Source: Runella sp. CRIBMP
Lineage (GTDB): Bacteria > Bacteroidota > Bacteroidia > Cytophagales > Spirosomataceae
DNA length: 64,000 bases
Reading direction: 5' to 3'
NCBI RefSeq assembly: GCF_009905605.1
Contig: NZ_JAAAKZ010000003.1
Span: forward strand, 744,001 to 808,000
Shown here: positions 1 to 64,000 of the stretch, in pieces
Layout: the number at the start of each line of letters is the position of its first letter
How positions within the stretch are numbered: position 1 is the stretch's first letter
Notes under the pieces: model-generated
What the model was told of the DNA's origin: nothing
Seen by the model: only the letters and a program-made list of their open reading frames with translations
The model's database searches: none
Position numbers and translations under genes: made by a program

Positions 1-55
1 CATTTTTTTTGTATTATTGAAAGATTTATTTTGACTTTACTAAACCTTTATGTGA

Positions 56-280
56 ATGAAACAGTTTAATTCTGCGGCTGAGAAAGAAAGCTATTATGCC
101 AAACGCCGCCAACGCGGACTTATCGTCGGGGCCATTGGCGGGGCCATATTGGGCCTTGGATTTCTTATTCAATACATTCTATACATGCAGGGACATTCCT
201 TCAATGGCGTGATGTATACGCTCACCAGCATCGGTATTATCATGGTCCTCTACGCAGGAGTAGAGATTTTTGGATGGTAA
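56..280 (+). CDS. Small two-helix membrane protein, unknown function
   Basis: This 74-residue protein matches no family I recognise. A charged N-terminus (about residues 1-20, rich in K, R and E) is followed by two hydrophobic segments at about 22-44 and 53-73. That predicts two inner-membrane helices with the N-terminus in the cytoplasm. The start follows an AT-rich leader without a Shine-Dalgarno site, as is usual in Bacteroidota. It converges with the anti-sigma-like gene on the other strand. Codon use and length look like a real gene, but the function is unknown. Confidence 0.7.
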   Translation: MKQFNSAAEKESYYAKRRQRGLIVGAIGGAILGLGFLIQYILYMQGHSFNGVMYTLTSIGIIMVLYAGVEIFGW

Positions 281-323
281 ATCGCGGCTATAATAAAGAC
301 ATAATATTCTGATAAAGAATGTC

Positions 324-797
324 CTAGGGTTGTCGATTTAATCGTTTTCTGAGAATTCGTTCGGCAATCAATAGGAACAAAACGGCGTTAAAGGGGAGGA
401 GCACCTGTTGTACAAGGGTGGGATTAAGTGTTTGGTCCCAACTTTGTAATTGCTCAGTCCATAAACTTGTGGATTGTATTTCTCCTAAAATGGACACCCC
501 AATCAATGTGAGTATAAGCATTATTGAAATAAATACGAAAGGTACCCATTTGGCCAACATGGTGCGTGTAGAGCGAGATTTCTCGGATGCCCATTGGCGT
601 ATCACATTATTCTCAAAAGCCATCGAAGGACTTTCAAGGTGCATCGTTTCTAAATCATTATGCAGTTGCGACAATTCGATAAAGTACTCGCAGTACGCGG
701 TATCTGTTTTGAGCCAATACTGGTGCCGTTGCCGCAATTCTTCGGTTACAGTTCCATCGAGTACCTCAAAAAGTTCGTCGTCGTTGGGTTTTTGCAT
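324..797 (-). CDS. Putative membrane anti-sigma factor
   Basis: This 157-residue protein is encoded 6 bases downstream of an ECF sigma factor, which is the classic place for its anti-sigma partner. The N-terminal ~80 residues are hydrophilic and could form the sigma-binding domain, but I see no clear zinc-binding HxxxCxxC motif. Two hydrophobic segments follow, at about 86-108 and 130-148, so the protein should sit in the inner membrane with its N-terminus in the cytoplasm. The role is inferred from position and topology only. Confidence 0.65.
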   Translation of the reverse strand: MQKPNDDELFEVLDGTVTEELRQRHQYWLKTDTAYCEYFIELSQLHNDLETMHLESPSMAFENNVIRQWASEKSRSTRTMLAKWVPFVFISIMLILTLIGVSILGEIQSTSLWTEQLQSWDQTLNPTLVQQVLLPFNAVLFLLIAERILRKRLNRQP

Positions 798-803
798 GAG
801 TTT

Positions 804-1370
804 TTAGTACAAATTGTTTACTTCTTCTCCCAATTGCTTCCGTAAGGTGTCGGCCAAACGTTTGCGTGCGCGGTGCAATTTTACTTTTATCGTTTCGGCC
901 GATATTCCCGTTATCTCCGCAATTTCTTCCAACGATTGTTCACGCAAATAAAATAGCGTAATCATGGTTACATCGTCGGCCGAAAGTTGCTTCATCGCCT
1001 GCTGAATATTTTTGATACGCTCCTTCTTATGAAGGTTTTGGGGGGTATCTGTCACGGCATACGCCAAGGCATTGATTTCGGTGATTCTTTCCGTCGGTTT
1101 TTGTCGTCGTTTGGCGCCCAAAGCGGCGTTGAAAACGATTCTGTAAAACCAAGTCGTAAATTTAGCGGTTTGGTTAAATTCTTTCAACGCCCCAAAAGCC
1201 TGTAAAAAGGCATCCTGGGCAGCTTCTTCGGCTTCTTCGCGGTGATTGAGAATCCGATACGCTATCGTAAAAGCAAAATCTTTGTGGCGTTGTACCAAGG
1301 CCTGGTAGGCCGAGGTCTCGCCCGCCAAAATTCGCTCAATGAGTTGTATATCTTTCAGATTTTCATTCAC
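804..1370 (-). CDS. ECF-type RNA polymerase sigma-70 factor
   Basis: This 188-residue protein has the two-domain ECF layout. Region 2 lies at about residues 20-95, including HREEAEEAAQDAFLQAF and the promoter-melting segment FTTWFYRIVFNAA. Region 4 lies at about 120-175, with a helix-turn-helix containing LEEIAEITGISAETIKVKLHRARKRL. It directs RNA polymerase to a small regulon, and its signal is probably set by the membrane protein encoded just downstream. A 10-base inverted repeat lies upstream of the start and may be part of self-regulation. Confidence 0.92.
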   Translation of the reverse strand: MNENLKDIQLIERILAGETSAYQALVQRHKDFAFTIAYRILNHREEAEEAAQDAFLQAFGALKEFNQTAKFTTWFYRIVFNAALGAKRRQKPTERITEINALAYAVTDTPQNLHKKERIKNIQQAMKQLSADDVTMITLFYLREQSLEEIAEITGISAETIKVKLHRARKRLADTLRKQLGEEVNNLY

Positions 1371-1397
1371 AACGGATTGGATGCTAAAAGGTCGAAT

Positions 1398-1457
1398 AAG
1401 GTTACGGCTAGGTTCGGATTTTTTCAGGTAAAAGTTTTTTAGGTATACCGTAACCTT
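1398..1457. repeat. Inverted repeat upstream of the ECF sigma gene
   Basis: AAGGTTACGG at 1398-1407 and CCGTAACCTT at 1448-1457 are perfect 10-base inverted arms separated by 40 bases, all upstream of the sigma gene start at 1370. The GTAACC core resembles the -35 elements of several ECF sigma classes. On the minus strand it is 30-40 bases before the start codon. It could be an ECF promoter element or a binding site; this is inference. Confidence 0.4.
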
Positions 1458-1518
1458 CCGCCAACCTTTTTCATCCTATGCCCAAAGAAACTTGTTCAAC
1501 ACTTAAAAATAAGTCATT

Positions 1519-1860
1519 ATGAATCCCCTTATTATTCCGCTTATCTCTGTTATTGCTGGCCTGATTATGATTGTTTTTCTCCGTTATTTTCAAAATATGG
1601 AACGAATGTCGATGATTGAAAAAGGGCTAAATCCTTTTGATAATCAATCATTGAAACGCAGCCGTATCAGTCCTGACAACACCCTTCGATTTGGGTTGTT
1701 GCTTGTAGGAGCGGGACTAGGTTTATTGATAGGTGCTATTATAGCTCCTTATACCCAAAGCGAAGGTATTCAGGTAGCGCTTGTTATGATTTTTGGTGGA
1801 GCAGGCTTGTTGCTTTCTTATGTAATTCAGATAAAGAATGACAAGAAAGCTCAGGAGTAA
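1519..1860 (+). CDS. DUF6249-like small membrane protein
   Basis: This 113-residue protein has three predicted membrane helices, at about 3-22, 57-78 and 84-104. Between the first two is a conserved-looking cytoplasmic stretch, ERMSMIEKGLNPFD. That pattern is typical of the DUF6249 family, which in Bacteroidota often lies next to ECF sigma genes, as here. The biochemical role is unknown. It ends in a strong bidirectional terminator shared with glgE. Confidence 0.75.
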   Translation: MNPLIIPLISVIAGLIMIVFLRYFQNMERMSMIEKGLNPFDNQSLKRSRISPDNTLRFGLLLVGAGLGLLIGAIIAPYTQSEGIQVALVMIFGGAGLLLSYVIQIKNDKKAQE

Positions 1861-1875
1861 TCAAAGGATATATTA

Positions 1876-1910
1876 TAAAAGCGGGTTGGTGATGAGCCAA
1901 CCCGCTTTTA
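1876..1910. terminator. Bidirectional intrinsic terminator
   Basis: Perfect 14-base inverted arms (TAAAAGCGGGTTGG at 1876-1889 and its complement at 1897-1910) enclose a 7-base loop. A-rich and T-rich flanks give U-runs on both strands. It separates the converging DUF6249-like gene and glgE. Confidence 0.85.
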
Positions 1911-1912
1911 TG

Positions 1913-3871
1913 TTAGATATCTTCTATCCTGAACAAATGGAACGGCAGAAAATACGGGTCAAGCTCAATGTAATTGTATTCGCCTTTCCACACGTATTTA
2001 GAACCAGTAATCAAGTCATGCACGATAAAATCTTCCCAACCCGCTTTGCCGATTTTTTGGAGTGGAATCTTCACCATATTGGCTCGTCGATTGTAACCGT
2101 CTAAATTGACTACGCACAAAATACGATTGCCGTCGGGGTGGGTTTTGAGATAGGCCAGCAGTTGGTCGTCGTTAATGTCGCAAAAAGTAATGTTGTTGGT
2201 ATACTGCAACGCAGGGTTTTCTTTACGAGCGCGATTGACCAGCGTAATGACATAGGTAAGCTTATTGGTTAGCTCCCAATCCCAATGTTTTATCTCGTAT
2301 TTTTCGGAGTTCCAATACTCTTCTTTGCCTGGAAATGCCTCGTGGACCATGTATTCGAAGGTGGGCCCGAAAATTCCATAGTTGGAAGACAAGGTTGCCG
2401 CCATAAAATAGCGAATCAAGAAATTAGGCTCGTGCCCTTGTTGTAACAACGGTGGGTTAATATCGTGCGTATTAGGCCAAAAATTTGGACGAAAATAATA
2501 TTGTAAGTCGGTTTGGGTCAACTCCGTCATGTATTCAATGAGCTCCTGCTTGGTATTTCGCCAGGTATAATACGTATACGACTGCGAATACCCTCCTTTA
2601 GCGAGTTGTTGCATGACTTTAGGGCGCGTAAATGCCTCCGCCAGAAAAAGCATATCGGGGTATTTCTGCTTGGTTTCGGCAATAATCCATTCCCAAAAGG
2701 CAAATGCTTTGGTATGTGGATTGTCGACCCGAATGATTCTAACGCCCCATTCTGCCCACAAAAATATAATCCGACGAAGTTCTTCCCACAGGCTGGGCCA
2801 GGCTTCCGTTTCGAAATTAATTGGATAAATATCTTGGTATTTTTTGGGCGGATTTTCGGCGTATTGAATGGTGCCATCTGGGCGAATTTTAAACCATTCG
2901 GGATGATTTTTGGCCCATGGATGGTCGGGAGAACATTGGATGGCCAAATCCATCGCAATCTCCATGTCGTGGGCTTTGCAGGCCTTTACCAATGCTTTAA
3001 AGTCTTCGAGTGTGCCGAGTTCGGGGTGAATGGCATCGTGGCCGCCCAATTCTGAACCTATCCCGTAAGGAACGCCAGGCTCACCTGGTTGGCAAACTAC
3101 GTTGTTGTTTTTCCCTTTTCTGAATTGATGGCCAATGGGATGAATAGGGGTTAAGTACAGCACATCAAACCCCATACGCTGGATGCGGGGCAAAAGGTCA
3201 ATCACGTCGTGGAAAGTTCCGTGTTTGCCGGGTTCTTTTGAGGCTGAGCGAGGAAACAAAGAGTACCAAGAAGAGAAGCCTGCTTTGGGTCGGTCTACCC
3301 ATATTTTCAACTCATGGTAGTGCGTAACGTTTTCACGGTCTGGATATTTCGCAATCCACCCCACGAGGGTCTCACTGATGGCCCAAAGTACGGCTTCATC
3401 ATATTGCTGCTCATTTCTAAAAATCTTTATTGTGTCCAGAATAACAACCTTATCTTCGTCGGAGGCTTGCGGTACTATTTTTTCGAGCAAGGTAGCTCCT
3501 CCTAAAAGTTCGCTGTTTACGTGTTGAGCGTCACGAATTTTGAGTTTTATTTCGTGCTCCCACGACGCCAAATTGTCTACCCACGCTTGGATAGTATAGC
3601 TATAAAAGCCTTCTTTTTCTACCACAAATGAGCCGCCCCAACGGTCATTGGTAATAAATCGCATGGGAACTTCGCTCCATTTATCTTCAAGAGCATGTTT
3701 ATAAAGTAGGCGCGCGGCGATTTTATCGTGCCCGTCGCAGTAGATATCAGCTTCGACTTTAATGATTTCTTGGGGCACCGATTTAACAAAAAAGCGCCCA
3801 CCCTCCAATTCGGGAGTAACGCTCTCTACTATTACACGGTTTCTTCCTTGAATATCGGCGAGATTTATCAT
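1913..3871 (-). CDS. glgE: Alpha-1,4-glucan:maltose-1-phosphate maltosyltransferase
   Basis: GlgE transfers maltosyl units from maltose 1-phosphate to alpha-1,4-glucan chains, making glycogen-like polymer in the cytoplasm. The 652-residue length fits the family. The N-terminal beta-sandwich domain (about 1-115, old DUF3416) precedes a GH13_3 amylase barrel. It carries the nucleophile in RVDNPHTK (Asp383) and the general acid in LAEAF (Glu412), then a C-terminal beta domain from about 560. The partners TreS, maltokinase and GlgB are not in this window, so the pathway is dispersed. The gene is flanked by terminators on both sides and is probably transcribed alone. Confidence 0.95.
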   Translation of the reverse strand: MINLADIQGRNRVIVESVTPELEGGRFFVKSVPQEIIKVEADIYCDGHDKIAARLLYKHALEDKWSEVPMRFITNDRWGGSFVVEKEGFYSYTIQAWVDNLASWEHEIKLKIRDAQHVNSELLGGATLLEKIVPQASDEDKVVILDTIKIFRNEQQYDEAVLWAISETLVGWIAKYPDRENVTHYHELKIWVDRPKAGFSSWYSLFPRSASKEPGKHGTFHDVIDLLPRIQRMGFDVLYLTPIHPIGHQFRKGKNNNVVCQPGEPGVPYGIGSELGGHDAIHPELGTLEDFKALVKACKAHDMEIAMDLAIQCSPDHPWAKNHPEWFKIRPDGTIQYAENPPKKYQDIYPINFETEAWPSLWEELRRIIFLWAEWGVRIIRVDNPHTKAFAFWEWIIAETKQKYPDMLFLAEAFTRPKVMQQLAKGGYSQSYTYYTWRNTKQELIEYMTELTQTDLQYYFRPNFWPNTHDINPPLLQQGHEPNFLIRYFMAATLSSNYGIFGPTFEYMVHEAFPGKEEYWNSEKYEIKHWDWELTNKLTYVITLVNRARKENPALQYTNNITFCDINDDQLLAYLKTHPDGNRILCVVNLDGYNRRANMVKIPLQKIGKAGWEDFIVHDLITGSKYVWKGEYNYIELDPYFLPFHLFRIEDI

Positions 3872-3906
3872 AGGTTATTTGGTTTTAAACCTTAAACCTA
3901 AAAAAA

Positions 3907-3934
3907 TACCCCGACGTGAACAAGCGTCGGGGTA
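3907..3934 (-). terminator. Intrinsic terminator of the XRE regulator gene
   Basis: TACCCCGACG at 3907-3916 and CGTCGGGGTA at 3925-3934 form a 10-base GC-rich stem with an 8-base loop. On the minus strand it is followed by a run of U (the A-run at 3900-3906). It lies 22 bases past the stop of the XRE gene and insulates glgE. Confidence 0.85.
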
Positions 3935-3956
3935 GAGCAATTGCTATTTTATTTAA

Positions 3957-4328
3957 CTAAAATCCTATTCTTTGTCGTTCAGAAGTAGTTGGAGCATCTT
4001 TCTGTATGAGGTCAATGATCATTCTTCCGGCTATTTTCTCGCGTAGATATTGATTTTCAAGCCGTAATTTATCGTTTTCAATTTGGAGTTTTTCAACTTC
4101 GAGTTGTTGTAATTCCTGCTGGAGTGGGGTAGTTTGGCCCATTAAAACCGCAACACTTATGTTTAACACTTCCGCAATTTGATAAAATCGGGAAAGGGTC
4201 AAATCAGTTTTACCTCGTTCAATATCACCGTAAGCAGTGGTGGAAATGCCCAGTGAATCGGCCATGTTTTCTTGGGAGAGGCCCTGTTCAAGGCGATAGA
4301 GACGGATTTTTTCAGCAATAGTTTTCAT
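3957..4328 (-). CDS. XRE-family HTH transcriptional regulator with coiled-coil tail
   Basis: Residues ~4-65 form a Cro/CI-type helix-turn-helix domain, with LSQENMADSLGISTTAYGDIERGKT around residues 18-42. The remainder (about 70-100) is a Leu/Glu/Gln/Lys-rich heptad pattern that should form a coiled coil for dimerisation. It is a probable cytoplasmic DNA-binding protein of 123 residues with unknown targets. It starts just 18 bases after the terminator hairpin of the upstream lipoprotein gene and I see no promoter of its own, so it may be made by read-through. Confidence 0.88.
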   Translation of the reverse strand: MKTIAEKIRLYRLEQGLSQENMADSLGISTTAYGDIERGKTDLTLSRFYQIAEVLNISVAVLMGQTTPLQQELQQLEVEKLQIENDKLRLENQYLREKIAGRMIIDLIQKDAPTTSERQRIGF

Positions 4329-4346
4329 CTTGACCTAAAAACCACA

Positions 4347-4374
4347 AAAGCCACGCGAAGGTTCGCGTGGCTTT
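4347..4374 (-). terminator. Hairpin between lipoprotein and XRE genes
   Basis: AAAGCCACGCGAA (4347-4359) pairs with TTCGCGTGGCTTT (4362-4374) in a perfect 13-base stem with a two-base loop. On the minus strand it is followed, after a few bases, by a short U-run. It lies 25 bases past the lipoprotein stop and 18 bases before the XRE start, so it either ends the lipoprotein transcript or partly attenuates XRE expression. Confidence 0.75.
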
Positions 4375-4399
4375 CATTTGTCGTACTCGTTGGGGCGAA

Positions 4400-4579
4400 T
4401 TATTTCGCAGCAGTAGTATCAACAGCAGCAGTAGTATCAACAGCAGCAGTATCAACTGTAACAGTAGTATCAACAGCAACAGCTGTAGTATCTGTAGTAG
4501 CAGCTTCTTCAGTTTTACCGCCACAAGCTGCAAGAGTTACCATACCAGCTACGAACAAGAATGCAAATGCCTTTTTCAT
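4400..4579 (-). CDS. Small repetitive lipoprotein (59 residues)
   Basis: The peptide begins MKKAFAFLFVAGMVTLAACG, a signal peptide with lipobox LAAC and lipidation Cys19. The mature part is about 40 residues and almost only Ala, Thr, Val and Asp, built of VDTTAA units encoded by an 18-base repeat. It should be anchored in the outer or inner membrane. A textbook Bacteroidota promoter lies just upstream, so it is probably well expressed, and it has its own terminator. The function is unknown; similar short low-complexity lipoproteins occur in Cytophagales. Confidence 0.85.
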   Translation of the reverse strand: MKKAFAFLFVAGMVTLAACGGKTEEAATTDTTAVAVDTTVTVDTAAVDTTAAVDTTAAK

Positions 4580-4608
4580 TATTTTGTGATGTTTTAAGGT
4601 TTCCTTGA

Positions 4609-4638
4609 CAAAGGTAAATCCTTTTTTAATATTAACAA
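4609..4638 (-). promoter_or_regulatory. Bacteroidota-type promoter for the small lipoprotein
   Basis: On the minus strand TTG (4638-4636) is followed by 19 bases and then TACCTTTG (4616-4609). This is an exact match to the -33/-7 consensus TTG-N19-TAnnTTTG. The predicted start of transcription is near 4602, about 23 bases before the lipoprotein ATG at 4579. Confidence 0.75.
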
Positions 4639-4768
4639 TACTTTTCTTAAAAAAAAATTAAAAAATACTTAAAAAGAAAATTTTTTATTAAAAAAATTCA
4701 ATAGATGTTGTCAAATACCCCTTTTTTTTACAACTCTCTGCCGAGCGCCACGGGTAAAAACTTAAAAT

Positions 4769-6163
4769 TTACACTAATCCTTTCAAGAAATCAGGCATTA
4801 ACCCAAACACAAGCGTAATGATTGTGGTGGCTATCAATATCAGACGATAGAAAGGGGACACTTTGATGGTGCTCAACTCTCCTTCGCGCATGTAGGAAGC
4901 AATGATGGCTTTGAAATAATAATAAATACCCACGGTAGACATCAAAATGGCAATGACCAGCATCCACGTAAGGCCTCGGTCGGCGGCGCTGGAAAAAACA
5001 AAAAACTTACCCCAGAAACCGGCCGTTAGCGGTATTCCTGCCAGCGACAGCATAGATACGGTTAATACAAAAGCCAATAAGGGATTCTTTTTGCCTAAGC
5101 CATTGAAAGCCTCAAAACGCTCAGCATTTTCGTACGAATGAACGCCTGTTTCTTTGGATACTAGCATGAGTACACCAAAAGCGCTGATGGTGGCGATAGA
5201 ATAGGCCAGTGAATAAAATACAATGGCACTTTGAGACTGGCTGGTGAGGGCGGTTAAGCTCAAAAGCAAATAACCTGCGTGCGAGATACTTGAGTAGGCC
5301 ATCATCCGTTTGAAACTTGTTTGATAGACCGCCGTAATATTGCCTGCCAATAGGGTCAAGACGGTAATAACTGCGAGGGTCATCCACCAAAAACTGTAAA
5401 TTCCCGAAAAAGAGCCCGATAATAAGCGATAAATGGCAGCAAAACCTGCTGTTTTGACGATTGTTGACATATACGTCGTGAAAATCGTAGGAGCTCCATC
5501 GTATACGTCAGGGGTCCAGAAGTGAAACGGTGCGGCAGATACTTTAAACAACATTCCGATCAATAGCATCAACAACCCGACATAAAGCATGGCGGAGGGT
5601 GCACTGTTGACCATTACATAGACTTTGATAGCGGTAAGGTTAAACGAACCCGTTGCGCCGTACAATAAGGCCATTCCAAAGAGCATGATCCCCGTGGCAA
5701 ATGCCCCCATTAAAAAATACTTGAGTGCCGCTTCGTTGGAGCGAAGGTTCTTCTTATCACTTCCTGTTAAGATAAACATCGAGACCGATAGGATTTCGAC
5801 GCCGACAAAAAGCATAATTAGGTTTTCGAAGCCAATCATCATCACGGCACCTACCAATGAAAACAACATGAGTGTGTAGTACTCAGCAGGCTGCGCCGAC
5901 TCATCATCTACAAAGCCACGGGTAAGGGCCACAATCAAAAAAGCAGAGAATATAACAATGCCCGAAAATGCCATGGTAAATTTGTTTTCGAACAGCATAT
6001 TTTTAAAATACAGCGATGGCATATCGTTCCAATGGAGAAAATTGGCCACTAACACAATTGCCAGTACTAAAAGGGTAGCGGGAAGCAAAAGGTTTTTTGA
6101 TTTTTGGAAACCCAAAAACAAAACCACAAGGCCCAGTATAGAAAGAAGTACGATTGGAAGCAT
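4769..6163 (-). CDS. nuoN: NADH-quinone oxidoreductase subunit N
   Basis: This is an antiporter-like membrane subunit of respiratory complex I that takes part in proton translocation in the inner membrane. At 464 residues with about 14 hydrophobic segments it has normal length. Family hallmarks include the acidic helix FVGVEILSVSMFILTG, the lysine-bearing LLIGMLFKVSAAPFHFWTPDVY, and the discontinuous-helix region SYSSISHAGYLL-like (AYSSISHAGYLL). It is the last gene of the nuoK-L-x-M-N group, 79 bases after nuoM. Confidence 0.95.
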   Translation of the reverse strand: MLPIVLLSILGLVVLFLGFQKSKNLLLPATLLVLAIVLVANFLHWNDMPSLYFKNMLFENKFTMAFSGIVIFSAFLIVALTRGFVDDESAQPAEYYTLMLFSLVGAVMMIGFENLIMLFVGVEILSVSMFILTGSDKKNLRSNEAALKYFLMGAFATGIMLFGMALLYGATGSFNLTAIKVYVMVNSAPSAMLYVGLLMLLIGMLFKVSAAPFHFWTPDVYDGAPTIFTTYMSTIVKTAGFAAIYRLLSGSFSGIYSFWWMTLAVITVLTLLAGNITAVYQTSFKRMMAYSSISHAGYLLLSLTALTSQSQSAIVFYSLAYSIATISAFGVLMLVSKETGVHSYENAERFEAFNGLGKKNPLLAFVLTVSMLSLAGIPLTAGFWGKFFVFSSAADRGLTWMLVIAILMSTVGIYYYFKAIIASYMREGELSTIKVSPFYRLILIATTIITLVFGLMPDFLKGLV

Positions 6164-6242
6164 TTTAGTAATGTTTCAATTTTAGAATGTAATGTGGTAA
6201 TCTCAGATGACCGAATGGGCAAATCGAGCCGCCCGTTTCAAT

Positions 6243-7697
6243 TTAGTAATGAATCATTTGTAAAAGGTTACTGACGGCAGGCTCGGTCAATTTCAAAAAC
6301 GAATTGGGGTATAAACCCATCCAAAAGACCATTATAACCAACGGAACCAACACCGCGCGCTCACTGAAAGATAAGTCAGCGAAGTGTTCGGTAAAGGATG
6401 TTTTATTGCCAAACATTGATTTTTGAAAGAGACGAAGCATATATACCGCCCCTAAAATAATGGTTGTTCCTGCAATGGCTCCCAACCAAATATTTGATTC
6501 ATAAACCCCTTTCAATAACAAAAACTCACCAACAAACCCGTTCGTTAAGGGGAGTGCAACGCTGCCAAGCATCAAAATCATAAAATATACGGTGAGGTTG
6601 GGGGTACGTTGGGTAATTCCGCCAAGCTGCTCAATATTTCGTGTTTTGGTTCTTGAAAAGATGATTTCCACGATGAAAAACAAACCCACTACGTTGATAC
6701 CGTGCGCAAGCATTTGAATTAAAGCCCCCTGAACCCCACTTAGGGTTTGTGAGAATACCCCTGCTGACATCAGACCTACGTGTGCAAAAGAAGAATAGGC
6801 AATAAGGCGTTTCATGTCGCGCTGTTGGATGGCGATGATAGACCCGTACACAATTCCAATGACCGATAAAACAATAGCCGTGGTGTCCCAAGTTTGTAAA
6901 CCCAGAGGGACGATTGGCAAAATAAAACGAATAACGCCATAAACCCCCATTTTGAGCATAATCCCTGCCAATAACATGGTGGCGGGTGTAGGAGATTCTG
7001 TATAAGTGTCGGGCTGCCAAGTATGAAAAGGGAATACGGGCATTTTGATGGCGAAGGCAATGAAGAACGCCCAGAATATCCAACCTTGCTTTTGAGCATC
7101 CAACGCCAATTTGTAAAAAGCGGTGATTTCAGAAGTATGTCCTTGGGTACCCGTGGTTTGGTAGTATAAATACACCAACGCTACCAGCATAAACAAACTT
7201 CCGAAGATGGTATAAACGAAAAACTTAAACGTGACTTTGATGCGGTTTTCGCCTCCCCAAACGGCGGCCAAAAAGTAAATAGGTATTAATGCCGCTTCAA
7301 AAAACAAGTAAAACAAAAAGGCATCAGTGGCGGTAAATACTCCCATCAATGCCGATTGCATAAACAAAATCAACGCGTAAAAGGCAGAAGCATTTTTGTA
7401 CGGCTGACGGAACGTAGAGAGAATAATGAGGGGTGTCAGGAAGGCTGTTAGCATCACTAGTAGCAAACTGATGCCATCAATAGCACCTGCAAATAAAATT
7501 CCTGCGGACTTAATCCAAGGATAGCTGAAGCTAAATTGCGCGCTGGCGTTCGCTTGGAATTGCGTAAAAATAAAAATTGCCAATCCCAATTCAACAATGG
7601 ACCCTGCCAGAGCAAGTTGTTTAGCGCTGTTGTTTTTTGTACTTAAGGAAACTATACCCGCAATCAACGGGATGAGTATGAGGGAAAGTGTAAGCAT
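6243..7697 (-). CDS. nuoM: NADH-quinone oxidoreductase subunit M
   Basis: This is the second antiporter-like proton-pumping subunit of complex I, 484 residues with about 14 helices. The acidic residue in LFYLFFEAALIPIYFLAAVWG and the lysine helix FAIKMPVFPFHTWQPDTY are typical of NuoM, as is AYSSFAHVGLM. It is cotranscribed with its neighbours on the minus strand. Unusually, it is separated from nuoL by an unrelated membrane-protein gene. Confidence 0.95.
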   Translation of the reverse strand: MLTLSLILIPLIAGIVSLSTKNNSAKQLALAGSIVELGLAIFIFTQFQANASAQFSFSYPWIKSAGILFAGAIDGISLLLVMLTAFLTPLIILSTFRQPYKNASAFYALILFMQSALMGVFTATDAFLFYLFFEAALIPIYFLAAVWGGENRIKVTFKFFVYTIFGSLFMLVALVYLYYQTTGTQGHTSEITAFYKLALDAQKQGWIFWAFFIAFAIKMPVFPFHTWQPDTYTESPTPATMLLAGIMLKMGVYGVIRFILPIVPLGLQTWDTTAIVLSVIGIVYGSIIAIQQRDMKRLIAYSSFAHVGLMSAGVFSQTLSGVQGALIQMLAHGINVVGLFFIVEIIFSRTKTRNIEQLGGITQRTPNLTVYFMILMLGSVALPLTNGFVGEFLLLKGVYESNIWLGAIAGTTIILGAVYMLRLFQKSMFGNKTSFTEHFADLSFSERAVLVPLVIMVFWMGLYPNSFLKLTEPAVSNLLQMIHY

Positions 7698-7734
7698 AAT
7701 TCACTTATATCGTTAAACTATTTTATTCGTTCTT

Positions 7735-8934
7735 TTAAATGTGTACAAAAGTATTCAATAGCCAACCAATTGACTCTTTAACAGGTGTATAATAGACAGG
7801 ACTCATCCAGGCATAGTCACCCTTAAAATAATAGGTTGGAAAAAAAAAGGATATAGAAACCGCCGTTATTATAACATTCTTCACAAAAACGGGGCTCTCG
7901 GTCTTGTGAAGCATTTTTAAGGAAATAAACAGGAGCGGGAATATTAAGGTTAAACTTTTGGTTGTGTCAAGAATACTGAACGACACTACCAGTGCTCCTA
8001 AAAAAGTGATAAATGCCAACAAAAACCATTTGAAATCTTTACTTAGGCGACTTTGATAGGCATATACTACAAAAAGGATGAGAAACAGCCAATATCCTTC
8101 AAAGGGGAGCCACATTCCCAATGGTATATGATTAAACTGTTCGTAAAGGCACCAGAAATAATCGGCTCCTGTGCTTCGAGGGTGTAATTTATATGACTCT
8201 GTTCCTTTGATAAAATGGGTAAACAAATAATATCTGACCCCAAAATAAAGGAAGAGATTGACGATATAAACCAACGAGAATGCATTGAATTTCTTAGGAA
8301 TGTACAACTTCCACCATAATAGCAAGATTGGTGAAAATAGGAGCATGCGCTCGTCAGACCAGAATCCTAATAACAAACTCAAAAACAACACAGGGAGGTT
8401 TCTGGTAACAACGACCAATAGTGTGAAAAAATAAGCGAATGGAATCAGCCAAGTAGAAACATCCCAAAAGAAATCCTTCCCTAAAAAGATAAAACTAAAG
8501 CCAAGGCAGAAATAACTCGAAACTAGTTTGTCGGCCGTAATTTCGTACGCTAGCTTAAGTACAAGATAAAAAAAGGTGATGCCAAATATATGTTCAATCA
8601 AGGTGAGTAAACCAACTACCCGTATCTTGTGCGTGGTGTCTAAGATTCCCGCAATCAATACAGGGGTGAGTCTATATTGTTTATTGTGCTCATTGGTCCC
8701 CAATCTTTCTTTATTTTCACCGAATGGGTCTTTTACTTTTTGGTGAATAAAATCCCAAGAATAGTCGTGGTATTTAAGGTTTGAAAAGTAATAGTAATGA
8801 GGAAACGAGAAAAACAACACCAACAAAAAAGAAACAGCCGTAACTCTGATTTTCCAAAATTTACCAACCAATAGGTACGAAGAAACCAGACTGTCGCTTC
8901 GTGCTATCAGAGATGATAAATAGGTTTGAATCAT
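7735..8934 (-). CDS. Polytopic membrane protein (GT-C-like), inserted in the nuo operon
   Basis: This 399-residue protein is not a complex I subunit. It has about 10 hydrophobic helices and a soluble loop near the N-terminus (about 52-95: KYHDYSWDF, KDPFGENKERL), followed by many aromatic residues. The layout resembles GT-C-type glycosyltransferases or lipid-linked-sugar membrane enzymes from surface-glycan loci, but no catalytic motif is certain. The gene is visibly more AT-rich than nuoL and nuoM on either side, which suggests later insertion. It lies in the same orientation, so it could be cotranscribed with nuo. The function is unknown. Confidence 0.75.
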   Translation of the reverse strand: MIQTYLSSLIARSDSLVSSYLLVGKFWKIRVTAVSFLLVLFFSFPHYYYFSNLKYHDYSWDFIHQKVKDPFGENKERLGTNEHNKQYRLTPVLIAGILDTTHKIRVVGLLTLIEHIFGITFFYLVLKLAYEITADKLVSSYFCLGFSFIFLGKDFFWDVSTWLIPFAYFFTLLVVVTRNLPVLFLSLLLGFWSDERMLLFSPILLLWWKLYIPKKFNAFSLVYIVNLFLYFGVRYYLFTHFIKGTESYKLHPRSTGADYFWCLYEQFNHIPLGMWLPFEGYWLFLILFVVYAYQSRLSKDFKWFLLAFITFLGALVVSFSILDTTKSLTLIFPLLFISLKMLHKTESPVFVKNVIITAVSISFFFPTYYFKGDYAWMSPVYYTPVKESIGWLLNTFVHI

Positions 8935-8991
8935 TGCAATTGCGTTTTTAACTGTTTATAGCCCTTCGTTAGATTTCAGAAGAAGAAAATC

Positions 8992-10902
8992 TTACTTCAA
9001 CAAAAGATTCCAAGCTAAAATCACCAAAATACCAAGAACCATGGCAAAAACATAAAAGCCTGTTTCTCCCGTTTGTAACAAACGCAGACGCCCCGACAGG
9101 AACTGTACCAAACGGCCCGTGCCGTTTACCACCAAATCAATCAGGAATTCACCGAAGCTATACAGCAGGTCTGATAACTTGCGCATGGGGTTGACAAACA
9201 CAGCTTCGTAGAATTCGTCGACGTAATACTTGTTCTGTAAAACCTTGGGGAAGCCAGTTACGTCTTTGTCGGCGGCAGGAACTACTTTTTTGCTCATAAA
9301 AATATTATAAGCAAACAAAATAGACAAGACCGCTGCCCCTACCGATACGCCCATCAGGATATACTCGGTAGAATGCTCCAAATGGCCTTCAAACAAATCA
9401 GGGTTGACCTGCTTTGACAGATCAAACAGCGGGGCCATAAAATGCGCCAGCGATTCTCCGCCGCCCAATACATGAGGAATGTTTAACAAACCACCTGCGG
9501 CTGACAATACCGCCAGAATAATCAGTGGAATGGTCATCGTTGCGGGTGACTCGTGCAGGTGATGCTTCTGGTCGTGGGTACCACGGAACTCTCCAAAGAA
9601 CGTCACAAACAGCAAACGAAACATGTAAAAAGCGGTCATCATTGAGGTAAACAAGCCAATTCCCCACATGATTTGATTGTGCTCAAATACGTGCGCTAAA
9701 ATTTCGTCTTTTGAGAAAAAACCCGAAAGTGGGAAGATTCCGGAAATAGCCAAAGTGGCAATTAAAAATGTCCAGAACGTGACGGGAAGGTGCTTACGCA
9801 AACCACCCATGTTACGAATGTCTTGCTCGTCAGACATGGCGTGAATCACGCTTCCTGCGCCCAAAAACAAAAGGGCTTTGAAAAATGCGTGCGTCATAAC
9901 GTGGAACATTGCCGAGGTATAAGCGCCTACGCCCAACGCGAGAAACATGTAGCCTAATTGACTAACGGTTGAGTAAGCCAGCACTTTTTTAATATCGTTT
10001 TGGTATAAACCTATAGAGGCTGCCACTACCGCAGTCAACAATCCAATGCCTCCTACCACGCCCAGTGTAGCTGGCGCAAGCGAATACAACACGTTGGAAC
10101 GAATCACCATGTAAATCCCCGCCGTCACCATCGTAGCGGCGTGAATCAGGGCTGATACGGGCGTTGGGCCAGCCATTGCATCAGGCAACCATGTATAAAG
10201 AGGTATTTGGGCTGATTTTCCCATTGCACCTACGAAGAGCAAAGCCGTAATGGTTACAATGATGGTGTCGTTGATGCTAAAACTACCGTTGGCAGCTTTG
10301 GCAAAAACTTCAAGGTATTCTACTGAGCCAAAGGTTTGGATAATCATGAAAATACCCAACAAAAAGCCTAAGTCACCGATGCGGTTCATGATAAAGGCTT
10401 TGCGGGCAGCGTTGTTGTAATTGGTCACTTTGTTCCAAAAACCAATCAATAAATAAGAACAAAGTCCTACTCCTTCCCAACCAATAAACATGATGACGTA
10501 GTTGGAACCCATCACGAGCAATAGCATGAAGAACAAAAATAAGTTGAGGAAGGCAAAAAACTTCCCGAACCCTTCGTCGTGATGCATATAACCCATTGAA
10601 TAGATGTGAATCAATGAACCTACGCCCGTAACGACCATGAGCATCAAAAGCGATAGCTGGTCTATTTGGAAGGCAAAAGGAATGGTGAGCTGGCCAATGG
10701 AAATCCAGTCAAAAAGTTTTACCACCTGTGGTTGACCATCAAAGGCGCTCCACGCTAAAATTGAAATGGCAAACGCGCCGAGCGATGCCGCCGAGCCGAT
10801 AACGCCTGCAAGGCTTTTTGGAACATGACGAAATCCAATCCCATTGATGATAAAACCAATGAGCGGCAAAAGAGGTATTAAAAAAAGTAAGGATGAGTTC
10901 AT
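8992..10902 (-). CDS. nuoL: NADH-quinone oxidoreductase subunit L
   Basis: This is the largest antiporter-like proton-pumping subunit, 636 residues with about 16 helices including the C-terminal lateral-helix region. Hallmarks are GWEGVGLCSYLLIGFW with the key glutamate, GKSAQIPLYTWLPDAMAGPTP with the key lysine, and the conserved VSALIHAATMVTAG. It lies 65 bases downstream of nuoK and upstream of the inserted membrane-protein gene. Confidence 0.96.
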   Translation of the reverse strand: MNSSLLFLIPLLPLIGFIINGIGFRHVPKSLAGVIGSAASLGAFAISILAWSAFDGQPQVVKLFDWISIGQLTIPFAFQIDQLSLLMLMVVTGVGSLIHIYSMGYMHHDEGFGKFFAFLNLFLFFMLLLVMGSNYVIMFIGWEGVGLCSYLLIGFWNKVTNYNNAARKAFIMNRIGDLGFLLGIFMIIQTFGSVEYLEVFAKAANGSFSINDTIIVTITALLFVGAMGKSAQIPLYTWLPDAMAGPTPVSALIHAATMVTAGIYMVIRSNVLYSLAPATLGVVGGIGLLTAVVAASIGLYQNDIKKVLAYSTVSQLGYMFLALGVGAYTSAMFHVMTHAFFKALLFLGAGSVIHAMSDEQDIRNMGGLRKHLPVTFWTFLIATLAISGIFPLSGFFSKDEILAHVFEHNQIMWGIGLFTSMMTAFYMFRLLFVTFFGEFRGTHDQKHHLHESPATMTIPLIILAVLSAAGGLLNIPHVLGGGESLAHFMAPLFDLSKQVNPDLFEGHLEHSTEYILMGVSVGAAVLSILFAYNIFMSKKVVPAADKDVTGFPKVLQNKYYVDEFYEAVFVNPMRKLSDLLYSFGEFLIDLVVNGTGRLVQFLSGRLRLLQTGETGFYVFAMVLGILVILAWNLLLK

Positions 10903-10967
10903 AAATTGCTCAATTTGAGAATTTAAAAATTTGAAAATAGCCGATGTCGTATCTCCAAATCAGAAAA

Positions 10968-11312
10968 TTACCACTTCAACTTGTTCAGGAATCCAATATC
11001 AATAGTACGCGTATTGCGATAAATCATTACGATAATAGCCAACCCTACGGCTACTTCGGCCGCGGCTACCGCCATAATAAAAAAGACAAAAACCTGACCT
11101 ACGGGGTCGGATTTATAGGTCGAAAAAGCAATAAGCAACAGGTTGACGGCATTGAGCATCAATTCGATACTCATGAAAATAATAAGCGCATTACGACGGG
11201 TCAATACACCCACAATACCGATGATAAACAAAGTCGTTGCTAACAGAACGTAGTTTTGTAAAGGGATAGATTGAACAACGTCGGGAATTGACGGGGTAGC
11301 TAATGGGAACAT
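10968..11312 (-). CDS. nuoK: NADH-quinone oxidoreductase subunit K
   Basis: NuoK is a three-helix membrane subunit of complex I. The essential glutamate is seen in [14 protein letters not shown], and a second acidic residue in [12 protein letters not shown]. The protein is 114 residues here, a little longer than the usual ~100 because of an N-terminal extension ([15 protein letters not shown]). A Met further in could also serve as start, but the promoter at 11370-11399 fits the longer form. It is first in this partial nuo operon; nuoA-J are not in the window. Confidence 0.93.
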
Positions 11313-11369
11313 AGTGCAGTTAGGTCGAAAGAAGTCTTATTGGTCAACGAGGATTTTCCAAAAACGTGG

Positions 11370-11399
11370 CAAATTTACTGAATAATCGTACTTGCCCAA
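11370..11399 (-). promoter_or_regulatory. Bacteroidota-type promoter of the nuoK-L-x-M-N operon
   Basis: On the minus strand TTG (11399-11397), a 19-base spacer and TAAATTTG (11377-11370) match the TTG-N19-TAnnTTTG consensus. Predicted transcription starts near 11363, giving a ~50-base leader before nuoK. It indicates that this half of nuo is an independent transcription unit. Confidence 0.7.
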
Positions 11400-11491
11400 A
11401 TCCGAACTCCAAAAACTATGTCGACTCAGTCGAACCTTTTGGTAATTCCATCCTGCAATAGTACGGCAAGAATCAACAGGAATCAAAGATA

Positions 11492-12328
11492 TTAAGTGTT
11501 TTTACGCGAAGGGCCCATGATCCAACGTTTGAGTGTTTTTTGTAAATTACTGCCAAGCCACGCATCAAACAACTTGTCCCTTATGCCAGTAGGAGGTACT
11601 TTAGGAGCACTTTCGGTGTTGGCTGACAGCACTAAATGAAAGCTACGGCTGTCTGCCCCACTGTATTTTTTTCCTCCCCGAACGAATTGTGTATTAAAAA
11701 AATCGACAAATAAAGGCAGGTGTTCAAAGCCTAGCTCAGAAAAACGCTGAAGCCACCACTCACGCTGACGAACGGTTTGGTGCAGATTTATGCCGTTTAC
11801 AATATCGTCGACTGTAGCAATACTCATAATCCAAAGACCGTGATTGGCCAAATGTTTTTTAACATGGCGCGCCACGGCCTCTATTTTATCCTCAGAAATA
11901 TGCTCCATCAGCTCCCACGATGTGATCAAATCAAAGGCAATAGGCGTTTTGCTTTCGCCAGTTTGGACAGAAACCGTAAAATCGGCGGTAACATCACAGG
12001 TGAAAAGATTGCCGGGAATAGTAGCCCACTCGGCTCGTTTGAATTTTTTTGAATAATCACTTCCGTCCAATCCAACGGCTAAACAACCATCGTCTAAGCA
12101 ATCTTTTACAAACCCTCCACCTGCACAGCCAATGTCTAATATTTTTAGAGGTGCAGGATAGGAATAGAAAATTTGGTAGATTTTTTGATTGAAACGATAA
12201 TTTTTGCTGTTGTCACGAGCGGTTCCCCAAGGCATCAGGTGGTCGGGAGAGTCAAATGCAATGGGTTTTTGGGCCTCAACGATAATACGGGAAAACTCTG
12301 TAAACTTAAAGGCAGTTGGGCTGGACAT
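11492..12328 (-). CDS. Class I SAM-dependent methyltransferase
   Basis: This 278-residue protein has a Rossmann-type methyltransferase core. Motif I is KILDIGCAGGGFVKDC (about residues 59-74), followed by the acidic loop GLDGSDY. The post-II motif FDLITSWELMEHI and the helix ARHVKKHLANHGLWIMSI also fit the Methyltransf_23/11 group. It has an extra C-terminal ~80 residues. As the last gene of the glycan operon, it probably O-methylates a sugar or lipid-linked glycan; the substrate is inferred only from context. Confidence 0.85.
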   Translation of the reverse strand: MSSPTAFKFTEFSRIIVEAQKPIAFDSPDHLMPWGTARDNSKNYRFNQKIYQIFYSYPAPLKILDIGCAGGGFVKDCLDDGCLAVGLDGSDYSKKFKRAEWATIPGNLFTCDVTADFTVSVQTGESKTPIAFDLITSWELMEHISEDKIEAVARHVKKHLANHGLWIMSIATVDDIVNGINLHQTVRQREWWLQRFSELGFEHLPLFVDFFNTQFVRGGKKYSGADSRSFHLVLSANTESAPKVPPTGIRDKLFDAWLGSNLQKTLKRWIMGPSRKNT

Positions 12329-12393
12329 GGAGTGGAAAATTAGTGAATAAAGTAAAATCAGGCTTGTGGACTTTGGTTGTTAATTCAAAAATG

Positions 12394-13935
12394 TCATTTG
12401 ATACGATTGGAAATTTTGCTGCTAATGAGTTTTATATCATGCACTTTAAGCAAAAGATTGCTCCCAATATATACAAAACTGGCAACCGTAATAAGGAGGA
12501 ACCCCACAAAAAAACTCTTTATTTTATCGTAATCAAATACTTCTCCCCAATAATTATTCAAGCTCCATACTACACCTGTTCCTACCAATAATGCCAATGT
12601 GATTTTAGCGATTTCCCTTAATTCATACAGACCCAAATAAACCCTTTTCCAGTACCAAACGGTTAGGATAGGAACAAGCGACATCAGAAAATTATGAACA
12701 AATACCTGAAGCATAACTCCGTTGAAGCCAAGTGTACGGATGGTTGCGTAGCCGATTAAAGCCGAAATAACGTGTATCACACTCCAATAATAATATAATA
12801 TCTCCGGACGTACGACGCTGACCGCCAATTTACGATAAATCATATAAGGCCCTGACCAAATCATGGAAAGGAAAAAGATACACAACAATTCGTAAACCGC
12901 CGTTACATCATGAGAATTAAACTTAGCGCCTCCCCATAATGTCCAAAGAAGGTATTTTCCACCTGCCCAAAATGGCAACAAAATCATAAATCCGATGAAA
13001 AAGGAGAAATTCAGGTTTTTAGAAACAAAGGCTTTGATAGATTGCCCGTTGTTTTGATTTAGTAGCCGATTGATTTCATTGAAAAAAACGGTGCTGATGG
13101 GCAGCATAAACACACTGGCAACTTTTCCATAAATTATTTCGGCATAACGATAAATGGCAAAACTGCCAGGAGGCAGGAGCGATAGGGCAGCGTTGAAGAG
13201 AAATATATACAGTTGTACACTTACCATATATGTAGAAGTAGCCGATAGTGTACGTACTAGATCTCGCAAGGGGAAATAAGGATTTCGCAGTAGCCATGAA
13301 TGCTGATAACCTATTTGCCGTAAATAATAAATGGTTGTAAAAAACTGAGCTAAAACACTGATAAACAGGCCTAATATTAGGCTCGTTACGTTTTCTGAAG
13401 TTCCCCAGACGACCAAAATTAATATATTGGTAATCAGAGAAATCGTGTTGGTAAACTCTACCTTTCCGTAAATGTTTTCGGCATTGAGCAATCCTTGGAA
13501 CAAATTAGTGGCTATCTGAATGGGCATCAAAAATCCCGTAATGCAATAGATTTGCCAAATTCCCCATTTTGTCTCTTCTGTAAAACCAGGAACTAATAAA
13601 TTGATGATGCCCGTTCCACTTGCGACAAATACCAAAGTCAACAAAAGCGCAATACCTGTCATGTAATTACAGAGTGTGGCAATAATTGACATGGCAGCGT
13701 TCTTTCCAGCTTCTTGTTTGACTCGGTGGTAGCGAGAAACAACGATTTCGATCAACTGTCCTGTATTGACAAAACGCGAAACGGCAGTTCCCAATAATGA
13801 CGCCGCAAAAAATGCTTCGACCTGCGCAGATGTACCAAAGATGTACACCGTCAGCGTCGAAACAGCTACGTTCAGAATGATATTAAGGGTGTTTAGGCTA
13901 AATAAAACACCTATGTTTCGATAGTCAAGCGACAA
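12394..13935 (-). CDS. MurJ/Wzx-like lipid-linked glycan flippase (MVF/MOP superfamily)
   Basis: This 513-residue protein has 13-14 predicted helices. Its N-terminal region (VSTLTVYIFGTSAQVEAFFAAS) resembles the MurJ/MviN branch of the MOP exporter superfamily, to which the peptidoglycan precursor and O-antigen flippases belong. In a glycan operon the likely job is moving a lipid-linked oligosaccharide across the inner membrane. The essential-gene MurJ itself is usually elsewhere in the chromosome, so this is more likely the operon's own flippase. It lies 15 bases downstream of the GT-C-like gene. Confidence 0.8.
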   Translation of the reverse strand: MSLDYRNIGVLFSLNTLNIILNVAVSTLTVYIFGTSAQVEAFFAASLLGTAVSRFVNTGQLIEIVVSRYHRVKQEAGKNAAMSIIATLCNYMTGIALLLTLVFVASGTGIINLLVPGFTEETKWGIWQIYCITGFLMPIQIATNLFQGLLNAENIYGKVEFTNTISLITNILILVVWGTSENVTSLILGLFISVLAQFFTTIYYLRQIGYQHSWLLRNPYFPLRDLVRTLSATSTYMVSVQLYIFLFNAALSLLPPGSFAIYRYAEIIYGKVASVFMLPISTVFFNEINRLLNQNNGQSIKAFVSKNLNFSFFIGFMILLPFWAGGKYLLWTLWGGAKFNSHDVTAVYELLCIFFLSMIWSGPYMIYRKLAVSVVRPEILYYYWSVIHVISALIGYATIRTLGFNGVMLQVFVHNFLMSLVPILTVWYWKRVYLGLYELREIAKITLALLVGTGVVWSLNNYWGEVFDYDKIKSFFVGFLLITVASFVYIGSNLLLKVHDIKLISSKISNRIK

Positions 13936-13950
13936 AGCAAAAGAAACGGT

Positions 13951-15615
13951 TTATGGATTGACAGTAATAATGGAATTTGTATGGTATAATTTAGGCTTAT
14001 CGCCCATTTGTAGCCATTCGATTTGGGCATTTATCATCGAAATATGACAGTCGTATACTTCTGCTTCCAGCCCTTTTTTAAAATAACGCCGCTGTTGCAG
14101 TATCGCAAGCCAATCATTGCGAGTCGATGAAGTAGGAAATACATAACGACGGGAACCATGGCTTAGTACGGCGTAGAAAGCTTCTTTGGAAGAAGAGGGA
14201 AATTGGAAATAAGCTTCTTTAAGCAACCAATAATTTCCACATACAACTTTATCTACTTTTGTTTCTTCGTTGCGTTCACATTGGGGCGTTGGTTTAAACT
14301 TCAGAACGGTAGCGCTTTTGAGCTGTCGCGCTAGATCATACCGCAAAGGTACAACGTACAATCCTGTTTGATGGGCTTTAAGGGTTGTTTCTCCAAAACG
14401 AGGAGTGCCGTCTATGGTATATACATCTAGTTGATTGTGCAAAAAATTATAATAATTGGCTACGGTCATCCATTCAGTAGTAAGCCGTAAGCCAATATCT
14501 CTAAAATAACTCAAACCCGTTATCACTCCGATGACCATCCAAGAAAAAAAAGAAAGCCACCGACTGAGACTGAACGTAATCAGCCGAAAGCACATCAAAA
14601 AACTCAGAGCCATAGCTAAAGAGGAATAATGCCGATAGCGGCCTCCGATGATGATACTCATGCCCTTCTCTGCCCGAAACAATGCCGCAGATAGCGCCGT
14701 CAGGAAAATGAAAACCATTATGGATAGCAGGACTAGTGCTGCGCGGTCGTTATTTTTTATATAATTCCTCAGCATTAAAAAGGTTATGATTACTACTAGG
14801 CAGCCTGCTGATACTGCCATGATTTGACCGCCAAGTCCACCAATGAGTGCTGCATAAGACCCGATAAAAGCAAAAAAATTTAAAGGGACTAATGCCAAAT
14901 TGCTGAATTCGAATGTCCCCGAAACGGGGTGTTGGCTCAAAATATAAAAGTAGCCTAAGCAACTGATTGATCCCGCCAAGAGCCAAGTAAGGTATTGACT
15001 TAAAGGTCGTTGGTGCATAAACAAAATAAAGACCCCAACTGGCCAAATCATCATGCCGCTTCCATTACTGAACTGCGCTAAAATAGCCAATGGAATAGCA
15101 CCGAACCATTGCTTTGGGTTGGCCAATAAAAAGATGGAAAGGGTGACAGGAATTAAAACCCAAATATTGGACCATACAGCCATCGCCCAAAAGGTAGTGG
15201 GCGAGTATTGAGGGTTAAGAAAAGCCAACACCACTAAAAAAAAATACACAGGAGGAAAACGTAGAGATGGCCGAAACAGCGTATAAAGCAATCCCAACTC
15301 CAGAAATGATAAAAAATTGCCCGCCAAAATAATACCACGAAAACTGACGTGCCCAGTCAGTTCATAACTTAACCACCCCGCTATTCTTGTCATGATGATA
15401 ATGTGTTCGCTATGCGGCAGAAACAACGATTTGAATTTAGTCCAAGCGTCGGCTTTTTCGTAGGTTAGCAGGTAGCCTAAAATCGCATCGTAGTCATCAA
15501 TATAGGGAACATCCACCGCGTGGAGGTTTAGATAATAGAAATACCATCCTAAGTAAAGTGCGACCAGCAGGAGGAGCCAATAAAAACCAGTAGAGGAGGA
15601 TTTTTGTAAATACAC
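13951..15615 (-). CDS. Polytopic GT-C-like membrane protein of the glycan operon
   Basis: This 554-residue protein has about 11 hydrophobic helices followed by a soluble C-terminal ~150 residues. After the first helix the lumenal loop carries VDVPYIDDYDAIL, and shortly after comes LFLPHSEHIIIMTRI. This acidic-pair plus EH pattern is seen in uncharacterised membrane proteins of bacterial surface-polysaccharide loci that look like GT-C glycosyltransferases. It would act on the periplasmic side with a lipid-linked donor. The assignment is by topology and motif only, and the substrate is unknown. Confidence 0.7.
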   Translation of the reverse strand: MYLQKSSSTGFYWLLLLVALYLGWYFYYLNLHAVDVPYIDDYDAILGYLLTYEKADAWTKFKSLFLPHSEHIIIMTRIAGWLSYELTGHVSFRGIILAGNFLSFLELGLLYTLFRPSLRFPPVYFFLVVLAFLNPQYSPTTFWAMAVWSNIWVLIPVTLSIFLLANPKQWFGAIPLAILAQFSNGSGMMIWPVGVFILFMHQRPLSQYLTWLLAGSISCLGYFYILSQHPVSGTFEFSNLALVPLNFFAFIGSYAALIGGLGGQIMAVSAGCLVVIITFLMLRNYIKNNDRAALVLLSIMVFIFLTALSAALFRAEKGMSIIIGGRYRHYSSLAMALSFLMCFRLITFSLSRWLSFFSWMVIGVITGLSYFRDIGLRLTTEWMTVANYYNFLHNQLDVYTIDGTPRFGETTLKAHQTGLYVVPLRYDLARQLKSATVLKFKPTPQCERNEETKVDKVVCGNYWLLKEAYFQFPSSSKEAFYAVLSHGSRRYVFPTSSTRNDWLAILQQRRYFKKGLEAEVYDCHISMINAQIEWLQMGDKPKLYHTNSIITVNP

Positions 15616-15642
15616 AAGCGTACTATTACACGTTTTTATGAA

Positions 15643-16116
15643 TTATTGAGCTAAAATCCATTCTGCAAACTCGCGCACGGCCCCGTCGCCGCCTCGGCTT
15701 TGGAGCAATAAAATGTTAGGAATTTTTTTGACGGATGCCCTTGCATTGGCAGGGCAGGCTGGCAAACCTACGGCTTTCAATAACTCCAGACAATTAATAT
15801 CATCTCCAACGTAGGCAACCTCGGACAAGGTAATGCCCATTTCGGCACAGATTTGCTCCGCAACAGCCAATTTTCCCCCATCCCGTTTTCCCTGAAACAA
15901 ATAATCGGCCTTCATCTTTGCCGCACGACGCACCACAATTTGAGTATTTTCGGAAGTAATAATCCCCGTTTTGATGCCCGCATTACGGAGCAGTTCAAAC
16001 GCCATTCCATCGTAAGTATGGAAACGTTTAAATTCATCACCGCTTTCGGTGTAGTACATACTTCCGTCCGTCAATACACCGTCTACGTCGGTCAAAAATA
16101 ATTTAATGTCATTCAT
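15643..16116 (-). CDS. KdsC-like HAD phosphatase (probable nonulosonate 9-phosphate phosphatase)
   Basis: This is a 157-residue cap-less (C0) HAD hydrolase. Motif I, LTDVDGVLTDG, contains the nucleophile Asp10 and acid Asp12; ITSEN is motif II; and VGDDINCLELL is motif IV with the metal-binding aspartates. C0 HADs include Kdo-8-phosphate phosphatase KdsC and the KDN-9-phosphate phosphatase of Bacteroides. Next to a NeuB-type synthase and not KdsA, the second activity is more likely. I start it at 16116; an in-frame ATG at 16152 would overlap the SDR gene and add a non-conserved extension. Confidence 0.85.
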   Translation of the reverse strand: MNDIKLFLTDVDGVLTDGSMYYTESGDEFKRFHTYDGMAFELLRNAGIKTGIITSENTQIVVRRAAKMKADYLFQGKRDGGKLAVAEQICAEMGITLSEVAYVGDDINCLELLKAVGLPACPANARASVKKIPNILLLQSRGGDGAVREFAEWILAQ

Positions 16117-16129
16117 TTTATGTTGTTGA

Positions 16130-16936
16130 TTACCAAGCGGTCCACCCTCCATCTACCATTAGTACTGAACCTGTCATGTACGTAGACTCATCTGAAGCCA
16201 ATAAAGTAAAAGGCCCGCGCAGTTCTTCACGGTTGGCCATGCGTTGCAATGGCGATAGTTTGGCAAAATTGGTTAAGAAAGCTTCGTCGTGGTTATTGAA
16301 AATCCCGTGAGGGACTACGGCGTTGCACCTAATGTTGTTTTTGGCGTAAAAAGTGGCAATGTAACGCGTAAAATTAGGAATAAACGATTTGGAAGCGATG
16401 TAATCAATGGGTTTGTAGTTTTGCGTACCCTGCCCAAAATCGTATAAATCCTGATTGGGAGCCACTACTGAGTAAGTGGAAGCCACGTTGATGATGTTGC
16501 CGTAGCCCTGAGCCAACATCTGGCGGCAAGCGGCTTGGGTCACGATGATAGTGCCCGTTAAGTTTACATCTACCGACCGCCGCAGTAGGTCAAGCGGATA
16601 ATTTTCAAATCGACTTTGATTGACCTTCGACATACCCGTTTTGTCAAACTTGGCGTCAATCGCGGCGTTGTTGACCAAGACGTCAATGGTTCCGAAATGG
16701 GCTACGATTTTGGCGATTCCGTCGGCTACTTGTTGCTCGTTGGTAATGTCCATTTCAACTACGATAAAATCAGCCTCGTCAAAATGAGTATGCAGCCACG
16801 CTATGGTTTCGTAGTCAATCCGAACGTCGGTCCATGCTACTCGTGCACCTTCGTTCATATAGTGTGTGCAGATTTCTTTGCCAATCAGCCCGAAAGCGCC
16901 CGTGAATAAAATGGTTTTCCCCTTTAACTTTTGCAT
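16130..16936 (-). CDS. SDR-family oxidoreductase
   Basis: This 268-residue short-chain dehydrogenase carries the nucleotide-binding TGAFGLIG at 12-19, NNAA after strand 4, the catalytic serine in NVAST and the catalytic pair in YIASK. The C-terminal MVDGGWTAW is typical of classical SDRs. It lies 3 bases after the Gfo/Idh gene and just before the phosphatase, so it very likely belongs to the same sugar pathway. It may oxidise, reduce or epimerise a sugar precursor; SDRs of this kind sit next to CMP-sugar synthetase genes in flagellin glycosylation loci (PtmA type). The substrate is not known. Confidence 0.88.
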   Translation of the reverse strand: MQKLKGKTILFTGAFGLIGKEICTHYMNEGARVAWTDVRIDYETIAWLHTHFDEADFIVVEMDITNEQQVADGIAKIVAHFGTIDVLVNNAAIDAKFDKTGMSKVNQSRFENYPLDLLRRSVDVNLTGTIIVTQAACRQMLAQGYGNIINVASTYSVVAPNQDLYDFGQGTQNYKPIDYIASKSFIPNFTRYIATFYAKNNIRCNAVVPHGIFNNHDEAFLTNFAKLSPLQRMANREELRGPFTLLASDESTYMTGSVLMVDGGWTAW

Positions 16937-16939
16937 CGT

Positions 16940-17905
16940 TTAATTACACATTTTTAGAATTACATCTGACTCCCGCAGGTACTGTTCGGTGAGTGAGGCG
17001 GTAGAAGACAGGGTTGTATTCTTTAAAAAATCAATGGTTTGTTGTCGAAACATTTTATTGCGCTCAAAACGAGGCTCCTCGATTGTTTCAACGCCGTAGA
17101 GCGTTTGAATAATGATTTTATTCTGAAAATAATCGAACGTCACAAAGGCATCATCAAATACCAGTTCATAGGTTCTTTTGGGCACTTTTTGGTAATAATT
17201 CAGTTGCACAGCCCCCGTGACTCCGCTGGGGTATTCCAGCAAAAATGATGCCCCAGATTCTACGTTTACTTCTAATTTGGAGCGATAATTATAGGACCGC
17301 TGCCAACGAAGCGGTAACTCTCCAACCATCCAACTGACAATGTCGAGGTCATGGCTGAGCGTGAGGGCTACGCCGCCGCCCAATTCGCGTTTGGCCGCGT
17401 ACGAATCGCGATAATCTTCCCAAGGGTGCCAATCAGGCAAATATTCTCCCCAGTATGTGCTGAATGACAGTAGATTACCAAAACGTTTGTCGTCAATAAT
17501 GGATTTCAGTTGTAGCATCAAAGGATGATAGCGCAGCATATACGCTACTTGGACCAAGCTGTTGGTTTGGGCCGCCTCTTTCTTCAACTCTTGGATTCCT
17601 TCGGGATGGTTTGCCAGCGGTTTTTCAACCAACACATGAACCCCGCGTTTTACACATTCAACGGCTTGCGCAAGATGTTGCGCTGTTGGCGTACAAATGA
17701 TGGTTGCGTAAGGTTTAATGACCTCAATCTCATGAAAGTCAGTGAAGCAATGAACACTTTCATTCTGTATATTTCTTAACGGTAACATCCGTTGTCGGTA
17801 TACATGAATATTTTGATAACCAAGTGATTGCAGGATTTCAATGTGGCGCTCACCGATAGAGCCAGCGCCAATGACCAAGAGTGGAAGTTGGGTAGAGAGG
17901 CTCAA
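16940..17905 (-). CDS. Gfo/Idh/MocA-family sugar oxidoreductase
   Basis: The 321-residue protein begins with a Rossmann fold (VIGAGSIGERHIEIL) and has the family EKP motif in VLVEKPLANH (about residue 94), whose lysine takes part in catalysis. The second half is the alpha/beta dimerisation and substrate domain. These NAD(P)-dependent enzymes oxidise or reduce sugars, often nucleotide- or phosphate-linked. Its start overlaps the stop of the cytidylyltransferase by 4 bases (ATGA), which shows translational coupling in the nonulosonate-type operon. Confidence 0.88.
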   Translation of the reverse strand: MSLSTQLPLLVIGAGSIGERHIEILQSLGYQNIHVYRQRMLPLRNIQNESVHCFTDFHEIEVIKPYATIICTPTAQHLAQAVECVKRGVHVLVEKPLANHPEGIQELKKEAAQTNSLVQVAYMLRYHPLMLQLKSIIDDKRFGNLLSFSTYWGEYLPDWHPWEDYRDSYAAKRELGGGVALTLSHDLDIVSWMVGELPLRWQRSYNYRSKLEVNVESGASFLLEYPSGVTGAVQLNYYQKVPKRTYELVFDDAFVTFDYFQNKIIIQTLYGVETIEEPRFERNKMFRQQTIDFLKNTTLSSTASLTEQYLRESDVILKMCN

Positions 17906-18654
17906 TCGTTTACTAAGCTATTTTGAAATTTAACACACTCCAATCGCTGCATTACTTCTTCTGCCTTGAGGAAGCTGTTCATGTCATCAATGTCAATGGC
18001 GTAGTCAAAAGGCAAAACGTACGGCAAAATAGGGTAGCCCGACATGGATTTTTTCTCCAAAATAACGGATGGCCGAATCACATCCAACGTGCCTATTTGC
18101 CAATGCACAGGCGGCAGTTTTTGCCGTGGCTCATTATAAGGTTCTGGCAACGTCGGATGTTGCAGTAGCGGACGCATGGAAGCCGTATCTTCGTCATACA
18201 GCCACATTTTATAAGGGGTAATGGGCGCACTCGTAATCATGCGCAGGCTGTCGGCTTCGGGCGTATCAAGGAGGCGCTGAATGGCTTCCTCCATGTGCTG
18301 CACCGTACGGATAGGCGACGTGGGACGCAACTGAACCACCAAATCGGGGGCATAGCCTTCGTTATCCAACAACCATTGTAGGGCGTGGGTAAAGACGTCG
18401 ATATCGGTACTTAAATCTTGGGCAAATTCAACGGGCCGCAAAAACGGGACTTCGGCCCCGTAACGGGCGGCTACGGCGGCGATTTCTTTCGAATCCGTAG
18501 AAATGATGGTTCTAGTAATGGAGGGCGTATCGAGCGCAGCCTTCACACTGTAGGCCACGAGCGGATGCCCCGCCAGCGGAAGCAGGTTTTTGTGGGGAAG
18601 GCCTTTACTACCTCCCCGCGCCTGAATAATTGCCAGTACGTTGGGTCGTGACAA
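17902..18654 (-). CDS. CMP-nonulosonate synthetase (NeuA-like cytidylyltransferase)
   Basis: This enzyme should activate a 2-keto-3-deoxy acid sugar with CTP to give the CMP-linked donor. The 250-residue protein has the nucleotide-binding signature IIQARGGSKGLPHKN (9-23), the sugar-binding RPTSPIR (110-116), and the metal-binding IDIDD near 220-224. All are standard for acylneuraminate cytidylyltransferases. It follows the NeuB-like gene by 20 bases and overlaps the Gfo/Idh gene by 4. Whether the sugar is KDN, sialic, legionaminic or another acid cannot be told from this protein alone. Confidence 0.9.
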   Translation of the reverse strand: MSRPNVLAIIQARGGSKGLPHKNLLPLAGHPLVAYSVKAALDTPSITRTIISTDSKEIAAVAARYGAEVPFLRPVEFAQDLSTDIDVFTHALQWLLDNEGYAPDLVVQLRPTSPIRTVQHMEEAIQRLLDTPEADSLRMITSAPITPYKMWLYDEDTASMRPLLQHPTLPEPYNEPRQKLPPVHWQIGTLDVIRPSVILEKKSMSGYPILPYVLPFDYAIDIDDMNSFLKAEEVMQRLECVKFQNSLVND

Positions 18655-18674
18655 AATATAAAAAAGTTGAATAA

Positions 18675-19568
18675 TTAAACGGTTGTCGTTTTTCGGTATT
18701 TGAGTTTGTTGCGTTGCTCGGCCTCAATATCCAGAATTTCGGTGCTTTTATACGTAAGCGCCTGCTGAATGTGGTGCAAATCACGGACTAATTTTTGTAA
18801 GCCGGGCACTTCCAGTGAGGCAGCGTGGTCGGTGCCTTTCCATGTACGATCTTTGGTGAAATGGCGCTCAATCCAACGAGCTCCTAGCGTATAAGCGGCA
18901 ATATCGGCCGCAATGCCGAGATGGTGCCCCGAAAAACCGATTTCCTTGACGCGATTGCCGTAAACATCGTATAGACGATTGATTTCCAGTAAACAAATGT
19001 CCTTGAAAGGTACGGGGTAGCCAGAGGTGCAGTTGTAGAGCACGAGCCGGGTTTGGGCCTGATTGGTTTCTTCAAAGAAAGCAACGATCTCTTCAATTTC
19101 ACGGAGAGTGGTCATCCCAGATGAAATGTGAATGTCGCCAGCGTAGCCATCACGCAGCAATGTCAACATTTCATAGTTGTTGTTGCAAGCCGACGGAACC
19201 TTGATAAAATCTGGTTTGAGGCCAATGATTTCGTGAGCCGAAGTCATATCCCAGACTGAGGTAGCGTAGCCAATACCGATCGACTCGGCGTAGGTTTTTA
19301 GGTCGGCGTGTTGTTCCCAGGTCAATTCCAAAAATTCGCGGTGGGCACCGTAGGTGTTTCCGTAAGAGTTGTAAGGAGTAGGATGCGGCGAATTATATTG
19401 CTCTTCCGTTAAGAGTTCGCGGGCGTTGCGTTTCTGAAATTTAGCATAATCGGCCCCGCACTCTTTCGATAATTTGATTAACTCCTTCGCAATTCCAAAG
19501 TCGCCCATGTGGTTACAACCGATTTCGGAAATAACGAGGGGTTTACGATAGTCAAAACTGAATCCCAT
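18675..19568 (-). CDS. NeuB-family nonulosonate synthase without SAF domain
   Basis: NeuB-type enzymes condense phosphoenolpyruvate with a six-carbon sugar to make nine-carbon acids. This 297-residue protein holds the complete TIM barrel: ISEIGCNHMGD (Glu15), YAKFQK (Lys43, Gln45), FIKVPSA (Lys123), GFSGHH (metal His215), WIERHFT (His236) and GTDHAASLE. It ends right after the barrel, where NeuB, SpsE and LegI normally continue into an antifreeze-like SAF domain of ~60 residues. The missing domain could mean a phosphorylated substrate, as in KDN-9-phosphate synthesis. It is the first gene of the operon, with a TACCTTTG box at 19618-19625. Confidence 0.88.
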   Translation of the reverse strand: MGFSFDYRKPLVISEIGCNHMGDFGIAKELIKLSKECGADYAKFQKRNARELLTEEQYNSPHPTPYNSYGNTYGAHREFLELTWEQHADLKTYAESIGIGYATSVWDMTSAHEIIGLKPDFIKVPSACNNNYEMLTLLRDGYAGDIHISSGMTTLREIEEIVAFFEETNQAQTRLVLYNCTSGYPVPFKDICLLEINRLYDVYGNRVKEIGFSGHHLGIAADIAAYTLGARWIERHFTKDRTWKGTDHAASLEVPGLQKLVRDLHHIQQALTYKSTEILDIEAEQRNKLKYRKTTTV

Positions 19569-19912
19569 GGATTATGTCGTTACTTGTTAAGTTCTTCTGT
19601 TAGACTTAAATTCTTTACAAAGGTAATGGTTGGTTTGTAGTTTTGGTCTTTTGCTGTTTTTCTATGTCATTAATTCCACGCTCACGCTTACCTTTGTAAC
19701 AAACAATCAGGATAACCAGAGAATGTCGTTGCTTTTTACAGAAGAAAGCCAACGAGCCAAGAAACTTTTTATTCTGATTTGAGTTTTAAAAATTGTGTTG
19801 AGAAAGAATTGTAAAACTAAAGGCTCCGCCTTTGCGTAAGTAGAATAAAGGGAGTGCTTATTCTCAAAACGGCAAATTTAATCAGCTTATTTCTTTTGTA
19901 TCTATCAAAAAA
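19569..19912. other. 344-base divergent intergenic region neuB-like/hemH
   Basis: The region holds the divergent promoter pair noted separately, a small hairpin (AAAGGC at 19819-19824, GCCTTT at 19828-19833) and an AT-rich leader to hemH. A 19-codon open frame with ATG at 19723 begins about 20 bases after the predicted hemH-side transcription start, but nothing supports its translation. I see no other gene, tRNA or recognised riboswitch. Confidence 0.6.
19615..19699. promoter_or_regulatory. Mirror-image divergent -7 boxes
   Basis: TTACAAAGGTAA at 19615-19626 and TTACCTTTGTAA at 19688-19699 form a perfect 12-base inverted repeat. Each copy contains TACCTTTG, an exact TAnnTTTG box, pointing outward. 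The left one would start the glycan operon about 43 bases before its first ATG. The right one would start a ~210-base leader before hemH. I see no clear TTG at -33 for either. Confidence 0.5.
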
Positions 19913-20974
19913 ATGACCTCATCTGTTTCTGAATCAATTCCGACTACGCAAAAAAAGCTCGGAAAAACGGGCGTATTGATTGTTAATCTAGGAACCCCCG
20001 ACAGCTACTCGGTACCTGACGTGCGCAAATATTTGCGTCAATTTCTGATGGATGGCCGGGTGATTGATATTCCTTATCTTCAGCGGTTTATGCTGGTCAA
20101 TTTGATCATTGCCCCTTTTCGAGCCCCCAAATCGGCGAAAGTTTATAAAGAACTATGGTTGCCTGAAGGCTCTCCTTTGAAAATCTACGGAGAACGGGTA
20201 GAAAAATTATTGCAGGACGAGCTGGGAGATGCCTACGTGGTAAAGTTGGCGATGCGTTATCAGAATCCTGCCATTGAAGTTGGCTTGTTGGAATTTCAGA
20301 AAATGGGGTTGACGGATATAATTGTCATTCCTTTCTTCCCTCAATATGCTTCGGCTTCTACGGGTTCGGTATATGAAGAAGTAATGCGCGTATTGGCAAA
20401 ATGGCAAGTGATGCCAGAGCTTCGCTTTGTCAATCAATTTGTGAATCACCCCAAATTTATTCAGGGGTTTGTGCAGAATGCCCAAAAATACATGGCCGAG
20501 CATGAATTTGATTATTTCCTGTTTAGCTATCACGGCTTGCCCGAGCGTCAGATTACCAAAGGAGATGTGACTGGCAGTGTGTGCCGATTTGGAGAATGCT
20601 GCGGCTCACTTACGGCCATGAATCAGCATTGTTATCGAGCGCAATGCTTTGAAACAACGCGTTTATTGGTCAAAGCACTCAACATTCCCGAAGGAAAATA
20701 TATGACGAGTTTTCAGTCGCGTTTGGGCAAAACGCCTTGGGTACAGCCCTATACGGATGATGTAATCAAAGAATTACCAGGTAAGGGAATCAAAAGCGTA
20801 TTGGCATTTTCGCCCGCATTTGTGGCCGATTGCCTCGAAACTACCATTGAAGTAGGCGAAGAATACAAAGAGTTGTTTGAAGAATCGGGCGGAAAACATT
20901 GGCAACTCGTCGAAAGTCTCAACGACAGCCCCATTTGGATAGAAACACTGGTGGATTTGGTAAAAAACGCCTGA
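19913..20974 (+). CDS. hemH: Ferrochelatase
   Basis: Ferrochelatase inserts ferrous iron into protoporphyrin IX in the last step of haem synthesis. The 353-residue protein has the N-terminal signature GVLIVNLGTPDSYSV, the catalytic histidine in FSYHGLPE, and the conserved FQSRLGKTPWVQPYTD and ADCLETTIE stretches. The length is normal. It has no hem neighbours here and converges with the T9SS cargo gene, with only 4 bases between the stops. Confidence 0.96.
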   Translation: MTSSVSESIPTTQKKLGKTGVLIVNLGTPDSYSVPDVRKYLRQFLMDGRVIDIPYLQRFMLVNLIIAPFRAPKSAKVYKELWLPEGSPLKIYGERVEKLLQDELGDAYVVKLAMRYQNPAIEVGLLEFQKMGLTDIIVIPFFPQYASASTGSVYEEVMRVLAKWQVMPELRFVNQFVNHPKFIQGFVQNAQKYMAEHEFDYFLFSYHGLPERQITKGDVTGSVCRFGECCGSLTAMNQHCYRAQCFETTRLLVKALNIPEGKYMTSFQSRLGKTPWVQPYTDDVIKELPGKGIKSVLAFSPAFVADCLETTIEVGEEYKELFEESGGKHWQLVESLNDSPIWIETLVDLVKNA

Positions 20975-20978
20975 GGAA

Positions 20979-22073
20979 TTATTCTTTTATAAATTTACCA
21001 GTAACTATTTTGTCGGCTATCGTTCTGATAAGATAAGTTCCTTGCGGCAGGTTCCCTACATTAAAATCGTGGATGTGCGTCAGAGACTGTTCGGGTTTCG
21101 GATATTCGTCCACGATTTTTCCTTTTACATCAATAAGTTGAAATAAGACTTTAACCGGATTAGTTGCGGAATAAGAAACCTTCACTCTGTTTTGTGCGGG
21201 AGAAGGAAAAATTTGCAAAAAATCTTTAGGCGCAGATTCTATACTTGTAATTACTCCATTACCCGGATATTCAAAAGGCGGAATGATGACTGGGTCACCT
21301 CCTTGGTCGATTACCTGTAATGTCACTTCCCGTTGGGTTTCACTGATGCGTACGCCATCACGCCATTCTTCCACAATAAGAGCATACGCGTAGTTGCCCA
21401 CTTGCACAGGTGCATTCCATGTAAGCTCACCCGTTTGTGAATTGATTTGAAAGACACCTTCGCGGGTGACTTCATTTGGATACCGGTAATCAGCAATATC
21501 TTTAACAGTACAAGTGCCTGGCTGGCTTTGTTTGCTGACTTCTAAACGATAAACTAAGCTATCTCCTTCTGCATCAACGGCATTCACGTTATTCCTAAAT
21601 ACTTGTTTTGAATAAGCGGTTTGGGTTCCCACTATGGAATTCAGCACAGGAGTAGCGTTTATAAGGTTCGTTGCAAATGTAGTTTGGATATAAAAAGGGG
21701 TATTAACGGAATTGAAATTGGCGAGGCCACCATTCCGATTTTCGATGGCTACCGAAACCGTAAATGTACCAGGTGCTGCGTAGGTATATTGAGTTATGTA
21801 GGTATTTAACGATACTTCTGGTGATACTTTTACTCTTGACTCACGAGTAGCCGTAAGGGTTTGTTTTCCTTCTCCTACACAAACGCTAATACTGTTCTGG
21901 CCGTCATTGGCAAAACTTCCCGATACTTCATCACAATAAAGCAATACCCTGATTTCATACGTTAGCCCTTGAGTTGTGAGGCGTCGGGTGCGGATCTCAC
22001 CGCCGAGCAAATGCGAAGCATACGCTGAGTGAAGCAGGCTGAATACACAGGCGAAAGTAAAGAATTTTTTCAT
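20979..22073 (-). CDS. Secreted protein with type IX sorting domain
   Basis: A signal peptide (MKKFFTFACVFSLLHSAYA) is followed by a beta-rich body containing cadherin/PKD-like stretches such as NAVDAEGDSLVYRLE and FQINSQTGELTWNAP. The last ~80 residues, from ILQIFPSPAQNRVKV-like (LQIFPSPAQNRVKVSY) to GTYLIRTIADKIVTGKFIKE, are a type A T9SS C-terminal sorting domain. The protein should cross the outer membrane and be attached or released. I start it at 22073 (364 residues); an ATG 8 codons earlier would precede the signal peptide with a poor N-region. Confidence 0.88.
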   Translation of the reverse strand: MKKFFTFACVFSLLHSAYASHLLGGEIRTRRLTTQGLTYEIRVLLYCDEVSGSFANDGQNSISVCVGEGKQTLTATRESRVKVSPEVSLNTYITQYTYAAPGTFTVSVAIENRNGGLANFNSVNTPFYIQTTFATNLINATPVLNSIVGTQTAYSKQVFRNNVNAVDAEGDSLVYRLEVSKQSQPGTCTVKDIADYRYPNEVTREGVFQINSQTGELTWNAPVQVGNYAYALIVEEWRDGVRISETQREVTLQVIDQGGDPVIIPPFEYPGNGVITSIESAPKDFLQIFPSPAQNRVKVSYSATNPVKVLFQLIDVKGKIVDEYPKPEQSLTHIHDFNVGNLPQGTYLIRTIADKIVTGKFIKE

Positions 22074-22142
22074 GGTGCAGTCGAGTAGTATTATCACGTA
22101 AACGACTGACCATCAAAAGTTATTATACGATATTGAACGGTT

Positions 22143-23630
22143 TTACCCCAGTTTCTTGCTCAGTAACTGATTGACCACTTTAGGGTCGGCGCTGCCTTTT
22201 GATTTTTTCATGACTTCACCCACAAACAAGCCCATCAGGCCTTTTTTGCCTTTTTTGAACTCCTGCACTTTATCGGCCATCGCGGTCAAAACTTCATCGA
22301 CGATGCCTTCCAAAGCGCTGGCGTCACTGTTTTGCAGCCAATTGTTTTGTTTGGCTACTTCTAGCGGATTTTGCGTTGGATTTTCGAGCAAAATCGGTAA
22401 AAGCTTGTGCGAGGCAGTCGTGTGGCTTACTTGATTACTTTCCACCAATTTGATTACTTCCGCCAATTGAGCAGGAGAAAGTGGAAATTCATCGGCTGTC
22501 TTATCGGAATTTTCGTTTAAATACGTTTTGACAGGCCCTAAAACCCAATTGGCAGCCGCTTGGTAATTTCCAGCTTTGGCGCTCAATTCTTCAAAATATA
22601 AAGCTACCTCTTTGGTGTCGGTCAATGTAGTCGCGTGGCCTGCCGAGAGCCCGTATTTTGTGGTAAATTTCTCAAACAATTGACGCGGTAATGGTGGCAT
22701 TTCGTCCTGAATTTTGGCCATCCATGCGTCTGAAATAAACACTGGGGCTAAGTCAGGCTCGGGAAAATAACGGTAATCGTTCATGGTTTCTTTCACCCGC
22801 ATCCCTGAGGTTTCGCCCGTTTCTGGGTCAAACATACGTGTTTCTTGCAAGATAGTTTCCCCATTTTCCACCATTTCCACCTGCCGGCGAAACTCCGTTT
22901 CAACGGCCTTCATTACGTTCCGAATGGAGTTCATATTTTTAACTTCCACCTTTGTTCCCAAGGCCAAAGTACCCTTCAAACGAACCGAAACGTTGAGGTC
23001 ACAACGCAGCGAACCTTCTTCCATGTTGCCGTCGCAAATATCAATAAATCGTACCAACTGCCGAACGGCGGTCAAAAAAGCGCCAGCTTCTTCCGCAGAA
23101 CCAATGCAGGGGTCGGTCACCATCTCGATGAGGGGGGTACCAGCGCGGTTATAATCTAATAAAGTATCGGTCAAAGCACCATCATGGACTGATTTGCCAG
23201 CGTCTTCTTCTAAATGGATATGGTGAATTTGCACCACTTTCTCGACCATTTTTCCCTGTTTATCTTTGTACATCACTGGAATTTGGCCGCCCACACAAAT
23301 CGGGAATTTATCCTGCGAAAGCTGATAACCTTTGGGCAGGTCGGGATAAAAATAGTTTTTGCGGTCAAAAATTGTATTCCTGGTAATAGAACACCCACAT
23401 GCTAAGCCCATACGCACGGCATACTCAACGGCTTTTTTGTTCAACTTGGGCAAGGTGCCCGGATGTGCCAGCGTAATCACGCTGATGTTGGTATTGGGCT
23501 CACTGCCAAAGTGATTGGCATCAGACGCAAAAATTTTGGTGTTGGTCTGCAATTGGCAATGTACTTCTAGGCCAATCACAATCTCGTATTTGGCAAGTAC
23601 TTCGGGCGATAGGTTGAGTGTATCGGTCAT
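22143..23630 (-). CDS. gatB: Asp-tRNA(Asn)/Glu-tRNA(Gln) amidotransferase subunit B
   Basis: GatB is the tRNA-binding kinase subunit of the GatCAB complex, which converts misacylated Glu-tRNA(Gln) or Asp-tRNA(Asn) to the amide form. The N-terminal catalytic cradle has the family signature YEIVIGLEVHCQL, plus LAHPGTLPKLN and RKNYFYPDLPKGYQLSQ. The helical and YqeY tail domain ends in GLMGLFVGEVMKKSKGSADP. I use the start at 23630 (495 residues). The frame stays open to an ATG at 23687, but that codon lies inside a predicted -7 box, so it is probably not used. Confidence 0.96.
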   Translation of the reverse strand: MTDTLNLSPEVLAKYEIVIGLEVHCQLQTNTKIFASDANHFGSEPNTNISVITLAHPGTLPKLNKKAVEYAVRMGLACGCSITRNTIFDRKNYFYPDLPKGYQLSQDKFPICVGGQIPVMYKDKQGKMVEKVVQIHHIHLEEDAGKSVHDGALTDTLLDYNRAGTPLIEMVTDPCIGSAEEAGAFLTAVRQLVRFIDICDGNMEEGSLRCDLNVSVRLKGTLALGTKVEVKNMNSIRNVMKAVETEFRRQVEMVENGETILQETRMFDPETGETSGMRVKETMNDYRYFPEPDLAPVFISDAWMAKIQDEMPPLPRQLFEKFTTKYGLSAGHATTLTDTKEVALYFEELSAKAGNYQAAANWVLGPVKTYLNENSDKTADEFPLSPAQLAEVIKLVESNQVSHTTASHKLLPILLENPTQNPLEVAKQNNWLQNSDASALEGIVDEVLTAMADKVQEFKKGKKGLMGLFVGEVMKKSKGSADPKVVNQLLSKKLG

Positions 23631-23680
23631 ATTTACGCTGATGCTTTCTGATGGGATAAAAGCATTCACAAAATTTTTTG

Positions 23681-23688
23681 CAAACATA
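23681..23688 (-). promoter_or_regulatory. Predicted -7 box for gatB
   Basis: TATGTTTG on the minus strand is an exact TAnnTTTG match. Transcription would begin near 23674, leaving a ~44-base leader before the ATG at 23630. I see no TTG at the -33 position; the perfect dyad at 23713-23734 lies just upstream. Confidence 0.45.
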
Positions 23689-23712
23689 ACTATTCTGTGT
23701 ATAAAATTTTTT

Positions 23713-23734
23713 AATAGTATGCTTGCATACTATT
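23713..23734. promoter_or_regulatory. Perfect dyad (operator-like) between gatB and acyl-CoA dehydrogenase
   Basis: AATAGTATGC at 23713-23722 and GCATACTATT at 23725-23734 are perfect 10-base arms around a TT spacer. This is the form of a TetR/FadR/MarR-type operator. It overlaps the first bases of the TATTTTTG box of the acyl-CoA dehydrogenase promoter and is upstream of the gatB box, so a bound repressor would block the dehydrogenase. The stem is too AT-rich and wrongly placed for a terminator. The regulator is not in the window. Confidence 0.65.
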
Positions 23735-23738
23735 TTTG
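23731..23738 (+). promoter_or_regulatory. Predicted -7 box for acyl-CoA dehydrogenase
   Basis: TATTTTTG matches TAnnTTTG exactly and lies 51 bases before the preferred start at 23790, with transcription expected near 23745. Its first four bases are part of the dyad at 23713-23734. An in-frame ATG at 23736 overlaps the box and is therefore unlikely to be the start. Confidence 0.5.
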
Positions 23739-23789
23739 TTTCTCATAATTTTGTACACAAGCAGAACAATAACAAAATTCCTAAAGACC

Positions 23790-25601
23790 ATGATAGCAGT
23801 AGAAAATCGCGCCAGTATTAAAGGAGGAGAATTCCTGATTAAAGACACCGACGCTTCTCAAGTATTTATTCCCGAAGAGTTTACCGAAGAGCAGTTGATG
23901 ATTGCTCAATCGTGCCGTGATTTTTTAGCTACTGAAATTTGGCCGCGTGTGGAAGAAATAGACAAAGCCAAATCGCCCGAATTGATGTCATCATTGATGG
24001 ACAAGGCTGGTGAGCTAGGGCTTTTGGGTACGGCTGTTCCTGAAGAATACGGCGGTTTTGGAATGAGTTTTAATACTTCTATGCTCGTCGCAGAAGCCAC
24101 AGGTGCGGGCAATTCTTTCTCGGTAGCTCTTTCGGCCCACACGGGCATCGGAACGTTACCTATTTTATACTACGGAAACGACGACCAAAAATCTCAATAC
24201 TTGCCCAAACTTGCTTCTGGCGAGTGGAAAGCCGCTTACTGTCTTACTGAGCCTGATTCGGGTTCGGATGCCAACTCGGGCAAGACCAAAGCGGTTTTGA
24301 GCGAAGATGGCAAAAGCTATATTTTGAACGGGCAAAAAATGTGGATAACCAACGGTGGTTTTGCCGATGTGTTTATCGTTTTTGCCAAAATTGACGAAGG
24401 TGGAAAAACCGATAAAAACCTGACGGCGTTCATCGTAGAAAAAACCTACGGAGGTATCACCATGAACGAGCCCGAGCATAAAATGGGCATCAAAGGCTCC
24501 GATACGCGTCAGATTTTCTTCAATGACTGTCATGTTCCGGTTGAAAATATGCTTTCAGACCGTGGTAACGGTTTCAAGATTGCGGTTAATATTCTCAACA
24601 TCGGTCGTATCAAATTGGCCGTGGCGGCGGTAGGCGGAGCGAAGCAGGTTGCTACGCAAGCGATTCAATACGCCAACGAGCGTAAACAATTCGGTATTGC
24701 CATCAGCACGTTTGGAGCGATTAAACATAAGTTGGCCGAAATGGCCGTGAAGCTGTACGCCTCAGAATCAGCGTCTTACCGGGCAGGTCAGAACATTGAC
24801 GATGCCATCGCTGATTTGAAAGAAAAAGGCCTTTCGGATGCCGAAGCAAAATTGAAAGCCTTAGAACAGTTTGCGATTGAGTGCGCCATGATGAAAGTGC
24901 ATGGCTCAGAAGTGCTTGATTATGTCGTAGATGAAGGTGTTCAGGTGTACGGTGGTATGGGCTTTTCGGCCGATGCGCCCATGGACCGCGCGTACCGCGA
25001 TGCCCGTATCAATCGTATTTTTGAGGGTACCAACGAAATCAACCGTATGTTGACAGTCGATATGTTGCTCAAGCGCGCCATGAAGGGTGAAATCGACTTG
25101 ATGGGGCCTGCTATGGCGGTGGGTAAAGAAATCATGTCTATTCCTGATTTCAGCGTGAGCGATGACGAGACCCCGTTTGCGGCCGAGAAGAAAGTGATCA
25201 AAAATTTGAAAAAAGCGGCTCTGATGGTTGCGGGTGCAGCGGTGCAGAAATTTATGATGAAACTTTCGGAAGAGCAGGAAATCCTGATGAACGTGGCCGA
25301 CATGGCTATCGAAATTTACGCGGCTGAATCTGCGGTTTTACGTACCGAAAAACTCATTGGGATGAAAGGCGAAGCTGCCTGCGCGTTGCAAAAAGATTTA
25401 GCTATGTGCTACCTGCACGAAGCAGTGGAGAAAATCAACAGCGCTGGCAAATCTGCCATCATGGGCTTTGCCGAAGGCGATGAGTTGCGGGTGATGCTGA
25501 TGGGGTTGAAGCGGTTCACTAAGATTGAGCCCATGAACACTAAAAATGCCCGTCGTCGCATTGCTGATGCGATGATTGCCGAAAATAAATATGTATTCTA
25601 A
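23790..25601 (+). CDS. Acyl-CoA dehydrogenase
   Basis: This FAD-dependent enzyme introduces the double bond in the first step of fatty-acid beta-oxidation. The 603-residue protein has the family signatures AAYCLTEPDSGSDANSGK and YVVDEGVQVYGGMGF plus RINRIFEGTNEINR, where the catalytic glutamate is expected. It has an additional C-terminal helical part of ~190 residues, like the very-long-chain/ACAD9 group. I start it at MIAVENRAS (23790). A likely operator dyad upstream suggests fatty-acid-responsive repression. No other fad gene is adjacent. Confidence 0.94.
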   Translation: MIAVENRASIKGGEFLIKDTDASQVFIPEEFTEEQLMIAQSCRDFLATEIWPRVEEIDKAKSPELMSSLMDKAGELGLLGTAVPEEYGGFGMSFNTSMLVAEATGAGNSFSVALSAHTGIGTLPILYYGNDDQKSQYLPKLASGEWKAAYCLTEPDSGSDANSGKTKAVLSEDGKSYILNGQKMWITNGGFADVFIVFAKIDEGGKTDKNLTAFIVEKTYGGITMNEPEHKMGIKGSDTRQIFFNDCHVPVENMLSDRGNGFKIAVNILNIGRIKLAVAAVGGAKQVATQAIQYANERKQFGIAISTFGAIKHKLAEMAVKLYASESASYRAGQNIDDAIADLKEKGLSDAEAKLKALEQFAIECAMMKVHGSEVLDYVVDEGVQVYGGMGFSADAPMDRAYRDARINRIFEGTNEINRMLTVDMLLKRAMKGEIDLMGPAMAVGKEIMSIPDFSVSDDETPFAAEKKVIKNLKKAALMVAGAAVQKFMMKLSEEQEILMNVADMAIEIYAAESAVLRTEKLIGMKGEAACALQKDLAMCYLHEAVEKINSAGKSAIMGFAEGDELRVMLMGLKRFTKIEPMNTKNARRRIADAMIAENKYVF

Positions 25602-25606
25602 AAATT

Positions 25607-25645
25607 CACCTGTGTCAGTTGGTTCAAAACTGTCCGACACAGGTG
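25607..25645 (+). terminator. Hairpin after acyl-CoA dehydrogenase
   Basis: CACCTGTGTC at 25607-25616 and GACACAGGTG at 25636-25645 are perfect 10-base arms with a 19-base loop, starting 6 bases past the dehydrogenase stop. No strong U-run follows, so it may be a weak terminator or an mRNA-protecting stem. Confidence 0.55.
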
Positions 25646-25716
25646 TTATCAATTCATTTGGCGGTCGCTATGCAAGCACTGACAAACTAATAACCGTTTA
25701 ATAAGTAGATAGTTAA

Positions 25717-25748
25717 GAAAGCCGCCTGCCCTTTGGTAAGCGGCTTTC
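25717..25748 (+). terminator. Second hairpin before the OmpA-like gene
   Basis: GAAAGCCGC at 25717-25725 pairs with GCGGCTTTC at 25740-25748, a 9-base stem with a 14-base loop. It lies 32 bases before the OmpA-like start and may end upstream transcription or form a leader structure. There is only a short T-run after it. Confidence 0.5.
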
Positions 25749-25780
25749 GGCTTTATAACTTTAGCGTAAATTCTAATGTC

Positions 25781-27154
25781 ATGAAAACGACTACGCTAAA
25801 GTTTCTAACCCTGATTATCGGAATAAGCACCTGTACTTTTTCCGTAACGGCGCAAAATTATACCCGCCAACGGGATTGGGTGGTGGCGCCGTTGTACGGT
25901 ATCGGGGTGGTTATTCCGTCCCGAATCACGCTATTGAGCGGTACTGAAGCCCCGTCGAATGCCTGGGTTTCGTCATATCGGGGAGAATTGGTCAAGAGTG
26001 ATGGCACAACCTACACACGCAACTATCGTACAAGCCTCTGGGGCTTTGAGACGTATTATCGTTGGAAAGACCGGCGTTCTGACAATCGCTGGTCAATTGG
26101 ACTGAGTACTGCTTGGCAGCGGCAGGTTTTTAAGCTCAACCATCCGTTCAACTTTGAGTATAAAGGCCATAATCTGGTTTCAACTGTATGGAATTTTAAT
26201 TACTTACGCACTGGTTTAATGTTGCGTCGTACTTGGATGAAAGAATGGGCTGGCACGTACTTTCAGCTGGGAGGGTATTATTCAACCTTGTTTTATCGAA
26301 ACACTGCCGACGGCCGCGAAAAGATGGAAGAATTGACGGGAGGGTACATCGAAGGCGGTACGGGAAACCGTACGAGCACCTACAATCTGCAAAAAGGAGT
26401 TCCGCTCATTGTTCCTGAAATTGGGATGGTTTATGGCGAAAACAGCGGGATTGAGTTTAGCATTGCCTATTATCATCCTTTACAAAATGTTATTCAAGCC
26501 GAAACCACTTTTTACCGAGATAATCTGACCGTTGGGGTAAGTAATACCAACGTATCGCAGCGGGTATTGATGTTTAATGTAAAATTGCCCATTGCTTTTG
26601 TTTCCAAACGAAAGACTATCTCTCGTAATCGGACAGAGGCCACACCTAAGCCAGAGCCCGAAGTTAAACGGGAAAAGCCCAAAAAAGAACCGAAGCCAAA
26701 GCGGGAACGCAAGCCCAAAAAAGAGCGAGTTCCGAAATCTGAAAAGAAAGTAGAGCCCGAAATCAAGTCAGCGCCTAAGCCTGTTCCAGCATCTACGCCC
26801 TACGATGCCGCGCTCATCAATAAACCGATGGTGATGGATAATCTGTATTTTGAACTGACCAAGTCAGATTTGTTGGAAAGCTCACATAAAGAACTAGACC
26901 AAGTAGCGGAATGGATGAAAGCCAACCCCAGCGTTGAAATTCGTTTGGAAGGACATACAGATAAAATCGGTGATGCCGAAAAAAATCTGATTCTTTCCCG
27001 TGACCGGGTCAATGCCGTACGCGAGTATCTGATTCGAAAAGGGGTAAGCTCGGCGCGTATTGCAACCAAGGGCTATGGTGATACGCGACTGGTCTGTAAA
27101 CCAAGCCCGTGCGATAAAAACCGCCGCGTAGAAATGGTGGTTACGAAGAGATAA
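25781..27154 (+). CDS. OmpA-family outer-membrane protein
   Basis: After a signal peptide (MKTTTLKFLTLIIGISTCTFSVTAQ, cleaved near residue 25) comes a ~250-residue beta-rich domain likely to form a barrel. A strikingly basic Lys/Pro/Glu linker follows (about 285-340, with repeated KPKKE and PKPKRE). The C-terminal OmpA domain has NLYFELTKSDLLESS and the peptidoglycan-binding core LEGHTDKIGDAEKNLILSRDRV. It should tether the outer membrane to the cell wall. I start it at 25781; an earlier in-frame ATG at 25733 lies in the upstream hairpin region. Confidence 0.9.
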   Translation: MKTTTLKFLTLIIGISTCTFSVTAQNYTRQRDWVVAPLYGIGVVIPSRITLLSGTEAPSNAWVSSYRGELVKSDGTTYTRNYRTSLWGFETYYRWKDRRSDNRWSIGLSTAWQRQVFKLNHPFNFEYKGHNLVSTVWNFNYLRTGLMLRRTWMKEWAGTYFQLGGYYSTLFYRNTADGREKMEELTGGYIEGGTGNRTSTYNLQKGVPLIVPEIGMVYGENSGIEFSIAYYHPLQNVIQAETTFYRDNLTVGVSNTNVSQRVLMFNVKLPIAFVSKRKTISRNRTEATPKPEPEVKREKPKKEPKPKRERKPKKERVPKSEKKVEPEIKSAPKPVPASTPYDAALINKPMVMDNLYFELTKSDLLESSHKELDQVAEWMKANPSVEIRLEGHTDKIGDAEKNLILSRDRVNAVREYLIRKGVSSARIATKGYGDTRLVCKPSPCDKNRRVEMVVTKR

Positions 27155-27162
27155 AATAACCT

Positions 27163-27201
27163 TAAATGAGGTCTCCTCTGGTAAGGAGAAGATCTCATTT
27201 A
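27163..27201. terminator. Hairpin between converging OmpA-like and plug-domain genes
   Basis: TAAATGAG at 27163-27170 pairs with CTCATTTA at 27194-27201, and an inner TCTCCT/AGGAGA pair strengthens the stem. It starts 8 bases past the OmpA-like stop and overlaps the stop of the opposite gene. The CTCCT...AGGAG core resembles another hairpin at 43690-43712. Confidence 0.6.
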
Positions 27202-28790
27202 GCAGTTTGAATAATAATGATTCCTTTAGAACCTCTGGCGCCGTAGGCAGCGCTGTTGCCGTACTTGACCACTCCGATTCTTTTGATTTGTCGAACGGAT
27301 AAGGAGCTAAGTGTTTCAATAACAAATGGAGAATTATCCGAAAACTGACCATCAATTTCCAAGGCAGGAGTGCTGTTGCCCGAGCCATCCACGTTGGTAT
27401 TGTTACCTGAAAAGGCAATGGAATAGCCTGAACCGTCAAAAACTACTTTCAATCCTGGAATACGGCGTAACAACTCAAAAACGGTATAAGAATTATCTCT
27501 TTCTTCAATTTTGACTTCATAATCAAGATTCACAAGTGTTTGTTTTTCTTCCAATTGGGGTGAAACTTTCCGCTGATAGCTTGCGCCCTGCGCCGCATTC
27601 ATCGATTGGCGAATGGACCATTGTATCTGTTGTGTGGCAAAATTCATCGGAAGTGATTGACTTTTCAGGGCAATAGGTTTAAGTGTAGTCAATGAATCCA
27701 CGGGCGGGGCATCAGTGGGGATATAATCGTTGGGAAGCAAATTGGCAAATCCCTCCTGTCCCCAAAAATCATACATAGTCATGCCGTTTGGGCTTGTTAT
27801 CCAACCATTTTCGTTAAAACTCAGGTACCCGTTGGGTAAAACTAAACGAGAGTATTTATACGGTCGGTCAACGAACACCGAGCGAGCATCGAACCGATGA
27901 AGCGCAAAAATAAAAAGCATTTGGTTGGAGTGCAGGATGTACTGTTCTGTTTCAGGATTCCAAAAACATATTTCCTGTGCAGAAATCTCTTTGAAATTAC
28001 CATCGGCGATTTCTTGAGAAAGCAAAATGCGGTGGAGATACACTTCGCTGACTCGACGGGAGGTATACAGCTCAAATCCGTTCTCTTTCGTTTGATTTTG
28101 GGTTAGTGAAACCAGAAAATTTCGAAATGAATTGCGGTAAGCGAGTTCCCGATTTCGCTGTTGCCTTTTGTGTATTTTCTCATCTTCGGGCGGAATTTCC
28201 TGAAAGAATTTATTGCCCGCAAAAAACGTTTTTTCGCCATCCGACTGAAACGCCTCCATGTGAAACATGATTTTGAACCCCATAGCACTGTTTTGAAGAA
28301 TAATAGGCTCCGTAGCAGTGGCAATTACCTGTTTGCGAATATTATCGTATGACAAACGCACCGATTCTGGGTTGAGAATGAGGCAATTCTTGGTAAATGG
28401 AGATTCACCTTTGAGCCCATTGGCAAAAATCTGCCAGTGTTTTTTCCATTCTTTGTCCATTTTGGCTTTGACCTTCACTTCAGCGAGAATGTTGGACGAC
28501 GTCATCTGAAAAGTGTACGTTTGGTTTTTTCCGCTTTCGCGCTCAATGATCTTTTTGACCGATTTATAGCCAATGAATGATGCAACCAACTCTACTTTTT
28601 TGAATCGAAAAGGAATCTTGAGGGTATAATTTCCCTGCGCGTCGGCGGTGGTAGCAATCGAGGTATTGTTGACATACACACTCGCAAACGGAACAGGCGT
28701 ATGAGAGTTTTCCATTACTTTTCCCGTAATCATCCACGTTTGAGTGAATGAAAAGAAAGGAGTAAGAAGGAATACAAGAAGTTGTTTCAT
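27195..28790 (-). CDS. Secreted carboxypeptidase-like/TonB-plug protein without a barrel
   Basis: A signal peptide (MKQLLVFLLTPFFSFTQ) precedes a CarboxypepD_reg-like domain (about 20-100: ITGKVMENSHTPVPFASVYV, GNYTLKIPF). The middle ~250 residues are of unknown type. The last ~110 residues look like a TonB-receptor plug (FELLRRIPGLKVVFDGSGYSIAF-type segment, ending in YGARGSKGIIII). No transmembrane barrel follows, so it is not a full TonB-dependent receptor. It may be a periplasmic or surface protein or an anti-sigma/transducer relative. I start it at 28790 (531 residues). Confidence 0.8.
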   Translation of the reverse strand: MKQLLVFLLTPFFSFTQTWMITGKVMENSHTPVPFASVYVNNTSIATTADAQGNYTLKIPFRFKKVELVASFIGYKSVKKIIERESGKNQTYTFQMTSSNILAEVKVKAKMDKEWKKHWQIFANGLKGESPFTKNCLILNPESVRLSYDNIRKQVIATATEPIILQNSAMGFKIMFHMEAFQSDGEKTFFAGNKFFQEIPPEDEKIHKRQQRNRELAYRNSFRNFLVSLTQNQTKENGFELYTSRRVSEVYLHRILLSQEIADGNFKEISAQEICFWNPETEQYILHSNQMLFIFALHRFDARSVFVDRPYKYSRLVLPNGYLSFNENGWITSPNGMTMYDFWGQEGFANLLPNDYIPTDAPPVDSLTTLKPIALKSQSLPMNFATQQIQWSIRQSMNAAQGASYQRKVSPQLEEKQTLVNLDYEVKIEERDNSYTVFELLRRIPGLKVVFDGSGYSIAFSGNNTNVDGSGNSTPALEIDGQFSDNSPFVIETLSSLSVRQIKRIGVVKYGNSAAYGARGSKGIIIIQTAK

Positions 28791-28846
28791 GAAAGGCTGC
28801 CAATGGTTTTGATAATGAAAGTACAAACAGCCTGACTTTTAATTGT

Positions 28847-29422
28847 TTATAACGTAATTAAAATCTTTTCCACTACTTCTGGATAATATTTATGCTCTAA
28901 TACCTGCACTTTGGCGGCTACGTCTTCGGGCGTATCGGTGGGTGTCACTGGGCAAGTGGCCTGAAAGATAATGCCGCCTTCGTCGTACCGTTCGTTGACA
29001 TAATGGATTGAAATACCAGATTCGGATTCTTGTGCTGCAACTACTGCTTCGTGTACAAAATGCCCGTACATGCCTTTGCCGCCGTATTTGGGTAGTAATG
29101 CAGGGTGAATATTGACGATTTTGTTGGGAAACGCGTGCACCATTACTTCGGGTATCAACATCATAAAACCCGCTAGTACTACCAAGTCGATGTGTTCGTT
29201 TTGAAGGATTTTGACTACTTTATCGGTTTCGTAAAACGTTTTTCGGTCAAACAAAATGATAGGAATGTGCAGTCGACGCGCTCGCGCAATCACGCCCGCT
29301 TGGGGATTATTGGATAGAATAAGGCTCACTTCTATTTCAGAATGATTGGCGAAGTGCTCAGCAATTTTCTCGGCGTTTGAGCCAGAGCCTGAAGCAAAAA
29401 TAGCAAGGCGTTTTAGGGCCAT
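28847..29422 (-). CDS. purN: Phosphoribosylglycinamide formyltransferase
   Basis: PurN transfers a formyl group from 10-formyltetrahydrofolate to GAR, the third step of purine synthesis. The 191-residue protein has the phosphate-binding FASGSGSNAEKI near the start and the catalytic Asn-His pair in NIHPALLPKYGGKGMYG. The C-terminal part has SGISIHYVNERYDEGGII with the third catalytic residue, Asp. I start it at MALKRL (29422); a longer reading to 29455 would include the transcription-start region of the TAACTTTG promoter box. Confidence 0.95.
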   Translation of the reverse strand: MALKRLAIFASGSGSNAEKIAEHFANHSEIEVSLILSNNPQAGVIARARRLHIPIILFDRKTFYETDKVVKILQNEHIDLVVLAGFMMLIPEVMVHAFPNKIVNIHPALLPKYGGKGMYGHFVHEAVVAAQESESGISIHYVNERYDEGGIIFQATCPVTPTDTPEDVAAKVQVLEHKYYPEVVEKILITL

Positions 29423-29452
29423 TGAGGGTAAATGATTGGTGGTTTGAGGGAG

Positions 29453-29460
29453 CAAAGTTA
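29453..29460 (-). promoter_or_regulatory. Predicted -7 box for purN
   Basis: TAACTTTG on the minus strand is an exact TAnnTTTG match, with transcription expected near 29446, some 24 bases before the purN ATG. A second TAACTTTG lies directly upstream (29470-29477). No well-spaced TTG is visible. Confidence 0.45.
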
Positions 29461-29593
29461 GCTTTTTGTCAAAGTTAATGGTTCATAATTTGTGAGAAAC
29501 GTATAATTTCGCTCCCTTGTATAGACATTCCTAGTCTGAGAGAGCTCGTCTTAAAGACTTGGAACGTCTTCTGTATCTGACTCAATTTCTGCT

Positions 29594-30778
29594 ATGCAAC
29601 TCCTCGAAGTAGGCCAAAATCCTCAGCGTCAACGTGAATTTTTATTGCTTCCCGTTCGGCTTTATAAAAATAATCCGTATTGGATTCGTCCGTTGGATAA
29701 AGACGTCGAAGATACGTTCAATCCGCAAAAAAATAAGAACTTCAAAGACGGAAAATGCATCCGCTGGATTGCCGTGGATGATGACGGGCAGACCGTTGGC
29801 CGGGTGGCGGCGTTTGTGAATCAAAATACGGTCATGAAAGGCAACGACCAGCCTACGGGCGGAATGGGCTTTTTTGAGTGTGTTGAAGATGAAAAAGTCG
29901 CGTTTGCGCTGTTTGACGCCTGTAAAAAATGGCTTGCCGAACGAGGTATGGAAGCCATGGACGGCCCGATCAATTTTGGCGAGCGCGACCGCTTCTGGGG
30001 CGTGCTCATCAATGGATTTGATAAAGAGCCGCTATACGGAATGGGCTACCACTTTCCGTATTATCAAACATTTTTTGAAGCGTACGGCTTCCAAACGTAT
30101 TTCGAACAGCTGACTTTCTTTTTGTTGATGCCCAAAGATCGTTTCATGGAGCGTGTCAATCGGGTGTTTTTTGAACGTGCGGAGCGGATTTTGACCATGA
30201 AAAACTACGAGTTTAGACATATCGACAAAAAACAATTGGACAAATACGCGGAAGATTTTCGGATTGTTTATAACAAAGCTTGGGCAAAAAACCTAGGAGC
30301 AGAAGACATGACGCCCGATAAAGCGCGCGGAATTATGCAGCGAATGAAACCGATTTTGGACGAAGAATTGATGTGGTTTGGGTACTATGAAGGCGCGCCG
30401 ATTGCTTTTTTTATTATGCTTCCTGAGTTAAACCAAATCTTTAAACACGTCAACGGAAAGCTAGATTTGATTGGTAAATTGAAATTTTTATATCATAAAC
30501 TATTGAAAACCAATCATAAAGCCTTCGGAGTGATTTTTGGGGTAGTCCCCGAATTTCAAGGGCGTGGTGTAGAATCGGCGATTGCGCTGTCGGCTTCTAA
30601 AGTGGCTTGGCGTCCCAACTATCAGTATACAGAGTTGGAAATGAACTGGATTGGAGATTTCAACCCCAAGATGATTCGTTTTGTAGAGCTACTGGGTGGT
30701 ACGCCTCACAAAGTGCACGCTACGTACCGATATTTGTTTGACCGTACCAAAGAATTCAAGCGACATCCCGCTATTTAG
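29594..30778 (+). CDS. GNAT-like acetyltransferase-family protein
   Basis: This 394-residue protein matches a conserved Bacteroidota group sometimes annotated as GNAT N-acetyltransferase. The C-terminal half looks acyl-transferase-like, with FGVIFGVVPEFQGRGVESAI holding the acetyl-CoA-binding pattern xxGxG near residues 315-335. The N-terminal half carries MDGPINFGERDRFWGVLINGF. No substrate can be named. It converges with the Nramp-like gene, with 6 bases between the stops. Confidence 0.75.
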   Translation: MQLLEVGQNPQRQREFLLLPVRLYKNNPYWIRPLDKDVEDTFNPQKNKNFKDGKCIRWIAVDDDGQTVGRVAAFVNQNTVMKGNDQPTGGMGFFECVEDEKVAFALFDACKKWLAERGMEAMDGPINFGERDRFWGVLINGFDKEPLYGMGYHFPYYQTFFEAYGFQTYFEQLTFFLLMPKDRFMERVNRVFFERAERILTMKNYEFRHIDKKQLDKYAEDFRIVYNKAWAKNLGAEDMTPDKARGIMQRMKPILDEELMWFGYYEGAPIAFFIMLPELNQIFKHVNGKLDLIGKLKFLYHKLLKTNHKAFGVIFGVVPEFQGRGVESAIALSASKVAWRPNYQYTELEMNWIGDFNPKMIRFVELLGGTPHKVHATYRYLFDRTKEFKRHPAI

Positions 30779-30784
30779 CAAAAA

Positions 30785-32098
30785 TCACTGCGTGACTTGA
30801 AAAATACCGTACGCACTAACGCCTAAAATAGAAATCACACTTAGCCAGAAAAAGACGTCGTAGACGCGGGTAGGAGTAAGCGATTGAGGAAGCTGACGGT
30901 AGCGGAACTGCAAGGCGGCCCAAACGACCAATAAAAGTAAAATGGATGTAGCGATGCCTCCCAATAATACCATCAAAACGGGCATTTTGATGATGAGGTA
31001 TAGCGTACACCAAATAATAGGAAATGCCCAAGAAAGAATCCCGATAACACGTTTTTGAGAAGCAGAGTCGTTGAATTTTACCCAACCGATTTGTCCGAAA
31101 GCATCTCCGAATATACGTGACCAACTGGCCGTAGCGGTAAAAAGCGTGGAGTAAAGCACAAAAAAAGCCCCAATCAAAAACATGACTTTGGCCCAAGGAC
31201 CGAGGGTTTCGGTAAAAAGTTTAGAGAGGGTTTCAATCATGGCATATCCTTCGGGGACTTCTCCGTGCCGGTGAAGTAAGGCAGCCCCCAGCAAGTAAAA
31301 AGCGGCGGTGACAGTGGTGTAAACCACCATTGAGCAAACCGCATCTAGGTACATTACTTCAATCCAGCCCTTGGCGCGAGCGGCCCATTCGGGCGAGCCG
31401 TCGTTGGGGCCCGTGTAGGTAGCGTAGCCTTTTTCAATGCACCAATAATTGTAAAACATGATTTCATCACCTCCTACGCCCGTGATGCCAAACGCCCCGA
31501 TGGCCACCATAACGGCCGAAGGAGGAAGTGAAAAGGTTAATCCGCTTGCCAGCTCACTCCAGCGGATAGCATACGGTGTCAATTGTAAAGAAATGAGGGA
31601 AACTAAGATGGTGATTGTAAATAAAATAATCATCACCAAAGCCCCGATTTCAACTGATTTATAAAATCCCTGATACACCAAAGCGGCCGTAATTAAACTC
31701 GCCGTGATGGCCCATACGTTGGTGGAAAAAATGGGAAAAACCATGTTGAGCACAATGGCTACGCCTCCCACAATGCCTCCTACCTGAAGCAGTTTCAATC
31801 CTTGCAATGACAGCCACGCCCAGATAGACCAATGCGCTTTTCCGTAGTGCTTACCTTTGAGGGTATTGAGGGATTGCATGGTAGGAATACCCGTATAAAT
31901 GGCGTTTTTGCCAAACTCCAGTTGAAGCGTAACTTTGACCAAACAACTAACCAAAATCACCCAAAAGGTTACAAAGCCTGCTTTGGCTCCTAACGCGGTG
32001 GTGGCGATGAGTTCGCCAGAGCCAACGATAGCCGCCGATAAAATAAATCCAGGGCCTAAGTACTTGAGTCTTTGAAAGAATGTTTGAGGAGGTTGCAT
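30785..32098 (-). CDS. Nramp-family transporter with non-canonical binding site
   Basis: This 437-residue membrane protein has about 11 helices and the Nramp/LeuT-type layout. In canonical Nramp proteins helix 1 carries DPGN and helix 6 MPH, which bind Mn or Fe. Here helix 1 reads GPGFILSAAIVGSGELIATT, with GSGE in place of DPGN, and helix 6 reads GAFGITGVGGDEIMF, without MPH. So the classical metal site is absent and the transported ion is uncertain; magnesium or another solute is possible. Its start is upstream of and divergent from the hydrolase gene. Confidence 0.85.
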   Translation of the reverse strand: MQPPQTFFQRLKYLGPGFILSAAIVGSGELIATTALGAKAGFVTFWVILVSCLVKVTLQLEFGKNAIYTGIPTMQSLNTLKGKHYGKAHWSIWAWLSLQGLKLLQVGGIVGGVAIVLNMVFPIFSTNVWAITASLITAALVYQGFYKSVEIGALVMIILFTITILVSLISLQLTPYAIRWSELASGLTFSLPPSAVMVAIGAFGITGVGGDEIMFYNYWCIEKGYATYTGPNDGSPEWAARAKGWIEVMYLDAVCSMVVYTTVTAAFYLLGAALLHRHGEVPEGYAMIETLSKLFTETLGPWAKVMFLIGAFFVLYSTLFTATASWSRIFGDAFGQIGWVKFNDSASQKRVIGILSWAFPIIWCTLYLIIKMPVLMVLLGGIATSILLLLVVWAALQFRYRQLPQSLTPTRVYDVFFWLSVISILGVSAYGIFQVTQ

Positions 32099-32285
32099 CA
32101 GAAACAGTCGGCGATTTATAGTTTTAAAGCAATTGCCTCGGGTGTGTTACTGTTTTTTTATTTTTTACATCAAAGCACTTTGCCTCTTGTATTCATTTTA
32201 CTTTTACATTTTGCGCGGCGTCCCCAACGGACGGGACCGCTTTCAGTTTCTCGGTTTTACATTTTTAGTTATTGATAAAATTCCC

Positions 32286-33653
32286 ATGAAAATATTCACA
32301 TTGTGTATACTGTGTTTTTTTACCGCTTTTCATGTTTTGGGCCAAACGTATTATGAAGGAACCGTTGGCTCGTTAAAATTTGGCTTAAAAGTTGAAAAAG
32401 AAGAGCAAAAAGCCGCTTTATACATTCCCGAACAGGGCCTGTTTGAGTATGCCTTCAAAGCGCCCGTTTTCCGAAACGACAGCCTAATTGCAGATTTAAA
32501 GGAGTTTGGAACGATATTGAGTGGAAAAGTAAATACCGAAACTTTTTTGGGACAATGGAAACAGAATGGCTTTCCCGCGCCACTGGCTTTAAAGCGGGTA
32601 GAGCAACTGTCGTTTTTAAAACGTCCTCAGGTGCCTGTACCCCCGTTTCCGTATGAATCGGAAAATGTCAATTTTACAAATGCTGACCAATCCATTCAGT
32701 TTGGCGGCACACTGACGTTTCCCAGAGGCAAAGGAAAATTTCCGACGGTGATTCTTATTACTGGTTCGGGACAGCAAGACCGTGACGAAACGCTGTTTGG
32801 GCATAAGCCGTTTTGGGTGATAGCCGATGCACTGAGCCGGGAAGGGTTTGCGGTGCTGCGCATTGACGACCGAGGTGTTGGCGAAACCACAGGAAAAGTG
32901 GGCACATCGGCAGATTATGCCCAAGACGTTTTGGCGGCGCTTCGCTTTCTTAAATCAAGAAAAGAGATCAATTCCAAAAAAATCGGGTTGATAGGCCATA
33001 GTGAAGGAGGAATGATTGCGCCGATAGTAGCCGTGCAATCCAAAGATGTGGCCTTTATGGTTTCTTTGGCGGGATTGGGCGTAGGCGGACGAACGTTGTT
33101 ATTGAAACAAAGTGATGATATTTTGGCCAAAACGGGGGCCAACGCAGCATACCGGGCCAATGTACAATCGCTCAACGCTGCACTTTATGAGGTAGCATTT
33201 CGATTGCCGCTCGAAAGTGACATTAAGGATAGCCTTCAACTTGCTTTTGATAATTGGCTCAAAGCGCAGCCTGACGCCGTATTGGGACAAATGGGCTTTA
33301 AAAGTGAAGTAGGAAAAAAGTCGGTCACTCGCCAGTTTGACCAAATTGGCTCAAAATGGTACCGTTATTTTTTAAAATATGACCCTCAACCAATTTTAGC
33401 CCAAATCAACATACCAGTACTTGCCCTCAACGGAAGCAATGATGTACAAGTATCTGCTAAAGAAAATTTGGCAGGTTTTGAAAAAGGTTTAACGGCTGCG
33501 GGTAACAAAAATTTCAAAACGGTAGAGCTGCCCGGGTTGAACCACCTCTTTCAGAAATGCCAGAAATGTACTGCTGCGGAGTACGGAATGTTGGAGGAAA
33601 CGTTTTCGGTCGATGCATTGAAGGTTATTCTCGACTGGCTCAAAAAGCAGTAG
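32286..33653 (+). CDS. Secreted alpha/beta hydrolase (S33-like)
   Basis: A signal peptide (MKIFTLCILCFFTAFHVLGQ) leads to a ~110-residue N-terminal domain and then an alpha/beta hydrolase fold. The oxyanion region ITGSGQQDRDETLFGH and nucleophile elbow IGHSEGGMI (GxSxG) are clear. An acidic residue in NGSNDVQV and a histidine in PGLNHLFQ complete the triad. It is probably a periplasmic esterase or peptidase-like hydrolase of unknown substrate. I start it at 32286 (455 residues), since the signal peptide begins there. Confidence 0.9.
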   Translation: MKIFTLCILCFFTAFHVLGQTYYEGTVGSLKFGLKVEKEEQKAALYIPEQGLFEYAFKAPVFRNDSLIADLKEFGTILSGKVNTETFLGQWKQNGFPAPLALKRVEQLSFLKRPQVPVPPFPYESENVNFTNADQSIQFGGTLTFPRGKGKFPTVILITGSGQQDRDETLFGHKPFWVIADALSREGFAVLRIDDRGVGETTGKVGTSADYAQDVLAALRFLKSRKEINSKKIGLIGHSEGGMIAPIVAVQSKDVAFMVSLAGLGVGGRTLLLKQSDDILAKTGANAAYRANVQSLNAALYEVAFRLPLESDIKDSLQLAFDNWLKAQPDAVLGQMGFKSEVGKKSVTRQFDQIGSKWYRYFLKYDPQPILAQINIPVLALNGSNDVQVSAKENLAGFEKGLTAAGNKNFKTVELPGLNHLFQKCQKCTAAEYGMLEETFSVDALKVILDWLKKQ

Positions 33654-33655
33654 CG

Positions 33656-34288
33656 CTATTTTAAAAATCCTTCCCAAAGGAGTTTAGTGGCGACACCCAA
33701 AAATACCAATCCTGTAGCGATATTGATGTAATGAATTACCTTAATCGTCAGCAATCGACGCAGGCGATTTGCGTACACTGCCAAGGCCGATTCAGTAGCC
33801 CCCACTCCTACGAGACTCATGCTAAAAAACACAATCATTTCGCTCAGGTCGTAGCGACCTTTGGTGCGGAGGTAAGCGGCAATGGCCGCCCAAGACATAA
33901 AATTGATGGGGTTGAGGGCATTTAGCGCTACACCTTTTAGAAAATATTTCAGATTAGAACGGCGGCGGCTGCGGTTGTCGGCGTGGGTTTTGGGTTCTAG
34001 GGTGGGTACTTTAAGGAAGTTTCCGATGGCTAAAATGACCAAAAAAATGATGCCAATGGCGCCAATCCACTTATCAAAATGATTGATTTGTGGTAAAAAA
34101 GAGGTCCCAAAAATGGCCGTAAAAATAAAAAAAGCATCGCTGGCCACGACGCCCATTGCAATCTGAACCCCGCTACGATAGCCCCGCTCAATACTCGTTT
34201 GTATCAACGCAAAAAACACTGTCCCGAAGGTCAGACACAAGATAATACCCGCAATCAATCCGTATATAGCTGCCAAAAAAAGGGGCAT
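33656..34288 (-). CDS. LysE/RhtB-family amino-acid exporter
   Basis: This 210-residue protein has six predicted helices. The N-terminal part (GLIAGIILCLTFGTVFFALIQTSIERGYRSG) matches the LysE/RhtB signature, and the middle has LKGVALNALNPINFMSWAA, typical of the family. It would export amino acids or similar small molecules from the cytoplasm. It converges with the hydrolase gene, with 2 bases between the stops. Confidence 0.88.
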   Translation of the reverse strand: MPLFLAAIYGLIAGIILCLTFGTVFFALIQTSIERGYRSGVQIAMGVVASDAFFIFTAIFGTSFLPQINHFDKWIGAIGIIFLVILAIGNFLKVPTLEPKTHADNRSRRRSNLKYFLKGVALNALNPINFMSWAAIAAYLRTKGRYDLSEMIVFFSMSLVGVGATESALAVYANRLRRLLTIKVIHYINIATGLVFLGVATKLLWEGFLK

Positions 34289-34357
34289 AAATAGACTGTT
34301 AAGATTAAAAGTTAAGAAAAAGGCGATTAATAAGCGACATACATTCGCCGCTATGTA

Positions 34358-34915
34358 TTAAATTCCCCTCAGCCTTGCGACCTTTAAAAGGCCCATCACG
34401 CTCAAAGAATCTGTAATCTCTGACCGCATGACCATTTCGATGGCTTCTTTTAACGGAATTCGCGCCACATGAAGCTGCTCGGTGTCTTCGGGCTGTTGTT
34501 GGGCTTGGGTGAGCTGTTCGGCAATGTACAAAAAGCCTTCTTCATCACCGACCGAATTTGACAGGTGAACCCGCGCAATCTTCGTCCATTGGGCGGCAAT
34601 CAGGCCTGTTTCCTCCAAGAGTTCACGTTTGGCACCTTCAATGGGATCTTCGTCTATTGGGCCACCGCCTTCGGGAATTTCCCAAGAATATTCTTCCAAC
34701 GGATAACGGTATTGGCCCACCAAATACGTAAATCCTTCGTCGTCGATGGGAATGACGCCAATGGCTTTATTTTTATAATGTACCACGCCGTAGATTCCCG
34801 GGCCGCCGCTGGGGTTGAGCACTTCTTCGTGCCGTACTTGTATCCATTTGTTATCGTATACTACGCTGGAAGTCAGGGTTTTCCACGGATTTTCTGTTTC
34901 AAAAGGAAGTGACAT
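34358..34915 (-). CDS. NUDIX hydrolase (ADP-ribose pyrophosphatase-like)
   Basis: The 185-residue protein has a complete Nudix box, GGGPIDEDPIEGAKREL followed by LEETG, fitting Gx5Ex7REUxEExGU, with divalent-metal-binding glutamates. Upstream, GVIPIDDEGFTYLVGQYRYP matches the ADP-ribose/nucleoside-sugar pyrophosphatase group. It cleaves nucleoside diphosphates linked to another group, most likely ADP-ribose or a nucleotide sugar. It is in the same orientation as the LysE gene and upstream of it. Confidence 0.9.
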   Translation of the reverse strand: MSLPFETENPWKTLTSSVVYDNKWIQVRHEEVLNPSGGPGIYGVVHYKNKAIGVIPIDDEGFTYLVGQYRYPLEEYSWEIPEGGGPIDEDPIEGAKRELLEETGLIAAQWTKIARVHLSNSVGDEEGFLYIAEQLTQAQQQPEDTEQLHVARIPLKEAIEMVMRSEITDSLSVMGLLKVARLRGI

Positions 34916-35009
34916 AACGGGCTGTATTTCAAATAAAGTTTGTTGAATGAGAAAAACGATGTTTTCCGGTAATGGTTAGAATTAATGTAAGGTTCTGGGG
35001 GTAAACTCG

Positions 35010-35017
35010 TAACTTTG
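35010..35017 (+). promoter_or_regulatory. Predicted -7 box for the CDF transporter gene
   Basis: TAACTTTG is an exact TAnnTTTG match. Its last three bases are the only upstream TTG that could serve as a start for the transporter frame. If the box is real, transcription begins near 35024 and translation must start later. Confidence 0.45.
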
Positions 35018-35041
35018 AGCCCAAATTACCCTAAAAAAGTC

Positions 35042-36037
35042 GTGCAAGTTAGCCAAAATTCTAAATTCCGTTGGATTATCGTCTCGCTTAGTTTGAGTAT
35101 AATTCTGATGGCAATCAAGTTTACAGCCTATTATTTAACGCGTTCCAATGCCATACTAAGTGATGCTTTGGAGTCGATTATCAACGTCATTGCCAGCAGC
35201 TTTGCCTTCTATAGTATTTATCTTTCTTCTCAGCCCAAAGACAAAGACCACCCTTATGGACACGGAAAGATTGAGTATTTTTCGTCGGGTTTTGAAGGCG
35301 CGCTTATTATCATTGCGGGGGTTTGGATTGCCATTGAGGCCATTCAGCACCTGTTGCATCCGCAACCTATTCAGCATTTGGATTGGGGGCTTTGGTTGAT
35401 TTTACTGACCGTTGTCCTCAACGGAGTTGTTGGGTATTATCTCCAAAAAGTAGGTAAACGTACTCGCTCAGAAGCACTCATTGCCGATGGTAAGCACCTC
35501 ATGACCGACAGTCTGAGCAGCGTCCTTATTTTGATTGGGTTAGGGCTCTTGATATTGACGGGTTTGCAGTGGATTGACAGCGCGGCATCGTTGGTGTTGT
35601 CGTTGGTTATATTTTACAATGGTTTTATGCTTATTCGGGGTTCGGCGGCGGCTCTAATGGATCAAACCGACCCCGAGTTGATGGAAAGTATCGTCAATAT
35701 CCTCAAAAATCACAAGCGCGACTACTGGATTGATGTTCATAATATGCGTATTCAAAAATACGGATCTGACCTGCACATTGATTGTCATTTGACCTTGCCA
35801 TATTATTGGGATTTACGTCAGGTACACGAGGCGGTACATGAATTTGAGGAAGCACTGGAAAAAGACGCGGGAGGGTATGTAGAATTTTTTATTCACGTTG
35901 ACCCCTGTTTGCCAGAATGTTGTAAATATTGCCGCTTGGCAGATTGCCCCGTTCGGGCCAAAGCCTTCAAGCGAGACATTGATTGGAGTATTCATAACTT
36001 ATCCAAAAACCAGAAACACTTTGTTGAGCCAGATTAA
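35042..36037 (+). CDS. Cation diffusion facilitator (CDF) metal transporter
   Basis: CDF proteins export Zn, Co, Fe, Mn or similar ions using proton exchange. The protein has six predicted helices, the metal-site motif SDALESIINV in helix 2, and DHPYGHGKIEYF after helix 3. A cytoplasmic C-terminal domain (about 215-310) contains IDCHLTLP and a Cys-rich CLPECCKYC segment that could bind metal. No ATG lies near the front: I choose GTG at 35042; a TTG at 35015 in frame coincides with a promoter box. The specific metal is not known. Confidence 0.9.
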   Translation: MQVSQNSKFRWIIVSLSLSIILMAIKFTAYYLTRSNAILSDALESIINVIASSFAFYSIYLSSQPKDKDHPYGHGKIEYFSSGFEGALIIIAGVWIAIEAIQHLLHPQPIQHLDWGLWLILLTVVLNGVVGYYLQKVGKRTRSEALIADGKHLMTDSLSSVLILIGLGLLILTGLQWIDSAASLVLSLVIFYNGFMLIRGSAAALMDQTDPELMESIVNILKNHKRDYWIDVHNMRIQKYGSDLHIDCHLTLPYYWDLRQVHEAVHEFEEALEKDAGGYVEFFIHVDPCLPECCKYCRLADCPVRAKAFKRDIDWSIHNLSKNQKHFVEPD

Positions 36038-36165
36038 GGCTTTCAAAAGTTTTTTAAATTTTTAAATAAGTTTAAATGGTATATATTGTGCTGATAATTA
36101 AGGTGTTGTGGTATAATATTTGAATTGTCTTAAAATTTAACATAGTGTTTTGGAATCCGATTTCT

Positions 36166-36173
36166 TAACTTTG
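36166..36173 (+). promoter_or_regulatory. Predicted -7 box for the PurF-like gene
   Basis: TAACTTTG matches TAnnTTTG exactly; transcription would start near 36180, giving a ~28-base leader to the ATG at 36208. A TTTTG lies 13 bases upstream, too close for the usual spacing. The remaining ~170-base region is AT-rich with no gene or riboswitch that I recognise. Confidence 0.5.
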
Positions 36174-36207
36174 TGTTAACAAATCGTCACACACTTCACA
36201 CTCCCTG

Positions 36208-38115
36208 ATGAGCGACGTCATAAAACACGAATGCGGTATTGCCCTCATTCGACTCCGAAAGCCGTTTCAATACTATATTGATAAATACGGCACACCCCTC
36301 TACGCGGTTTATAAGCTTCATACATTGATGGAAAAACAGGTAAACCGAGGCCAAGATGGTGCCGGTGTAGCCAACATCAAACTCGAAGTTTCGCCGGGTA
36401 GCCGCTATATCAGCCGCTACCGCTCGGTAGACCCCCAACCCGTAGCTGAGATTTTTAAGAAGGTCCAGAAGAAATTCAAAAAAGCCTTTAAAGAACTCAA
36501 AGGGGACCAAAAAGACCTCCGTTACGATGCCAGTTGGTTGCAAGAAAACGTAGCATTTACTGGCGAAGTCTGGCTTGGCCACCTGCGCTACGGTACCCAC
36601 GGTGCCAACGAAATCGAAAACTGCCACCCGATGCTGCGCCAAAATAACTGGCGAAGCAGAAACCTAGTGGTGGCGGGAAACTTCAACATGACCAACGTAG
36701 ACTCGCTTTTTGATAAGCTCGTTTCGTTGGGACAGCACCCCAAAGACCGCGTGGATACCGTTACGGTCATGGAAAAAATCGGTCACTTTTTGGACGAAGA
36801 AAACCAGCGTGTTTTCGACCGATTCAAGGGCATTTACGAAAACCCCGACCTTTCTGACGTCATCGAAGACAACATGGACATGGTGCGTGTGTTGCACCGG
36901 TCGTGTCGTGATTTTGACGGCGGTTTTGCCATGTGCGGCATGACCGGCTCAGGACAGGCCTTCGTAGTGCGTGACCCTTCGGGCATTCGTCCGGCGTATT
37001 ACTATGCCGATGATGAAGTGGTGGTGGTGGCTTCCGAAAAACCCGCCATTAAGGCCGCTTTTGATGCCAATTACGCAGATATTAAAGAAATTACGCCAGG
37101 TCATGCGTTGATTATTGATAAATACGGTGAGTACGACCAACACCAGATTCTGAAGCCGCTTGAGAAACGTTCGTGTAGTTTTGAGCGGATTTATTTTTCC
37201 CGGGCTTCCGATCCCGATATTTACCACGAGCGCAAACAATTGGGTAAACTGTTGATTCCGCAGATTCTGGAAGAAGTAGATTACGACCTCGAAAATACCG
37301 TTTTCTCTTACATCCCCAATACCGCCGAAACGGCGTTTTTTGGATTGGTGGAAGGACTCGAAGAATACTTAGCCAAACAGCGTAAGAAAGCGATTCTGGA
37401 CGGAAATCTGTCGCCCGAAGAGCTGGATAAAGTGCTGTCGTTCCGCCCCCGAATCGAAAAGCTCGTTTCTAAGGATGTCAAGCAGCGTACCTTCATTACG
37501 AGCGATGCCGCCCGTGACGAAATGGTGTCGCATGTGTACGACATGACCTATGAGGTAGTTAAAAAAGGAGTGGATACCATAGTGGTAGTGGATGATTCGA
37601 TTGTGCGCGGTACTACCTTGGAGAAGAGCATTTTGCGGTTGTTGGACCGCCTCGGCCCCAAGAAAATCGTGATTGTATCGTCGGCTCCGCAGATACGTTA
37701 TCCTGACTGTTATGGCATTGATATGTCGAAAGTAAAAGATTTCGTTGCTTTCCGGGCCACGCTGCAACTCCTGAAAGAGCGCGGTTTGGATAACCTACGC
37801 GACGAAGTATACGCCCAGTGCGTTGCCTCGCTCGAAACCGACAATGCGTATGAGCAAAACTACGTAAAAGCCTTGTTTGAGCCATTTACGCCCGAAGAAG
37901 TTTCGCGTAAAGTAGCTGATATTGTGCGCCCGAAAGACTTAAAGGCTGAATTGTCTATTATTTTCCAAACGGTAGAAAACCTCCACGAAGCCTGCCCCAA
38001 CCACAGCGGTGATTGGTATTTCACGGGAGATTATCCTACGCCAGGCGGTAACCGCGTGGTGAACAAAGCCTACGTGAACTTCTACGAAGGTCGCGGAGTA
38101 GTGAGAGCGTATTAA
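36208..38115 (+). CDS. Amidophosphoribosyltransferase-family protein (PurF-like, long form)
   Basis: PurF-type enzymes transfer the amide nitrogen of glutamine to PRPP in the first step of purine synthesis. This 635-residue protein is longer than standard PurF (~470-500). The N-terminal glutamine-amidotransferase domain has HECGIALI, where Cys9 would be the nucleophile after removal of an 8-residue leader, and NRGQDGAG. The PRPP domain has VVVDDSIVRGTTLEKS. The extra length lies between the domains and at the C-terminus. It is common in Bacteroidota; whether it makes purines or is a specialised paralogue is not decided by sequence alone. Confidence 0.88.
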   Translation: MSDVIKHECGIALIRLRKPFQYYIDKYGTPLYAVYKLHTLMEKQVNRGQDGAGVANIKLEVSPGSRYISRYRSVDPQPVAEIFKKVQKKFKKAFKELKGDQKDLRYDASWLQENVAFTGEVWLGHLRYGTHGANEIENCHPMLRQNNWRSRNLVVAGNFNMTNVDSLFDKLVSLGQHPKDRVDTVTVMEKIGHFLDEENQRVFDRFKGIYENPDLSDVIEDNMDMVRVLHRSCRDFDGGFAMCGMTGSGQAFVVRDPSGIRPAYYYADDEVVVVASEKPAIKAAFDANYADIKEITPGHALIIDKYGEYDQHQILKPLEKRSCSFERIYFSRASDPDIYHERKQLGKLLIPQILEEVDYDLENTVFSYIPNTAETAFFGLVEGLEEYLAKQRKKAILDGNLSPEELDKVLSFRPRIEKLVSKDVKQRTFITSDAARDEMVSHVYDMTYEVVKKGVDTIVVVDDSIVRGTTLEKSILRLLDRLGPKKIVIVSSAPQIRYPDCYGIDMSKVKDFVAFRATLQLLKERGLDNLRDEVYAQCVASLETDNAYEQNYVKALFEPFTPEEVSRKVADIVRPKDLKAELSIIFQTVENLHEACPNHSGDWYFTGDYPTPGGNRVVNKAYVNFYEGRGVVRAY

Positions 38116-38146
38116 GCGTTAATTGTTAACAATTATCTATAAATAT

Positions 38147-38182
38147 AAACCCCTGTCAGCAGAAATGTTGATAGGGGTTTTT
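38147..38182 (+). terminator. Intrinsic terminator of the PurF-like gene
   Basis: AAACCCCT at 38147-38154 pairs with AGGGGTTT at 38173-38180. The stem extends inward through G-U pairs (GTCAGCA with TGTTGAT), and TTTT follows. It lies 31 bases past the stop. Confidence 0.85.
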
Positions 38183-38302
38183 GTTTGTGTTCTATCGAAA
38201 AAAACACGTTTACATTTTTACAGTTGGTGATTTTTCGGTTTTTTAATGAGATTTAGGCCTTTTCCTTCTTATACAAAGGCTTATTGTTAAAATACTCACT
38301 CC

Positions 38303-39226
38303 ATGAAATCCCTCACCCGCCGTCGTTTTATTCACACTTCATCCTTATTAGCAGGGGCTACGTTACTGCCTCAATTCAAGTCGGCTCCCAATCTGTTACG
38401 TTTAGGCGGCCCGATTTTTCTGAAAAGCGATGACCCCGTAGAATTGGCCAAAGAGCATCGGCGTTTGGGGTACAGCGCGGCGTATGTGCCTGCGGTAAAA
38501 GTGGGAGAAACGGCTAAAATTCAGGCTATTCGCAAAGCCTTTGCGGAGCAGAATGTCATCATTGCCGAAGTGGGCGCGTGGGTCAATATGCTTGACGCTG
38601 ACGCCGAAAAACGGAAGAAAAACATGGCTTACGTGACCGAGCGGCTGGCGTTGGCGGAGGAAATCGGTGCGCTGACGTGCATTGACATTGCGGGTTCGTA
38701 CAATCCTAAACACTGGGACGGGCCAGATGCCCGCAACCTCACCAAAGAATATTTTGATGCCACGGTTGAAAACTGCCGAAAAGTAATTGATGCCGTTAAG
38801 CCCAAAACGGCCAAATTTGCCCTCGAAATGATGGGTTGGAGTCTGCCCAATGATGCCGATTCTTGCCTTAAATTTATCAAAGCCATCGACCGCCCCGCGT
38901 TTGCGGCCCACGTCGACATTGCCAATATCATCAACTCACCCGAGCGTTTTTACCAAAATACGGCTTTAATCAACGATACCTTCAAGAAACTGGGCAAGTG
39001 GATTGTGTCATGCCACGCCAAAGATGTGGTAGGAAAAGATGTGCATTTTGCCGAAACCATGCCCGGACGCGGCGGCATGGACTACGCCACTTATCTGCGA
39101 AATGTAACGGCACTACCCCGTGAAGTGCCGTTGATGTTGGAGCATTTGCGTACTCCCGAAGAATACGACGAAGCACGCCTATATGTGATGAAAGTGGCAA
39201 AAGATACGGGGATTCCGTTGGCGTAA
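38303..39226 (+). CDS. Tat-exported sugar phosphate isomerase/epimerase-like protein
   Basis: The N-terminus MKSLTRRRFIHTSSLLAGAT is a twin-arginine signal, so the folded protein is exported to the periplasm. The rest (about 30-305) is an AP endonuclease-2/xylose isomerase-like TIM barrel. Metal-type residues appear in FALEMMGWSLP, VDIANI, SCHAKDV and LMLEHL. Many such proteins in Bacteroidota process sugars or inositols; the substrate here is unknown. Strong terminators stand on both sides, so it is probably transcribed alone. Confidence 0.88.
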   Translation: MKSLTRRRFIHTSSLLAGATLLPQFKSAPNLLRLGGPIFLKSDDPVELAKEHRRLGYSAAYVPAVKVGETAKIQAIRKAFAEQNVIIAEVGAWVNMLDADAEKRKKNMAYVTERLALAEEIGALTCIDIAGSYNPKHWDGPDARNLTKEYFDATVENCRKVIDAVKPKTAKFALEMMGWSLPNDADSCLKFIKAIDRPAFAAHVDIANIINSPERFYQNTALINDTFKKLGKWIVSCHAKDVVGKDVHFAETMPGRGGMDYATYLRNVTALPREVPLMLEHLRTPEEYDEARLYVMKVAKDTGIPLA

Positions 39227-39251
39227 AGTACTTCTTTGAGGTTAGAACTTC

Positions 39252-39290
39252 AGGCGTCAGACGGTTTTTTCCGTCTGACGCCTTCGCTTT
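39252..39290 (+). terminator. Intrinsic terminator after the isomerase-like gene
   Basis: AGGCGTCAGACGG (39252-39264) and CCGTCTGACGCCT (39271-39283) form a perfect 13-base stem with a 6-base T-loop, followed by a T-rich stretch. It lies 25 bases past the stop. Confidence 0.85.
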
Positions 39291-39348
39291 TTCACCCCAT
39301 TTTTGGCGGATTTCGTCACAGATTTCACTTCTGGGCAGCTACGCACTA

Positions 39349-39356
39349 TACTTTTG
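39349..39356 (+). promoter_or_regulatory. Predicted -7 box for the LytS/LytTR pair
   Basis: TACTTTTG matches TAnnTTTG exactly. Transcription would begin near 39363, 34 bases before the histidine kinase ATG at 39397. The -33 position holds TCTGG and not a clear TTG. Confidence 0.4.
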
Positions 39357-39396
39357 AATTGTCTAACCTAAAACAGCCATTTTAATCATTACTTCT

Positions 39397-40971
39397 ATGA
39401 CACTTCAACGCTTCCGTCAAATCGAATTTTGGGTGATTACTGCCCTTGCTGCTTTGTTTCTGCTAATCACGCTCGCCACTGATTACCAGAACTTTTCGCG
39501 CGTGTGGTTTCAACTTGACGCGCTCGAACAAAACCGTATTTATTTTCGATATAATTGGGCAACCAATGGGCTGTGGCCTATTCTGAGTATTTTCCTGACC
39601 CTGTATGGCAGTTGGTACGTGCTAAACCACGTCATTATTCCCCGTTATTGGCCCAATCAGCTCAATTTTTTTGCGATGGGGTTGGTGCTGATTGGTATTG
39701 TTGTGTTGACGGGTGCTTGGAGTTATTTGTATAGTTGGAAGGAACTTGATTTCAGACACGACATCAATTACAACATTATTGGAGCCAAAGTTTTGTCATC
39801 ATTCCGACTTAGGAGCTTAGCTTTACTTATTGGTGGTCTGTTTTTGGCTTTGGTATTGTACACCCTTCTGTCTCAGGCGTACCAATGGGCGCTGCAACAG
39901 GCAGAAACCAATCCAAACACAAACCAAAAAACCATTAAAGATGGTAGCAGCTTGGCATTGATTGGATTTGTGCTGTGGATTGCTTTTCAAACAACGCCCG
40001 GTAATTTTTTCTTTATCCCTGCGCTGATTTGGGTACAGGGTGCGTTTCTTCACGCTTATTTGTATCATCACAACCTGCTGAGATGGAAGACGTTTATGTT
40101 TCGTAGAAACAATGAAAACCGCCAAGCTTTTCTCACTTTGTTAGCCGTTTTGGCCGTTAGTTTTGGCAGCAGTATCGTTTTGGTTTTGTTGTATGACTCA
40201 TTTAGAAATTACTTATATTTCTACAATGTAGATGAAATTTTCGCTTTTTGGCTGGTGTCTTGGCTGGGGGCTATTGCCGTTACGTTGATTCGTCAGTTTA
40301 TGGTGAAACCGCTGGAAACCAATCTCAATCGTAACCAAGCTGAGCTTTCGGCCCTTCGTGCCCAAATCAACCCGCATTTTTTGTTCAATGCCATGAACAC
40401 ACTTTATGCCACGGCCATTGAAGAAAATGCCGAAAAAACCTCCCACGGGATTCAGCAGCTTTCGGACATGATGCGTTTTATGATGCACGAAAACAACCAA
40501 GAGCAGATTGATGTGCAACAGGAAGTAGCTTATTTGCGAAACTATATTGATTTGCAGCGACTTAGGTTGTCGGAGTCTGATAAACTAGAGCTGAAAGTTG
40601 ACTTAGATGATGCCCTTTGTTTGCGGAGTATTGCGCCGATGTTGCTGATTCCCTTTGTTGAAAATGCCTTCAAACATGGCATCAGCTTGCGTAATCAATC
40701 ATGGATTTATATTAAATTGTATTGTCAACAAGAACAAATTTACTTTTCGGTTTTTAACAGCATTCACCCGCGCCACGAAGAAGACCCTGAAAAATATTCG
40801 TCGGGAATTGGGCTGGTCAATGTGCAGAAACGCTTAGAACTGTTGTATCCTAAAACGCATGATCTCCGTATTCATCGTACAGAAAAGGAGTTTTCGGTGC
40901 GGTTGGTGATTGATTTTGCTAAAAAAGGTAAAAAGCTAAACTCAATATTAGCCACTTATGACCAACTCTAA
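39397..40971 (+). CDS. LytS-type sensor histidine kinase
   Basis: This 524-residue inner-membrane kinase has seven or so hydrophobic segments in the first ~300 residues, then a His_kinase (LytS-type) dimerisation motif, LRAQINPHFLFNAMNTLYA, with the phosphorylated His327. The C-terminal ATPase part has VPFVENAFKHG-like (IPFVENAFKHGI) N-box and GIGLVNVQKRLELLYP. It passes its phosphate to the LytTR regulator encoded 43 bases downstream. The signal it senses is unknown. Confidence 0.93.
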   Translation: MTLQRFRQIEFWVITALAALFLLITLATDYQNFSRVWFQLDALEQNRIYFRYNWATNGLWPILSIFLTLYGSWYVLNHVIIPRYWPNQLNFFAMGLVLIGIVVLTGAWSYLYSWKELDFRHDINYNIIGAKVLSSFRLRSLALLIGGLFLALVLYTLLSQAYQWALQQAETNPNTNQKTIKDGSSLALIGFVLWIAFQTTPGNFFFIPALIWVQGAFLHAYLYHHNLLRWKTFMFRRNNENRQAFLTLLAVLAVSFGSSIVLVLLYDSFRNYLYFYNVDEIFAFWLVSWLGAIAVTLIRQFMVKPLETNLNRNQAELSALRAQINPHFLFNAMNTLYATAIEENAEKTSHGIQQLSDMMRFMMHENNQEQIDVQQEVAYLRNYIDLQRLRLSESDKLELKVDLDDALCLRSIAPMLLIPFVENAFKHGISLRNQSWIYIKLYCQQEQIYFSVFNSIHPRHEEDPEKYSSGIGLVNVQKRLELLYPKTHDLRIHRTEKEFSVRLVIDFAKKGKKLNSILATYDQL

Positions 40972-41014
40972 GCATGTACTGTTTACTTTTACGATTCATA
41001 AATCAATCTGACGG

Positions 41015-41761
41015 ATGATTGCCATTGCCATTGACGACGAGCCCAAAGCGCTGGATATAGTGCGGAATTTTGCGGAAAAAGTACCTTTTTTGTCCTTGAA
41101 AGCTACCTTTCAGGATGCTTTTGAGGCGTTGGACTTTCTTCAGCGGGAGTCCGTAGATTTGATTTTTTTGGACATCAAAATGCCCGACATTTCTGGGCTT
41201 GAATTTTTGAGGGTACTTTCCAATCCGCCGTTGGTGATTTTTACCACCGCCTACGCCGAGCACGCCGTGCAGAGTTATGACTTCGACGCCATTGATTATC
41301 TGCTCAAACCCTTCGCCATCAGTCGGTTTCTGAAAGCTTGTACCAAAGCCCATGACGTGCTGAAAGTGAGAGAGTTAGCTCTTTTGGAAGAAAACAAGCG
41401 ACAGGCGGCGGGGAGCATCTTGGTCGAAAATGTTTCAGCTAAGCCAGCGCCTGCGGTACCAGAAAGTATTTTTGTTAAAAATGGCTATGAGCAGGTGCGG
41501 GTGCTGCTTGACGATATTCTGTATTTGGAGGCGGGTGGCAACTACGTTGTTTTTATCACTAAACATCAAAAAATCGCCTCTCGAATGACGATGAATGAAG
41601 CTGAATCATTGCTTCCGCCTGAGCACTTTGTGCGTATTCATCGCTCCTATATTGTGGCCAAAGATAAAATAGAGCGGTTTGACCGGTATGAGGTGTATAT
41701 TAATGGTCAAGTGATACCGATTGGGGCCAATTATAGTCATCAGCAATTAATGGGTAAATGA
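41015..41761 (+). CDS. LytTR-family response regulator
   Basis: The 248-residue protein has a receiver domain (about 1-120) with the acidic pocket IDDEP, phospho-acceptor Asp53 in LIFLDIKMPDISG, and LLKPF with the conserved lysine. The C-terminal LytTR DNA-binding domain (about 150-248) has VLLDDILYLEAGGNYVVF and FVRIHRSYIVAKDKIERF. It is the partner of the kinase encoded just before it. Its target genes cannot be read from the sequence, though the DUF1761 gene follows directly. Confidence 0.94.
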   Translation: MIAIAIDDEPKALDIVRNFAEKVPFLSLKATFQDAFEALDFLQRESVDLIFLDIKMPDISGLEFLRVLSNPPLVIFTTAYAEHAVQSYDFDAIDYLLKPFAISRFLKACTKAHDVLKVRELALLEENKRQAAGSILVENVSAKPAPAVPESIFVKNGYEQVRVLLDDILYLEAGGNYVVFITKHQKIASRMTMNEAESLLPPEHFVRIHRSYIVAKDKIERFDRYEVYINGQVIPIGANYSHQQLMGK

Positions 41762-41787
41762 TTGGTAATGAGTAAGAAATAAAGAAA

Positions 41788-41849
41788 AGGAAGGTTTTCT
41801 GAAAATGTGTATATTTCAGCTTTATTTTACAATACCTTCAAACCTTCCT
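41788..41849 (+). repeat. Inverted repeat in the leader of the DUF1761 gene
   Basis: AGGAAGGTTT at 41788-41797 and AAACCTTCCT at 41840-41849 are perfect 10-base arms 42 bases apart, ending 6 bases before the ATG at 41856. Folded, it would bring the start codon next to a stem. It may be a leader structure, a weak terminator of the two-component pair, or a pair of regulator sites. Confidence 0.4.
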
Positions 41850-41855
41850 ACTTCA

Positions 41856-42272
41856 ATGAAAACCTTAAGAATCAATTACATGGCGGTCTTTATGTCCGCA
41901 ATCGCCACCTTTGTTTTAGGGGCTATCTGGTACATCACCTTCCAACCTCAATGGCTTGCCTTGACGGGCCTGACCGAAGATAAAATACAGGCTGGCGGCG
42001 GCGGAAGTATAGGGTATGCGGTTAGTTTTATTACGTACTTATTGGGAGCTTATGCGATGGCACTTTTGTTTAAATCCATGAATGTTAGCACCGCACAAAC
42101 GGGAGCCATGACGGGTGCGTTGATTGGGGCGTTGATTGTGGGGGGGAATATTTTTACCAACAATGCCTACGAAATGAAACCCGTCGAATTGTCCATCCTC
42201 AATGCAGGGTTTAGTGCAGTAAGCGGTGCGGCCATGGGTGCTATCTTGGGCGGGTGGCGAAAATATACGTAG
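41856..42272 (+). CDS. DUF1761-family membrane protein
   Basis: This 138-residue protein has four predicted helices, at about 8-28, 49-70, 79-101 and 112-133. The stretch AIWYITFQPQWLALTG after helix 1 is typical of the DUF1761 family. The role of the family is unknown. I start it at MKTLRINYMAV (41856); an ATG 17 codons earlier at 41805 lies inside the leader inverted repeat. It is followed by its own terminator. Confidence 0.85.
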   Translation: MKTLRINYMAVFMSAIATFVLGAIWYITFQPQWLALTGLTEDKIQAGGGGSIGYAVSFITYLLGAYAMALLFKSMNVSTAQTGAMTGALIGALIVGGNIFTNNAYEMKPVELSILNAGFSAVSGAAMGAILGGWRKYT

Positions 42273-42291
42273 GAATATTCAAAAGAATCAC

Positions 42292-42330
42292 AAAAAGCGT
42301 CAGTTGGTATCAGACCAGCCGACGCTTTTT
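42292..42330 (+). terminator. Intrinsic terminator of the DUF1761 gene
   Basis: AAAAAGCGTC at 42292-42301 pairs with GACGCTTTTT at 42321-42330, with an inner TTGGT/ACCAG pairing. A T-run ends the structure. Confidence 0.85.
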
Positions 42331-42368
42331 TAGTATTATTGCAGAAAATAAAAAACCCTCCTTAACCA

Positions 42369-43661
42369 ATGTCTAAACCCTCTACCCAAAACTCGCTTTT
42401 TGGACTTCCCGTGATTGTGGCCGCCCTAGGCTATTTCGTTGATATTTATGATTTATTGTTGTTTGGTATTGTACGCGTACCCAGTCTCAGAGATTTAGGA
42501 TTGAATGAGCAGGAAGTGTCGGCCATTGGTGCTTCCATCATCAACTGGCAGATGGGCGGCTTACTTCTTGGAGGGATTCTTTGGGGAGTATTGGGGGATA
42601 AACGTGGTCGCCTTTCGGTGCTTTTCGGTTCTATCATTACCTATTCCATTGCCAACGTGTTGTGCGGATTTATTCAGGATACGCCCTTCATGTCAGCGCC
42701 TGATTTATATAAATATTTACGTTTTATTGCAGGAATTGGCCTAGCTGGCGAACTAGGGGCAGGCATTACGCTAGTTTCTGAAATTCTGCCCAAAGAGTTG
42801 CGGGCCATTGGTACGTCGTTGGTGGCAGGAATCGGCCTTCTGGGTGCCGTTGTCGCTTATTTTACCGTCGAAATTTTCGGAGATTGGCGCATTGCTTATT
42901 TTGTGGGCGGCGGTTTGGGCTTCGGGCTGTTGTTGCTTCGTATCGGGGTGATTGAGTCAGGGATGTTTACGGAAGTCTCCGGGCAAAAGCACGTCGCTAA
43001 AGGGGATTTTCTGTCGTTTTTTACCAATTGGGAACGTTTCACCCGCTATATGAAGTGTATCGGCATTGGATTACCTACGTGGTTTGTTATCGGTATTTTG
43101 GCTACGTTCAGCAATGAATTTGGCAAAGCCCTCGGTATTGCCGAACCCATCAAACCTGGTTTATCTATTATGTGGTGTTATGTAGGTTTGGCGGGTGGCG
43201 ACTTGGCCAGCGGTTTTCTCAGCCATTATTTTCATTCGAGAAAGAAAGCCGTGGCGGCTTTGATGGCTTTTTCAGGAATATTCAGCATTATTTATCTCTA
43301 CGCAGGGGTCAATACTCCCTTTGCTTTATATAGTCTTTGTACCCTAATGGGCTTTGGGATTGGCTACTGGGCCATGTTTGTGACAATCGGTGCCGAGCAG
43401 TTTGGGACCAATTTGCGGGCTACGGCCGCCACGACTATTCCCAATATGGTTCGTGGTATGGTGATTCTGATGACCACGCTTTTTGCGGGCTTCAAAACTG
43501 GCACTTTGGATGTTTTTGGGGCTTTTGAGCTTACGGTACCGCAGTTGGGCGTGATTGGAGCGGGTACTTTAGTGGGTATCATCAGCTACGCTTTAGGATT
43601 TTATTCTACCCTGACTGTTCCTGAAACGCACGGCAAAGACCTTGATTTTATTGAAGAATAA
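42369..43661 (+). CDS. MFS transporter, first of a tandem pair
   Basis: This 430-residue protein has 12 predicted helices. The signature GVLGDKRGRLSVLFGSIITYS between helices 2 and 3 is the MFS A-motif, and helix 1 holds VDIYDLLLFGIVRVPSL, like the metabolite:proton symporters (sugar, organic acid or aromatic acid type). It is clearly a paralogue of the next gene; long stretches match residue for residue, including LATFSNEFGKALGIAE versus LGTFGNEFGKALGIAE. The substrate is unknown. Confidence 0.9.
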   Translation: MSKPSTQNSLFGLPVIVAALGYFVDIYDLLLFGIVRVPSLRDLGLNEQEVSAIGASIINWQMGGLLLGGILWGVLGDKRGRLSVLFGSIITYSIANVLCGFIQDTPFMSAPDLYKYLRFIAGIGLAGELGAGITLVSEILPKELRAIGTSLVAGIGLLGAVVAYFTVEIFGDWRIAYFVGGGLGFGLLLLRIGVIESGMFTEVSGQKHVAKGDFLSFFTNWERFTRYMKCIGIGLPTWFVIGILATFSNEFGKALGIAEPIKPGLSIMWCYVGLAGGDLASGFLSHYFHSRKKAVAALMAFSGIFSIIYLYAGVNTPFALYSLCTLMGFGIGYWAMFVTIGAEQFGTNLRATAATTIPNMVRGMVILMTTLFAGFKTGTLDVFGAFELTVPQLGVIGAGTLVGIISYALGFYSTLTVPETHGKDLDFIEE

Positions 43662-43689
43662 ATAATCTCTCTTAAACCTCACCTTTAAT

Positions 43690-43712
43690 CCTTCTCCTTG
43701 CCAAGGAGAAGG
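43690..43712. repeat. Perfect short palindrome upstream of the second MFS gene
   Basis: CCTTCTCCTTG at 43690-43700 and CAAGGAGAAGG at 43702-43712 are 11-base arms around a single C. The downstream arm holds AAGGAG, the only Shine-Dalgarno-like run before the ATG at 43721. It may end the first MFS transcript, limit translation of the second, or be a dispersed intergenic repeat. Confidence 0.6.
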
Positions 43713-43720
43713 AAATTTTT

Positions 43721-44941
43721 ATGAGCAAAATCTCTTACCGTGCGCTTTTTACGTTGCCTGTCATTGTTTCGGCTTTGGGCTTCTTTGTAGATGTGTATGA
43801 CCTGCTGATTTTCAGTATCGTACGAGTTCCAAGCCTGCAATCAATGGGATATTCAGAGGCGGAAGTTTCCAAAATCGGAACCTTTATTTTTAATTCACAA
43901 CAGGCGGGTTTGCTGGTAGGGGGGATTTTATGGGGAGTTTTGGGCGATAAAAAAGGACGGCTCTCAGTGCTATTTGGCTCCATTATTACCTATTCATTGG
44001 CCAATATTGCCTGCGGGTTTGTCCAAGAACCCAATACCTACGCATTGCTGCGGTTTGTGGCAGGGGTAGGACTTTCGGGAGAAATTGGCGCGGCAATGAC
44101 CCTTGTTACCGAGATTATTCCCAAAGAGATTCGTAGCCTAGGCCCTACGATTGTGGCGGCGGTGGGCTATTTAGGGGCGGGAGCGGCTTATTTGACGCAA
44201 GAATGGTTTGAGTGGCGCACGGCGTATATGGTCGGCGGTGGTATGGGGCTGTTGTTGCTTTTGCTACGGATTCGAGTATTTGAGTCGGGGTTGTTTGAGG
44301 AAATGAAGCAATCCAAGGTCAGTCGAGGGAATTTCTTTTACCTTTTCAGCAGTTGGCCCCGGTTTATTAAATACTTTCAATGCGTCATGATTGGTATTCC
44401 AACGTGGTTTGTGGTGGGTATTTTGGGCACTTTTGGCAATGAGTTTGGCAAAGCCCTCGGTATAGCGGAGACGATTTCGCCTGGCAAGTGTGTGATGTTT
44501 ATTTATTTTGGACTCACAGCGGGCGATTTTTTCAGCGGCCCGCTCAGCCAATGGCTTCAGTCGAGACATAAAGCCATTGGCTACCTGATGTTTTGCGGAG
44601 CAGTCAGTGTGGGTATTTATTTATACGGTGGTATTTCATCCCCTACGATGTTGTATGCGGTCTGCTTCTTGTCGGGGATATGTACGGGCTACATCGGCCT
44701 GTATTTGATGATGGTGGCCGAACTTTATGGTACTAATCTCCGTGCTACCGCTACTACTTCTGTGCCAAGCGTAGTACGAGGCATGGCGATTCCTATGACA
44801 CTTGCTTTTCAGGCCTTCAAACCTTCTTTGGGCGCTTTGGGAGGGGCTGCGTTATTGGGCTTGCTTTGTTATGGAATTGCGCTTTTTTCGCTTACACATA
44901 TCGAAGAAACCTACGGTAAAGAGCTCGATTTTGTAGAATAA
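43721..44941 (+). CDS. MFS transporter, second of a tandem pair
   Basis: This is a 406-residue, 12-helix paralogue of the preceding transporter, with the same helix-1 motif (VDVYDLLIFSIVRVPSL) and A-motif (GVLGDKKGRLSVLFGSIITYS). The pair arose by local duplication followed by divergence. The second copy is shorter, lacking the inserted segment that the first has after helix 3 (DTPFMSAPDLYKY). It probably carries a related but distinct solute. It ends before a BIME-like element whose left hairpin is a strong terminator. Confidence 0.9.
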   Translation: MSKISYRALFTLPVIVSALGFFVDVYDLLIFSIVRVPSLQSMGYSEAEVSKIGTFIFNSQQAGLLVGGILWGVLGDKKGRLSVLFGSIITYSLANIACGFVQEPNTYALLRFVAGVGLSGEIGAAMTLVTEIIPKEIRSLGPTIVAAVGYLGAGAAYLTQEWFEWRTAYMVGGGMGLLLLLLRIRVFESGLFEEMKQSKVSRGNFFYLFSSWPRFIKYFQCVMIGIPTWFVVGILGTFGNEFGKALGIAETISPGKCVMFIYFGLTAGDFFSGPLSQWLQSRHKAIGYLMFCGAVSVGIYLYGGISSPTMLYAVCFLSGICTGYIGLYLMMVAELYGTNLRATATTSVPSVVRGMAIPMTLAFQAFKPSLGALGGAALLGLLCYGIALFSLTHIEETYGKELDFVE

Positions 44942-44946
44942 ACATT

Positions 44947-45074
44947 ACGTAGGGGCGGGGTTCACGTCCGCCCTTTTTTGTAATTATTGCTGTTGACTAC
45001 ACGAGACGCAAATGCAAGACGTAGAGGTAAGAGATTATACGCTAAGAGGGCAGACGCTAGGCCTGCCCCTACGT
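44947..45074. repeat. REP/BIME- or MITE-like element with imperfect terminal inverted repeats
   Basis: The left end begins ACGTAGGGGCGGGG and the right end, read in reverse complement, begins ACGTAGGGGCAGGC. The two ends match at about 20 of 27 positions and share a perfect outer 10 bases. Each end is itself a hairpin (GGGCGG with CCGCCC at left; GGGCAG with CTGCCC at right), the form of paired REP units. The left hairpin is followed by TTTTTT and serves as terminator for the MFS gene. No transposase lies within its 128 bases. Confidence 0.65.
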
Positions 45075-45086
45075 CGGTTTTTAATT

Positions 45087-46160
45087 TTATCTCAAATTCA
45101 CTTCACCGTATTTCGAGACAATTTTTACTTTGGTTCCGCTGCCGTTACCAAATTTACCCACGTATTGCTTGGTCATGCGGGGGCTGTGGCGGTTTGCATC
45201 ATCTTTACGGTCGTCGTCGTTGTGGGTGAACGAAACCTTGCGGTCGCCAGGATACTTGAAGCCACCGTAGCTTACCGTAACATCAAAGTTGCAGTCATTA
45301 TTTTCCATCGGAATGGTTACCGATGAATAGCTAGCCTGAATGTCAACATTGTCGGCCGATTCATTCAATTGGTCAATTCTAAATCCGCCCGAAAAACTGA
45401 GTTTGATTTTGCTGGAACCTTTCAAGTTGCCGATGCGTCCGCCAGAATAGCTGATTTGGCCGTCGAGGGTTTCTACTTCACCGATTTTCATTTTCCCAAA
45501 CTTATTGTTCAACACAATATTGTTGGCTTTGTCTAGTTCGAGGGTTGAGTAAGCAATATCGAGGTTGCCGTTGAGTAAGTGCTGAATTTCTGCTTTACCG
45601 TAGGCCACATCAATGTCATTTTTACTGCCTGACAAGTCGGTGGCAATAAAACTTCCGTACTTGGACTCAATCACGAGCGGTGCTTTGAAAAAGGGGATAT
45701 TTGTATTGCCAAAGCGGTTCTTGACTGTCAACGGCGTGTTTTTGGGCATTGATACTGTATAATCAATTTGTACAAAGTTCTTTTCGCCGTTGTTACTTTT
45801 CCAGCTCCAGTTTGAATTGCCGTTTTTGTTGATAATGGTACGAATGCTGATTTGATTGCCTTCTTTTTTATCTTCAATACTGACACCATCTAAGTACTGT
45901 TGAACGCGGTCGTCGCTGTTGGCATTGGCGGTGATGCTGATGTCAACCCTGATTTCACTTTTGTCCCAAAGGTTGACTTTTACCTGTCCGAATTGATTGT
46001 CAATTAGCAAGGTTTCTTTGGTCGAAACGTCATACATTTTAATGACGGATTTCTTTTTCTCGATGCTGCCGTATTCGGTGGCACGGGCGCTGAGGGTACA
46101 TAATAAGCCGATAATTATTAACCAATAACTACCTGACTTATATGAGTTTATCGTTTGCAT
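45087..46160 (-). CDS. Secreted DUF4097-like beta-helix protein
   Basis: A signal peptide (YWLIIIGLLCTLSARA, cleaved near residue 28) precedes ~330 residues of repeated short beta strands such as VKNRFGNTNIPF, ESKYGSFIAT, LNNKFGKMKIG and VSYGGFKYPG. This is the pattern of DUF4097/DUF4098 adhesin-like proteins. These often lie beside ECF sigma systems in Bacteroidota, as here. It should be in the periplasm or on the surface; its function is not known. Its start overlaps the end of the upstream gene by 23 bases, indicating a tight operon. Confidence 0.8.
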   Translation of the reverse strand: MQTINSYKSGSYWLIIIGLLCTLSARATEYGSIEKKKSVIKMYDVSTKETLLIDNQFGQVKVNLWDKSEIRVDISITANANSDDRVQQYLDGVSIEDKKEGNQISIRTIINKNGNSNWSWKSNNGEKNFVQIDYTVSMPKNTPLTVKNRFGNTNIPFFKAPLVIESKYGSFIATDLSGSKNDIDVAYGKAEIQHLLNGNLDIAYSTLELDKANNIVLNNKFGKMKIGEVETLDGQISYSGGRIGNLKGSSKIKLSFSGGFRIDQLNESADNVDIQASYSSVTIPMENNDCNFDVTVSYGGFKYPGDRKVSFTHNDDDRKDDANRHSPRMTKQYVGKFGNGSGTKVKIVSKYGEVNLR

Positions 46161-46806
46161 GGTTGTTTTTGTTTTTGATGCGTTGGATAATATCCAACTG
46201 TTGGTTCAATAGGTCAATCTGCCATTGCAGGTTCTGAATCATGGCCTGAATCACCGTTTCCTGGTTGGGGTTCTTCGGAAGGTCGGCTTTCAGGTTTTGG
46301 TATGAGCGCTCAAGCTGATCCAGTTCTACTGCAAATTCTTTATAAAGGGCGGGGTCATTTTCCGTCATTTGACGCAATTCCGCACGTTTGTTATCAATCA
46401 ATTGGGTGTATTGAGTCACTTGTTTGGCGTAACCAGGATTGGCAAATGCTACTTCGGGCGCCTCAGTAACTCCATAATTTTGATTCACTCGGTAGCCTAC
46501 CCAACCCAGCCCGACAACGAGCGCGATGGAGGCCGCAACGCGCCAATTTAGGTTTTTGCTGACTTTCCTGAAAAACGGATTATAACTACCGCCATTCTGA
46601 AAATCTTCGTGGACAATCTGGTTTAGTCCTGTCTCTTGCGAAGTTTCTTTTGAGGACACTTCTGGGAGTATATGTTGGCCTGTTGGCGTAATCTCTTCCG
46701 CTTTTGGTAATTTTTCACTCAACCGACTCCAAAGGTCATCAGAAGGCTCATGCACATCAAATGCCTCACGGTTGTCTCTGACGAATCGTTGCAGTTTATC
46801 TTTCAT
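46138..46806 (-). CDS. Membrane protein, possible anti-sigma partner
   Basis: This 222-residue protein has a cytoplasmic N-terminal ~85 residues, a single helix at about 89-108 (WRVAASIALVVGLGWVGY) and a periplasmic coiled-coil-like tail rich in Gln, Glu and Leu (about 130-215). It lies between an ECF sigma gene and the DUF4097-like gene, the standard position for an anti-sigma factor. The N-terminal domain shows no zinc motif. The role is inferred from context. Confidence 0.7.
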   Translation of the reverse strand: MKDKLQRFVRDNREAFDVHEPSDDLWSRLSEKLPKAEEITPTGQHILPEVSSKETSQETGLNQIVHEDFQNGGSYNPFFRKVSKNLNWRVAASIALVVGLGWVGYRVNQNYGVTEAPEVAFANPGYAKQVTQYTQLIDNKRAELRQMTENDPALYKEFAVELDQLERSYQNLKADLPKNPNQETVIQAMIQNLQWQIDLLNQQLDIIQRIKNKNNHANDKLI

Positions 46807-46877
46807 TTTCTTTGTATTTTTGATACGAAGAGTTGATTATTAAATACTTACAGTAATTAATAATCTCTACTTTCGGC

Positions 46878-47477
46878 TCAATTGTCACTTCTATTACTTA
46901 ATAATTCCAATAATTTTTTCTTTCCCCGCATGTATTGTGTGCGGGAGGTACTTTCACTGATGTTGAGGATTTCACCGATTTCTTCGTGGTCGTATCCTTC
47001 AAACAGATACAGCGAAAGAACGACTCGGTATCCTTCGGGGAGTTGGGCAATTCCTCTTCGAACGCGTTCAACATCCATTTGAATACCTTCTTCGTCTGTC
47101 GGAGCATCGTCGGCAATGTCGTGGTCATCATCTCCGTAGCCATAGCCTTCGATGTCAACAAGTTGCATTTTTCGTTGACGGAGGTGATTGATGGCTTTAT
47201 TGACCACAATCTGCTTCAGCCACGCCCCAAACGTGGACTGCCCCCTGAACGTATGTAAATTGCAAAAAGCATCCAAAAACGCTTCTTGCAGCACGTCTTC
47301 GGCTTCCCCAATATGGTTTACCACCCGTACGCACACGTTCAACATGGATTTCGAATAAAGCTTGTACAGTTCATACTGGGCTTTTCTATCTCCTTGTTTA
47401 CAGCGTTCAACGAGTTCGACGTGTTTGTCTATGTAATGTTTAGGTTCCAATCGGCTGTATTTTCGAGGTAATGACAA
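46878..47477 (-). CDS. ECF-type RNA polymerase sigma-70 factor
   Basis: This 199-residue sigma factor has region 2 with VVNHIGEAEDVLQEAFLDAF and the melting segment FGAWLKQIVVNKAINHLR. Region 4 has LPEGYRVVLSLYLFEGYDHEEIGEI and a helix-turn-helix, ISESTSRTQYMRGKKKL. It is first in a three-gene operon with the membrane protein and DUF4097-like genes. Divergent corA is 156 bases away, and a perfect palindrome lies between them. Confidence 0.93.
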   Translation of the reverse strand: MSLPRKYSRLEPKHYIDKHVELVERCKQGDRKAQYELYKLYSKSMLNVCVRVVNHIGEAEDVLQEAFLDAFCNLHTFRGQSTFGAWLKQIVVNKAINHLRQRKMQLVDIEGYGYGDDDHDIADDAPTDEEGIQMDVERVRRGIAQLPEGYRVVLSLYLFEGYDHEEIGEILNISESTSRTQYMRGKKKLLELLSNRSDN

Positions 47478-47510
47478 TGGATAAAATCAAATGTTGCATC
47501 GATTTGAAAA

Positions 47511-47532
47511 AAAATGTTTTATAAAACATTTT
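47511..47532. promoter_or_regulatory. Perfect 22-base palindrome between the sigma and corA genes
   Basis: AAAATGTTTTA at 47511-47521 is followed directly by its complement, TAAAACATTTT at 47522-47532, with no spacer. It is 34 bases upstream of the sigma start and 101 upstream of corA. Its AT-rich, spacerless form fits a dimeric regulator site and not a terminator. Confidence 0.5.
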
Positions 47533-47602
47533 CACCGTTAAGCACGTCAAAACATAGGTACAAAATCTGCAAAATGTGCGTAAAATCCTAAAATCAATTG
47601 GC

Positions 47603-47610
47603 TAACTTTG
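47603..47610 (+). promoter_or_regulatory. Predicted -7 box for corA
   Basis: TAACTTTG matches TAnnTTTG exactly. Transcription would start near 47617, leaving a short leader to the ATG at 47634. A TTG at 47598 that could extend the frame lies upstream of the box and so is not used if the box is real. Confidence 0.5.
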
Positions 47611-47633
47611 GCGCAAATGAAGCAGAAAGAGGT

Positions 47634-48578
47634 ATGGTCAGGATATATTATCGTGAAGGCAAGCAGATTAAACGCGAAACCGACGTCCGAGAAATAGGGC
47701 ATCTGAAAAGCATCTTGTGGATAGATTTACAATCGCCCACGCAGGAAGAAGAAGAATGGGTGGAGACGAAGTGTGATATTAGTTTTCAAACCCCGCAAGA
47801 AATTGTCGAAATTGAGAGCAGTTCGCGGTATTTTGAACAAAATAATACCATCAACGCTAACTCCAATTTCCTCAAAATCAGTCCAGAAGGCTACGTTATT
47901 TATCCTGTCTCGATTTTGATTCGGGAGGGGGTGCTGTTTACTTATCGAAGCGGAGATTCCAAGACTTTCGCCGATACAGTGCGAAAAATGAAGGTGAGTC
48001 AGGAAACATTTCAGAGCGGGGTAGACATGTTGTTGCTACTACTCGAAACCAGAATCGAAAGTGATGCTGATGTGTTGGAAGGTTTATCGAAAGATATTTC
48101 AAACATCAGCAAAGACCTGAACCGGGAACAAAAAGCAAAACAGGAGATTCTGCTGAAGATTAACATGATGCAGGAGAATACCATGCTCCTACGCGAAACC
48201 ATCATCGATAAGCAGCGCGTATTGTCGGGCATTTTGAGAAGTCAGTTTTTTCCAGAAGACCGTAAAGAGCGTCTGCGTATTGTTTTGAAAGATATAAGTT
48301 CGTTGCTTGAATACAGCACTTTCAATTTTGAGCGACTGGAGTATCTTCAAAATACGTTTATGGGCTTGATTAATCTTGAACAAAACCAAATCATCAAGAT
48401 TTTTACCGTTTTCACCATCATTTTTATGCCTCCTACATTGATTGCGGGGGTTTTTGGGATGAATTATAGCATTTTACCCACAAGTACGCATCAGTATGGA
48501 TTTTGGTTTTCGTTATTGCTGATGGCCTGTTCGATGGCTGGAATGTGGTTTTTCTTTAAGCGAAAGCACTGGATTTAA
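47634..48578 (+). CDS. corA: CorA-family magnesium/cobalt transporter
   Basis: The 314-residue protein has the large cytoplasmic funnel domain (about 1-245) and two C-terminal helices (about 250-272 and 285-305). The selectivity motif GMNY occurs in VFGMNYSIL just after the first helix. CorA works as a pentameric Mg2+ channel in the inner membrane. I start it at MVRIYYREG (47634), since the earlier TTG lies upstream of a promoter box. A perfect 20-base stem terminator follows the gene. Confidence 0.92.
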   Translation: MVRIYYREGKQIKRETDVREIGHLKSILWIDLQSPTQEEEEWVETKCDISFQTPQEIVEIESSSRYFEQNNTINANSNFLKISPEGYVIYPVSILIREGVLFTYRSGDSKTFADTVRKMKVSQETFQSGVDMLLLLLETRIESDADVLEGLSKDISNISKDLNREQKAKQEILLKINMMQENTMLLRETIIDKQRVLSGILRSQFFPEDRKERLRIVLKDISSLLEYSTFNFERLEYLQNTFMGLINLEQNQIIKIFTVFTIIFMPPTLIAGVFGMNYSILPTSTHQYGFWFSLLLMACSMAGMWFFFKRKHWI

Positions 48579-48604
48579 AATCATTAAGATTAGGGTAGCT
48601 AATT

Positions 48605-48647
48605 ATAAAAAGAGAAGGGTAGCCAACGGCTACCCTTCTCTTTTTAT
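48605..48647. terminator. Bidirectional intrinsic terminator
   Basis: Perfect 20-base arms (from ATAAAAAGAGAAGGGTAGCC at 48605-48624 to its complement at 48628-48647) enclose the loop AAC. A- and T-runs make U-tails on both strands, ending corA on the plus strand and the ompH genes on the minus strand. Confidence 0.92.
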
Positions 48648-48668
48648 AGGCTACAAAGATAAAACTGC

Positions 48669-49328
48669 TTAGTTTTTCTTCACGGGAGCAGGCGTTGCAG
48701 GCTTATTAGCGGCAGGCTGCTGTGGAGTAGTTGTTGGTTTTAATTGCTGAACGGCAGCTTCAGCGGCGGCTTTTTGCTGCTTTTCGATTTCGGCAGGATC
48801 AACGCCTAATTTCTTCAACACAAGGTTGCTTACGTTCAAGTCGTCAGAACCTGCAAACAGAATGATTGGAGTAGTTTGTGCACCACCGTCCATGTTTAGG
48901 ATGTAGGTATAGTTGTTTTCTTTACCTACGGCTTCGATAGCCGTGTTGATTTTAATCAATACAGGCTGAATCAATTGCTGTTGTTTTTTCTGCAATGATT
49001 CCTGTGAAGTACGTTGAAAATCCTGAAAGTCTGTTTGAAGACGGCTAAGTTCCTTTTCTTTATCAGCACGGATGATTTCCGACCACTTAGTTGCGTTTTG
49101 CTCGTAGGCTTTGTATTTATCCTCAAACTCCTTCTGCTTGTCCTGCATTGCTTTTTGAATTTGTTGCTGCTGGATTTGGAGTTCGTTTTCGATTTTTTTG
49201 CTTTCGGGTAATACTGACAAGATATAGTCTACATTGGTCCAACCGATTTTAGGGGCTTGTTGGGCGTTCGTTTCTACTCCGATTAAAGTTACAATGGCTA
49301 CCAGGGCCACGATGAATTTGCTCTTCAT
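48669..49328 (-). CDS. OmpH/Skp-family periplasmic chaperone
   Basis: A signal peptide (MKSKFIVALVAIVTLIGVETNAQQ) is followed by the Skp/OmpH pattern. IGWTNVDYILSVLPESKKIENEL starts the beta body, a long Lys/Gln/Glu coiled coil (about 45-120) forms the tentacles, and the helix-strand end has LVLKKLGVDP. The last ~40 residues are an Ala/Pro/Thr-rich tail (TTTPQQPAANKPATPAPVK) not found in standard Skp. It holds unfolded outer-membrane proteins in the periplasm. It is the second of two tandem copies. Confidence 0.9.
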   Translation of the reverse strand: MKSKFIVALVAIVTLIGVETNAQQAPKIGWTNVDYILSVLPESKKIENELQIQQQQIQKAMQDKQKEFEDKYKAYEQNATKWSEIIRADKEKELSRLQTDFQDFQRTSQESLQKKQQQLIQPVLIKINTAIEAVGKENNYTYILNMDGGAQTTPIILFAGSDDLNVSNLVLKKLGVDPAEIEKQQKAAAEAAVQQLKPTTTPQQPAANKPATPAPVKKN

Positions 49329-49334
49329 TTTTAT

Positions 49335-49952
49335 CTACTGTTTTGGTTTGGTTGTTTTATTTGGGGTATCCGTTGCATTTGGTTTAGCCGCAGGCGTATT
49401 AACGCCGGGCGTACTCGTTTTATTATTTTTTGTGTCTGTTACTAAGCCCAATTCTTCCATCACATAATCAGTGTAATCATGGACGGGGTTTGAATAGATA
49501 ATGACAAAATCACTTGATTTGTCAAGCAGCATATCCAATCTCCGTTGCCGACATACGCGCTCACTGGCTTTGTATACTTGGTCGGTAATGGGTTTGATGA
49601 GTTCCTTCTTTTTTTGAAACAGCAAACCTTCAAAGCCGAAAATTTTATTGTTATACTCTCTAGCTTCGCGTTCTTTGTCGTTGATTTCCTGCTGGCGTTT
49701 GCGTTTCATTTCATCGGTCAGCAATACTTCTTCGGCTTGATAGAGGCGTTGGAGCTTGTCTATTTCGGCATATTTATCCTGAATTTCTTTGGCCCAACGA
49801 TCTGAAAATTTATCTAATTCGGCTTGTGCTTTTTGATAATCAGGCATTTTTGTTGTTATATACTCCATATCTATATACCCTAATTTTTGGGCTGATAATG
49901 AGTAGGTTACTATAACAAACTGCAAAAGTAGTAAAAGCCAGCGGGTTTTCAT
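49335..49952 (-). CDS. OmpH/Skp-family periplasmic chaperone
   Basis: This 205-residue protein has a signal peptide (MKTRWLLLLLQFVIVTYSLSAQ) and the Skp fold: LGYIDMEYITTKMPDYQKAQAEL, a coiled coil of about 60 residues, and a conserved VICRQRRLDMLLDKSS-like segment (VCRQRRLDMLLDKSSDFV). Like its neighbour it has a Thr/Pro/Lys-rich tail. Together with bamA and uppS this makes the conserved Bacteroidota outer-membrane biogenesis block. I start it at 49952; an ATG 12 codons earlier would precede the signal peptide with a basic, polar extension. Confidence 0.9.
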   Translation of the reverse strand: MKTRWLLLLLQFVIVTYSLSAQKLGYIDMEYITTKMPDYQKAQAELDKFSDRWAKEIQDKYAEIDKLQRLYQAEEVLLTDEMKRKRQQEINDKEREAREYNNKIFGFEGLLFQKKKELIKPITDQVYKASERVCRQRRLDMLLDKSSDFVIIYSNPVHDYTDYVMEELGLVTDTKNNKTSTPGVNTPAAKPNATDTPNKTTKPKQ

Positions 49953-50021
49953 ACATCTTTTGGATTTTGGATACCGGATATCAGACATTAACTCAGTGTT
50001 GTATATCCAAAATATACCTTC

Positions 50022-52661
50022 TTATCTAAGTTGTTGGCCAATCGTAAAGTGGAATTGTGGCCCACTACGTTTGGTTTGTCCTGGTAGTGGATCAAAACCA
50101 TACGCCCAGTCAATGCCAATAAGACCAAATGCAGGCATAAAGATACGTGCTCCAACCCCCGCAGAACGCTTGAGGTCAAACGGATTGAAATCTTTGTATT
50201 TTTTCTGCGGTGCATCGGTTCCCCAGTTGTTCCCTGCTTCGGCAAATACTAAACCAAAAATGGTCGCCGAAGGGTTGAGGGAAAGAGGATAGCGGAGCTC
50301 CATGACGTACTTGCTGTAAGCAACCCCTCCCAAGCTGGAGGCAACGCCAGTGTTAGTGGCACCAGTCGTTTGAGAGGCATCAGTTGTACTCAAACGGTTA
50401 TAAATCGGAACAAGCGCGCGGTCAGCATATCCGCGTAAACCAATAATATCCTGTGCCAACGCAAACATTCCATAACCTGCCAACCCTGAGCCTCCAAGCA
50501 CGAATCGCTCAAAAGGACTGATGGAGAGGTTTTTATTGTATCGCCCCAAGAAACCTAAGTGTGCGCGGGTACTGAGTACGAGTTTTCCTGCCACGGTCTG
50601 GAACCAACTAGCGTCAAACATCCATTTGTGGTACTCTACCCATTTGAAGCGGTCTTCGCTATTGGCAAAGCTGGTTTTACCCGTAATGGCCGAATAAGGA
50701 GGAGTAAAGGTGCCACTCAGCGAGAATGAAGACCCGCCACGTGGGAATTGTGGGTTGTCGATTGTGTTGCGCGATAACGTCAGGTTAAGCGTTAAGTTGT
50801 TTGAAACTCCGTTAGGATAACCGATTCCGAACAAGTCAAGGCTATCCATTCGGTAGCGCTGGTAAGACAATGCCGAACTCAACACAAAATAACGATCGGG
50901 GATTTTAAGACGCTTTCCGAGAGAAACCGTAACCCCCGTGTTTTTGTAAGAACCCAAGAAATTTAGGGCGCTGCTGTTTGAGCGGGTATAAAAATTAGAA
51001 TAATCAACGGTACGATACACGGTACGGCTGAGGTTGATTCCAAAGGTTACGGGTTTTTTACCGCCTAGCCAAGGTTCGGTAAAGCTAATCGAATACGTTT
51101 GGAACTGCCGTCCACTCGCTTGGAAACGTACCGCCAATTTCTGCCCGTCGCCGGAAGGTAGGGGTTTCCAAGCTTTCAGATTGCCGATATTTTTTGTAGA
51201 GAAATTGTTGAAAACCAATCCCAGCGTGCCTACAAATCCGATAAATCCACCCCAGCCGCCAGAAAGCTCGATTTGGTCACTTGGTTTTTCTTCGACGGTA
51301 TATTCAATATCTACGGTACCATCTTCGGGGTGAGGAATAGGCTGAATACCGATTTTTTCTGCATCAAAATAACCTAATTGTGAAAGCTGACGTTGTGTGT
51401 TGATGATTTCTGTTTTGCTGAATTTTTGGCCAGGCAACGTAAACAATTCACGCATTACGACGTGGTCGCTGGTTTTGGTGTTTCCGTTTAGAATAATCTT
51501 GTTGATGGTGGCCTGTTTGCCTTCAAAAATTCGCATTTCGACGTCAATCGAATCACCTTCGATTGATTTCTCAACGGGACGGCAGTTATAGTACAAGTAG
51601 CCGTCGTCCATGTAAAGTGAGCTTACATCCTGTCCTGGGTTGGCTTCAAGGCGTTTTTGAATTTCTTCAGGATTGTAGATATCTCCTTTTTTGAGCCCAA
51701 ATACTTTATTCAAAATCTCGGTTGAATGGAGGTAATTCCCCTCCCAAGTTATATTGCGGATATAGTAACGAGGCCCTTCCTCAATGTTCATGACCAAATC
51801 AATGGTTTTGCCATCGGCATTTTGGATGATTGAGTCCGAAACAATGGTGGCATCCCGGAAACCGTTCTTGTTGTAAAGTTCAATCAGTTTCTCCTTGTCT
51901 TCGTCGTATTTTTTGGGGATAAACTTAGAAGGTGTAAACAAACGCCCGAAACGCATCTGCTTGGTGCCTTTCATTTTGTTGCGCAGCTTCTGTTCGTAAA
52001 TCTCATTTCGTCCGTTGAAAACAATCTGCCGAATTTTGACTTTGGGCCCTTTAGAAACAAATATTTTTAGGGTTGCATTTCCCCGGGTTGAATCCGTAAT
52101 TTGAGCAATCCGTACCTTTACGTTCAAAAATCCTTTGTCCATAAAAAAGCGTTTCACGGCCAACTGCGTGTTTTTAATCATCGTGTTGGAAATAATACGC
52201 CCTTTGGGGAGTTTAATTTTGTCGTTGAGGGATTCCTGCTCTCCTTTACGGATTCCGTCGTAGGTTACTTTAAACAAGCGTGACTGTTCTTTGATATGAA
52301 GCTCAAGCCAGATTTGGTCACCTTCAATCTTGCGGTAGAGCACTTCTACATCTTCGAGGATTTTCTGGTCCATCAATTTTTTGATGGCGCCCGTGATGGC
52401 ATCGCCCGGGACTTTTATTTTATCACCAATTTTCAGTCCCGACATTGAAATCATGGAGTTAGGGTCCAAAAATTGATTCCCTGTCACCACGATGTCGGCA
52501 ATGACGAGCTCTTTGGGATTGGCATAACTAACGGCATCTTCGACGGGCGCGGTTGTAGTACGTTGTCCAAGGCCCAATTGTTGGGCCATTGCTGATACTA
52601 CAGTGCATAGAAAAACGACCACAAAAGTTGCTAAGCGGCCGGGGCGGTTAAAATTTTTCAT
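50022..52661 (-). CDS. bamA: Outer-membrane protein assembly factor BamA
   Basis: BamA inserts beta-barrel proteins into the outer membrane. The 879-residue protein has a signal peptide, five POTRA domains in the N-terminal ~480 residues (repeated forms such as VEVLYRKIEGDQIWLELHI and IVSDSIIQNADGKTIDLVM) and a 16-strand barrel. The conserved loop-6 motif appears as GLRGYADR in place of VRGF. The C-terminus ends in a beta strand (FHFTIGQQLR). I start it at 52661 (MKNFNRPGR), which gives a clean signal peptide. It is upstream of the two Skp-like genes. Confidence 0.95.
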   Translation of the reverse strand: MKNFNRPGRLATFVVVFLCTVVSAMAQQLGLGQRTTTAPVEDAVSYANPKELVIADIVVTGNQFLDPNSMISMSGLKIGDKIKVPGDAITGAIKKLMDQKILEDVEVLYRKIEGDQIWLELHIKEQSRLFKVTYDGIRKGEQESLNDKIKLPKGRIISNTMIKNTQLAVKRFFMDKGFLNVKVRIAQITDSTRGNATLKIFVSKGPKVKIRQIVFNGRNEIYEQKLRNKMKGTKQMRFGRLFTPSKFIPKKYDEDKEKLIELYNKNGFRDATIVSDSIIQNADGKTIDLVMNIEEGPRYYIRNITWEGNYLHSTEILNKVFGLKKGDIYNPEEIQKRLEANPGQDVSSLYMDDGYLYYNCRPVEKSIEGDSIDVEMRIFEGKQATINKIILNGNTKTSDHVVMRELFTLPGQKFSKTEIINTQRQLSQLGYFDAEKIGIQPIPHPEDGTVDIEYTVEEKPSDQIELSGGWGGFIGFVGTLGLVFNNFSTKNIGNLKAWKPLPSGDGQKLAVRFQASGRQFQTYSISFTEPWLGGKKPVTFGINLSRTVYRTVDYSNFYTRSNSSALNFLGSYKNTGVTVSLGKRLKIPDRYFVLSSALSYQRYRMDSLDLFGIGYPNGVSNNLTLNLTLSRNTIDNPQFPRGGSSFSLSGTFTPPYSAITGKTSFANSEDRFKWVEYHKWMFDASWFQTVAGKLVLSTRAHLGFLGRYNKNLSISPFERFVLGGSGLAGYGMFALAQDIIGLRGYADRALVPIYNRLSTTDASQTTGATNTGVASSLGGVAYSKYVMELRYPLSLNPSATIFGLVFAEAGNNWGTDAPQKKYKDFNPFDLKRSAGVGARIFMPAFGLIGIDWAYGFDPLPGQTKRSGPQFHFTIGQQLR

Positions 52662-52820
52662 AGGTAGGTACACAATTCTTGCGCTCACGGTTCGGTATCA
52701 ATTCTTTATAATTGCTTTGATTGTACGTGTTTTGAGTTTGGTAAAATAAGAAAAACAAGGGTAGAAATCCGTCGCAAAGAGCATTTTTATCCAAAATGGT
52801 ATAACGATAAAAGTGCGGCT

Positions 52821-53570
52821 TTATTTCGCATCGCTCAGAATCTGTTCGCTGGTTTTTCCGAATCGGCGTTCCCGCTGCTGAAAAGACAAAATAGCCTCGT
52901 GCAGGTGATTACGGCGAAAGTCAGGCCAAAATACATCGTCATAAAAATAGAGCTCTGCGTAGGCCAATTGCCACAACAGAAAGTTACTGATACGGTGATC
53001 ACCGCCTGTTCGTAGCATCAGGTCTACTTCGGGGCGGTCGAGGGTCGAAAGCTTGGAGTTTAGTAGGCTTTCGGTAATGTCTTCAGGGCGTAGCGTTCCT
53101 GCCTTTACTTCGCGGGCCAGTTGTTGGGTAGCCTGAACAATATCCCATTTTCCGCTGTAGCCGAGCGCTAAAATCAAATTAAGACCCGTGTTTTGTTTTG
53201 TCTTATCAATTGCTTCCTGAAGTTCACGCTGACAGGAGTTAGGCAGGCTGTCGATGTCGCCAATGCTGTTGAGTCTGACATTGTTTTTTTGCAAAGTAGG
53301 CAATTCATCAGCAATGGTATGAACCAACAATTCCATGAGCGCCCGAACTTCTGCTTCTGGGCGGCCCCAGTTTTCGGTCGAGAAGGCATATAAGGTCAAG
53401 TATTCAACTCCCAGCTCTGCACAACCTTCGGTCGCTTCGCGTACTGCCTTGATGGCATTGCGGTGTCCGAAAACCCGCATGGCGCCGCGTTGTTTGGCCC
53501 ATCGTCCGTTGCCATCCATGATAATGGCAATGTGTCGAGGGAGTTTAGTACGGTCAATTTGCTCTTTCAT
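52821..53570 (-). CDS. uppS: Isoprenyl transferase (undecaprenyl diphosphate synthase)
   Basis: UppS builds the C55 lipid carrier for peptidoglycan and surface glycans by cis-condensation of isopentenyl diphosphate. The 249-residue protein has the substrate-binding signature IIMDGNGRWAKQRG (17-30), LTLYAFSTENWGRP, and VDLMLRTGGDHRISNFL with the catalytic and metal residues. The length is normal. It is the first gene of the uppS-bamA-ompH-ompH block and has its own promoter. Confidence 0.96.
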   Translation of the reverse strand: MKEQIDRTKLPRHIAIIMDGNGRWAKQRGAMRVFGHRNAIKAVREATEGCAELGVEYLTLYAFSTENWGRPEAEVRALMELLVHTIADELPTLQKNNVRLNSIGDIDSLPNSCQRELQEAIDKTKQNTGLNLILALGYSGKWDIVQATQQLAREVKAGTLRPEDITESLLNSKLSTLDRPEVDLMLRTGGDHRISNFLLWQLAYAELYFYDDVFWPDFRRNHLHEAILSFQQRERRFGKTSEQILSDAK

Positions 53571-53669
53571 TACAAGGGATATTGAGTCGTTTCTTTGCTA
53601 AATCAGTAAGTAATAAAAAATTATAATGATAAAGCCCTGATTTATAGTTGACGACTAAAAATAGGGCAG

Positions 53670-53698
53670 CAAAGTTAGGTAAATTATCAGGTATTCAA
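53670..53698 (-). promoter_or_regulatory. Bacteroidota-type promoter for uppS
   Basis: On the minus strand TTG (53698-53696), an 18-base spacer and TAACTTTG (53677-53670) fit the TTG-N17-23-TAnnTTTG consensus. Transcription would begin near 53663, about 93 bases before the uppS start, and it separates uppS from the MATE gene upstream. Confidence 0.65.
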
Positions 53699-53725
53699 AA
53701 CGTGTCAACCAGTTGAATTTGAGTA

Positions 53726-55111
53726 TTAGACTTTCTTATTTTTCCATTTTCCGCGTTTAAAAAGCACAATTCCTACTACTGCCAGTAGTGATTCGCTAAA
53801 AGCAACGGAGGTATAAACGCCTTCGGGACCCATCTTAAGTTGTTTTGCAAGGATGTATGCCAGTGGAATTTCGACGGCCCAAAAACAAAATAGGTTCATC
53901 AGCGTAGGCGTCAGGGTATCGCCAGCGCCGTTGAATGATTGGCTGATGACCATCCCATACGCAAAAAACAGGTAGCCTAGGCAAACGATTCGTAAGCAGT
54001 TGACGCCCGTATTGACGGTTACGGGGTCGGCATTGAACCACGATATAATGGGGCGGGAAAAAATGAAAAAGACGAGTGCAATAACGGCCAGAAAAAGAAA
54101 GTTCAAAAAAGCCGCCCGCCAAACCGAGGCTTCGGCGCGGTCGGGCTTGTTGGCTCCGAGGTTTTGTCCTACCAGCGTGGCGGCGGCATTGGCCATACCC
54201 CACGAAGGCAAAATTGTGAACACAATGATGCGGATGGCAATGGTATACCCCGCCACAATGCTTGGGCCAAAATCAGAGAGGATGCGCGTCAGGAATACCC
54301 AACTCGCGGAGGAAATCAAAAACTGACCTGTTCCGCCTGCGGCTACGCTTAGTAAATTACGAATGATGGCTATATTGACTTTAAATTGGGTAGCCAATAC
54401 TTGAATGGTTCCTGTGGTTTTGGCGAGTGCATTTAATTGGTATAATACGCCTACGGTACGGCCGATGGTAGTTGCCATTGCTGAGCCTGCCACGCCAAAC
54501 GCAGGCACGGGCCCCCAACCAAAAATGAATAGAGGACAAAGCAAAATATTGATTCCGTTGGCAATCCATAGTGAGCGCATGGCAACGGCGGCATCACCGC
54601 CGCCGCGTAGCACGCCACTCAACGTATAGAGGAGCATAATGGCTGGGCTGCTCGCAAAAATAATCCTTGTAAAGTTGGCCCCCGAAGCAATCAGCACCGA
54701 AGAGCCTCCCATGGCGCGTAAAATAGCCTCAGCACCCAAAAAACCGCCAAGTCCCATGGCCATGCCCAATCCCAATGAAACCAGAATAACCTGGGCGGCT
54801 GCGTGACCAGCTTCAATAAACTGTTTTTCGCCCACTCGCCTTGCTACAATGGCCGTGGCTGCGGTGCTTAGACCGATGGCAACGGAGTACACGAGCGTAA
54901 GCACCGACTCCGTAAGACCTACGGTTGCGATGGCATCGGTGCTGATTTTGGAAACAAAAAATACATCTACTACCGCAAACAAGGATTCCATGACCATTTC
55001 GAGAATCATGGGAACTGACAACAGAAAAATAGCGCGATTAATACTTCCAGAGGTGTATTCCTGTTCTTCGCCTTTGAGGGCTTGAAGTAATAACGTAAAG
55101 AATTTTTGCAT
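53726..55111 (-). CDS. MATE-family efflux transporter
   Basis: The protein has 12 predicted helices in two related halves, as in NorM-type exporters. INRAIFLLSVPMILEMVMESLFAVVDVFFVSKI at the front and the second-half helix repeat are characteristic (the quoted region spans residues ~25-56). It probably exports cationic drugs or metabolites using Na+ or H+. I start it at 55111 (461 residues); a longer reading to 55195 would overlap the WD40 gene and add an atypical extension. Confidence 0.92.
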   Translation of the reverse strand: MQKFFTLLLQALKGEEQEYTSGSINRAIFLLSVPMILEMVMESLFAVVDVFFVSKISTDAIATVGLTESVLTLVYSVAIGLSTAATAIVARRVGEKQFIEAGHAAAQVILVSLGLGMAMGLGGFLGAEAILRAMGGSSVLIASGANFTRIIFASSPAIMLLYTLSGVLRGGGDAAVAMRSLWIANGINILLCPLFIFGWGPVPAFGVAGSAMATTIGRTVGVLYQLNALAKTTGTIQVLATQFKVNIAIIRNLLSVAAGGTGQFLISSASWVFLTRILSDFGPSIVAGYTIAIRIIVFTILPSWGMANAAATLVGQNLGANKPDRAEASVWRAAFLNFLFLAVIALVFFIFSRPIISWFNADPVTVNTGVNCLRIVCLGYLFFAYGMVISQSFNGAGDTLTPTLMNLFCFWAVEIPLAYILAKQLKMGPEGVYTSVAFSESLLAVVGIVLFKRGKWKNKKV

Positions 55112-55173
55112 GGCTGTAAATGAGAGCATTTCGTCGATTAGAACGATGAACCAAAACCGTTCAAAACACAAAT

Positions 55174-56088
55174 TTACAAACTTTTTATATCCCACACCGA
55201 AATTCGTTTGTCATCGCTTGCCGAAACCAGCTGATTATCAAACGTTGACCAAAGAAGTTTGTTGATAGATGTGCCGTGCCCCGCGTGTCGTGCGCGGTCG
55301 ATGACTTTGAGTAGTTTAAAGGTAGTGGCGTCCCATACTTTAATAGATTTGTCCATGCTACAAGTAGCCAGCCATTGCGCATCGGGGCTGTAAACTACGT
55401 GATTGATGGCAAAAAGATGCGCTACAACATCCTGATGCAAGCTATACTTTTCGGACACGTCCCAGACTTTGAGGTGCGCATCCCGACTACCAGAAATCAA
55501 AAATCGCCCGTCGGGAGAATATTGTAGGGTAAACACCGAATTGGTATGTGATACTAAGGTATAATGCAATACATGCTCGTCCAGTCCAAATATCCGGATG
55601 GTATGGTCACTGTACCCTACCGCGAGTTCGCGGGTGTGTGGGTTGATGCTGATACAACGGGCGCTTTGATTGGAGGCTTTCAAGTGCTTACGAACCGCAA
55701 ATTGGTCTTTGTCCATGATTAACACTACGCCGTCTGATAGTCCAATAAAAGCTTGATTTTCAAAGAATTGAATATCGAAAATGGTGGCAGAGGTCAGGCG
55801 AATGGATGACACAACCAGCTTCTCATACGGTGCTATGCGTTGAATTCCTTCGTAGTTTTGTCCTACCCACAGTTGGTTTTTAACCGAATCATACGCCATA
55901 GAATATACCGAAGCGGGTACTTGTGCTACCACTTCTCCCCAATCTGGACGGGTCAAATCCCAATGTACAACCAGGCCATCGCCCGCTGCCGAGAAAAAAT
56001 GGTGCGGTTGGAGGGCAGGTTGGAGGGCGTAAACACAATCTCGGTGTCCGGAAAATGTATCTATTTTTTGAACTTGAATTTTCGTCAT
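55174..56088 (-). CDS. WD40-repeat protein
   Basis: This 304-residue protein is a seven-bladed propeller of WD40 repeats with no other domain and no signal peptide, so it is cytoplasmic. Typical GH...WD blade ends are seen in SGHRDCVYAL, SGSRDAHLKVWD, CSMDKSIKVWD and SASDDKRISVWD. It is likely a scaffold for protein binding; the partner is unknown. It is transcribed in the same direction as the MATE gene and lies directly upstream of it, with 62 bases between them. Confidence 0.9.
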   Translation of the reverse strand: MTKIQVQKIDTFSGHRDCVYALQPALQPHHFFSAAGDGLVVHWDLTRPDWGEVVAQVPASVYSMAYDSVKNQLWVGQNYEGIQRIAPYEKLVVSSIRLTSATIFDIQFFENQAFIGLSDGVVLIMDKDQFAVRKHLKASNQSARCISINPHTRELAVGYSDHTIRIFGLDEHVLHYTLVSHTNSVFTLQYSPDGRFLISGSRDAHLKVWDVSEKYSLHQDVVAHLFAINHVVYSPDAQWLATCSMDKSIKVWDATTFKLLKVIDRARHAGHGTSINKLLWSTFDNQLVSASDDKRISVWDIKSL

Positions 56089-56184
56089 GGCATAAATGAA
56101 CTCCCAACCTGAGGTTGGATAAGTATAAAATTACGGGCTATATTTACGAATTACAATGAATAAGTACTTGATAACTCCTTTATA

Positions 56185-56820
56185 ATGCCGCTGGTTCGTC
56201 AATGGACAGTTTTTGATGACTGTGAAATTTTAGTTTGGGAAATTGCCGAGGCTCCCGAAGTGTTGCTTCAGAACGTGGTGGCGGAGGCCGAAGAGTGGGA
56301 TGAATTCAAAACCATTTCTCACCCCCAAAAACAATTAGAGTGGCTGACTGGGCGGTATGTCATGCAATTATTGGTGGAAAGTAAAGGTCTACCGTATGAA
56401 GGAATGGTGAAAGATGAATACGGAAAGCCTCATTTAAGACGCCGAATCGCCGAGATTTCTATTACGCATACGGTTAAGTACGTGGGGGTTACGTTGCACC
56501 CTACCAAACCGCTCGGAATTGACATGGAACGCATGGCCGATAAACTGGCCCGCGTAGCACCGAAGTTTTTGTCAGAAAATGAAAAGTTGGAGGTACGGAT
56601 GGAGCTTCCAAAATTAGTAACCTACTGGTGCGCCAAAGAGGCGCTGTATAAACTAGACGGTGTGCGGCGGCTTAACTTCAAAAATCATATTTTTGTCAAA
56701 CCTTTTGGGGATAGCGATGCCTATGGGCAGGGCATGGTTTCTGTCCCCGAAATTTCCCAACAATTACACCACTTGCATCGGTTTTGGGTGGAGGATTTCT
56801 GCGGAGTCGTGGCTATTTAA
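56185..56820 (+). CDS. 4'-phosphopantetheinyl transferase-family protein
   Basis: These enzymes load carrier proteins with the phosphopantetheine arm from coenzyme A. The 211-residue protein has the magnesium-site GIDME (about 113) and the characteristic WCAKEALYKLDG (about 150) of the Sfp/AcpS-like superfamily, plus KPHL and ISITHT earlier. It could serve fatty-acid, polyketide or siderophore carriers; none is near in this window. It converges with the SirB1-like gene. Confidence 0.9.
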   Translation: MPLVRQWTVFDDCEILVWEIAEAPEVLLQNVVAEAEEWDEFKTISHPQKQLEWLTGRYVMQLLVESKGLPYEGMVKDEYGKPHLRRRIAEISITHTVKYVGVTLHPTKPLGIDMERMADKLARVAPKFLSENEKLEVRMELPKLVTYWCAKEALYKLDGVRRLNFKNHIFVKPFGDSDAYGQGMVSVPEISQQLHHLHRFWVEDFCGVVAI

Positions 56821-56834
56821 TAGATATTGTATGT

Positions 56835-57683
56835 TTATTCAGGCAAAGGTTCATTCAGAATTAAGGCCATTTTTTCTATTTCATTGACCTTGTCGGTATC
56901 TCCCGTTTTTTCAAACGCCAGAGTCAGATTGCGAAGCACGCGTTTGAGAATGTCAAGATTACTGCAAGGTTGATAAAAAGTCTCGTTGGATTTTAGATTC
57001 AACTGGGCAATGTAGTGGTCAATGTCAGACCGCATAAACACCAGCCCTTTGTTAAAGACATTGATGTAAAACTGAATCGAATCCTGTTTGTACGTCAGAA
57101 CAAATAGATTGGGCAAATTGACACCATAAACGGGCATATTGAGCCGCTGCGCAATAATCATGTAGATACAGCAAAGGGAAATCGGATTCCCTTTTTTTGT
57201 TTCCAACACCACGTTAATCATGGAATTGCCGGCCGAATGGAAATTTTTGGTATTCGAGCCAAACTTTAATTTCGAGAAAAAAACGTGGTTCAAGGCCCGA
57301 ATTTGGTCGATTGGGTGCATATCAATCTTAAATTCAAGCCAAGTTTCGTAGTAAAACTGTTCAAAATCAGCGCGAATTTTTTCCAGCGAAAGGTCCGGAT
57401 ACTGATAAGTAGCCACAATCCATAACCCCTCCAAGAGGTCGACGGCTCCGCCGTTGTACCAATTGGTCAAGCGTTCGAGGGTCAATACGTATTGAAGTTC
57501 ATGAATCAACTCCTCTATTTTTCGCTGTACGTCAGGGCTAAAGCCCGCACTCTCCCATTCATTCTCTAAAAAAGGAATGATTTTGCCTCCCTGTTGCCGA
57601 ATTTCGCGTTCAACCAAACGAGATACTTCCTTGTCGTCGTCGTCGAGTAGCGAAACCAGCGCTTTGATTTCTTGCTCTGTCAT
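56835..57683 (-). CDS. SirB1/transglutaminase-like family protein
   Basis: The 282-residue protein matches the SirB1 group, with a helical repeat-like front and a transglutaminase-like core: FHSAGNSMINVVLETKKGNPISLCCIYMIIAQRL carries the expected Cys position (quoted in part; residues ~140-175). LNMPVYGVNLPNLFVL follows. The family is conserved in bacteria but its biochemical role is unclear. I start it at 57683 (MTEQEIKAL); an ATG 19 codons earlier lies in the divergent promoter region of galE. Confidence 0.85.
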   Translation of the reverse strand: MTEQEIKALVSLLDDDDKEVSRLVEREIRQQGGKIIPFLENEWESAGFSPDVQRKIEELIHELQYVLTLERLTNWYNGGAVDLLEGLWIVATYQYPDLSLEKIRADFEQFYYETWLEFKIDMHPIDQIRALNHVFFSKLKFGSNTKNFHSAGNSMINVVLETKKGNPISLCCIYMIIAQRLNMPVYGVNLPNLFVLTYKQDSIQFYINVFNKGLVFMRSDIDHYIAQLNLKSNETFYQPCSNLDILKRVLRNLTLAFEKTGDTDKVNEIEKMALILNEPLPE

Positions 57684-57746
57684 ACGGTATGATTTGGCGT
57701 TGTTGGCGATAAATAAAAACAATTTTTTTTCAGCGCCCAAATTTTA

Positions 57747-57754
57747 TAGTTTTG
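57747..57754 (+). promoter_or_regulatory. Predicted -7 box for galE
   Basis: TAGTTTTG matches TAnnTTTG exactly, with transcription expected near 57761, 16 bases before the galE ATG. No TTG is seen at the usual -33 distance. Confidence 0.4.
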
Positions 57755-57776
57755 TTACTCACTTTTTGCTCAATAT

Positions 57777-58796
57777 ATGAAAATATTAGTCACAGGCGGG
57801 GCGGGTTTTATTGGCTCACATACAGTCGTTGAATTACAAAAATCGGGTTTTGAACCCATTATTGTTGACAATTTTAGCAATTCAGAGGAAAAAGTATTGG
57901 AAGGCCTCGAAAAAATAATTGGTAAGCCAGTTGTTTGCTATAAAGCTGATTGCAACGATGAAGCAGCGTTGCGTGCGCTTTTTGAAAAGGAAAAAATTGG
58001 GGGAGTAATTCATTTTGCGGCCAACAAAGCCGTGGGAGAATCGGTCGAGAATCCGCTTCTTTATTACGGAAACAACATTGGTACTACGGTTCTTTTATTA
58101 AAATTAATGAAAGAGTACGGGGTGCATAATTTCGTTTTTTCTTCTTCGTGTACGGTTTATGGCCAACCTGACCATCTGCCCGTAACGGAGGCTACGCCGC
58201 GTCAGGAAGCGGCTTCGCCGTACGGCAACACCAAGAAAATATGCGAAGATATCATCCGTGATTTTATCTTTTCTAAGCCCGCCATGAAGGCTATTGCGTT
58301 GCGTTATTTTAATCCTGTGGGTGCCCACGAAACGGCCGAAATAGGGGAGTTGCCGCGCGGAGTTCCGAGCAATTTGGTTCCTTATATTACCCAAACTGCG
58401 GCGGGTTTGCGTCAAAAATTGACCGTTTTTGGCAGTGATTACAATACCCCTGATGGTACCTGTATTCGTGATTTCATTCACGTAGTAGATTTGGCCAAAG
58501 CGCACGTAAAAGCGTTGGAACTGCTGGCGGGCGTGCAGGAAGAAAACTTCTATGATGTATTTAATATTGGTACGGGCGAGGGAGTGACGGTGTTGCAGTT
58601 GATTAAGACGTTTGAAGAAGTAAATAACATTAAATTAAATTACAGCATTGGGCCGCGTCGCCCGGGCGATGTAGAACAAATTTATGCCCAGGTCGATAAG
58701 TCGCGGGAGGTGATGAAATGGCAAACCGAAAAATCGCTGGAAGATTCACTGCGGGACGCATGGCGTTGGGAACAAAAATTAGCAACACGCAAATAG
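57777..58796 (+). CDS. galE: UDP-glucose 4-epimerase
   Basis: GalE interconverts UDP-glucose and UDP-galactose. The 339-residue extended SDR has the NAD-binding TGGAGFIGSHT (7-17), the catalytic serine region SSSCTVYGQ and the YGNTK catalytic pair (YxxxK). Conserved substrate residues are in LRYFNPVGAH. It is followed 44 bases later by rfbB in the same orientation, a nucleotide-sugar pair for cell-surface glycans, and may support the glycan operon at 11.5-19.6 kb. Confidence 0.94.
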   Translation: MKILVTGGAGFIGSHTVVELQKSGFEPIIVDNFSNSEEKVLEGLEKIIGKPVVCYKADCNDEAALRALFEKEKIGGVIHFAANKAVGESVENPLLYYGNNIGTTVLLLKLMKEYGVHNFVFSSSCTVYGQPDHLPVTEATPRQEAASPYGNTKKICEDIIRDFIFSKPAMKAIALRYFNPVGAHETAEIGELPRGVPSNLVPYITQTAAGLRQKLTVFGSDYNTPDGTCIRDFIHVVDLAKAHVKALELLAGVQEENFYDVFNIGTGEGVTVLQLIKTFEEVNNIKLNYSIGPRRPGDVEQIYAQVDKSREVMKWQTEKSLEDSLRDAWRWEQKLATRK

Positions 58797-58840
58797 TTTA
58801 TATAAAGCTTTAGAATATCCGAATTTTATTCTCAACAACT

Positions 58841-59896
58841 ATGCAAAAAATACTTATTACGGGGGGCGCTGGTTTTATTGGGTCGCATGTGGTACGACGG
58901 TTTGTGACCAACTATCCCACCACCCAAATTGTCAATTTAGACGCCCTTACCTACGCGGGTAATTTAGCTAACCTGACAGATATAGAAAGCCAACCCAATT
59001 ATACGTTTGTAAAAGGGGACATTACAGACGCGGCGTTTATTGATGAACTTTTCAAAACGCATGATTTCACGGGGGTTGTTCATTTGGCGGCCGAGTCGCA
59101 CGTCGACCGTTCTATTTCCGACCCGATGGCGTTTGTGATGACCAACGTAATTGGCACGGTAAATTTGCTCAATGCGGCTCGTATTGCTTGGAAAGGAAAA
59201 GAGGAAGGGCGACGTTTTTATCACGTTTCGACCGACGAAGTCTACGGAGAACTTCACGATCCGAAGGAGTTTTTTGTGGAAACGACCAGCTATGACCCAC
59301 GGTCGCCGTATTCAGCATCGAAAGCTTCTTCCGACCATTTTGTGCGGGCGTACCATAACACGTACAAATTGCCCGTGGTGATTTCCAATTGTTCCAACAA
59401 TTACGGTCCAAATCATTTTCCCGAAAAGCTAATTCCTTTGATGATTAACAATATTCAGAACAATAAGCCGCTTCCCGTTTATGGAAAAGGTGAGAATGTT
59501 CGGGATTGGTTGTACGTCGAAGACCATGCACGCGCCATTGATTTGATTTTTCATGAAGGTGTAAACGGAGAAACGTATAATATTGGTGGTTGCAATGAGT
59601 GGAAAAACCTTGATTTGGTATTTCTGTTGTGTAAATTAATGGATGAGAAATTAGGAAGACCCGAAGGTACATCGGTACAGTTGATTACTTACGTCACCGA
59701 CCGTGCTGGCCATGATTTGCGCTATGCCATTGACCCGTCCAAGCTCATGAATGAATTGGGCTGGAAACCTTCGGTTACGTTTGAAGAAGGACTGGAGAAA
59801 ACCGTGCAATGGTATTTGGATAATCAAAAATGGCTAGAAAATGTCACTTCTGGTAATTATCAAAAATATTATGACGGGATGTATGTAGACCGTTGA
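58841..59896 (+). CDS. rfbB: dTDP-glucose 4,6-dehydratase
   Basis: RfbB makes dTDP-4-keto-6-deoxy-glucose, the entry to rhamnose and other deoxysugars. The 351-residue extended SDR has TGGAGFIGSHVVRRF (7-21), the active-site VSTDEVYG with the catalytic Asp-Glu pair, and YSASKASSDH with the YxxxK pair. SNCSNNYGPNHFPEKLIPL is a dTDP-sugar dehydratase signature. No rfbA, rfbC or rfbD is nearby in the window. It ends at a perfect bidirectional terminator. Confidence 0.94.
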   Translation: MQKILITGGAGFIGSHVVRRFVTNYPTTQIVNLDALTYAGNLANLTDIESQPNYTFVKGDITDAAFIDELFKTHDFTGVVHLAAESHVDRSISDPMAFVMTNVIGTVNLLNAARIAWKGKEEGRRFYHVSTDEVYGELHDPKEFFVETTSYDPRSPYSASKASSDHFVRAYHNTYKLPVVISNCSNNYGPNHFPEKLIPLMINNIQNNKPLPVYGKGENVRDWLYVEDHARAIDLIFHEGVNGETYNIGGCNEWKNLDLVFLLCKLMDEKLGRPEGTSVQLITYVTDRAGHDLRYAIDPSKLMNELGWKPSVTFEEGLEKTVQWYLDNQKWLENVTSGNYQKYYDGMYVDR

Positions 59897-59912
59897 TAAT
59901 CAAGAAAAGCGT

Positions 59913-59950
59913 AACAAAAAAGAGAGCCCCTAGGAGCTCTCTTTTTTGTT
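59913..59950. terminator. Bidirectional intrinsic terminator
   Basis: Perfect 15-base arms (AACAAAAAAGAGAGC at 59913-59927 and its complement at 59936-59950) enclose an 8-base loop. A- and T-runs give U-tails for both rfbB and the opposite surface-protein gene. Confidence 0.9.
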
Positions 59951-59961
59951 AGAAGCGGCAT

Positions 59962-62900
59962 TTAGATGTTTTTCCCTGCCTTTTTGGTTTGTTTAATCGT
60001 AAACGGAACGCAGATTTCTTCGGGGCAACAATTGTCGCCAGGCTCAATGATTACGGGGCAGCAGCCTTCAGCGGGGCAAGTATTATTGTTGGCCGTGAAG
60101 GTATACGTTCCTGTTTCAGTGAGTAGTACCTCATTTCCGCTGGCTATTGAGTTGGTTCCACCATCTTTAAACCATTGAACATTCGTGTATTTAGCAGGGA
60201 CGTTGGCCTGTACTTTCTCCCCTACACACAACTTAAGAGGAACGGTAAAACACTGGCGATCAATGTCATCTTCTCCTTCTTGGGCATTATTTGGGGAGGA
60301 GTCTTTGTCTTTTTCGTTGGTTTTGCTGATTTCGGCGGTGTTGAAATGAACACCTTCCTGCATGGCTTTTACCTTGTAGGTCAGCGTGACGGTATCACCG
60401 TTGGCGGCGATGTTTCCAATGGTCCATTTGATGACATTTCCGCTGATGTTGGCACTGCCTCGGCTGGCGTTGAATGTTCCGTTGAGCAACTGAATGGTGG
60501 TGGCAAGGGAGTCGGTTACCTCTACGCCCGAGGCATCGTTGGTAAACTCATTCCATACTTTGATGGTATAAGTAAGGGTATCACCGATGCGGGCGATTTT
60601 GGTGCTGATGCTTTTCTTTAATGCCAAATCAATATCACAATTCTGGGCCGTGACGATGACGGCAGTGCGCGGTTGATTGATGCATTCGGGGGCACCTGTC
60701 AACGCTACATAGAAAGTGTCGGTAGCGCTTATGATACCAGTTGGTTTGAAAGAGAGTCCCGTTGCGAGTACAGACCCCCCTGTTGCGTTAGCGTACCAAT
60801 TGGCCGTAACTCCGTCGAGATTGGTTCCGAAAAGAATGATTTTGAGGGTAGGGAGTGTATCTCCGATACAGGCCGTGGCATTTGGTGTAAGTAGATTAAT
60901 CTGCGGACAACTACAATCCGGGGCAATAAAAGTGGTATCAAACACACAGTTGGCCCGTAGACTGTCGGTTACAATCAAATTGGTCCCGTTGGGAATACCC
61001 GTTACGGTGTAGGGGTTGGTTCCAGAAAGTGTACCCGCGTTGATTTTTAAGCTACCATTTTTGTTAGTGATAGAGAAACTAACACTGTAGACGGCGGTGC
61101 TAGGCGAACAGATTGGGGTTGATGTAACAGTCCAAACAGGCTTGATACATGGGATAATCAAAGCAGCATCAATGGTTGGATTGTCTTTGGTGATGCCTGT
61201 TTCCAAAGTATTGATGTTGATGATTGGGCTTTCTGCCGTGGTTGGGTCAAAGTCGGAGTCATTTGTGTCGTTACTGCTATTGCTCGTTATATCCTTTTTA
61301 GGGCTGATTTGGCAGGTGTCTGGCAAAGAATTGAGCACGATTTTGACTTTGTAATTACCTGAATCCAGACCTGAGAAACCGTAAATTCCGTTGGTATCGG
61401 TGGTATCGGTGGCCAGTAAGGCGTCATTATTGTCATTGTTGAGCAGTTGCACAATTACTCCTTTCACGCCAGGTTCGTTGGCATCCTGAATACCATTATC
61501 GTTGATATCTTTCCAAATAAAGTCACCGATGCTTCCTTTGAGGCAGTTTTTGGTTTCGACGGCTACGGTATCGGCACAACCTGTATTTGAGTTAGTCAAA
61601 ATAAATTGATAGATACCGATTGCATCCATGCCTGTTACGACACCCGAAGTGGGGTCGATGGCGGCTATCTTAGGTGTATTGCCGAGCTGAGTCCAAGTTT
61701 CGCCGTTTGCGGCGTCGGGCAAATCAATACTGGCAATGGTGTTACAAATGGCGTTGACACCTATAATATCAGCACCGGCAATGGGTTTATCACCTACGGT
61801 TATCTGTACCGTGTCTGTACAGCCATCCACTGTGTAAACAAACTTAAAGGTTCCTGAAGTATTTGTGGCAAAACTTACATTGGCTACACCAGCAGTAGTA
61901 CTTCCCAAAGTGGCACCTGAGGGATTGGCAGGACTAGATTGGGCCGTCCAGCTACCCGTCGTTGGGCCAGTACCAGTCAGCGTTGCACTTGTTCCAGCAC
62001 AAACTGTTTGTGAATTTCCCGCGTTGGGTTTAGGTTTGACAGTGATGGCAACATAAGCTGTATCCGAACAGGTTGAACTGTTGCTTTCGCCAACAACGGC
62101 ATAGTATCTGATTACGCCGTCGGCCGCTGGTAATTGAGCCACGCTTGGAATAAAGGTGGTTGAAGTGGCACCTGGGATAGCTGTTCCTAAGGAGGTAGAT
62201 GGTAAATTATTGGCAATAGGGCCATACCATTTCTGAGAACTGACCGTTCCGGAAGTAATATTCATTGTAAAAGCCCCCGCCGTCTCTCCCTGACAAAGTA
62301 TTTGCGCTGAAGTTGCCGTAATCACGGGTGTTATGCATTCCGTTACACCAATGTCCAATGTATGATTGTTTTCACCATAGCTGCCTGTGGTATATGATAT
62401 GGTAGCATCAGGGTTGATGTCGCTGTCTAGTCCATCGGTTGTTGCATCTTTTGTGCTAAAAGCCGTACAAGTTGCCAATGCTCCTGCTCCCAACGCTGTT
62501 TTTACTTTGATGCTGTAGGCGGTAGCAGGCAGTAGTGTAGTATCTGCTCCTGTGCCAACCCAAGCACTGCCTAAGCGGCTCTTACTGCTAAAATACCAAG
62601 TTCCGCTTTGTCCAGCTACGGTAGCAGTTGTAACCGTTGCAAGTAAGGTTTCTCCTTTATAGAGTTCAATCTCAACGCCGTTGATACCGTCTTCACCTGC
62701 ATCCTGAATACCGTCATTATCACTGTCTTTCCAAACGCGGTTCCCGATTTCTAAAGGAGCTGGGTTACACAGTAGCTCAGGATCTCCCAGCCCACCTGCT
62801 TTACCAAAGTATTGTGGGTTGTCAGTTGCATTTGGTACAATGAGATATTGATCTGTTTTCGCGCCTGTCGAAGTATTATACCAATGAAGCCCTTGGGTAA

Positions 62901-64000
62901 AAGCGGTTGCAGTCTGGGTTCCGCTGATAGGGTCAAAAACATTGTTAAGAATTTCCTGTGAGCCTTTTAACACAGCCAGTCCCCCCAATGAGGTTTCGTT
63001 GTGATTAAACGTAGGACCAACATCCGTATCATTATAAGATTCTGCATAGTAGAATTCGCCATTACCGCTGGGCCCGTCGGTGGCAGAGCTACTATTGGTA
63101 GTATTGTCTAGAACTGCACAGCCAGCGCTGCCTTCCTGTACATAACTGTTTCCTACTTTGCAATAGTGGATAATATCACCTGCCACATCTACCGATAAAT
63201 ATAGTGTTGTCGGTGATGCCTGAGGTGTAAGATTTCTAAATCCTCCTTGAAGTCCGAAACGATCCAAAAAACCAAGGTCAAGACCTGTATCTGAAAACTC
63301 AATGTCTGACAGGATAGGTTGTGCGAAAGCCCTTTCATTGAAGCTGTTGGCATTGCTTCCTCCAGTAAGCCCTGTTTCAGCCCAAGTATCAGCCCATGGA
63401 TTCCAGTTCCCAGATAAAGAAGAACTAAAAACCGTCGCGGGTTCCCGGGCGTAGTTAAGCGGGAACGAAAGCTCTGTAGTAAAAGCAGTAGGATTGGACG
63501 GGTTGAATGAAAGTACGTACGCGTGTAAATTAGCCGCCACCCCGCTTGCGCCTTCAGCACTACATACTACCCCAAGATAACCTTTTCCTCCATGAAATTT
63601 CAGTGCCCACGGACGCAATTCCCCATTTGTGCAGGTAGGCAATCCGCTAAAATTAGCCAGGGGATACTGATTTACGGTTGCTGTCGAGGGAGTAGGGGTA
63701 TTTGCACTCACATCCATTCGAATAAGTGCCTTTTGGTTAAGGTTCACCATCCATAAAAAATTATCGTTATCGGCTATATCAATTCCTCCAAATCCCACTT
63801 TTGCTATTTTACCAAAAGCATCTATGTCCCGGCTGTCATCAATTGTGTTGTTGGGTAGGGCATTGGCTCCTGTACGATCTACACCTCCCAGATCGATGGC
63901 GGCACCGCCGTTGCCAGGAGTAATCCCTTGTAAATTAAATGCATTTAGTAGACTGCCACCCGCAGAGGTTGAATAGTCAATCATATAAAGACCTCCCATG
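59962..64000 (-). CDS. Giant SdrD/DUF11 surface protein, 5' part missing
   Basis: The window holds the last ~1345 residues of a larger protein that runs off the right edge. The visible N-terminal part (about 1-410) resembles a secreted propeller or repeat domain. Two SdrD B-like domains follow, at about 413-530 (IGNRVWKDSDNDGIQDAGEDG) and 820-920 (GDFIWKDINDNGIQDANEPG), with the DNDGIQD calcium-type motif. Between and after them are Ig-like segments (about 540-810), then a DUF11-type domain (1120-1225) and a Cys-rich end. It should be an exported surface or adhesion protein. The end (IKQTKKAGKNI) is not a classical T9SS type A domain. Confidence 0.85.
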   Translation of the reverse strand, partial: MGGLYMIDYSTSAGGSLLNAFNLQGITPGNGGAAIDLGGVDRTGANALPNNTIDDSRDIDAFGKIAKVGFGGIDIADNDNFLWMVNLNQKALIRMDVSANTPTPSTATVNQYPLANFSGLPTCTNGELRPWALKFHGGKGYLGVVCSAEGASGVAANLHAYVLSFNPSNPTAFTTELSFPLNYAREPATVFSSSLSGNWNPWADTWAETGLTGGSNANSFNERAFAQPILSDIEFSDTGLDLGFLDRFGLQGGFRNLTPQASPTTLYLSVDVAGDIIHYCKVGNSYVQEGSAGCAVLDNTTNSSSATDGPSGNGEFYYAESYNDTDVGPTFNHNETSLGGLAVLKGSQEILNNVFDPISGTQTATAFTQGLHWYNTSTGAKTDQYLIVPNATDNPQYFGKAGGLGDPELLCNPAPLEIGNRVWKDSDNDGIQDAGEDGINGVEIELYKGETLLATVTTATVAGQSGTWYFSSKSRLGSAWVGTGADTTLLPATAYSIKVKTALGAGALATCTAFSTKDATTDGLDSDINPDATISYTTGSYGENNHTLDIGVTECITPVITATSAQILCQGETAGAFTMNITSGTVSSQKWYGPIANNLPSTSLGTAIPGATSTTFIPSVAQLPAADGVIRYYAVVGESNSSTCSDTAYVAITVKPKPNAGNSQTVCAGTSATLTGTGPTTGSWTAQSSPANPSGATLGSTTAGVANVSFATNTSGTFKFVYTVDGCTDTVQITVGDKPIAGADIIGVNAICNTIASIDLPDAANGETWTQLGNTPKIAAIDPTSGVVTGMDAIGIYQFILTNSNTGCADTVAVETKNCLKGSIGDFIWKDINDNGIQDANEPGVKGVIVQLLNNDNNDALLATDTTDTNGIYGFSGLDSGNYKVKIVLNSLPDTCQISPKKDITSNSSNDTNDSDFDPTTAESPIININTLETGITKDNPTIDAALIIPCIKPVWTVTSTPICSPSTAVYSVSFSITNKNGSLKINAGTLSGTNPYTVTGIPNGTNLIVTDSLRANCVFDTTFIAPDCSCPQINLLTPNATACIGDTLPTLKIILFGTNLDGVTANWYANATGGSVLATGLSFKPTGIISATDTFYVALTGAPECINQPRTAVIVTAQNCDIDLALKKSISTKIARIGDTLTYTIKVWNEFTNDASGVEVTDSLATTIQLLNGTFNASRGSANISGNVIKWTIGNIAANGDTVTLTYKVKAMQEGVHFNTAEISKTNEKDKDSSPNNAQEGEDDIDRQCFTVPLKLCVGEKVQANVPAKYTNVQWFKDGGTNSIASGNEVLLTETGTYTFTANNNTCPAEGCCPVIIEPGDNCCPEEICVPFTIKQTKKAGKNI

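Follow-up and report, generated by a model that had tools for sequence, protein, structure and literature searches.

Which sugar is built by an eight-gene operon lying beside the complex I genes of Runella sp. CRIBMP? The operon was first described from the letters of the window alone, the window being the whole stretch of 64,000 nucleotides analysed here. This sequence-only reading had placed eight genes on one strand, with small gaps or overlaps, and all eight open reading frames and their order were recovered between 11492 and 19568 of the minus strand. Across the seven junctions, neighbouring genes overlap by up to 23 bases or stand up to 65 bases apart (Table 1). Families were assigned with Pfam profiles and NCBIfam equivalog cut-offs. 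With rather more confidence than doubt, we hold that the operon serves to produce and employ a CMP-activated nonulosonic acid, following a phosphate-in, phosphate-out route, and that this acid is most likely Kdn, a relative of sialic acid.

Table 1. Features of the operon and of its surroundings (positions in the window)
Feature	Position	Strand	Evidence or remark
Possible promoter -7 element, TACCTTTG	19618..19625	-	49 bases upstream of NeuB start; read directly
SAF-less NeuB-family synthase, 297 aa, predicted Kdn-9-phosphate synthase	18675..19568	-	PF03102 224.7 bits
CMP-ulosonate synthetase (cytidylyltransferase), 250 aa	17902..18654	-	PF02348 (CTP_transf_3) 81.6 bits
Gfo/Idh/MocA oxidoreductase, 321 aa, accessory	16940..17905	-	PF01408 (GFO_IDH_MocA) 67.7 bits
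SDR oxidoreductase, 268 aa, PRK09186/PtmA-like, accessory	16130..16936	-	PF13561 (adh_short_C2) 146.1 bits
C0-type HAD phosphatase, 169 aa, predicted Kdn-9-phosphate phosphatase	15643..16152	-	NF058599 181.9 bits; HAD Pfam families
GT-C fold membrane glycosyltransferase, 554 aa, conserved Asp40-Asp41	13951..15615	-	predicted structure
MurJ-family flippase, 513 aa	12394..13935	-	PF03023 (MurJ) 102.5 bits
SAM-dependent methyltransferase, 278 aa	11492..12328	-	PF13489 (Methyltransf_23) 45.9 bits
Complex I chain 4L protein	10968-11312	-	downstream of operon
Complex I chain-5-type protein	8992-10902	-	downstream of operon

The cluster is more than a chance neighbourhood, since related clusters recur in other genomes. 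The candidate promoter element presumably matches the Bacteroidetes TAnnTTTG motif. Downstream of the operon and on the same strand, as had been proposed, lie membrane subunits of complex I, namely the chain 4L and chain-5-type proteins and two further Proton_antipo_M proteins; a 399-aa ORF in their midst (7735-8934) gave no match in a Pfam search.

The synthase belongs to the NeuB family, its catalytic domain scoring well above the PF03102 cut-off of 22.1. It stays far below the equivalog cut-offs for N-acetylneuraminate synthase (TIGR03569, 188.9 against 399.7) and for the pseudaminic acid synthase PseI (TIGR03586, 129.3 against 340.3). When the active site of the Neisseria meningitidis NeuB was mapped onto it, 10 of 13 residues proved to be the same, and the predicted structure (pLDDT 89.8) has 1xuu as its top PDB match. 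The C-terminal SAF/antifreeze domain of classical NeuB and PseI synthases is absent from the window protein. A truncated or frameshifted SAF domain could be rejected, because the collected clade is uniformly short (all 110 proteins, some genomes being represented twice, terminate between -6 and +7 residues from the end of the window NeuB) and because only 20 bases separate the NeuB gene from its downstream neighbour. In the N. meningitidis enzyme, Arg314 of the SAF domain helps to position the N-acetyl group of ManNAc (PMC6795526). Without this domain the Runella synthase therefore has no Arg314, which would fit a substrate devoid of an N-acetyl group. Loss of the domain would nevertheless be dispensable for Kdn synthesis, since the loci of Bacteroides thetaiotaomicron (B. 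theta) type retain it.

Judged by its sequence, the window NeuB falls in a tight clade of SAF-less proteins. The tree comprised the window protein and 47 of the 110 clade members, with 12 duplicate loci and one 586-aa protein excluded; like the HAD tree, it came from a quick search with long reference branches and no verified legionaminate reference, and its deep placements are unsure. Relatives were seen in ten phyla, including Bacteroidota, Campylobacterota and some alphaproteobacteria, several of the single-hit phyla being metagenome bins in which mis-binning is possible. We found no characterised enzyme within the clade, and annotated alphaproteobacterial plasmid records label its gene "N-acetylneuraminate synthase family" or "sialic acid synthase". 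Among the matches listed in our literature searches, no title or abstract dealt with SAF-less Kdn synthases, and none with Kdn synthases of Bacteroidota except that of B. theta; the main text of PMC7725333, in the part available, does not mention Kdn.

The cytidylyltransferase has a CMP-Neu5Ac synthetase (6ifd) as its top PDB match and, as judged by length and similarity, is fused to the HAD phosphatase in 48 of the 78 loci of relatives, two of these fusions being verified by Pfam. The sequence-only reading had considered the C0 phosphatase suited to KDN-9-phosphate, and this stands. The protein exceeds the cut-off of the KDN-9-P phosphatase equivalog (NF058599, 180) by a borderline margin of 1.9 bits, with HADs of relatives below it at 179.6, 173.9, 155.8, 102.6 and 103.6. 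Its top PDB match is 3e81 from B. theta, and it keeps the Glu56/Lys67 pair of that enzyme where E. coli KdsC has Arg/Thr. The true start is probably the internal Met13, the residue that lies opposite Met1 of the B. theta protein in the alignment. Glu56 and Lys67, which we take to be the specificity positions of the KDN-9-P phosphatase, differ between the PDB sequences 4hgq and 4hgr. Of the 87 HADs taken from loci that carry a clade NeuB, 86 keep both residues (here as in the trees some genomes are duplicated, e.g. L063 = L099 and L065 = L100); the lone deviant, the second HAD of its locus (L109, 4513-5058), clusters with KdsC of E. coli. As the pair is common also to 11/11 HADs of another short-NeuB group, it may mark 9-phosphate nonulosonate phosphatases generally and not Kdn alone. 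With the KdsC equivalog NF007019 the window HAD scores 119.6 against a cut-off of 208, and in a tree of 59 of the 114 sequences the branching with Kdo enzymes that had been named as counter-evidence did not appear, the protein grouping away from E. coli KdsC. These comparisons place it with the KDN-9-P phosphatases rather than with KdsC.

Against the Kdn reading, no HAD was found within six ORFs in 17 of 78 clade loci, 7 of which end less than 1.5 kb downstream. Six loci (four from Dyadobacter, L114 and L105, the contig of the last ending 2.5 kb on) have the cytidylyltransferase, Gfo/Idh and SDR genes without it, and 3 of 25 loci of one genome-search set (L068, L071, L077) have neither cytidylyltransferase nor HAD.

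The core of the operon consists of three steps, carried by NeuB, the cytidylyltransferase and the KDN-9-P-phosphatase-like HAD. Gfo/Idh is present in 5 of 13 same-genus genomes and the SDR in the same five. They form an accessory pair, because in five of the ten same-genus genomes that keep the core no ortholog of either was found (Gfo/Idh at E 1e-20, SDR at E 1e-50). Runella limosa, which has a NeuB, also lacks the pair. The SDR stays below the cut-offs of NF006619 (169 against 255) and of the PtmA model (122.7 against 350). The pair may modify the acid, giving a final product other than plain Kdn. It could also act before condensation and supply another hexose-6-phosphate (an epimer, keto or deoxy form), only the pair-less relatives then making Kdn; we regard this as rather unlikely. 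The strict co-presence or co-absence of the two genes in 13/13 same-genus genomes, their placement between core genes, and SDRs 32-42% identical that adjoin the other short-NeuB group in nine of the collected loci (seven also with a HAD) speak in its favour. However, pair-bearing and pair-less NeuBs of the genus are 88-89% identical, and in an alignment of 21 clade members 12 of the 13 mapped active-site positions are invariant, the thirteenth, N67, being kept in 20; a substrate switch would thus leave no visible mark.

The supply of precursor also argues for Kdn. In 9 of 80 loci, a gene with CBS and mannose-6-phosphate-isomerase (PF01050) domains stands directly upstream of NeuB, overlapping it or within 25 bases (blastp, 52-100% identity; four of the nine were checked with Pfam and one is cut by a contig end). 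Such a gene before NeuB points to mannose-6-phosphate, hence to Kdn, in a linkage confined to eight Campylobacterota loci and one Gracilibacteria locus, with none in 63 Bacteroidota loci and none in 13 B. theta-type loci. No type I mannose-6-phosphate isomerase (PF20511) was found in the Runella genome itself. The absence of NeuC-, LegB- and PseB-type enzymes, proposed from the sequence, was borne out by Pfam among the eight genes. Within 5 kb of a clade NeuB, UDP-GlcNAc-2-epimerase-like genes occurred in 0/78 loci (blastp, E 1e-5), PseB-like genes in 0/78 at E 1e-15 and 5/78 at E 1e-5, and PseC-like genes in 2/78. These data bear on the idea that NeuB uses ManNAc-6-phosphate, as the animal enzyme does, and that the product is of the N-acetylneuraminate type. 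It is true that NeuB is the closest NCBIfam model of the synthase, though far below cut-off, and that HAD residues common to all groups need not distinguish Neu5Ac-9-phosphate from Kdn-9-phosphate. Nevertheless, with no epimerase-like gene near the clade loci, no NeuC above cut-off in the genome (top score 91.5 against 235.9), SAF domain and Arg314 both absent, and isomerase-domain genes adjoining NeuB in relatives, we find an N-acetylneuraminate product improbable. A role in LPS, by way of Kdo or one of its variants, is scarcely credible, for although the window HAD is the only one in its genome to pass the KdsC-family cut-off, HADs passing it occur in 10 of 13 same-genus genomes, precisely those whose NeuB is intact, whereas KdsA occurs in 13/13, three of these without the operon's HAD, and the phosphatase lacks the Arg/Thr of E. 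coli KdsC and groups apart from it, beside a synthase of the NeuB family.

The 554-aa membrane protein gave no Pfam match at 0.01, and a Foldseek search with its model (pLDDT 85.2) returned none at E 0.001 or better. VIA-align, run on the Foldseek candidates, aligned the model with STT3 at Z 17.5 and ArnT at 16.2, where the stated typical best Z for helical models is about 14; its rows 1-29 comprise oligosaccharyl-, mannosyl-, arabinosyl- and ArnT-type enzymes and a GPI-transamidase subunit (Z 9.5-17.5). D40 and D41 are invariant among 15 aligned sequences. On the predicted structure, the protein has a GT-C transmembrane fold. It is not an evident CMP-sugar transferase, because GT-C enzymes take polyprenyl-phosphate-linked donors and the Pfam search showed no sialyltransferase among the eight genes. 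The sequence-only reading had seen formation, activation, transfer and export all encoded here; of these, transfer is not clearly represented. The flippase remains far under the cut-off of the MurJ equivalog TIGR01695 (87.9 against 235.6).

In the Kdn route that we propose, NeuB would condense PEP with a hexose-6-phosphate, most likely mannose-6-phosphate, to Kdn-9-phosphate, the HAD would remove the phosphate and the cytidylyltransferase would yield CMP-Kdn. Gfo/Idh and SDR would constitute an optional redox module, probably inverting or altering one carbon, either prior to condensation, with the hexose phosphate as substrate, or later, on the acid itself, so that this strain may end with a derivative of Kdn as its final sugar. 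The methyltransferase may cap the sugar, and the GT-C enzyme and MurJ-family flippase would help to assemble a lipid-linked glycan and to export it. A transferase using CMP-Kdn is probably encoded outside the operon.

If the clade does make Kdn, this acid would have a broad distribution among environmental Bacteroidota, Campylobacterota and some alphaproteobacteria. The clade also offers a natural test of the purpose of the SAF domain, as a NeuB that has lost both this domain and the arginine placing the N-acetyl group. As a tentative extension, possible rather than probable, SAF-less synthases of ten phyla, often accompanied by a cytidylyltransferase-HAD fusion, would make Kdn from central metabolism, and the Gfo/Idh and SDR of Runella and some relatives would convert it to an epimer or keto form that has yet to be described. 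The Runella acid would then be missing from every list of natural nonulosonic acids, and the presence or absence of the pair across same-genus genomes provides a ready comparison for finding the new sugar.

Among known systems, the Kdn pathway of B. theta (KDN-9-P phosphatase Q8A712, PDB 3e81, together with a synthase and a CMP-Kdn synthetase; PMC6200933) follows, as far as the available text describes it, a similar three-step logic, and its phosphatase belongs to the same HAD subfamily, with Glu56/Lys67 in both. HADs 56-72% identical to it occur in 15 of 395 genomes of the class, and in 13/13 fetched loci their neighbours, adjacent or close by, are full-length NeuBs (344-355 aa) that keep the SAF domain. 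These synthases are 30-33% identical to the window NeuB and form another branch (B. theta's own synthase standing outside the comparison); the tree and the SAF domain thus rule out that the window NeuB is of the type found beside B. theta-like phosphatases. The earlier proposal of a KDN-like or unusual surface acid is partly supported: it gains from the HAD type and from the isomerase-domain genes near NeuB in relatives, and loses from this difference between the synthases. In Prymnesium parvum, mannose-6-phosphate and PEP give Kdn-9-phosphate, which is then dephosphorylated (PMC6200933), a route alike by description in a eukaryote for which the portion of the article available reports no clear phosphatase homologue.

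Short synthases are known elsewhere. The Leptospira NeuB (PDB 6ncs), with 290 residues, likewise has no room for a SAF domain, but matches the window NeuB weakly (72.4 bits) and, borne on a long branch, falls outside the clade. The flagellin-modification genes sfmABCDE of Shewanella oneidensis likewise encode an SDR-like reductase together with a short NeuB-domain protein, of 290 aa; they differ, by the partial description at hand, in having no cytidylyltransferase or HAD gene, the others encoding a TPP enzyme, a methyltransferase and an ATP-grasp protein (PMC3765264).

Kdn production has been reported for few bacteria (PMC9000132, PMC7845648; both in part). The KL1/KL2 capsule of Serratia marcescens likewise carries Kdn in a bacterial surface polysaccharide, and loss of neuB abolishes its sialic acid, although the Serratia NeuB differs in that its ORF, about 2.2 kb long, additionally encodes a sugar-phosphate isomerase/epimerase domain (PMC9000132). 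Sinorhizobium fredii SVQ293 is reported to have Kdn glycoconjugates (PMC7845648), and other strains of the species Pse, Kdo or other K-antigens (table of PMC4881576). The clade gene sits in the unannotated records of two further strains, S. fredii NXT3 and CCBAU 25509, a link between this family of synthases and Kdn that is no more than suggestive.

The operon is real and conserved and serves a nonulosonic acid made by the phosphate route, with Kdn or a derivative of it as the most likely product. ORF calling in the window fills the region with eight minus-strand genes, and the sequence-only reading of an eight-gene, one-strand operon beside complex I genes is borne out by the ORFs, Pfam and NCBIfam. 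Complex I membrane subunits lie downstream on the same strand and a divergent ferrochelatase gene upstream (neighbouring features are listed in the table).

Coordinates of the operon, its surroundings and features of related loci (L, loci fetched from relatives)
Feature	Location	Strand or position	Basis
NeuB, cytidylyltransferase, Gfo/Idh, SDR, HAD, 554-aa membrane protein, MurJ, methyltransferase (operon order)	11492-19568	-	Pfam, NCBIfam
Protein with type IX secretion sorting tail	20979-22097	adjoins ferrochelatase gene, upstream of operon	PF18962
ORF of 399 aa	7735-8934	within complex I genes	no Pfam match
Maltosyltransferase, GlgE type	1913-3871	past complex I genes	
CBS + mannose-6-P-isomerase fusion	L124:8250-8999, L142:1171-1929, L155:8258-9001, L166:8246-9004	directly before NeuB	Pfam
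~290-aa protein	L117:8132-9001, L133:3405-4277	just before NeuB	
NeuB-like protein, 554-586 aa	L196:4040-5713, L200:10051-11811, L201:2638-4302	directly adjoining B. theta-type NeuB	

The synthase has 297 aa and ends where a SAF domain would start, a domain absent from all 110 collected proteins of its clade. It is the single NeuB match (E 0.001) in its own genome (7.13 Mb, 55 contigs). Copies at 488-688 bits occur in 20 of 59 relatives, own genome counted, with a fragment in one more and next matches at most 150 bits; a class-wide draw gave eight of 295 genomes (at least 363 bits, then a gap down to 156). A scan of named genomes returned at least 592 pattern matches, at least 567 of them encoding relatives, the best 80 of which comprise 63 Bacteroidota, nine Campylobacterota and one each from eight further phyla. 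Clade members (55-59% identity) are also found on ten of 99 plasmid records with any match, which come from rhizobia and Maritalea and include three Rhodobacterales-type marine records.

In a tree of 98 NeuB rows, the 48 clade rows form one side of a branch (support 100), a second SAF-less group forms a separate branch (support 100), and NeuBs adjoining phosphatases close to the B. thetaiotaomicron KDN-9-P phosphatase (PDB 3e81; B. theta-type) make up a third group with one further row. The second SAF-less group (L085-L090, L092-L098; Bacteroidia), about 31-36% identical, has its own neighbours, often SDR-HAD-NeuB. The 554-586-aa NeuB-like proteins of three B. theta-type loci are perhaps fusions. 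The predicted structure of the window synthase (pLDDT 89.8) best matches N. meningitidis NeuB. Eleven of the 13 N. meningitidis residues of PMC6795526, plus K53 and H236, could be mapped; ten are identical and three changed (T110 to S104, F112 to W106, N184 to S182), and the mapped window residues are invariant across 21 aligned members except N67 (20/21). F288 and R314 fall outside the aligned part.

The HAD narrowly exceeds the cut-off of the KDN-9-P phosphatase model NF058599 (181.9 vs 180); among PDB entries it matches the B. theta enzyme best. Residues 56 and 67 presumably govern phosphatase specificity and are changed in two other PDB sequences for the same enzyme; they are Glu/Lys in the window HAD, 86 of 87 clade-locus HADs, 13/13 B. 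theta-type and 11/11 of the other short group, and Arg/Thr in E. coli KdsC. The one exception, which clusters with KdsC at support 93, does not partner the NeuB of its locus. Among 13 same-genus genomes, KdsC-family HADs exceed the cut-off in exactly the ten with intact NeuB, whereas KdsA occurs in all 13, so the HAD serves NeuB. Branching of the HAD with Kdo enzymes, which the sequence-only reading had counted among refuting outcomes, was not seen; positions 56/67 are unlike those of E. coli KdsC, and occurrence follows NeuB.

Gfo/Idh and SDR are accessory: they co-occur in five of the ten NeuB-positive same-genus genomes, with no match (E 1e-20 and E 1e-50) in the remaining eight of 13, so that five genomes (G001, G003, G004, G007, G011) have NeuB, cytidylyltransferase and HAD but not the pair. 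Of the best 80 named-genome loci, 78 yielded a NeuB ORF; 61 carry a HAD within six ORFs, which in 48 of these is a cytidylyltransferase-HAD fusion as judged by length, and seven of the 17 without a HAD end within 1.5 kb. Four Dyadobacter loci (L126, L131, L140, L143) have NeuB-CMP-Gfo/Idh-SDR, and no HAD was found over about 9 kb; L126 continues with an ABC-2 exporter. L114 and L105, the latter cut by a contig end, have CMP, Gfo/Idh and SDR with no HAD found, and blastp found neither CMP nor HAD in L068, L071 and L077.

As to the substrate, a CBS protein ending in a mannose-6-P-isomerase domain stands directly 5' of NeuB, overlapping it or at most 25 bases away, in nine of the best 80 loci (eight of the nine Campylobacterota loci and one Gracilibacteria; Pfam confirms four, and the other five, one of them truncated at a contig end, rest on blastp) and in none of 13 B. 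theta-type loci. Its CBS portion hints that nucleotides regulate how much Kdn is supplied. Within 5 kb of clade NeuB, epimerase-like genes were found in 0/78 loci, PseC-like genes in 2/78 and PseB-like genes in 0/78 (E 1e-15) or 5/78 (E 1e-5), and the three 2-epimerases of the own genome score far below the NeuC cut-off. According to PMC6795526, Arg314, in the SAF domain of N. meningitidis NeuB, helps position the N-acetyl of ManNAc, mannose is not accepted by that enzyme and mannose-6-P is accepted by the human one; SAF loss thus fits a mannose-6-P substrate, an argument limited by the SAF domain retained in NeuBs beside B. theta-type phosphatases. The KDN-like or unusual acid of the sequence-only reading is partly supported, by the HAD type and by the isomerase-domain genes beside some relatives' NeuB. 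No type I mannose-6-P isomerase was found in the own genome, which counts against mannose-6-P.

The 554-aa membrane protein has no Pfam or NCBIfam match; its predicted GT-C fold gives Z 17.5 to STT3 and 16.2 to ArnT (9% identity), where a best Z of about 14 is typical for helical models, and Asp40-Asp41 is invariant in 15 sequences. GT-C enzymes take lipid-phosphate donors, and a separate CMP-sugar transferase is therefore expected. A weakly GT17-like gene lies between the GT-C and flippase genes in Runella limosa (25.7 bits, cut-off 26), and a similar one (26.6 bits) 3' of NeuB in L068. Ten loci carry the ~290-aa protein, a single similarity cluster and a candidate CMP-sugar transferase. The two of ten checked are weakly MptE-like (24.7 and 24.1 bits against the PF01973 cut-off of 34.6); MptE is a domain of Maf flagellin glycosyltransferases.

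PMC7845648 names S. fredii SVQ293 as one of the bacteria that carry Kdn glycoconjugates, and the clade gene is present in two other S. fredii strains (NXT3, CCBAU 25509). Its NXT3 neighbours resemble the capsule, cytidylyltransferase-HAD and DUF6716 genes of S. meliloti ml28, where a gene annotated as alpha-2,3-sialyltransferase is close by; the phosphatase domains of NXT3 and ml28 reach no more than 102.6 and 103.6 bits, under the cut-off of 180. Since K-antigens vary among strains and other S. fredii strains produce Kdo, Pse or other polymers, this occurrence is a pointer to Kdn and not proof. A literature search found no experimentally tested member of the SAF-less clade. The predicted Kdn-type acid of the operon is made by a synthase of this clade.
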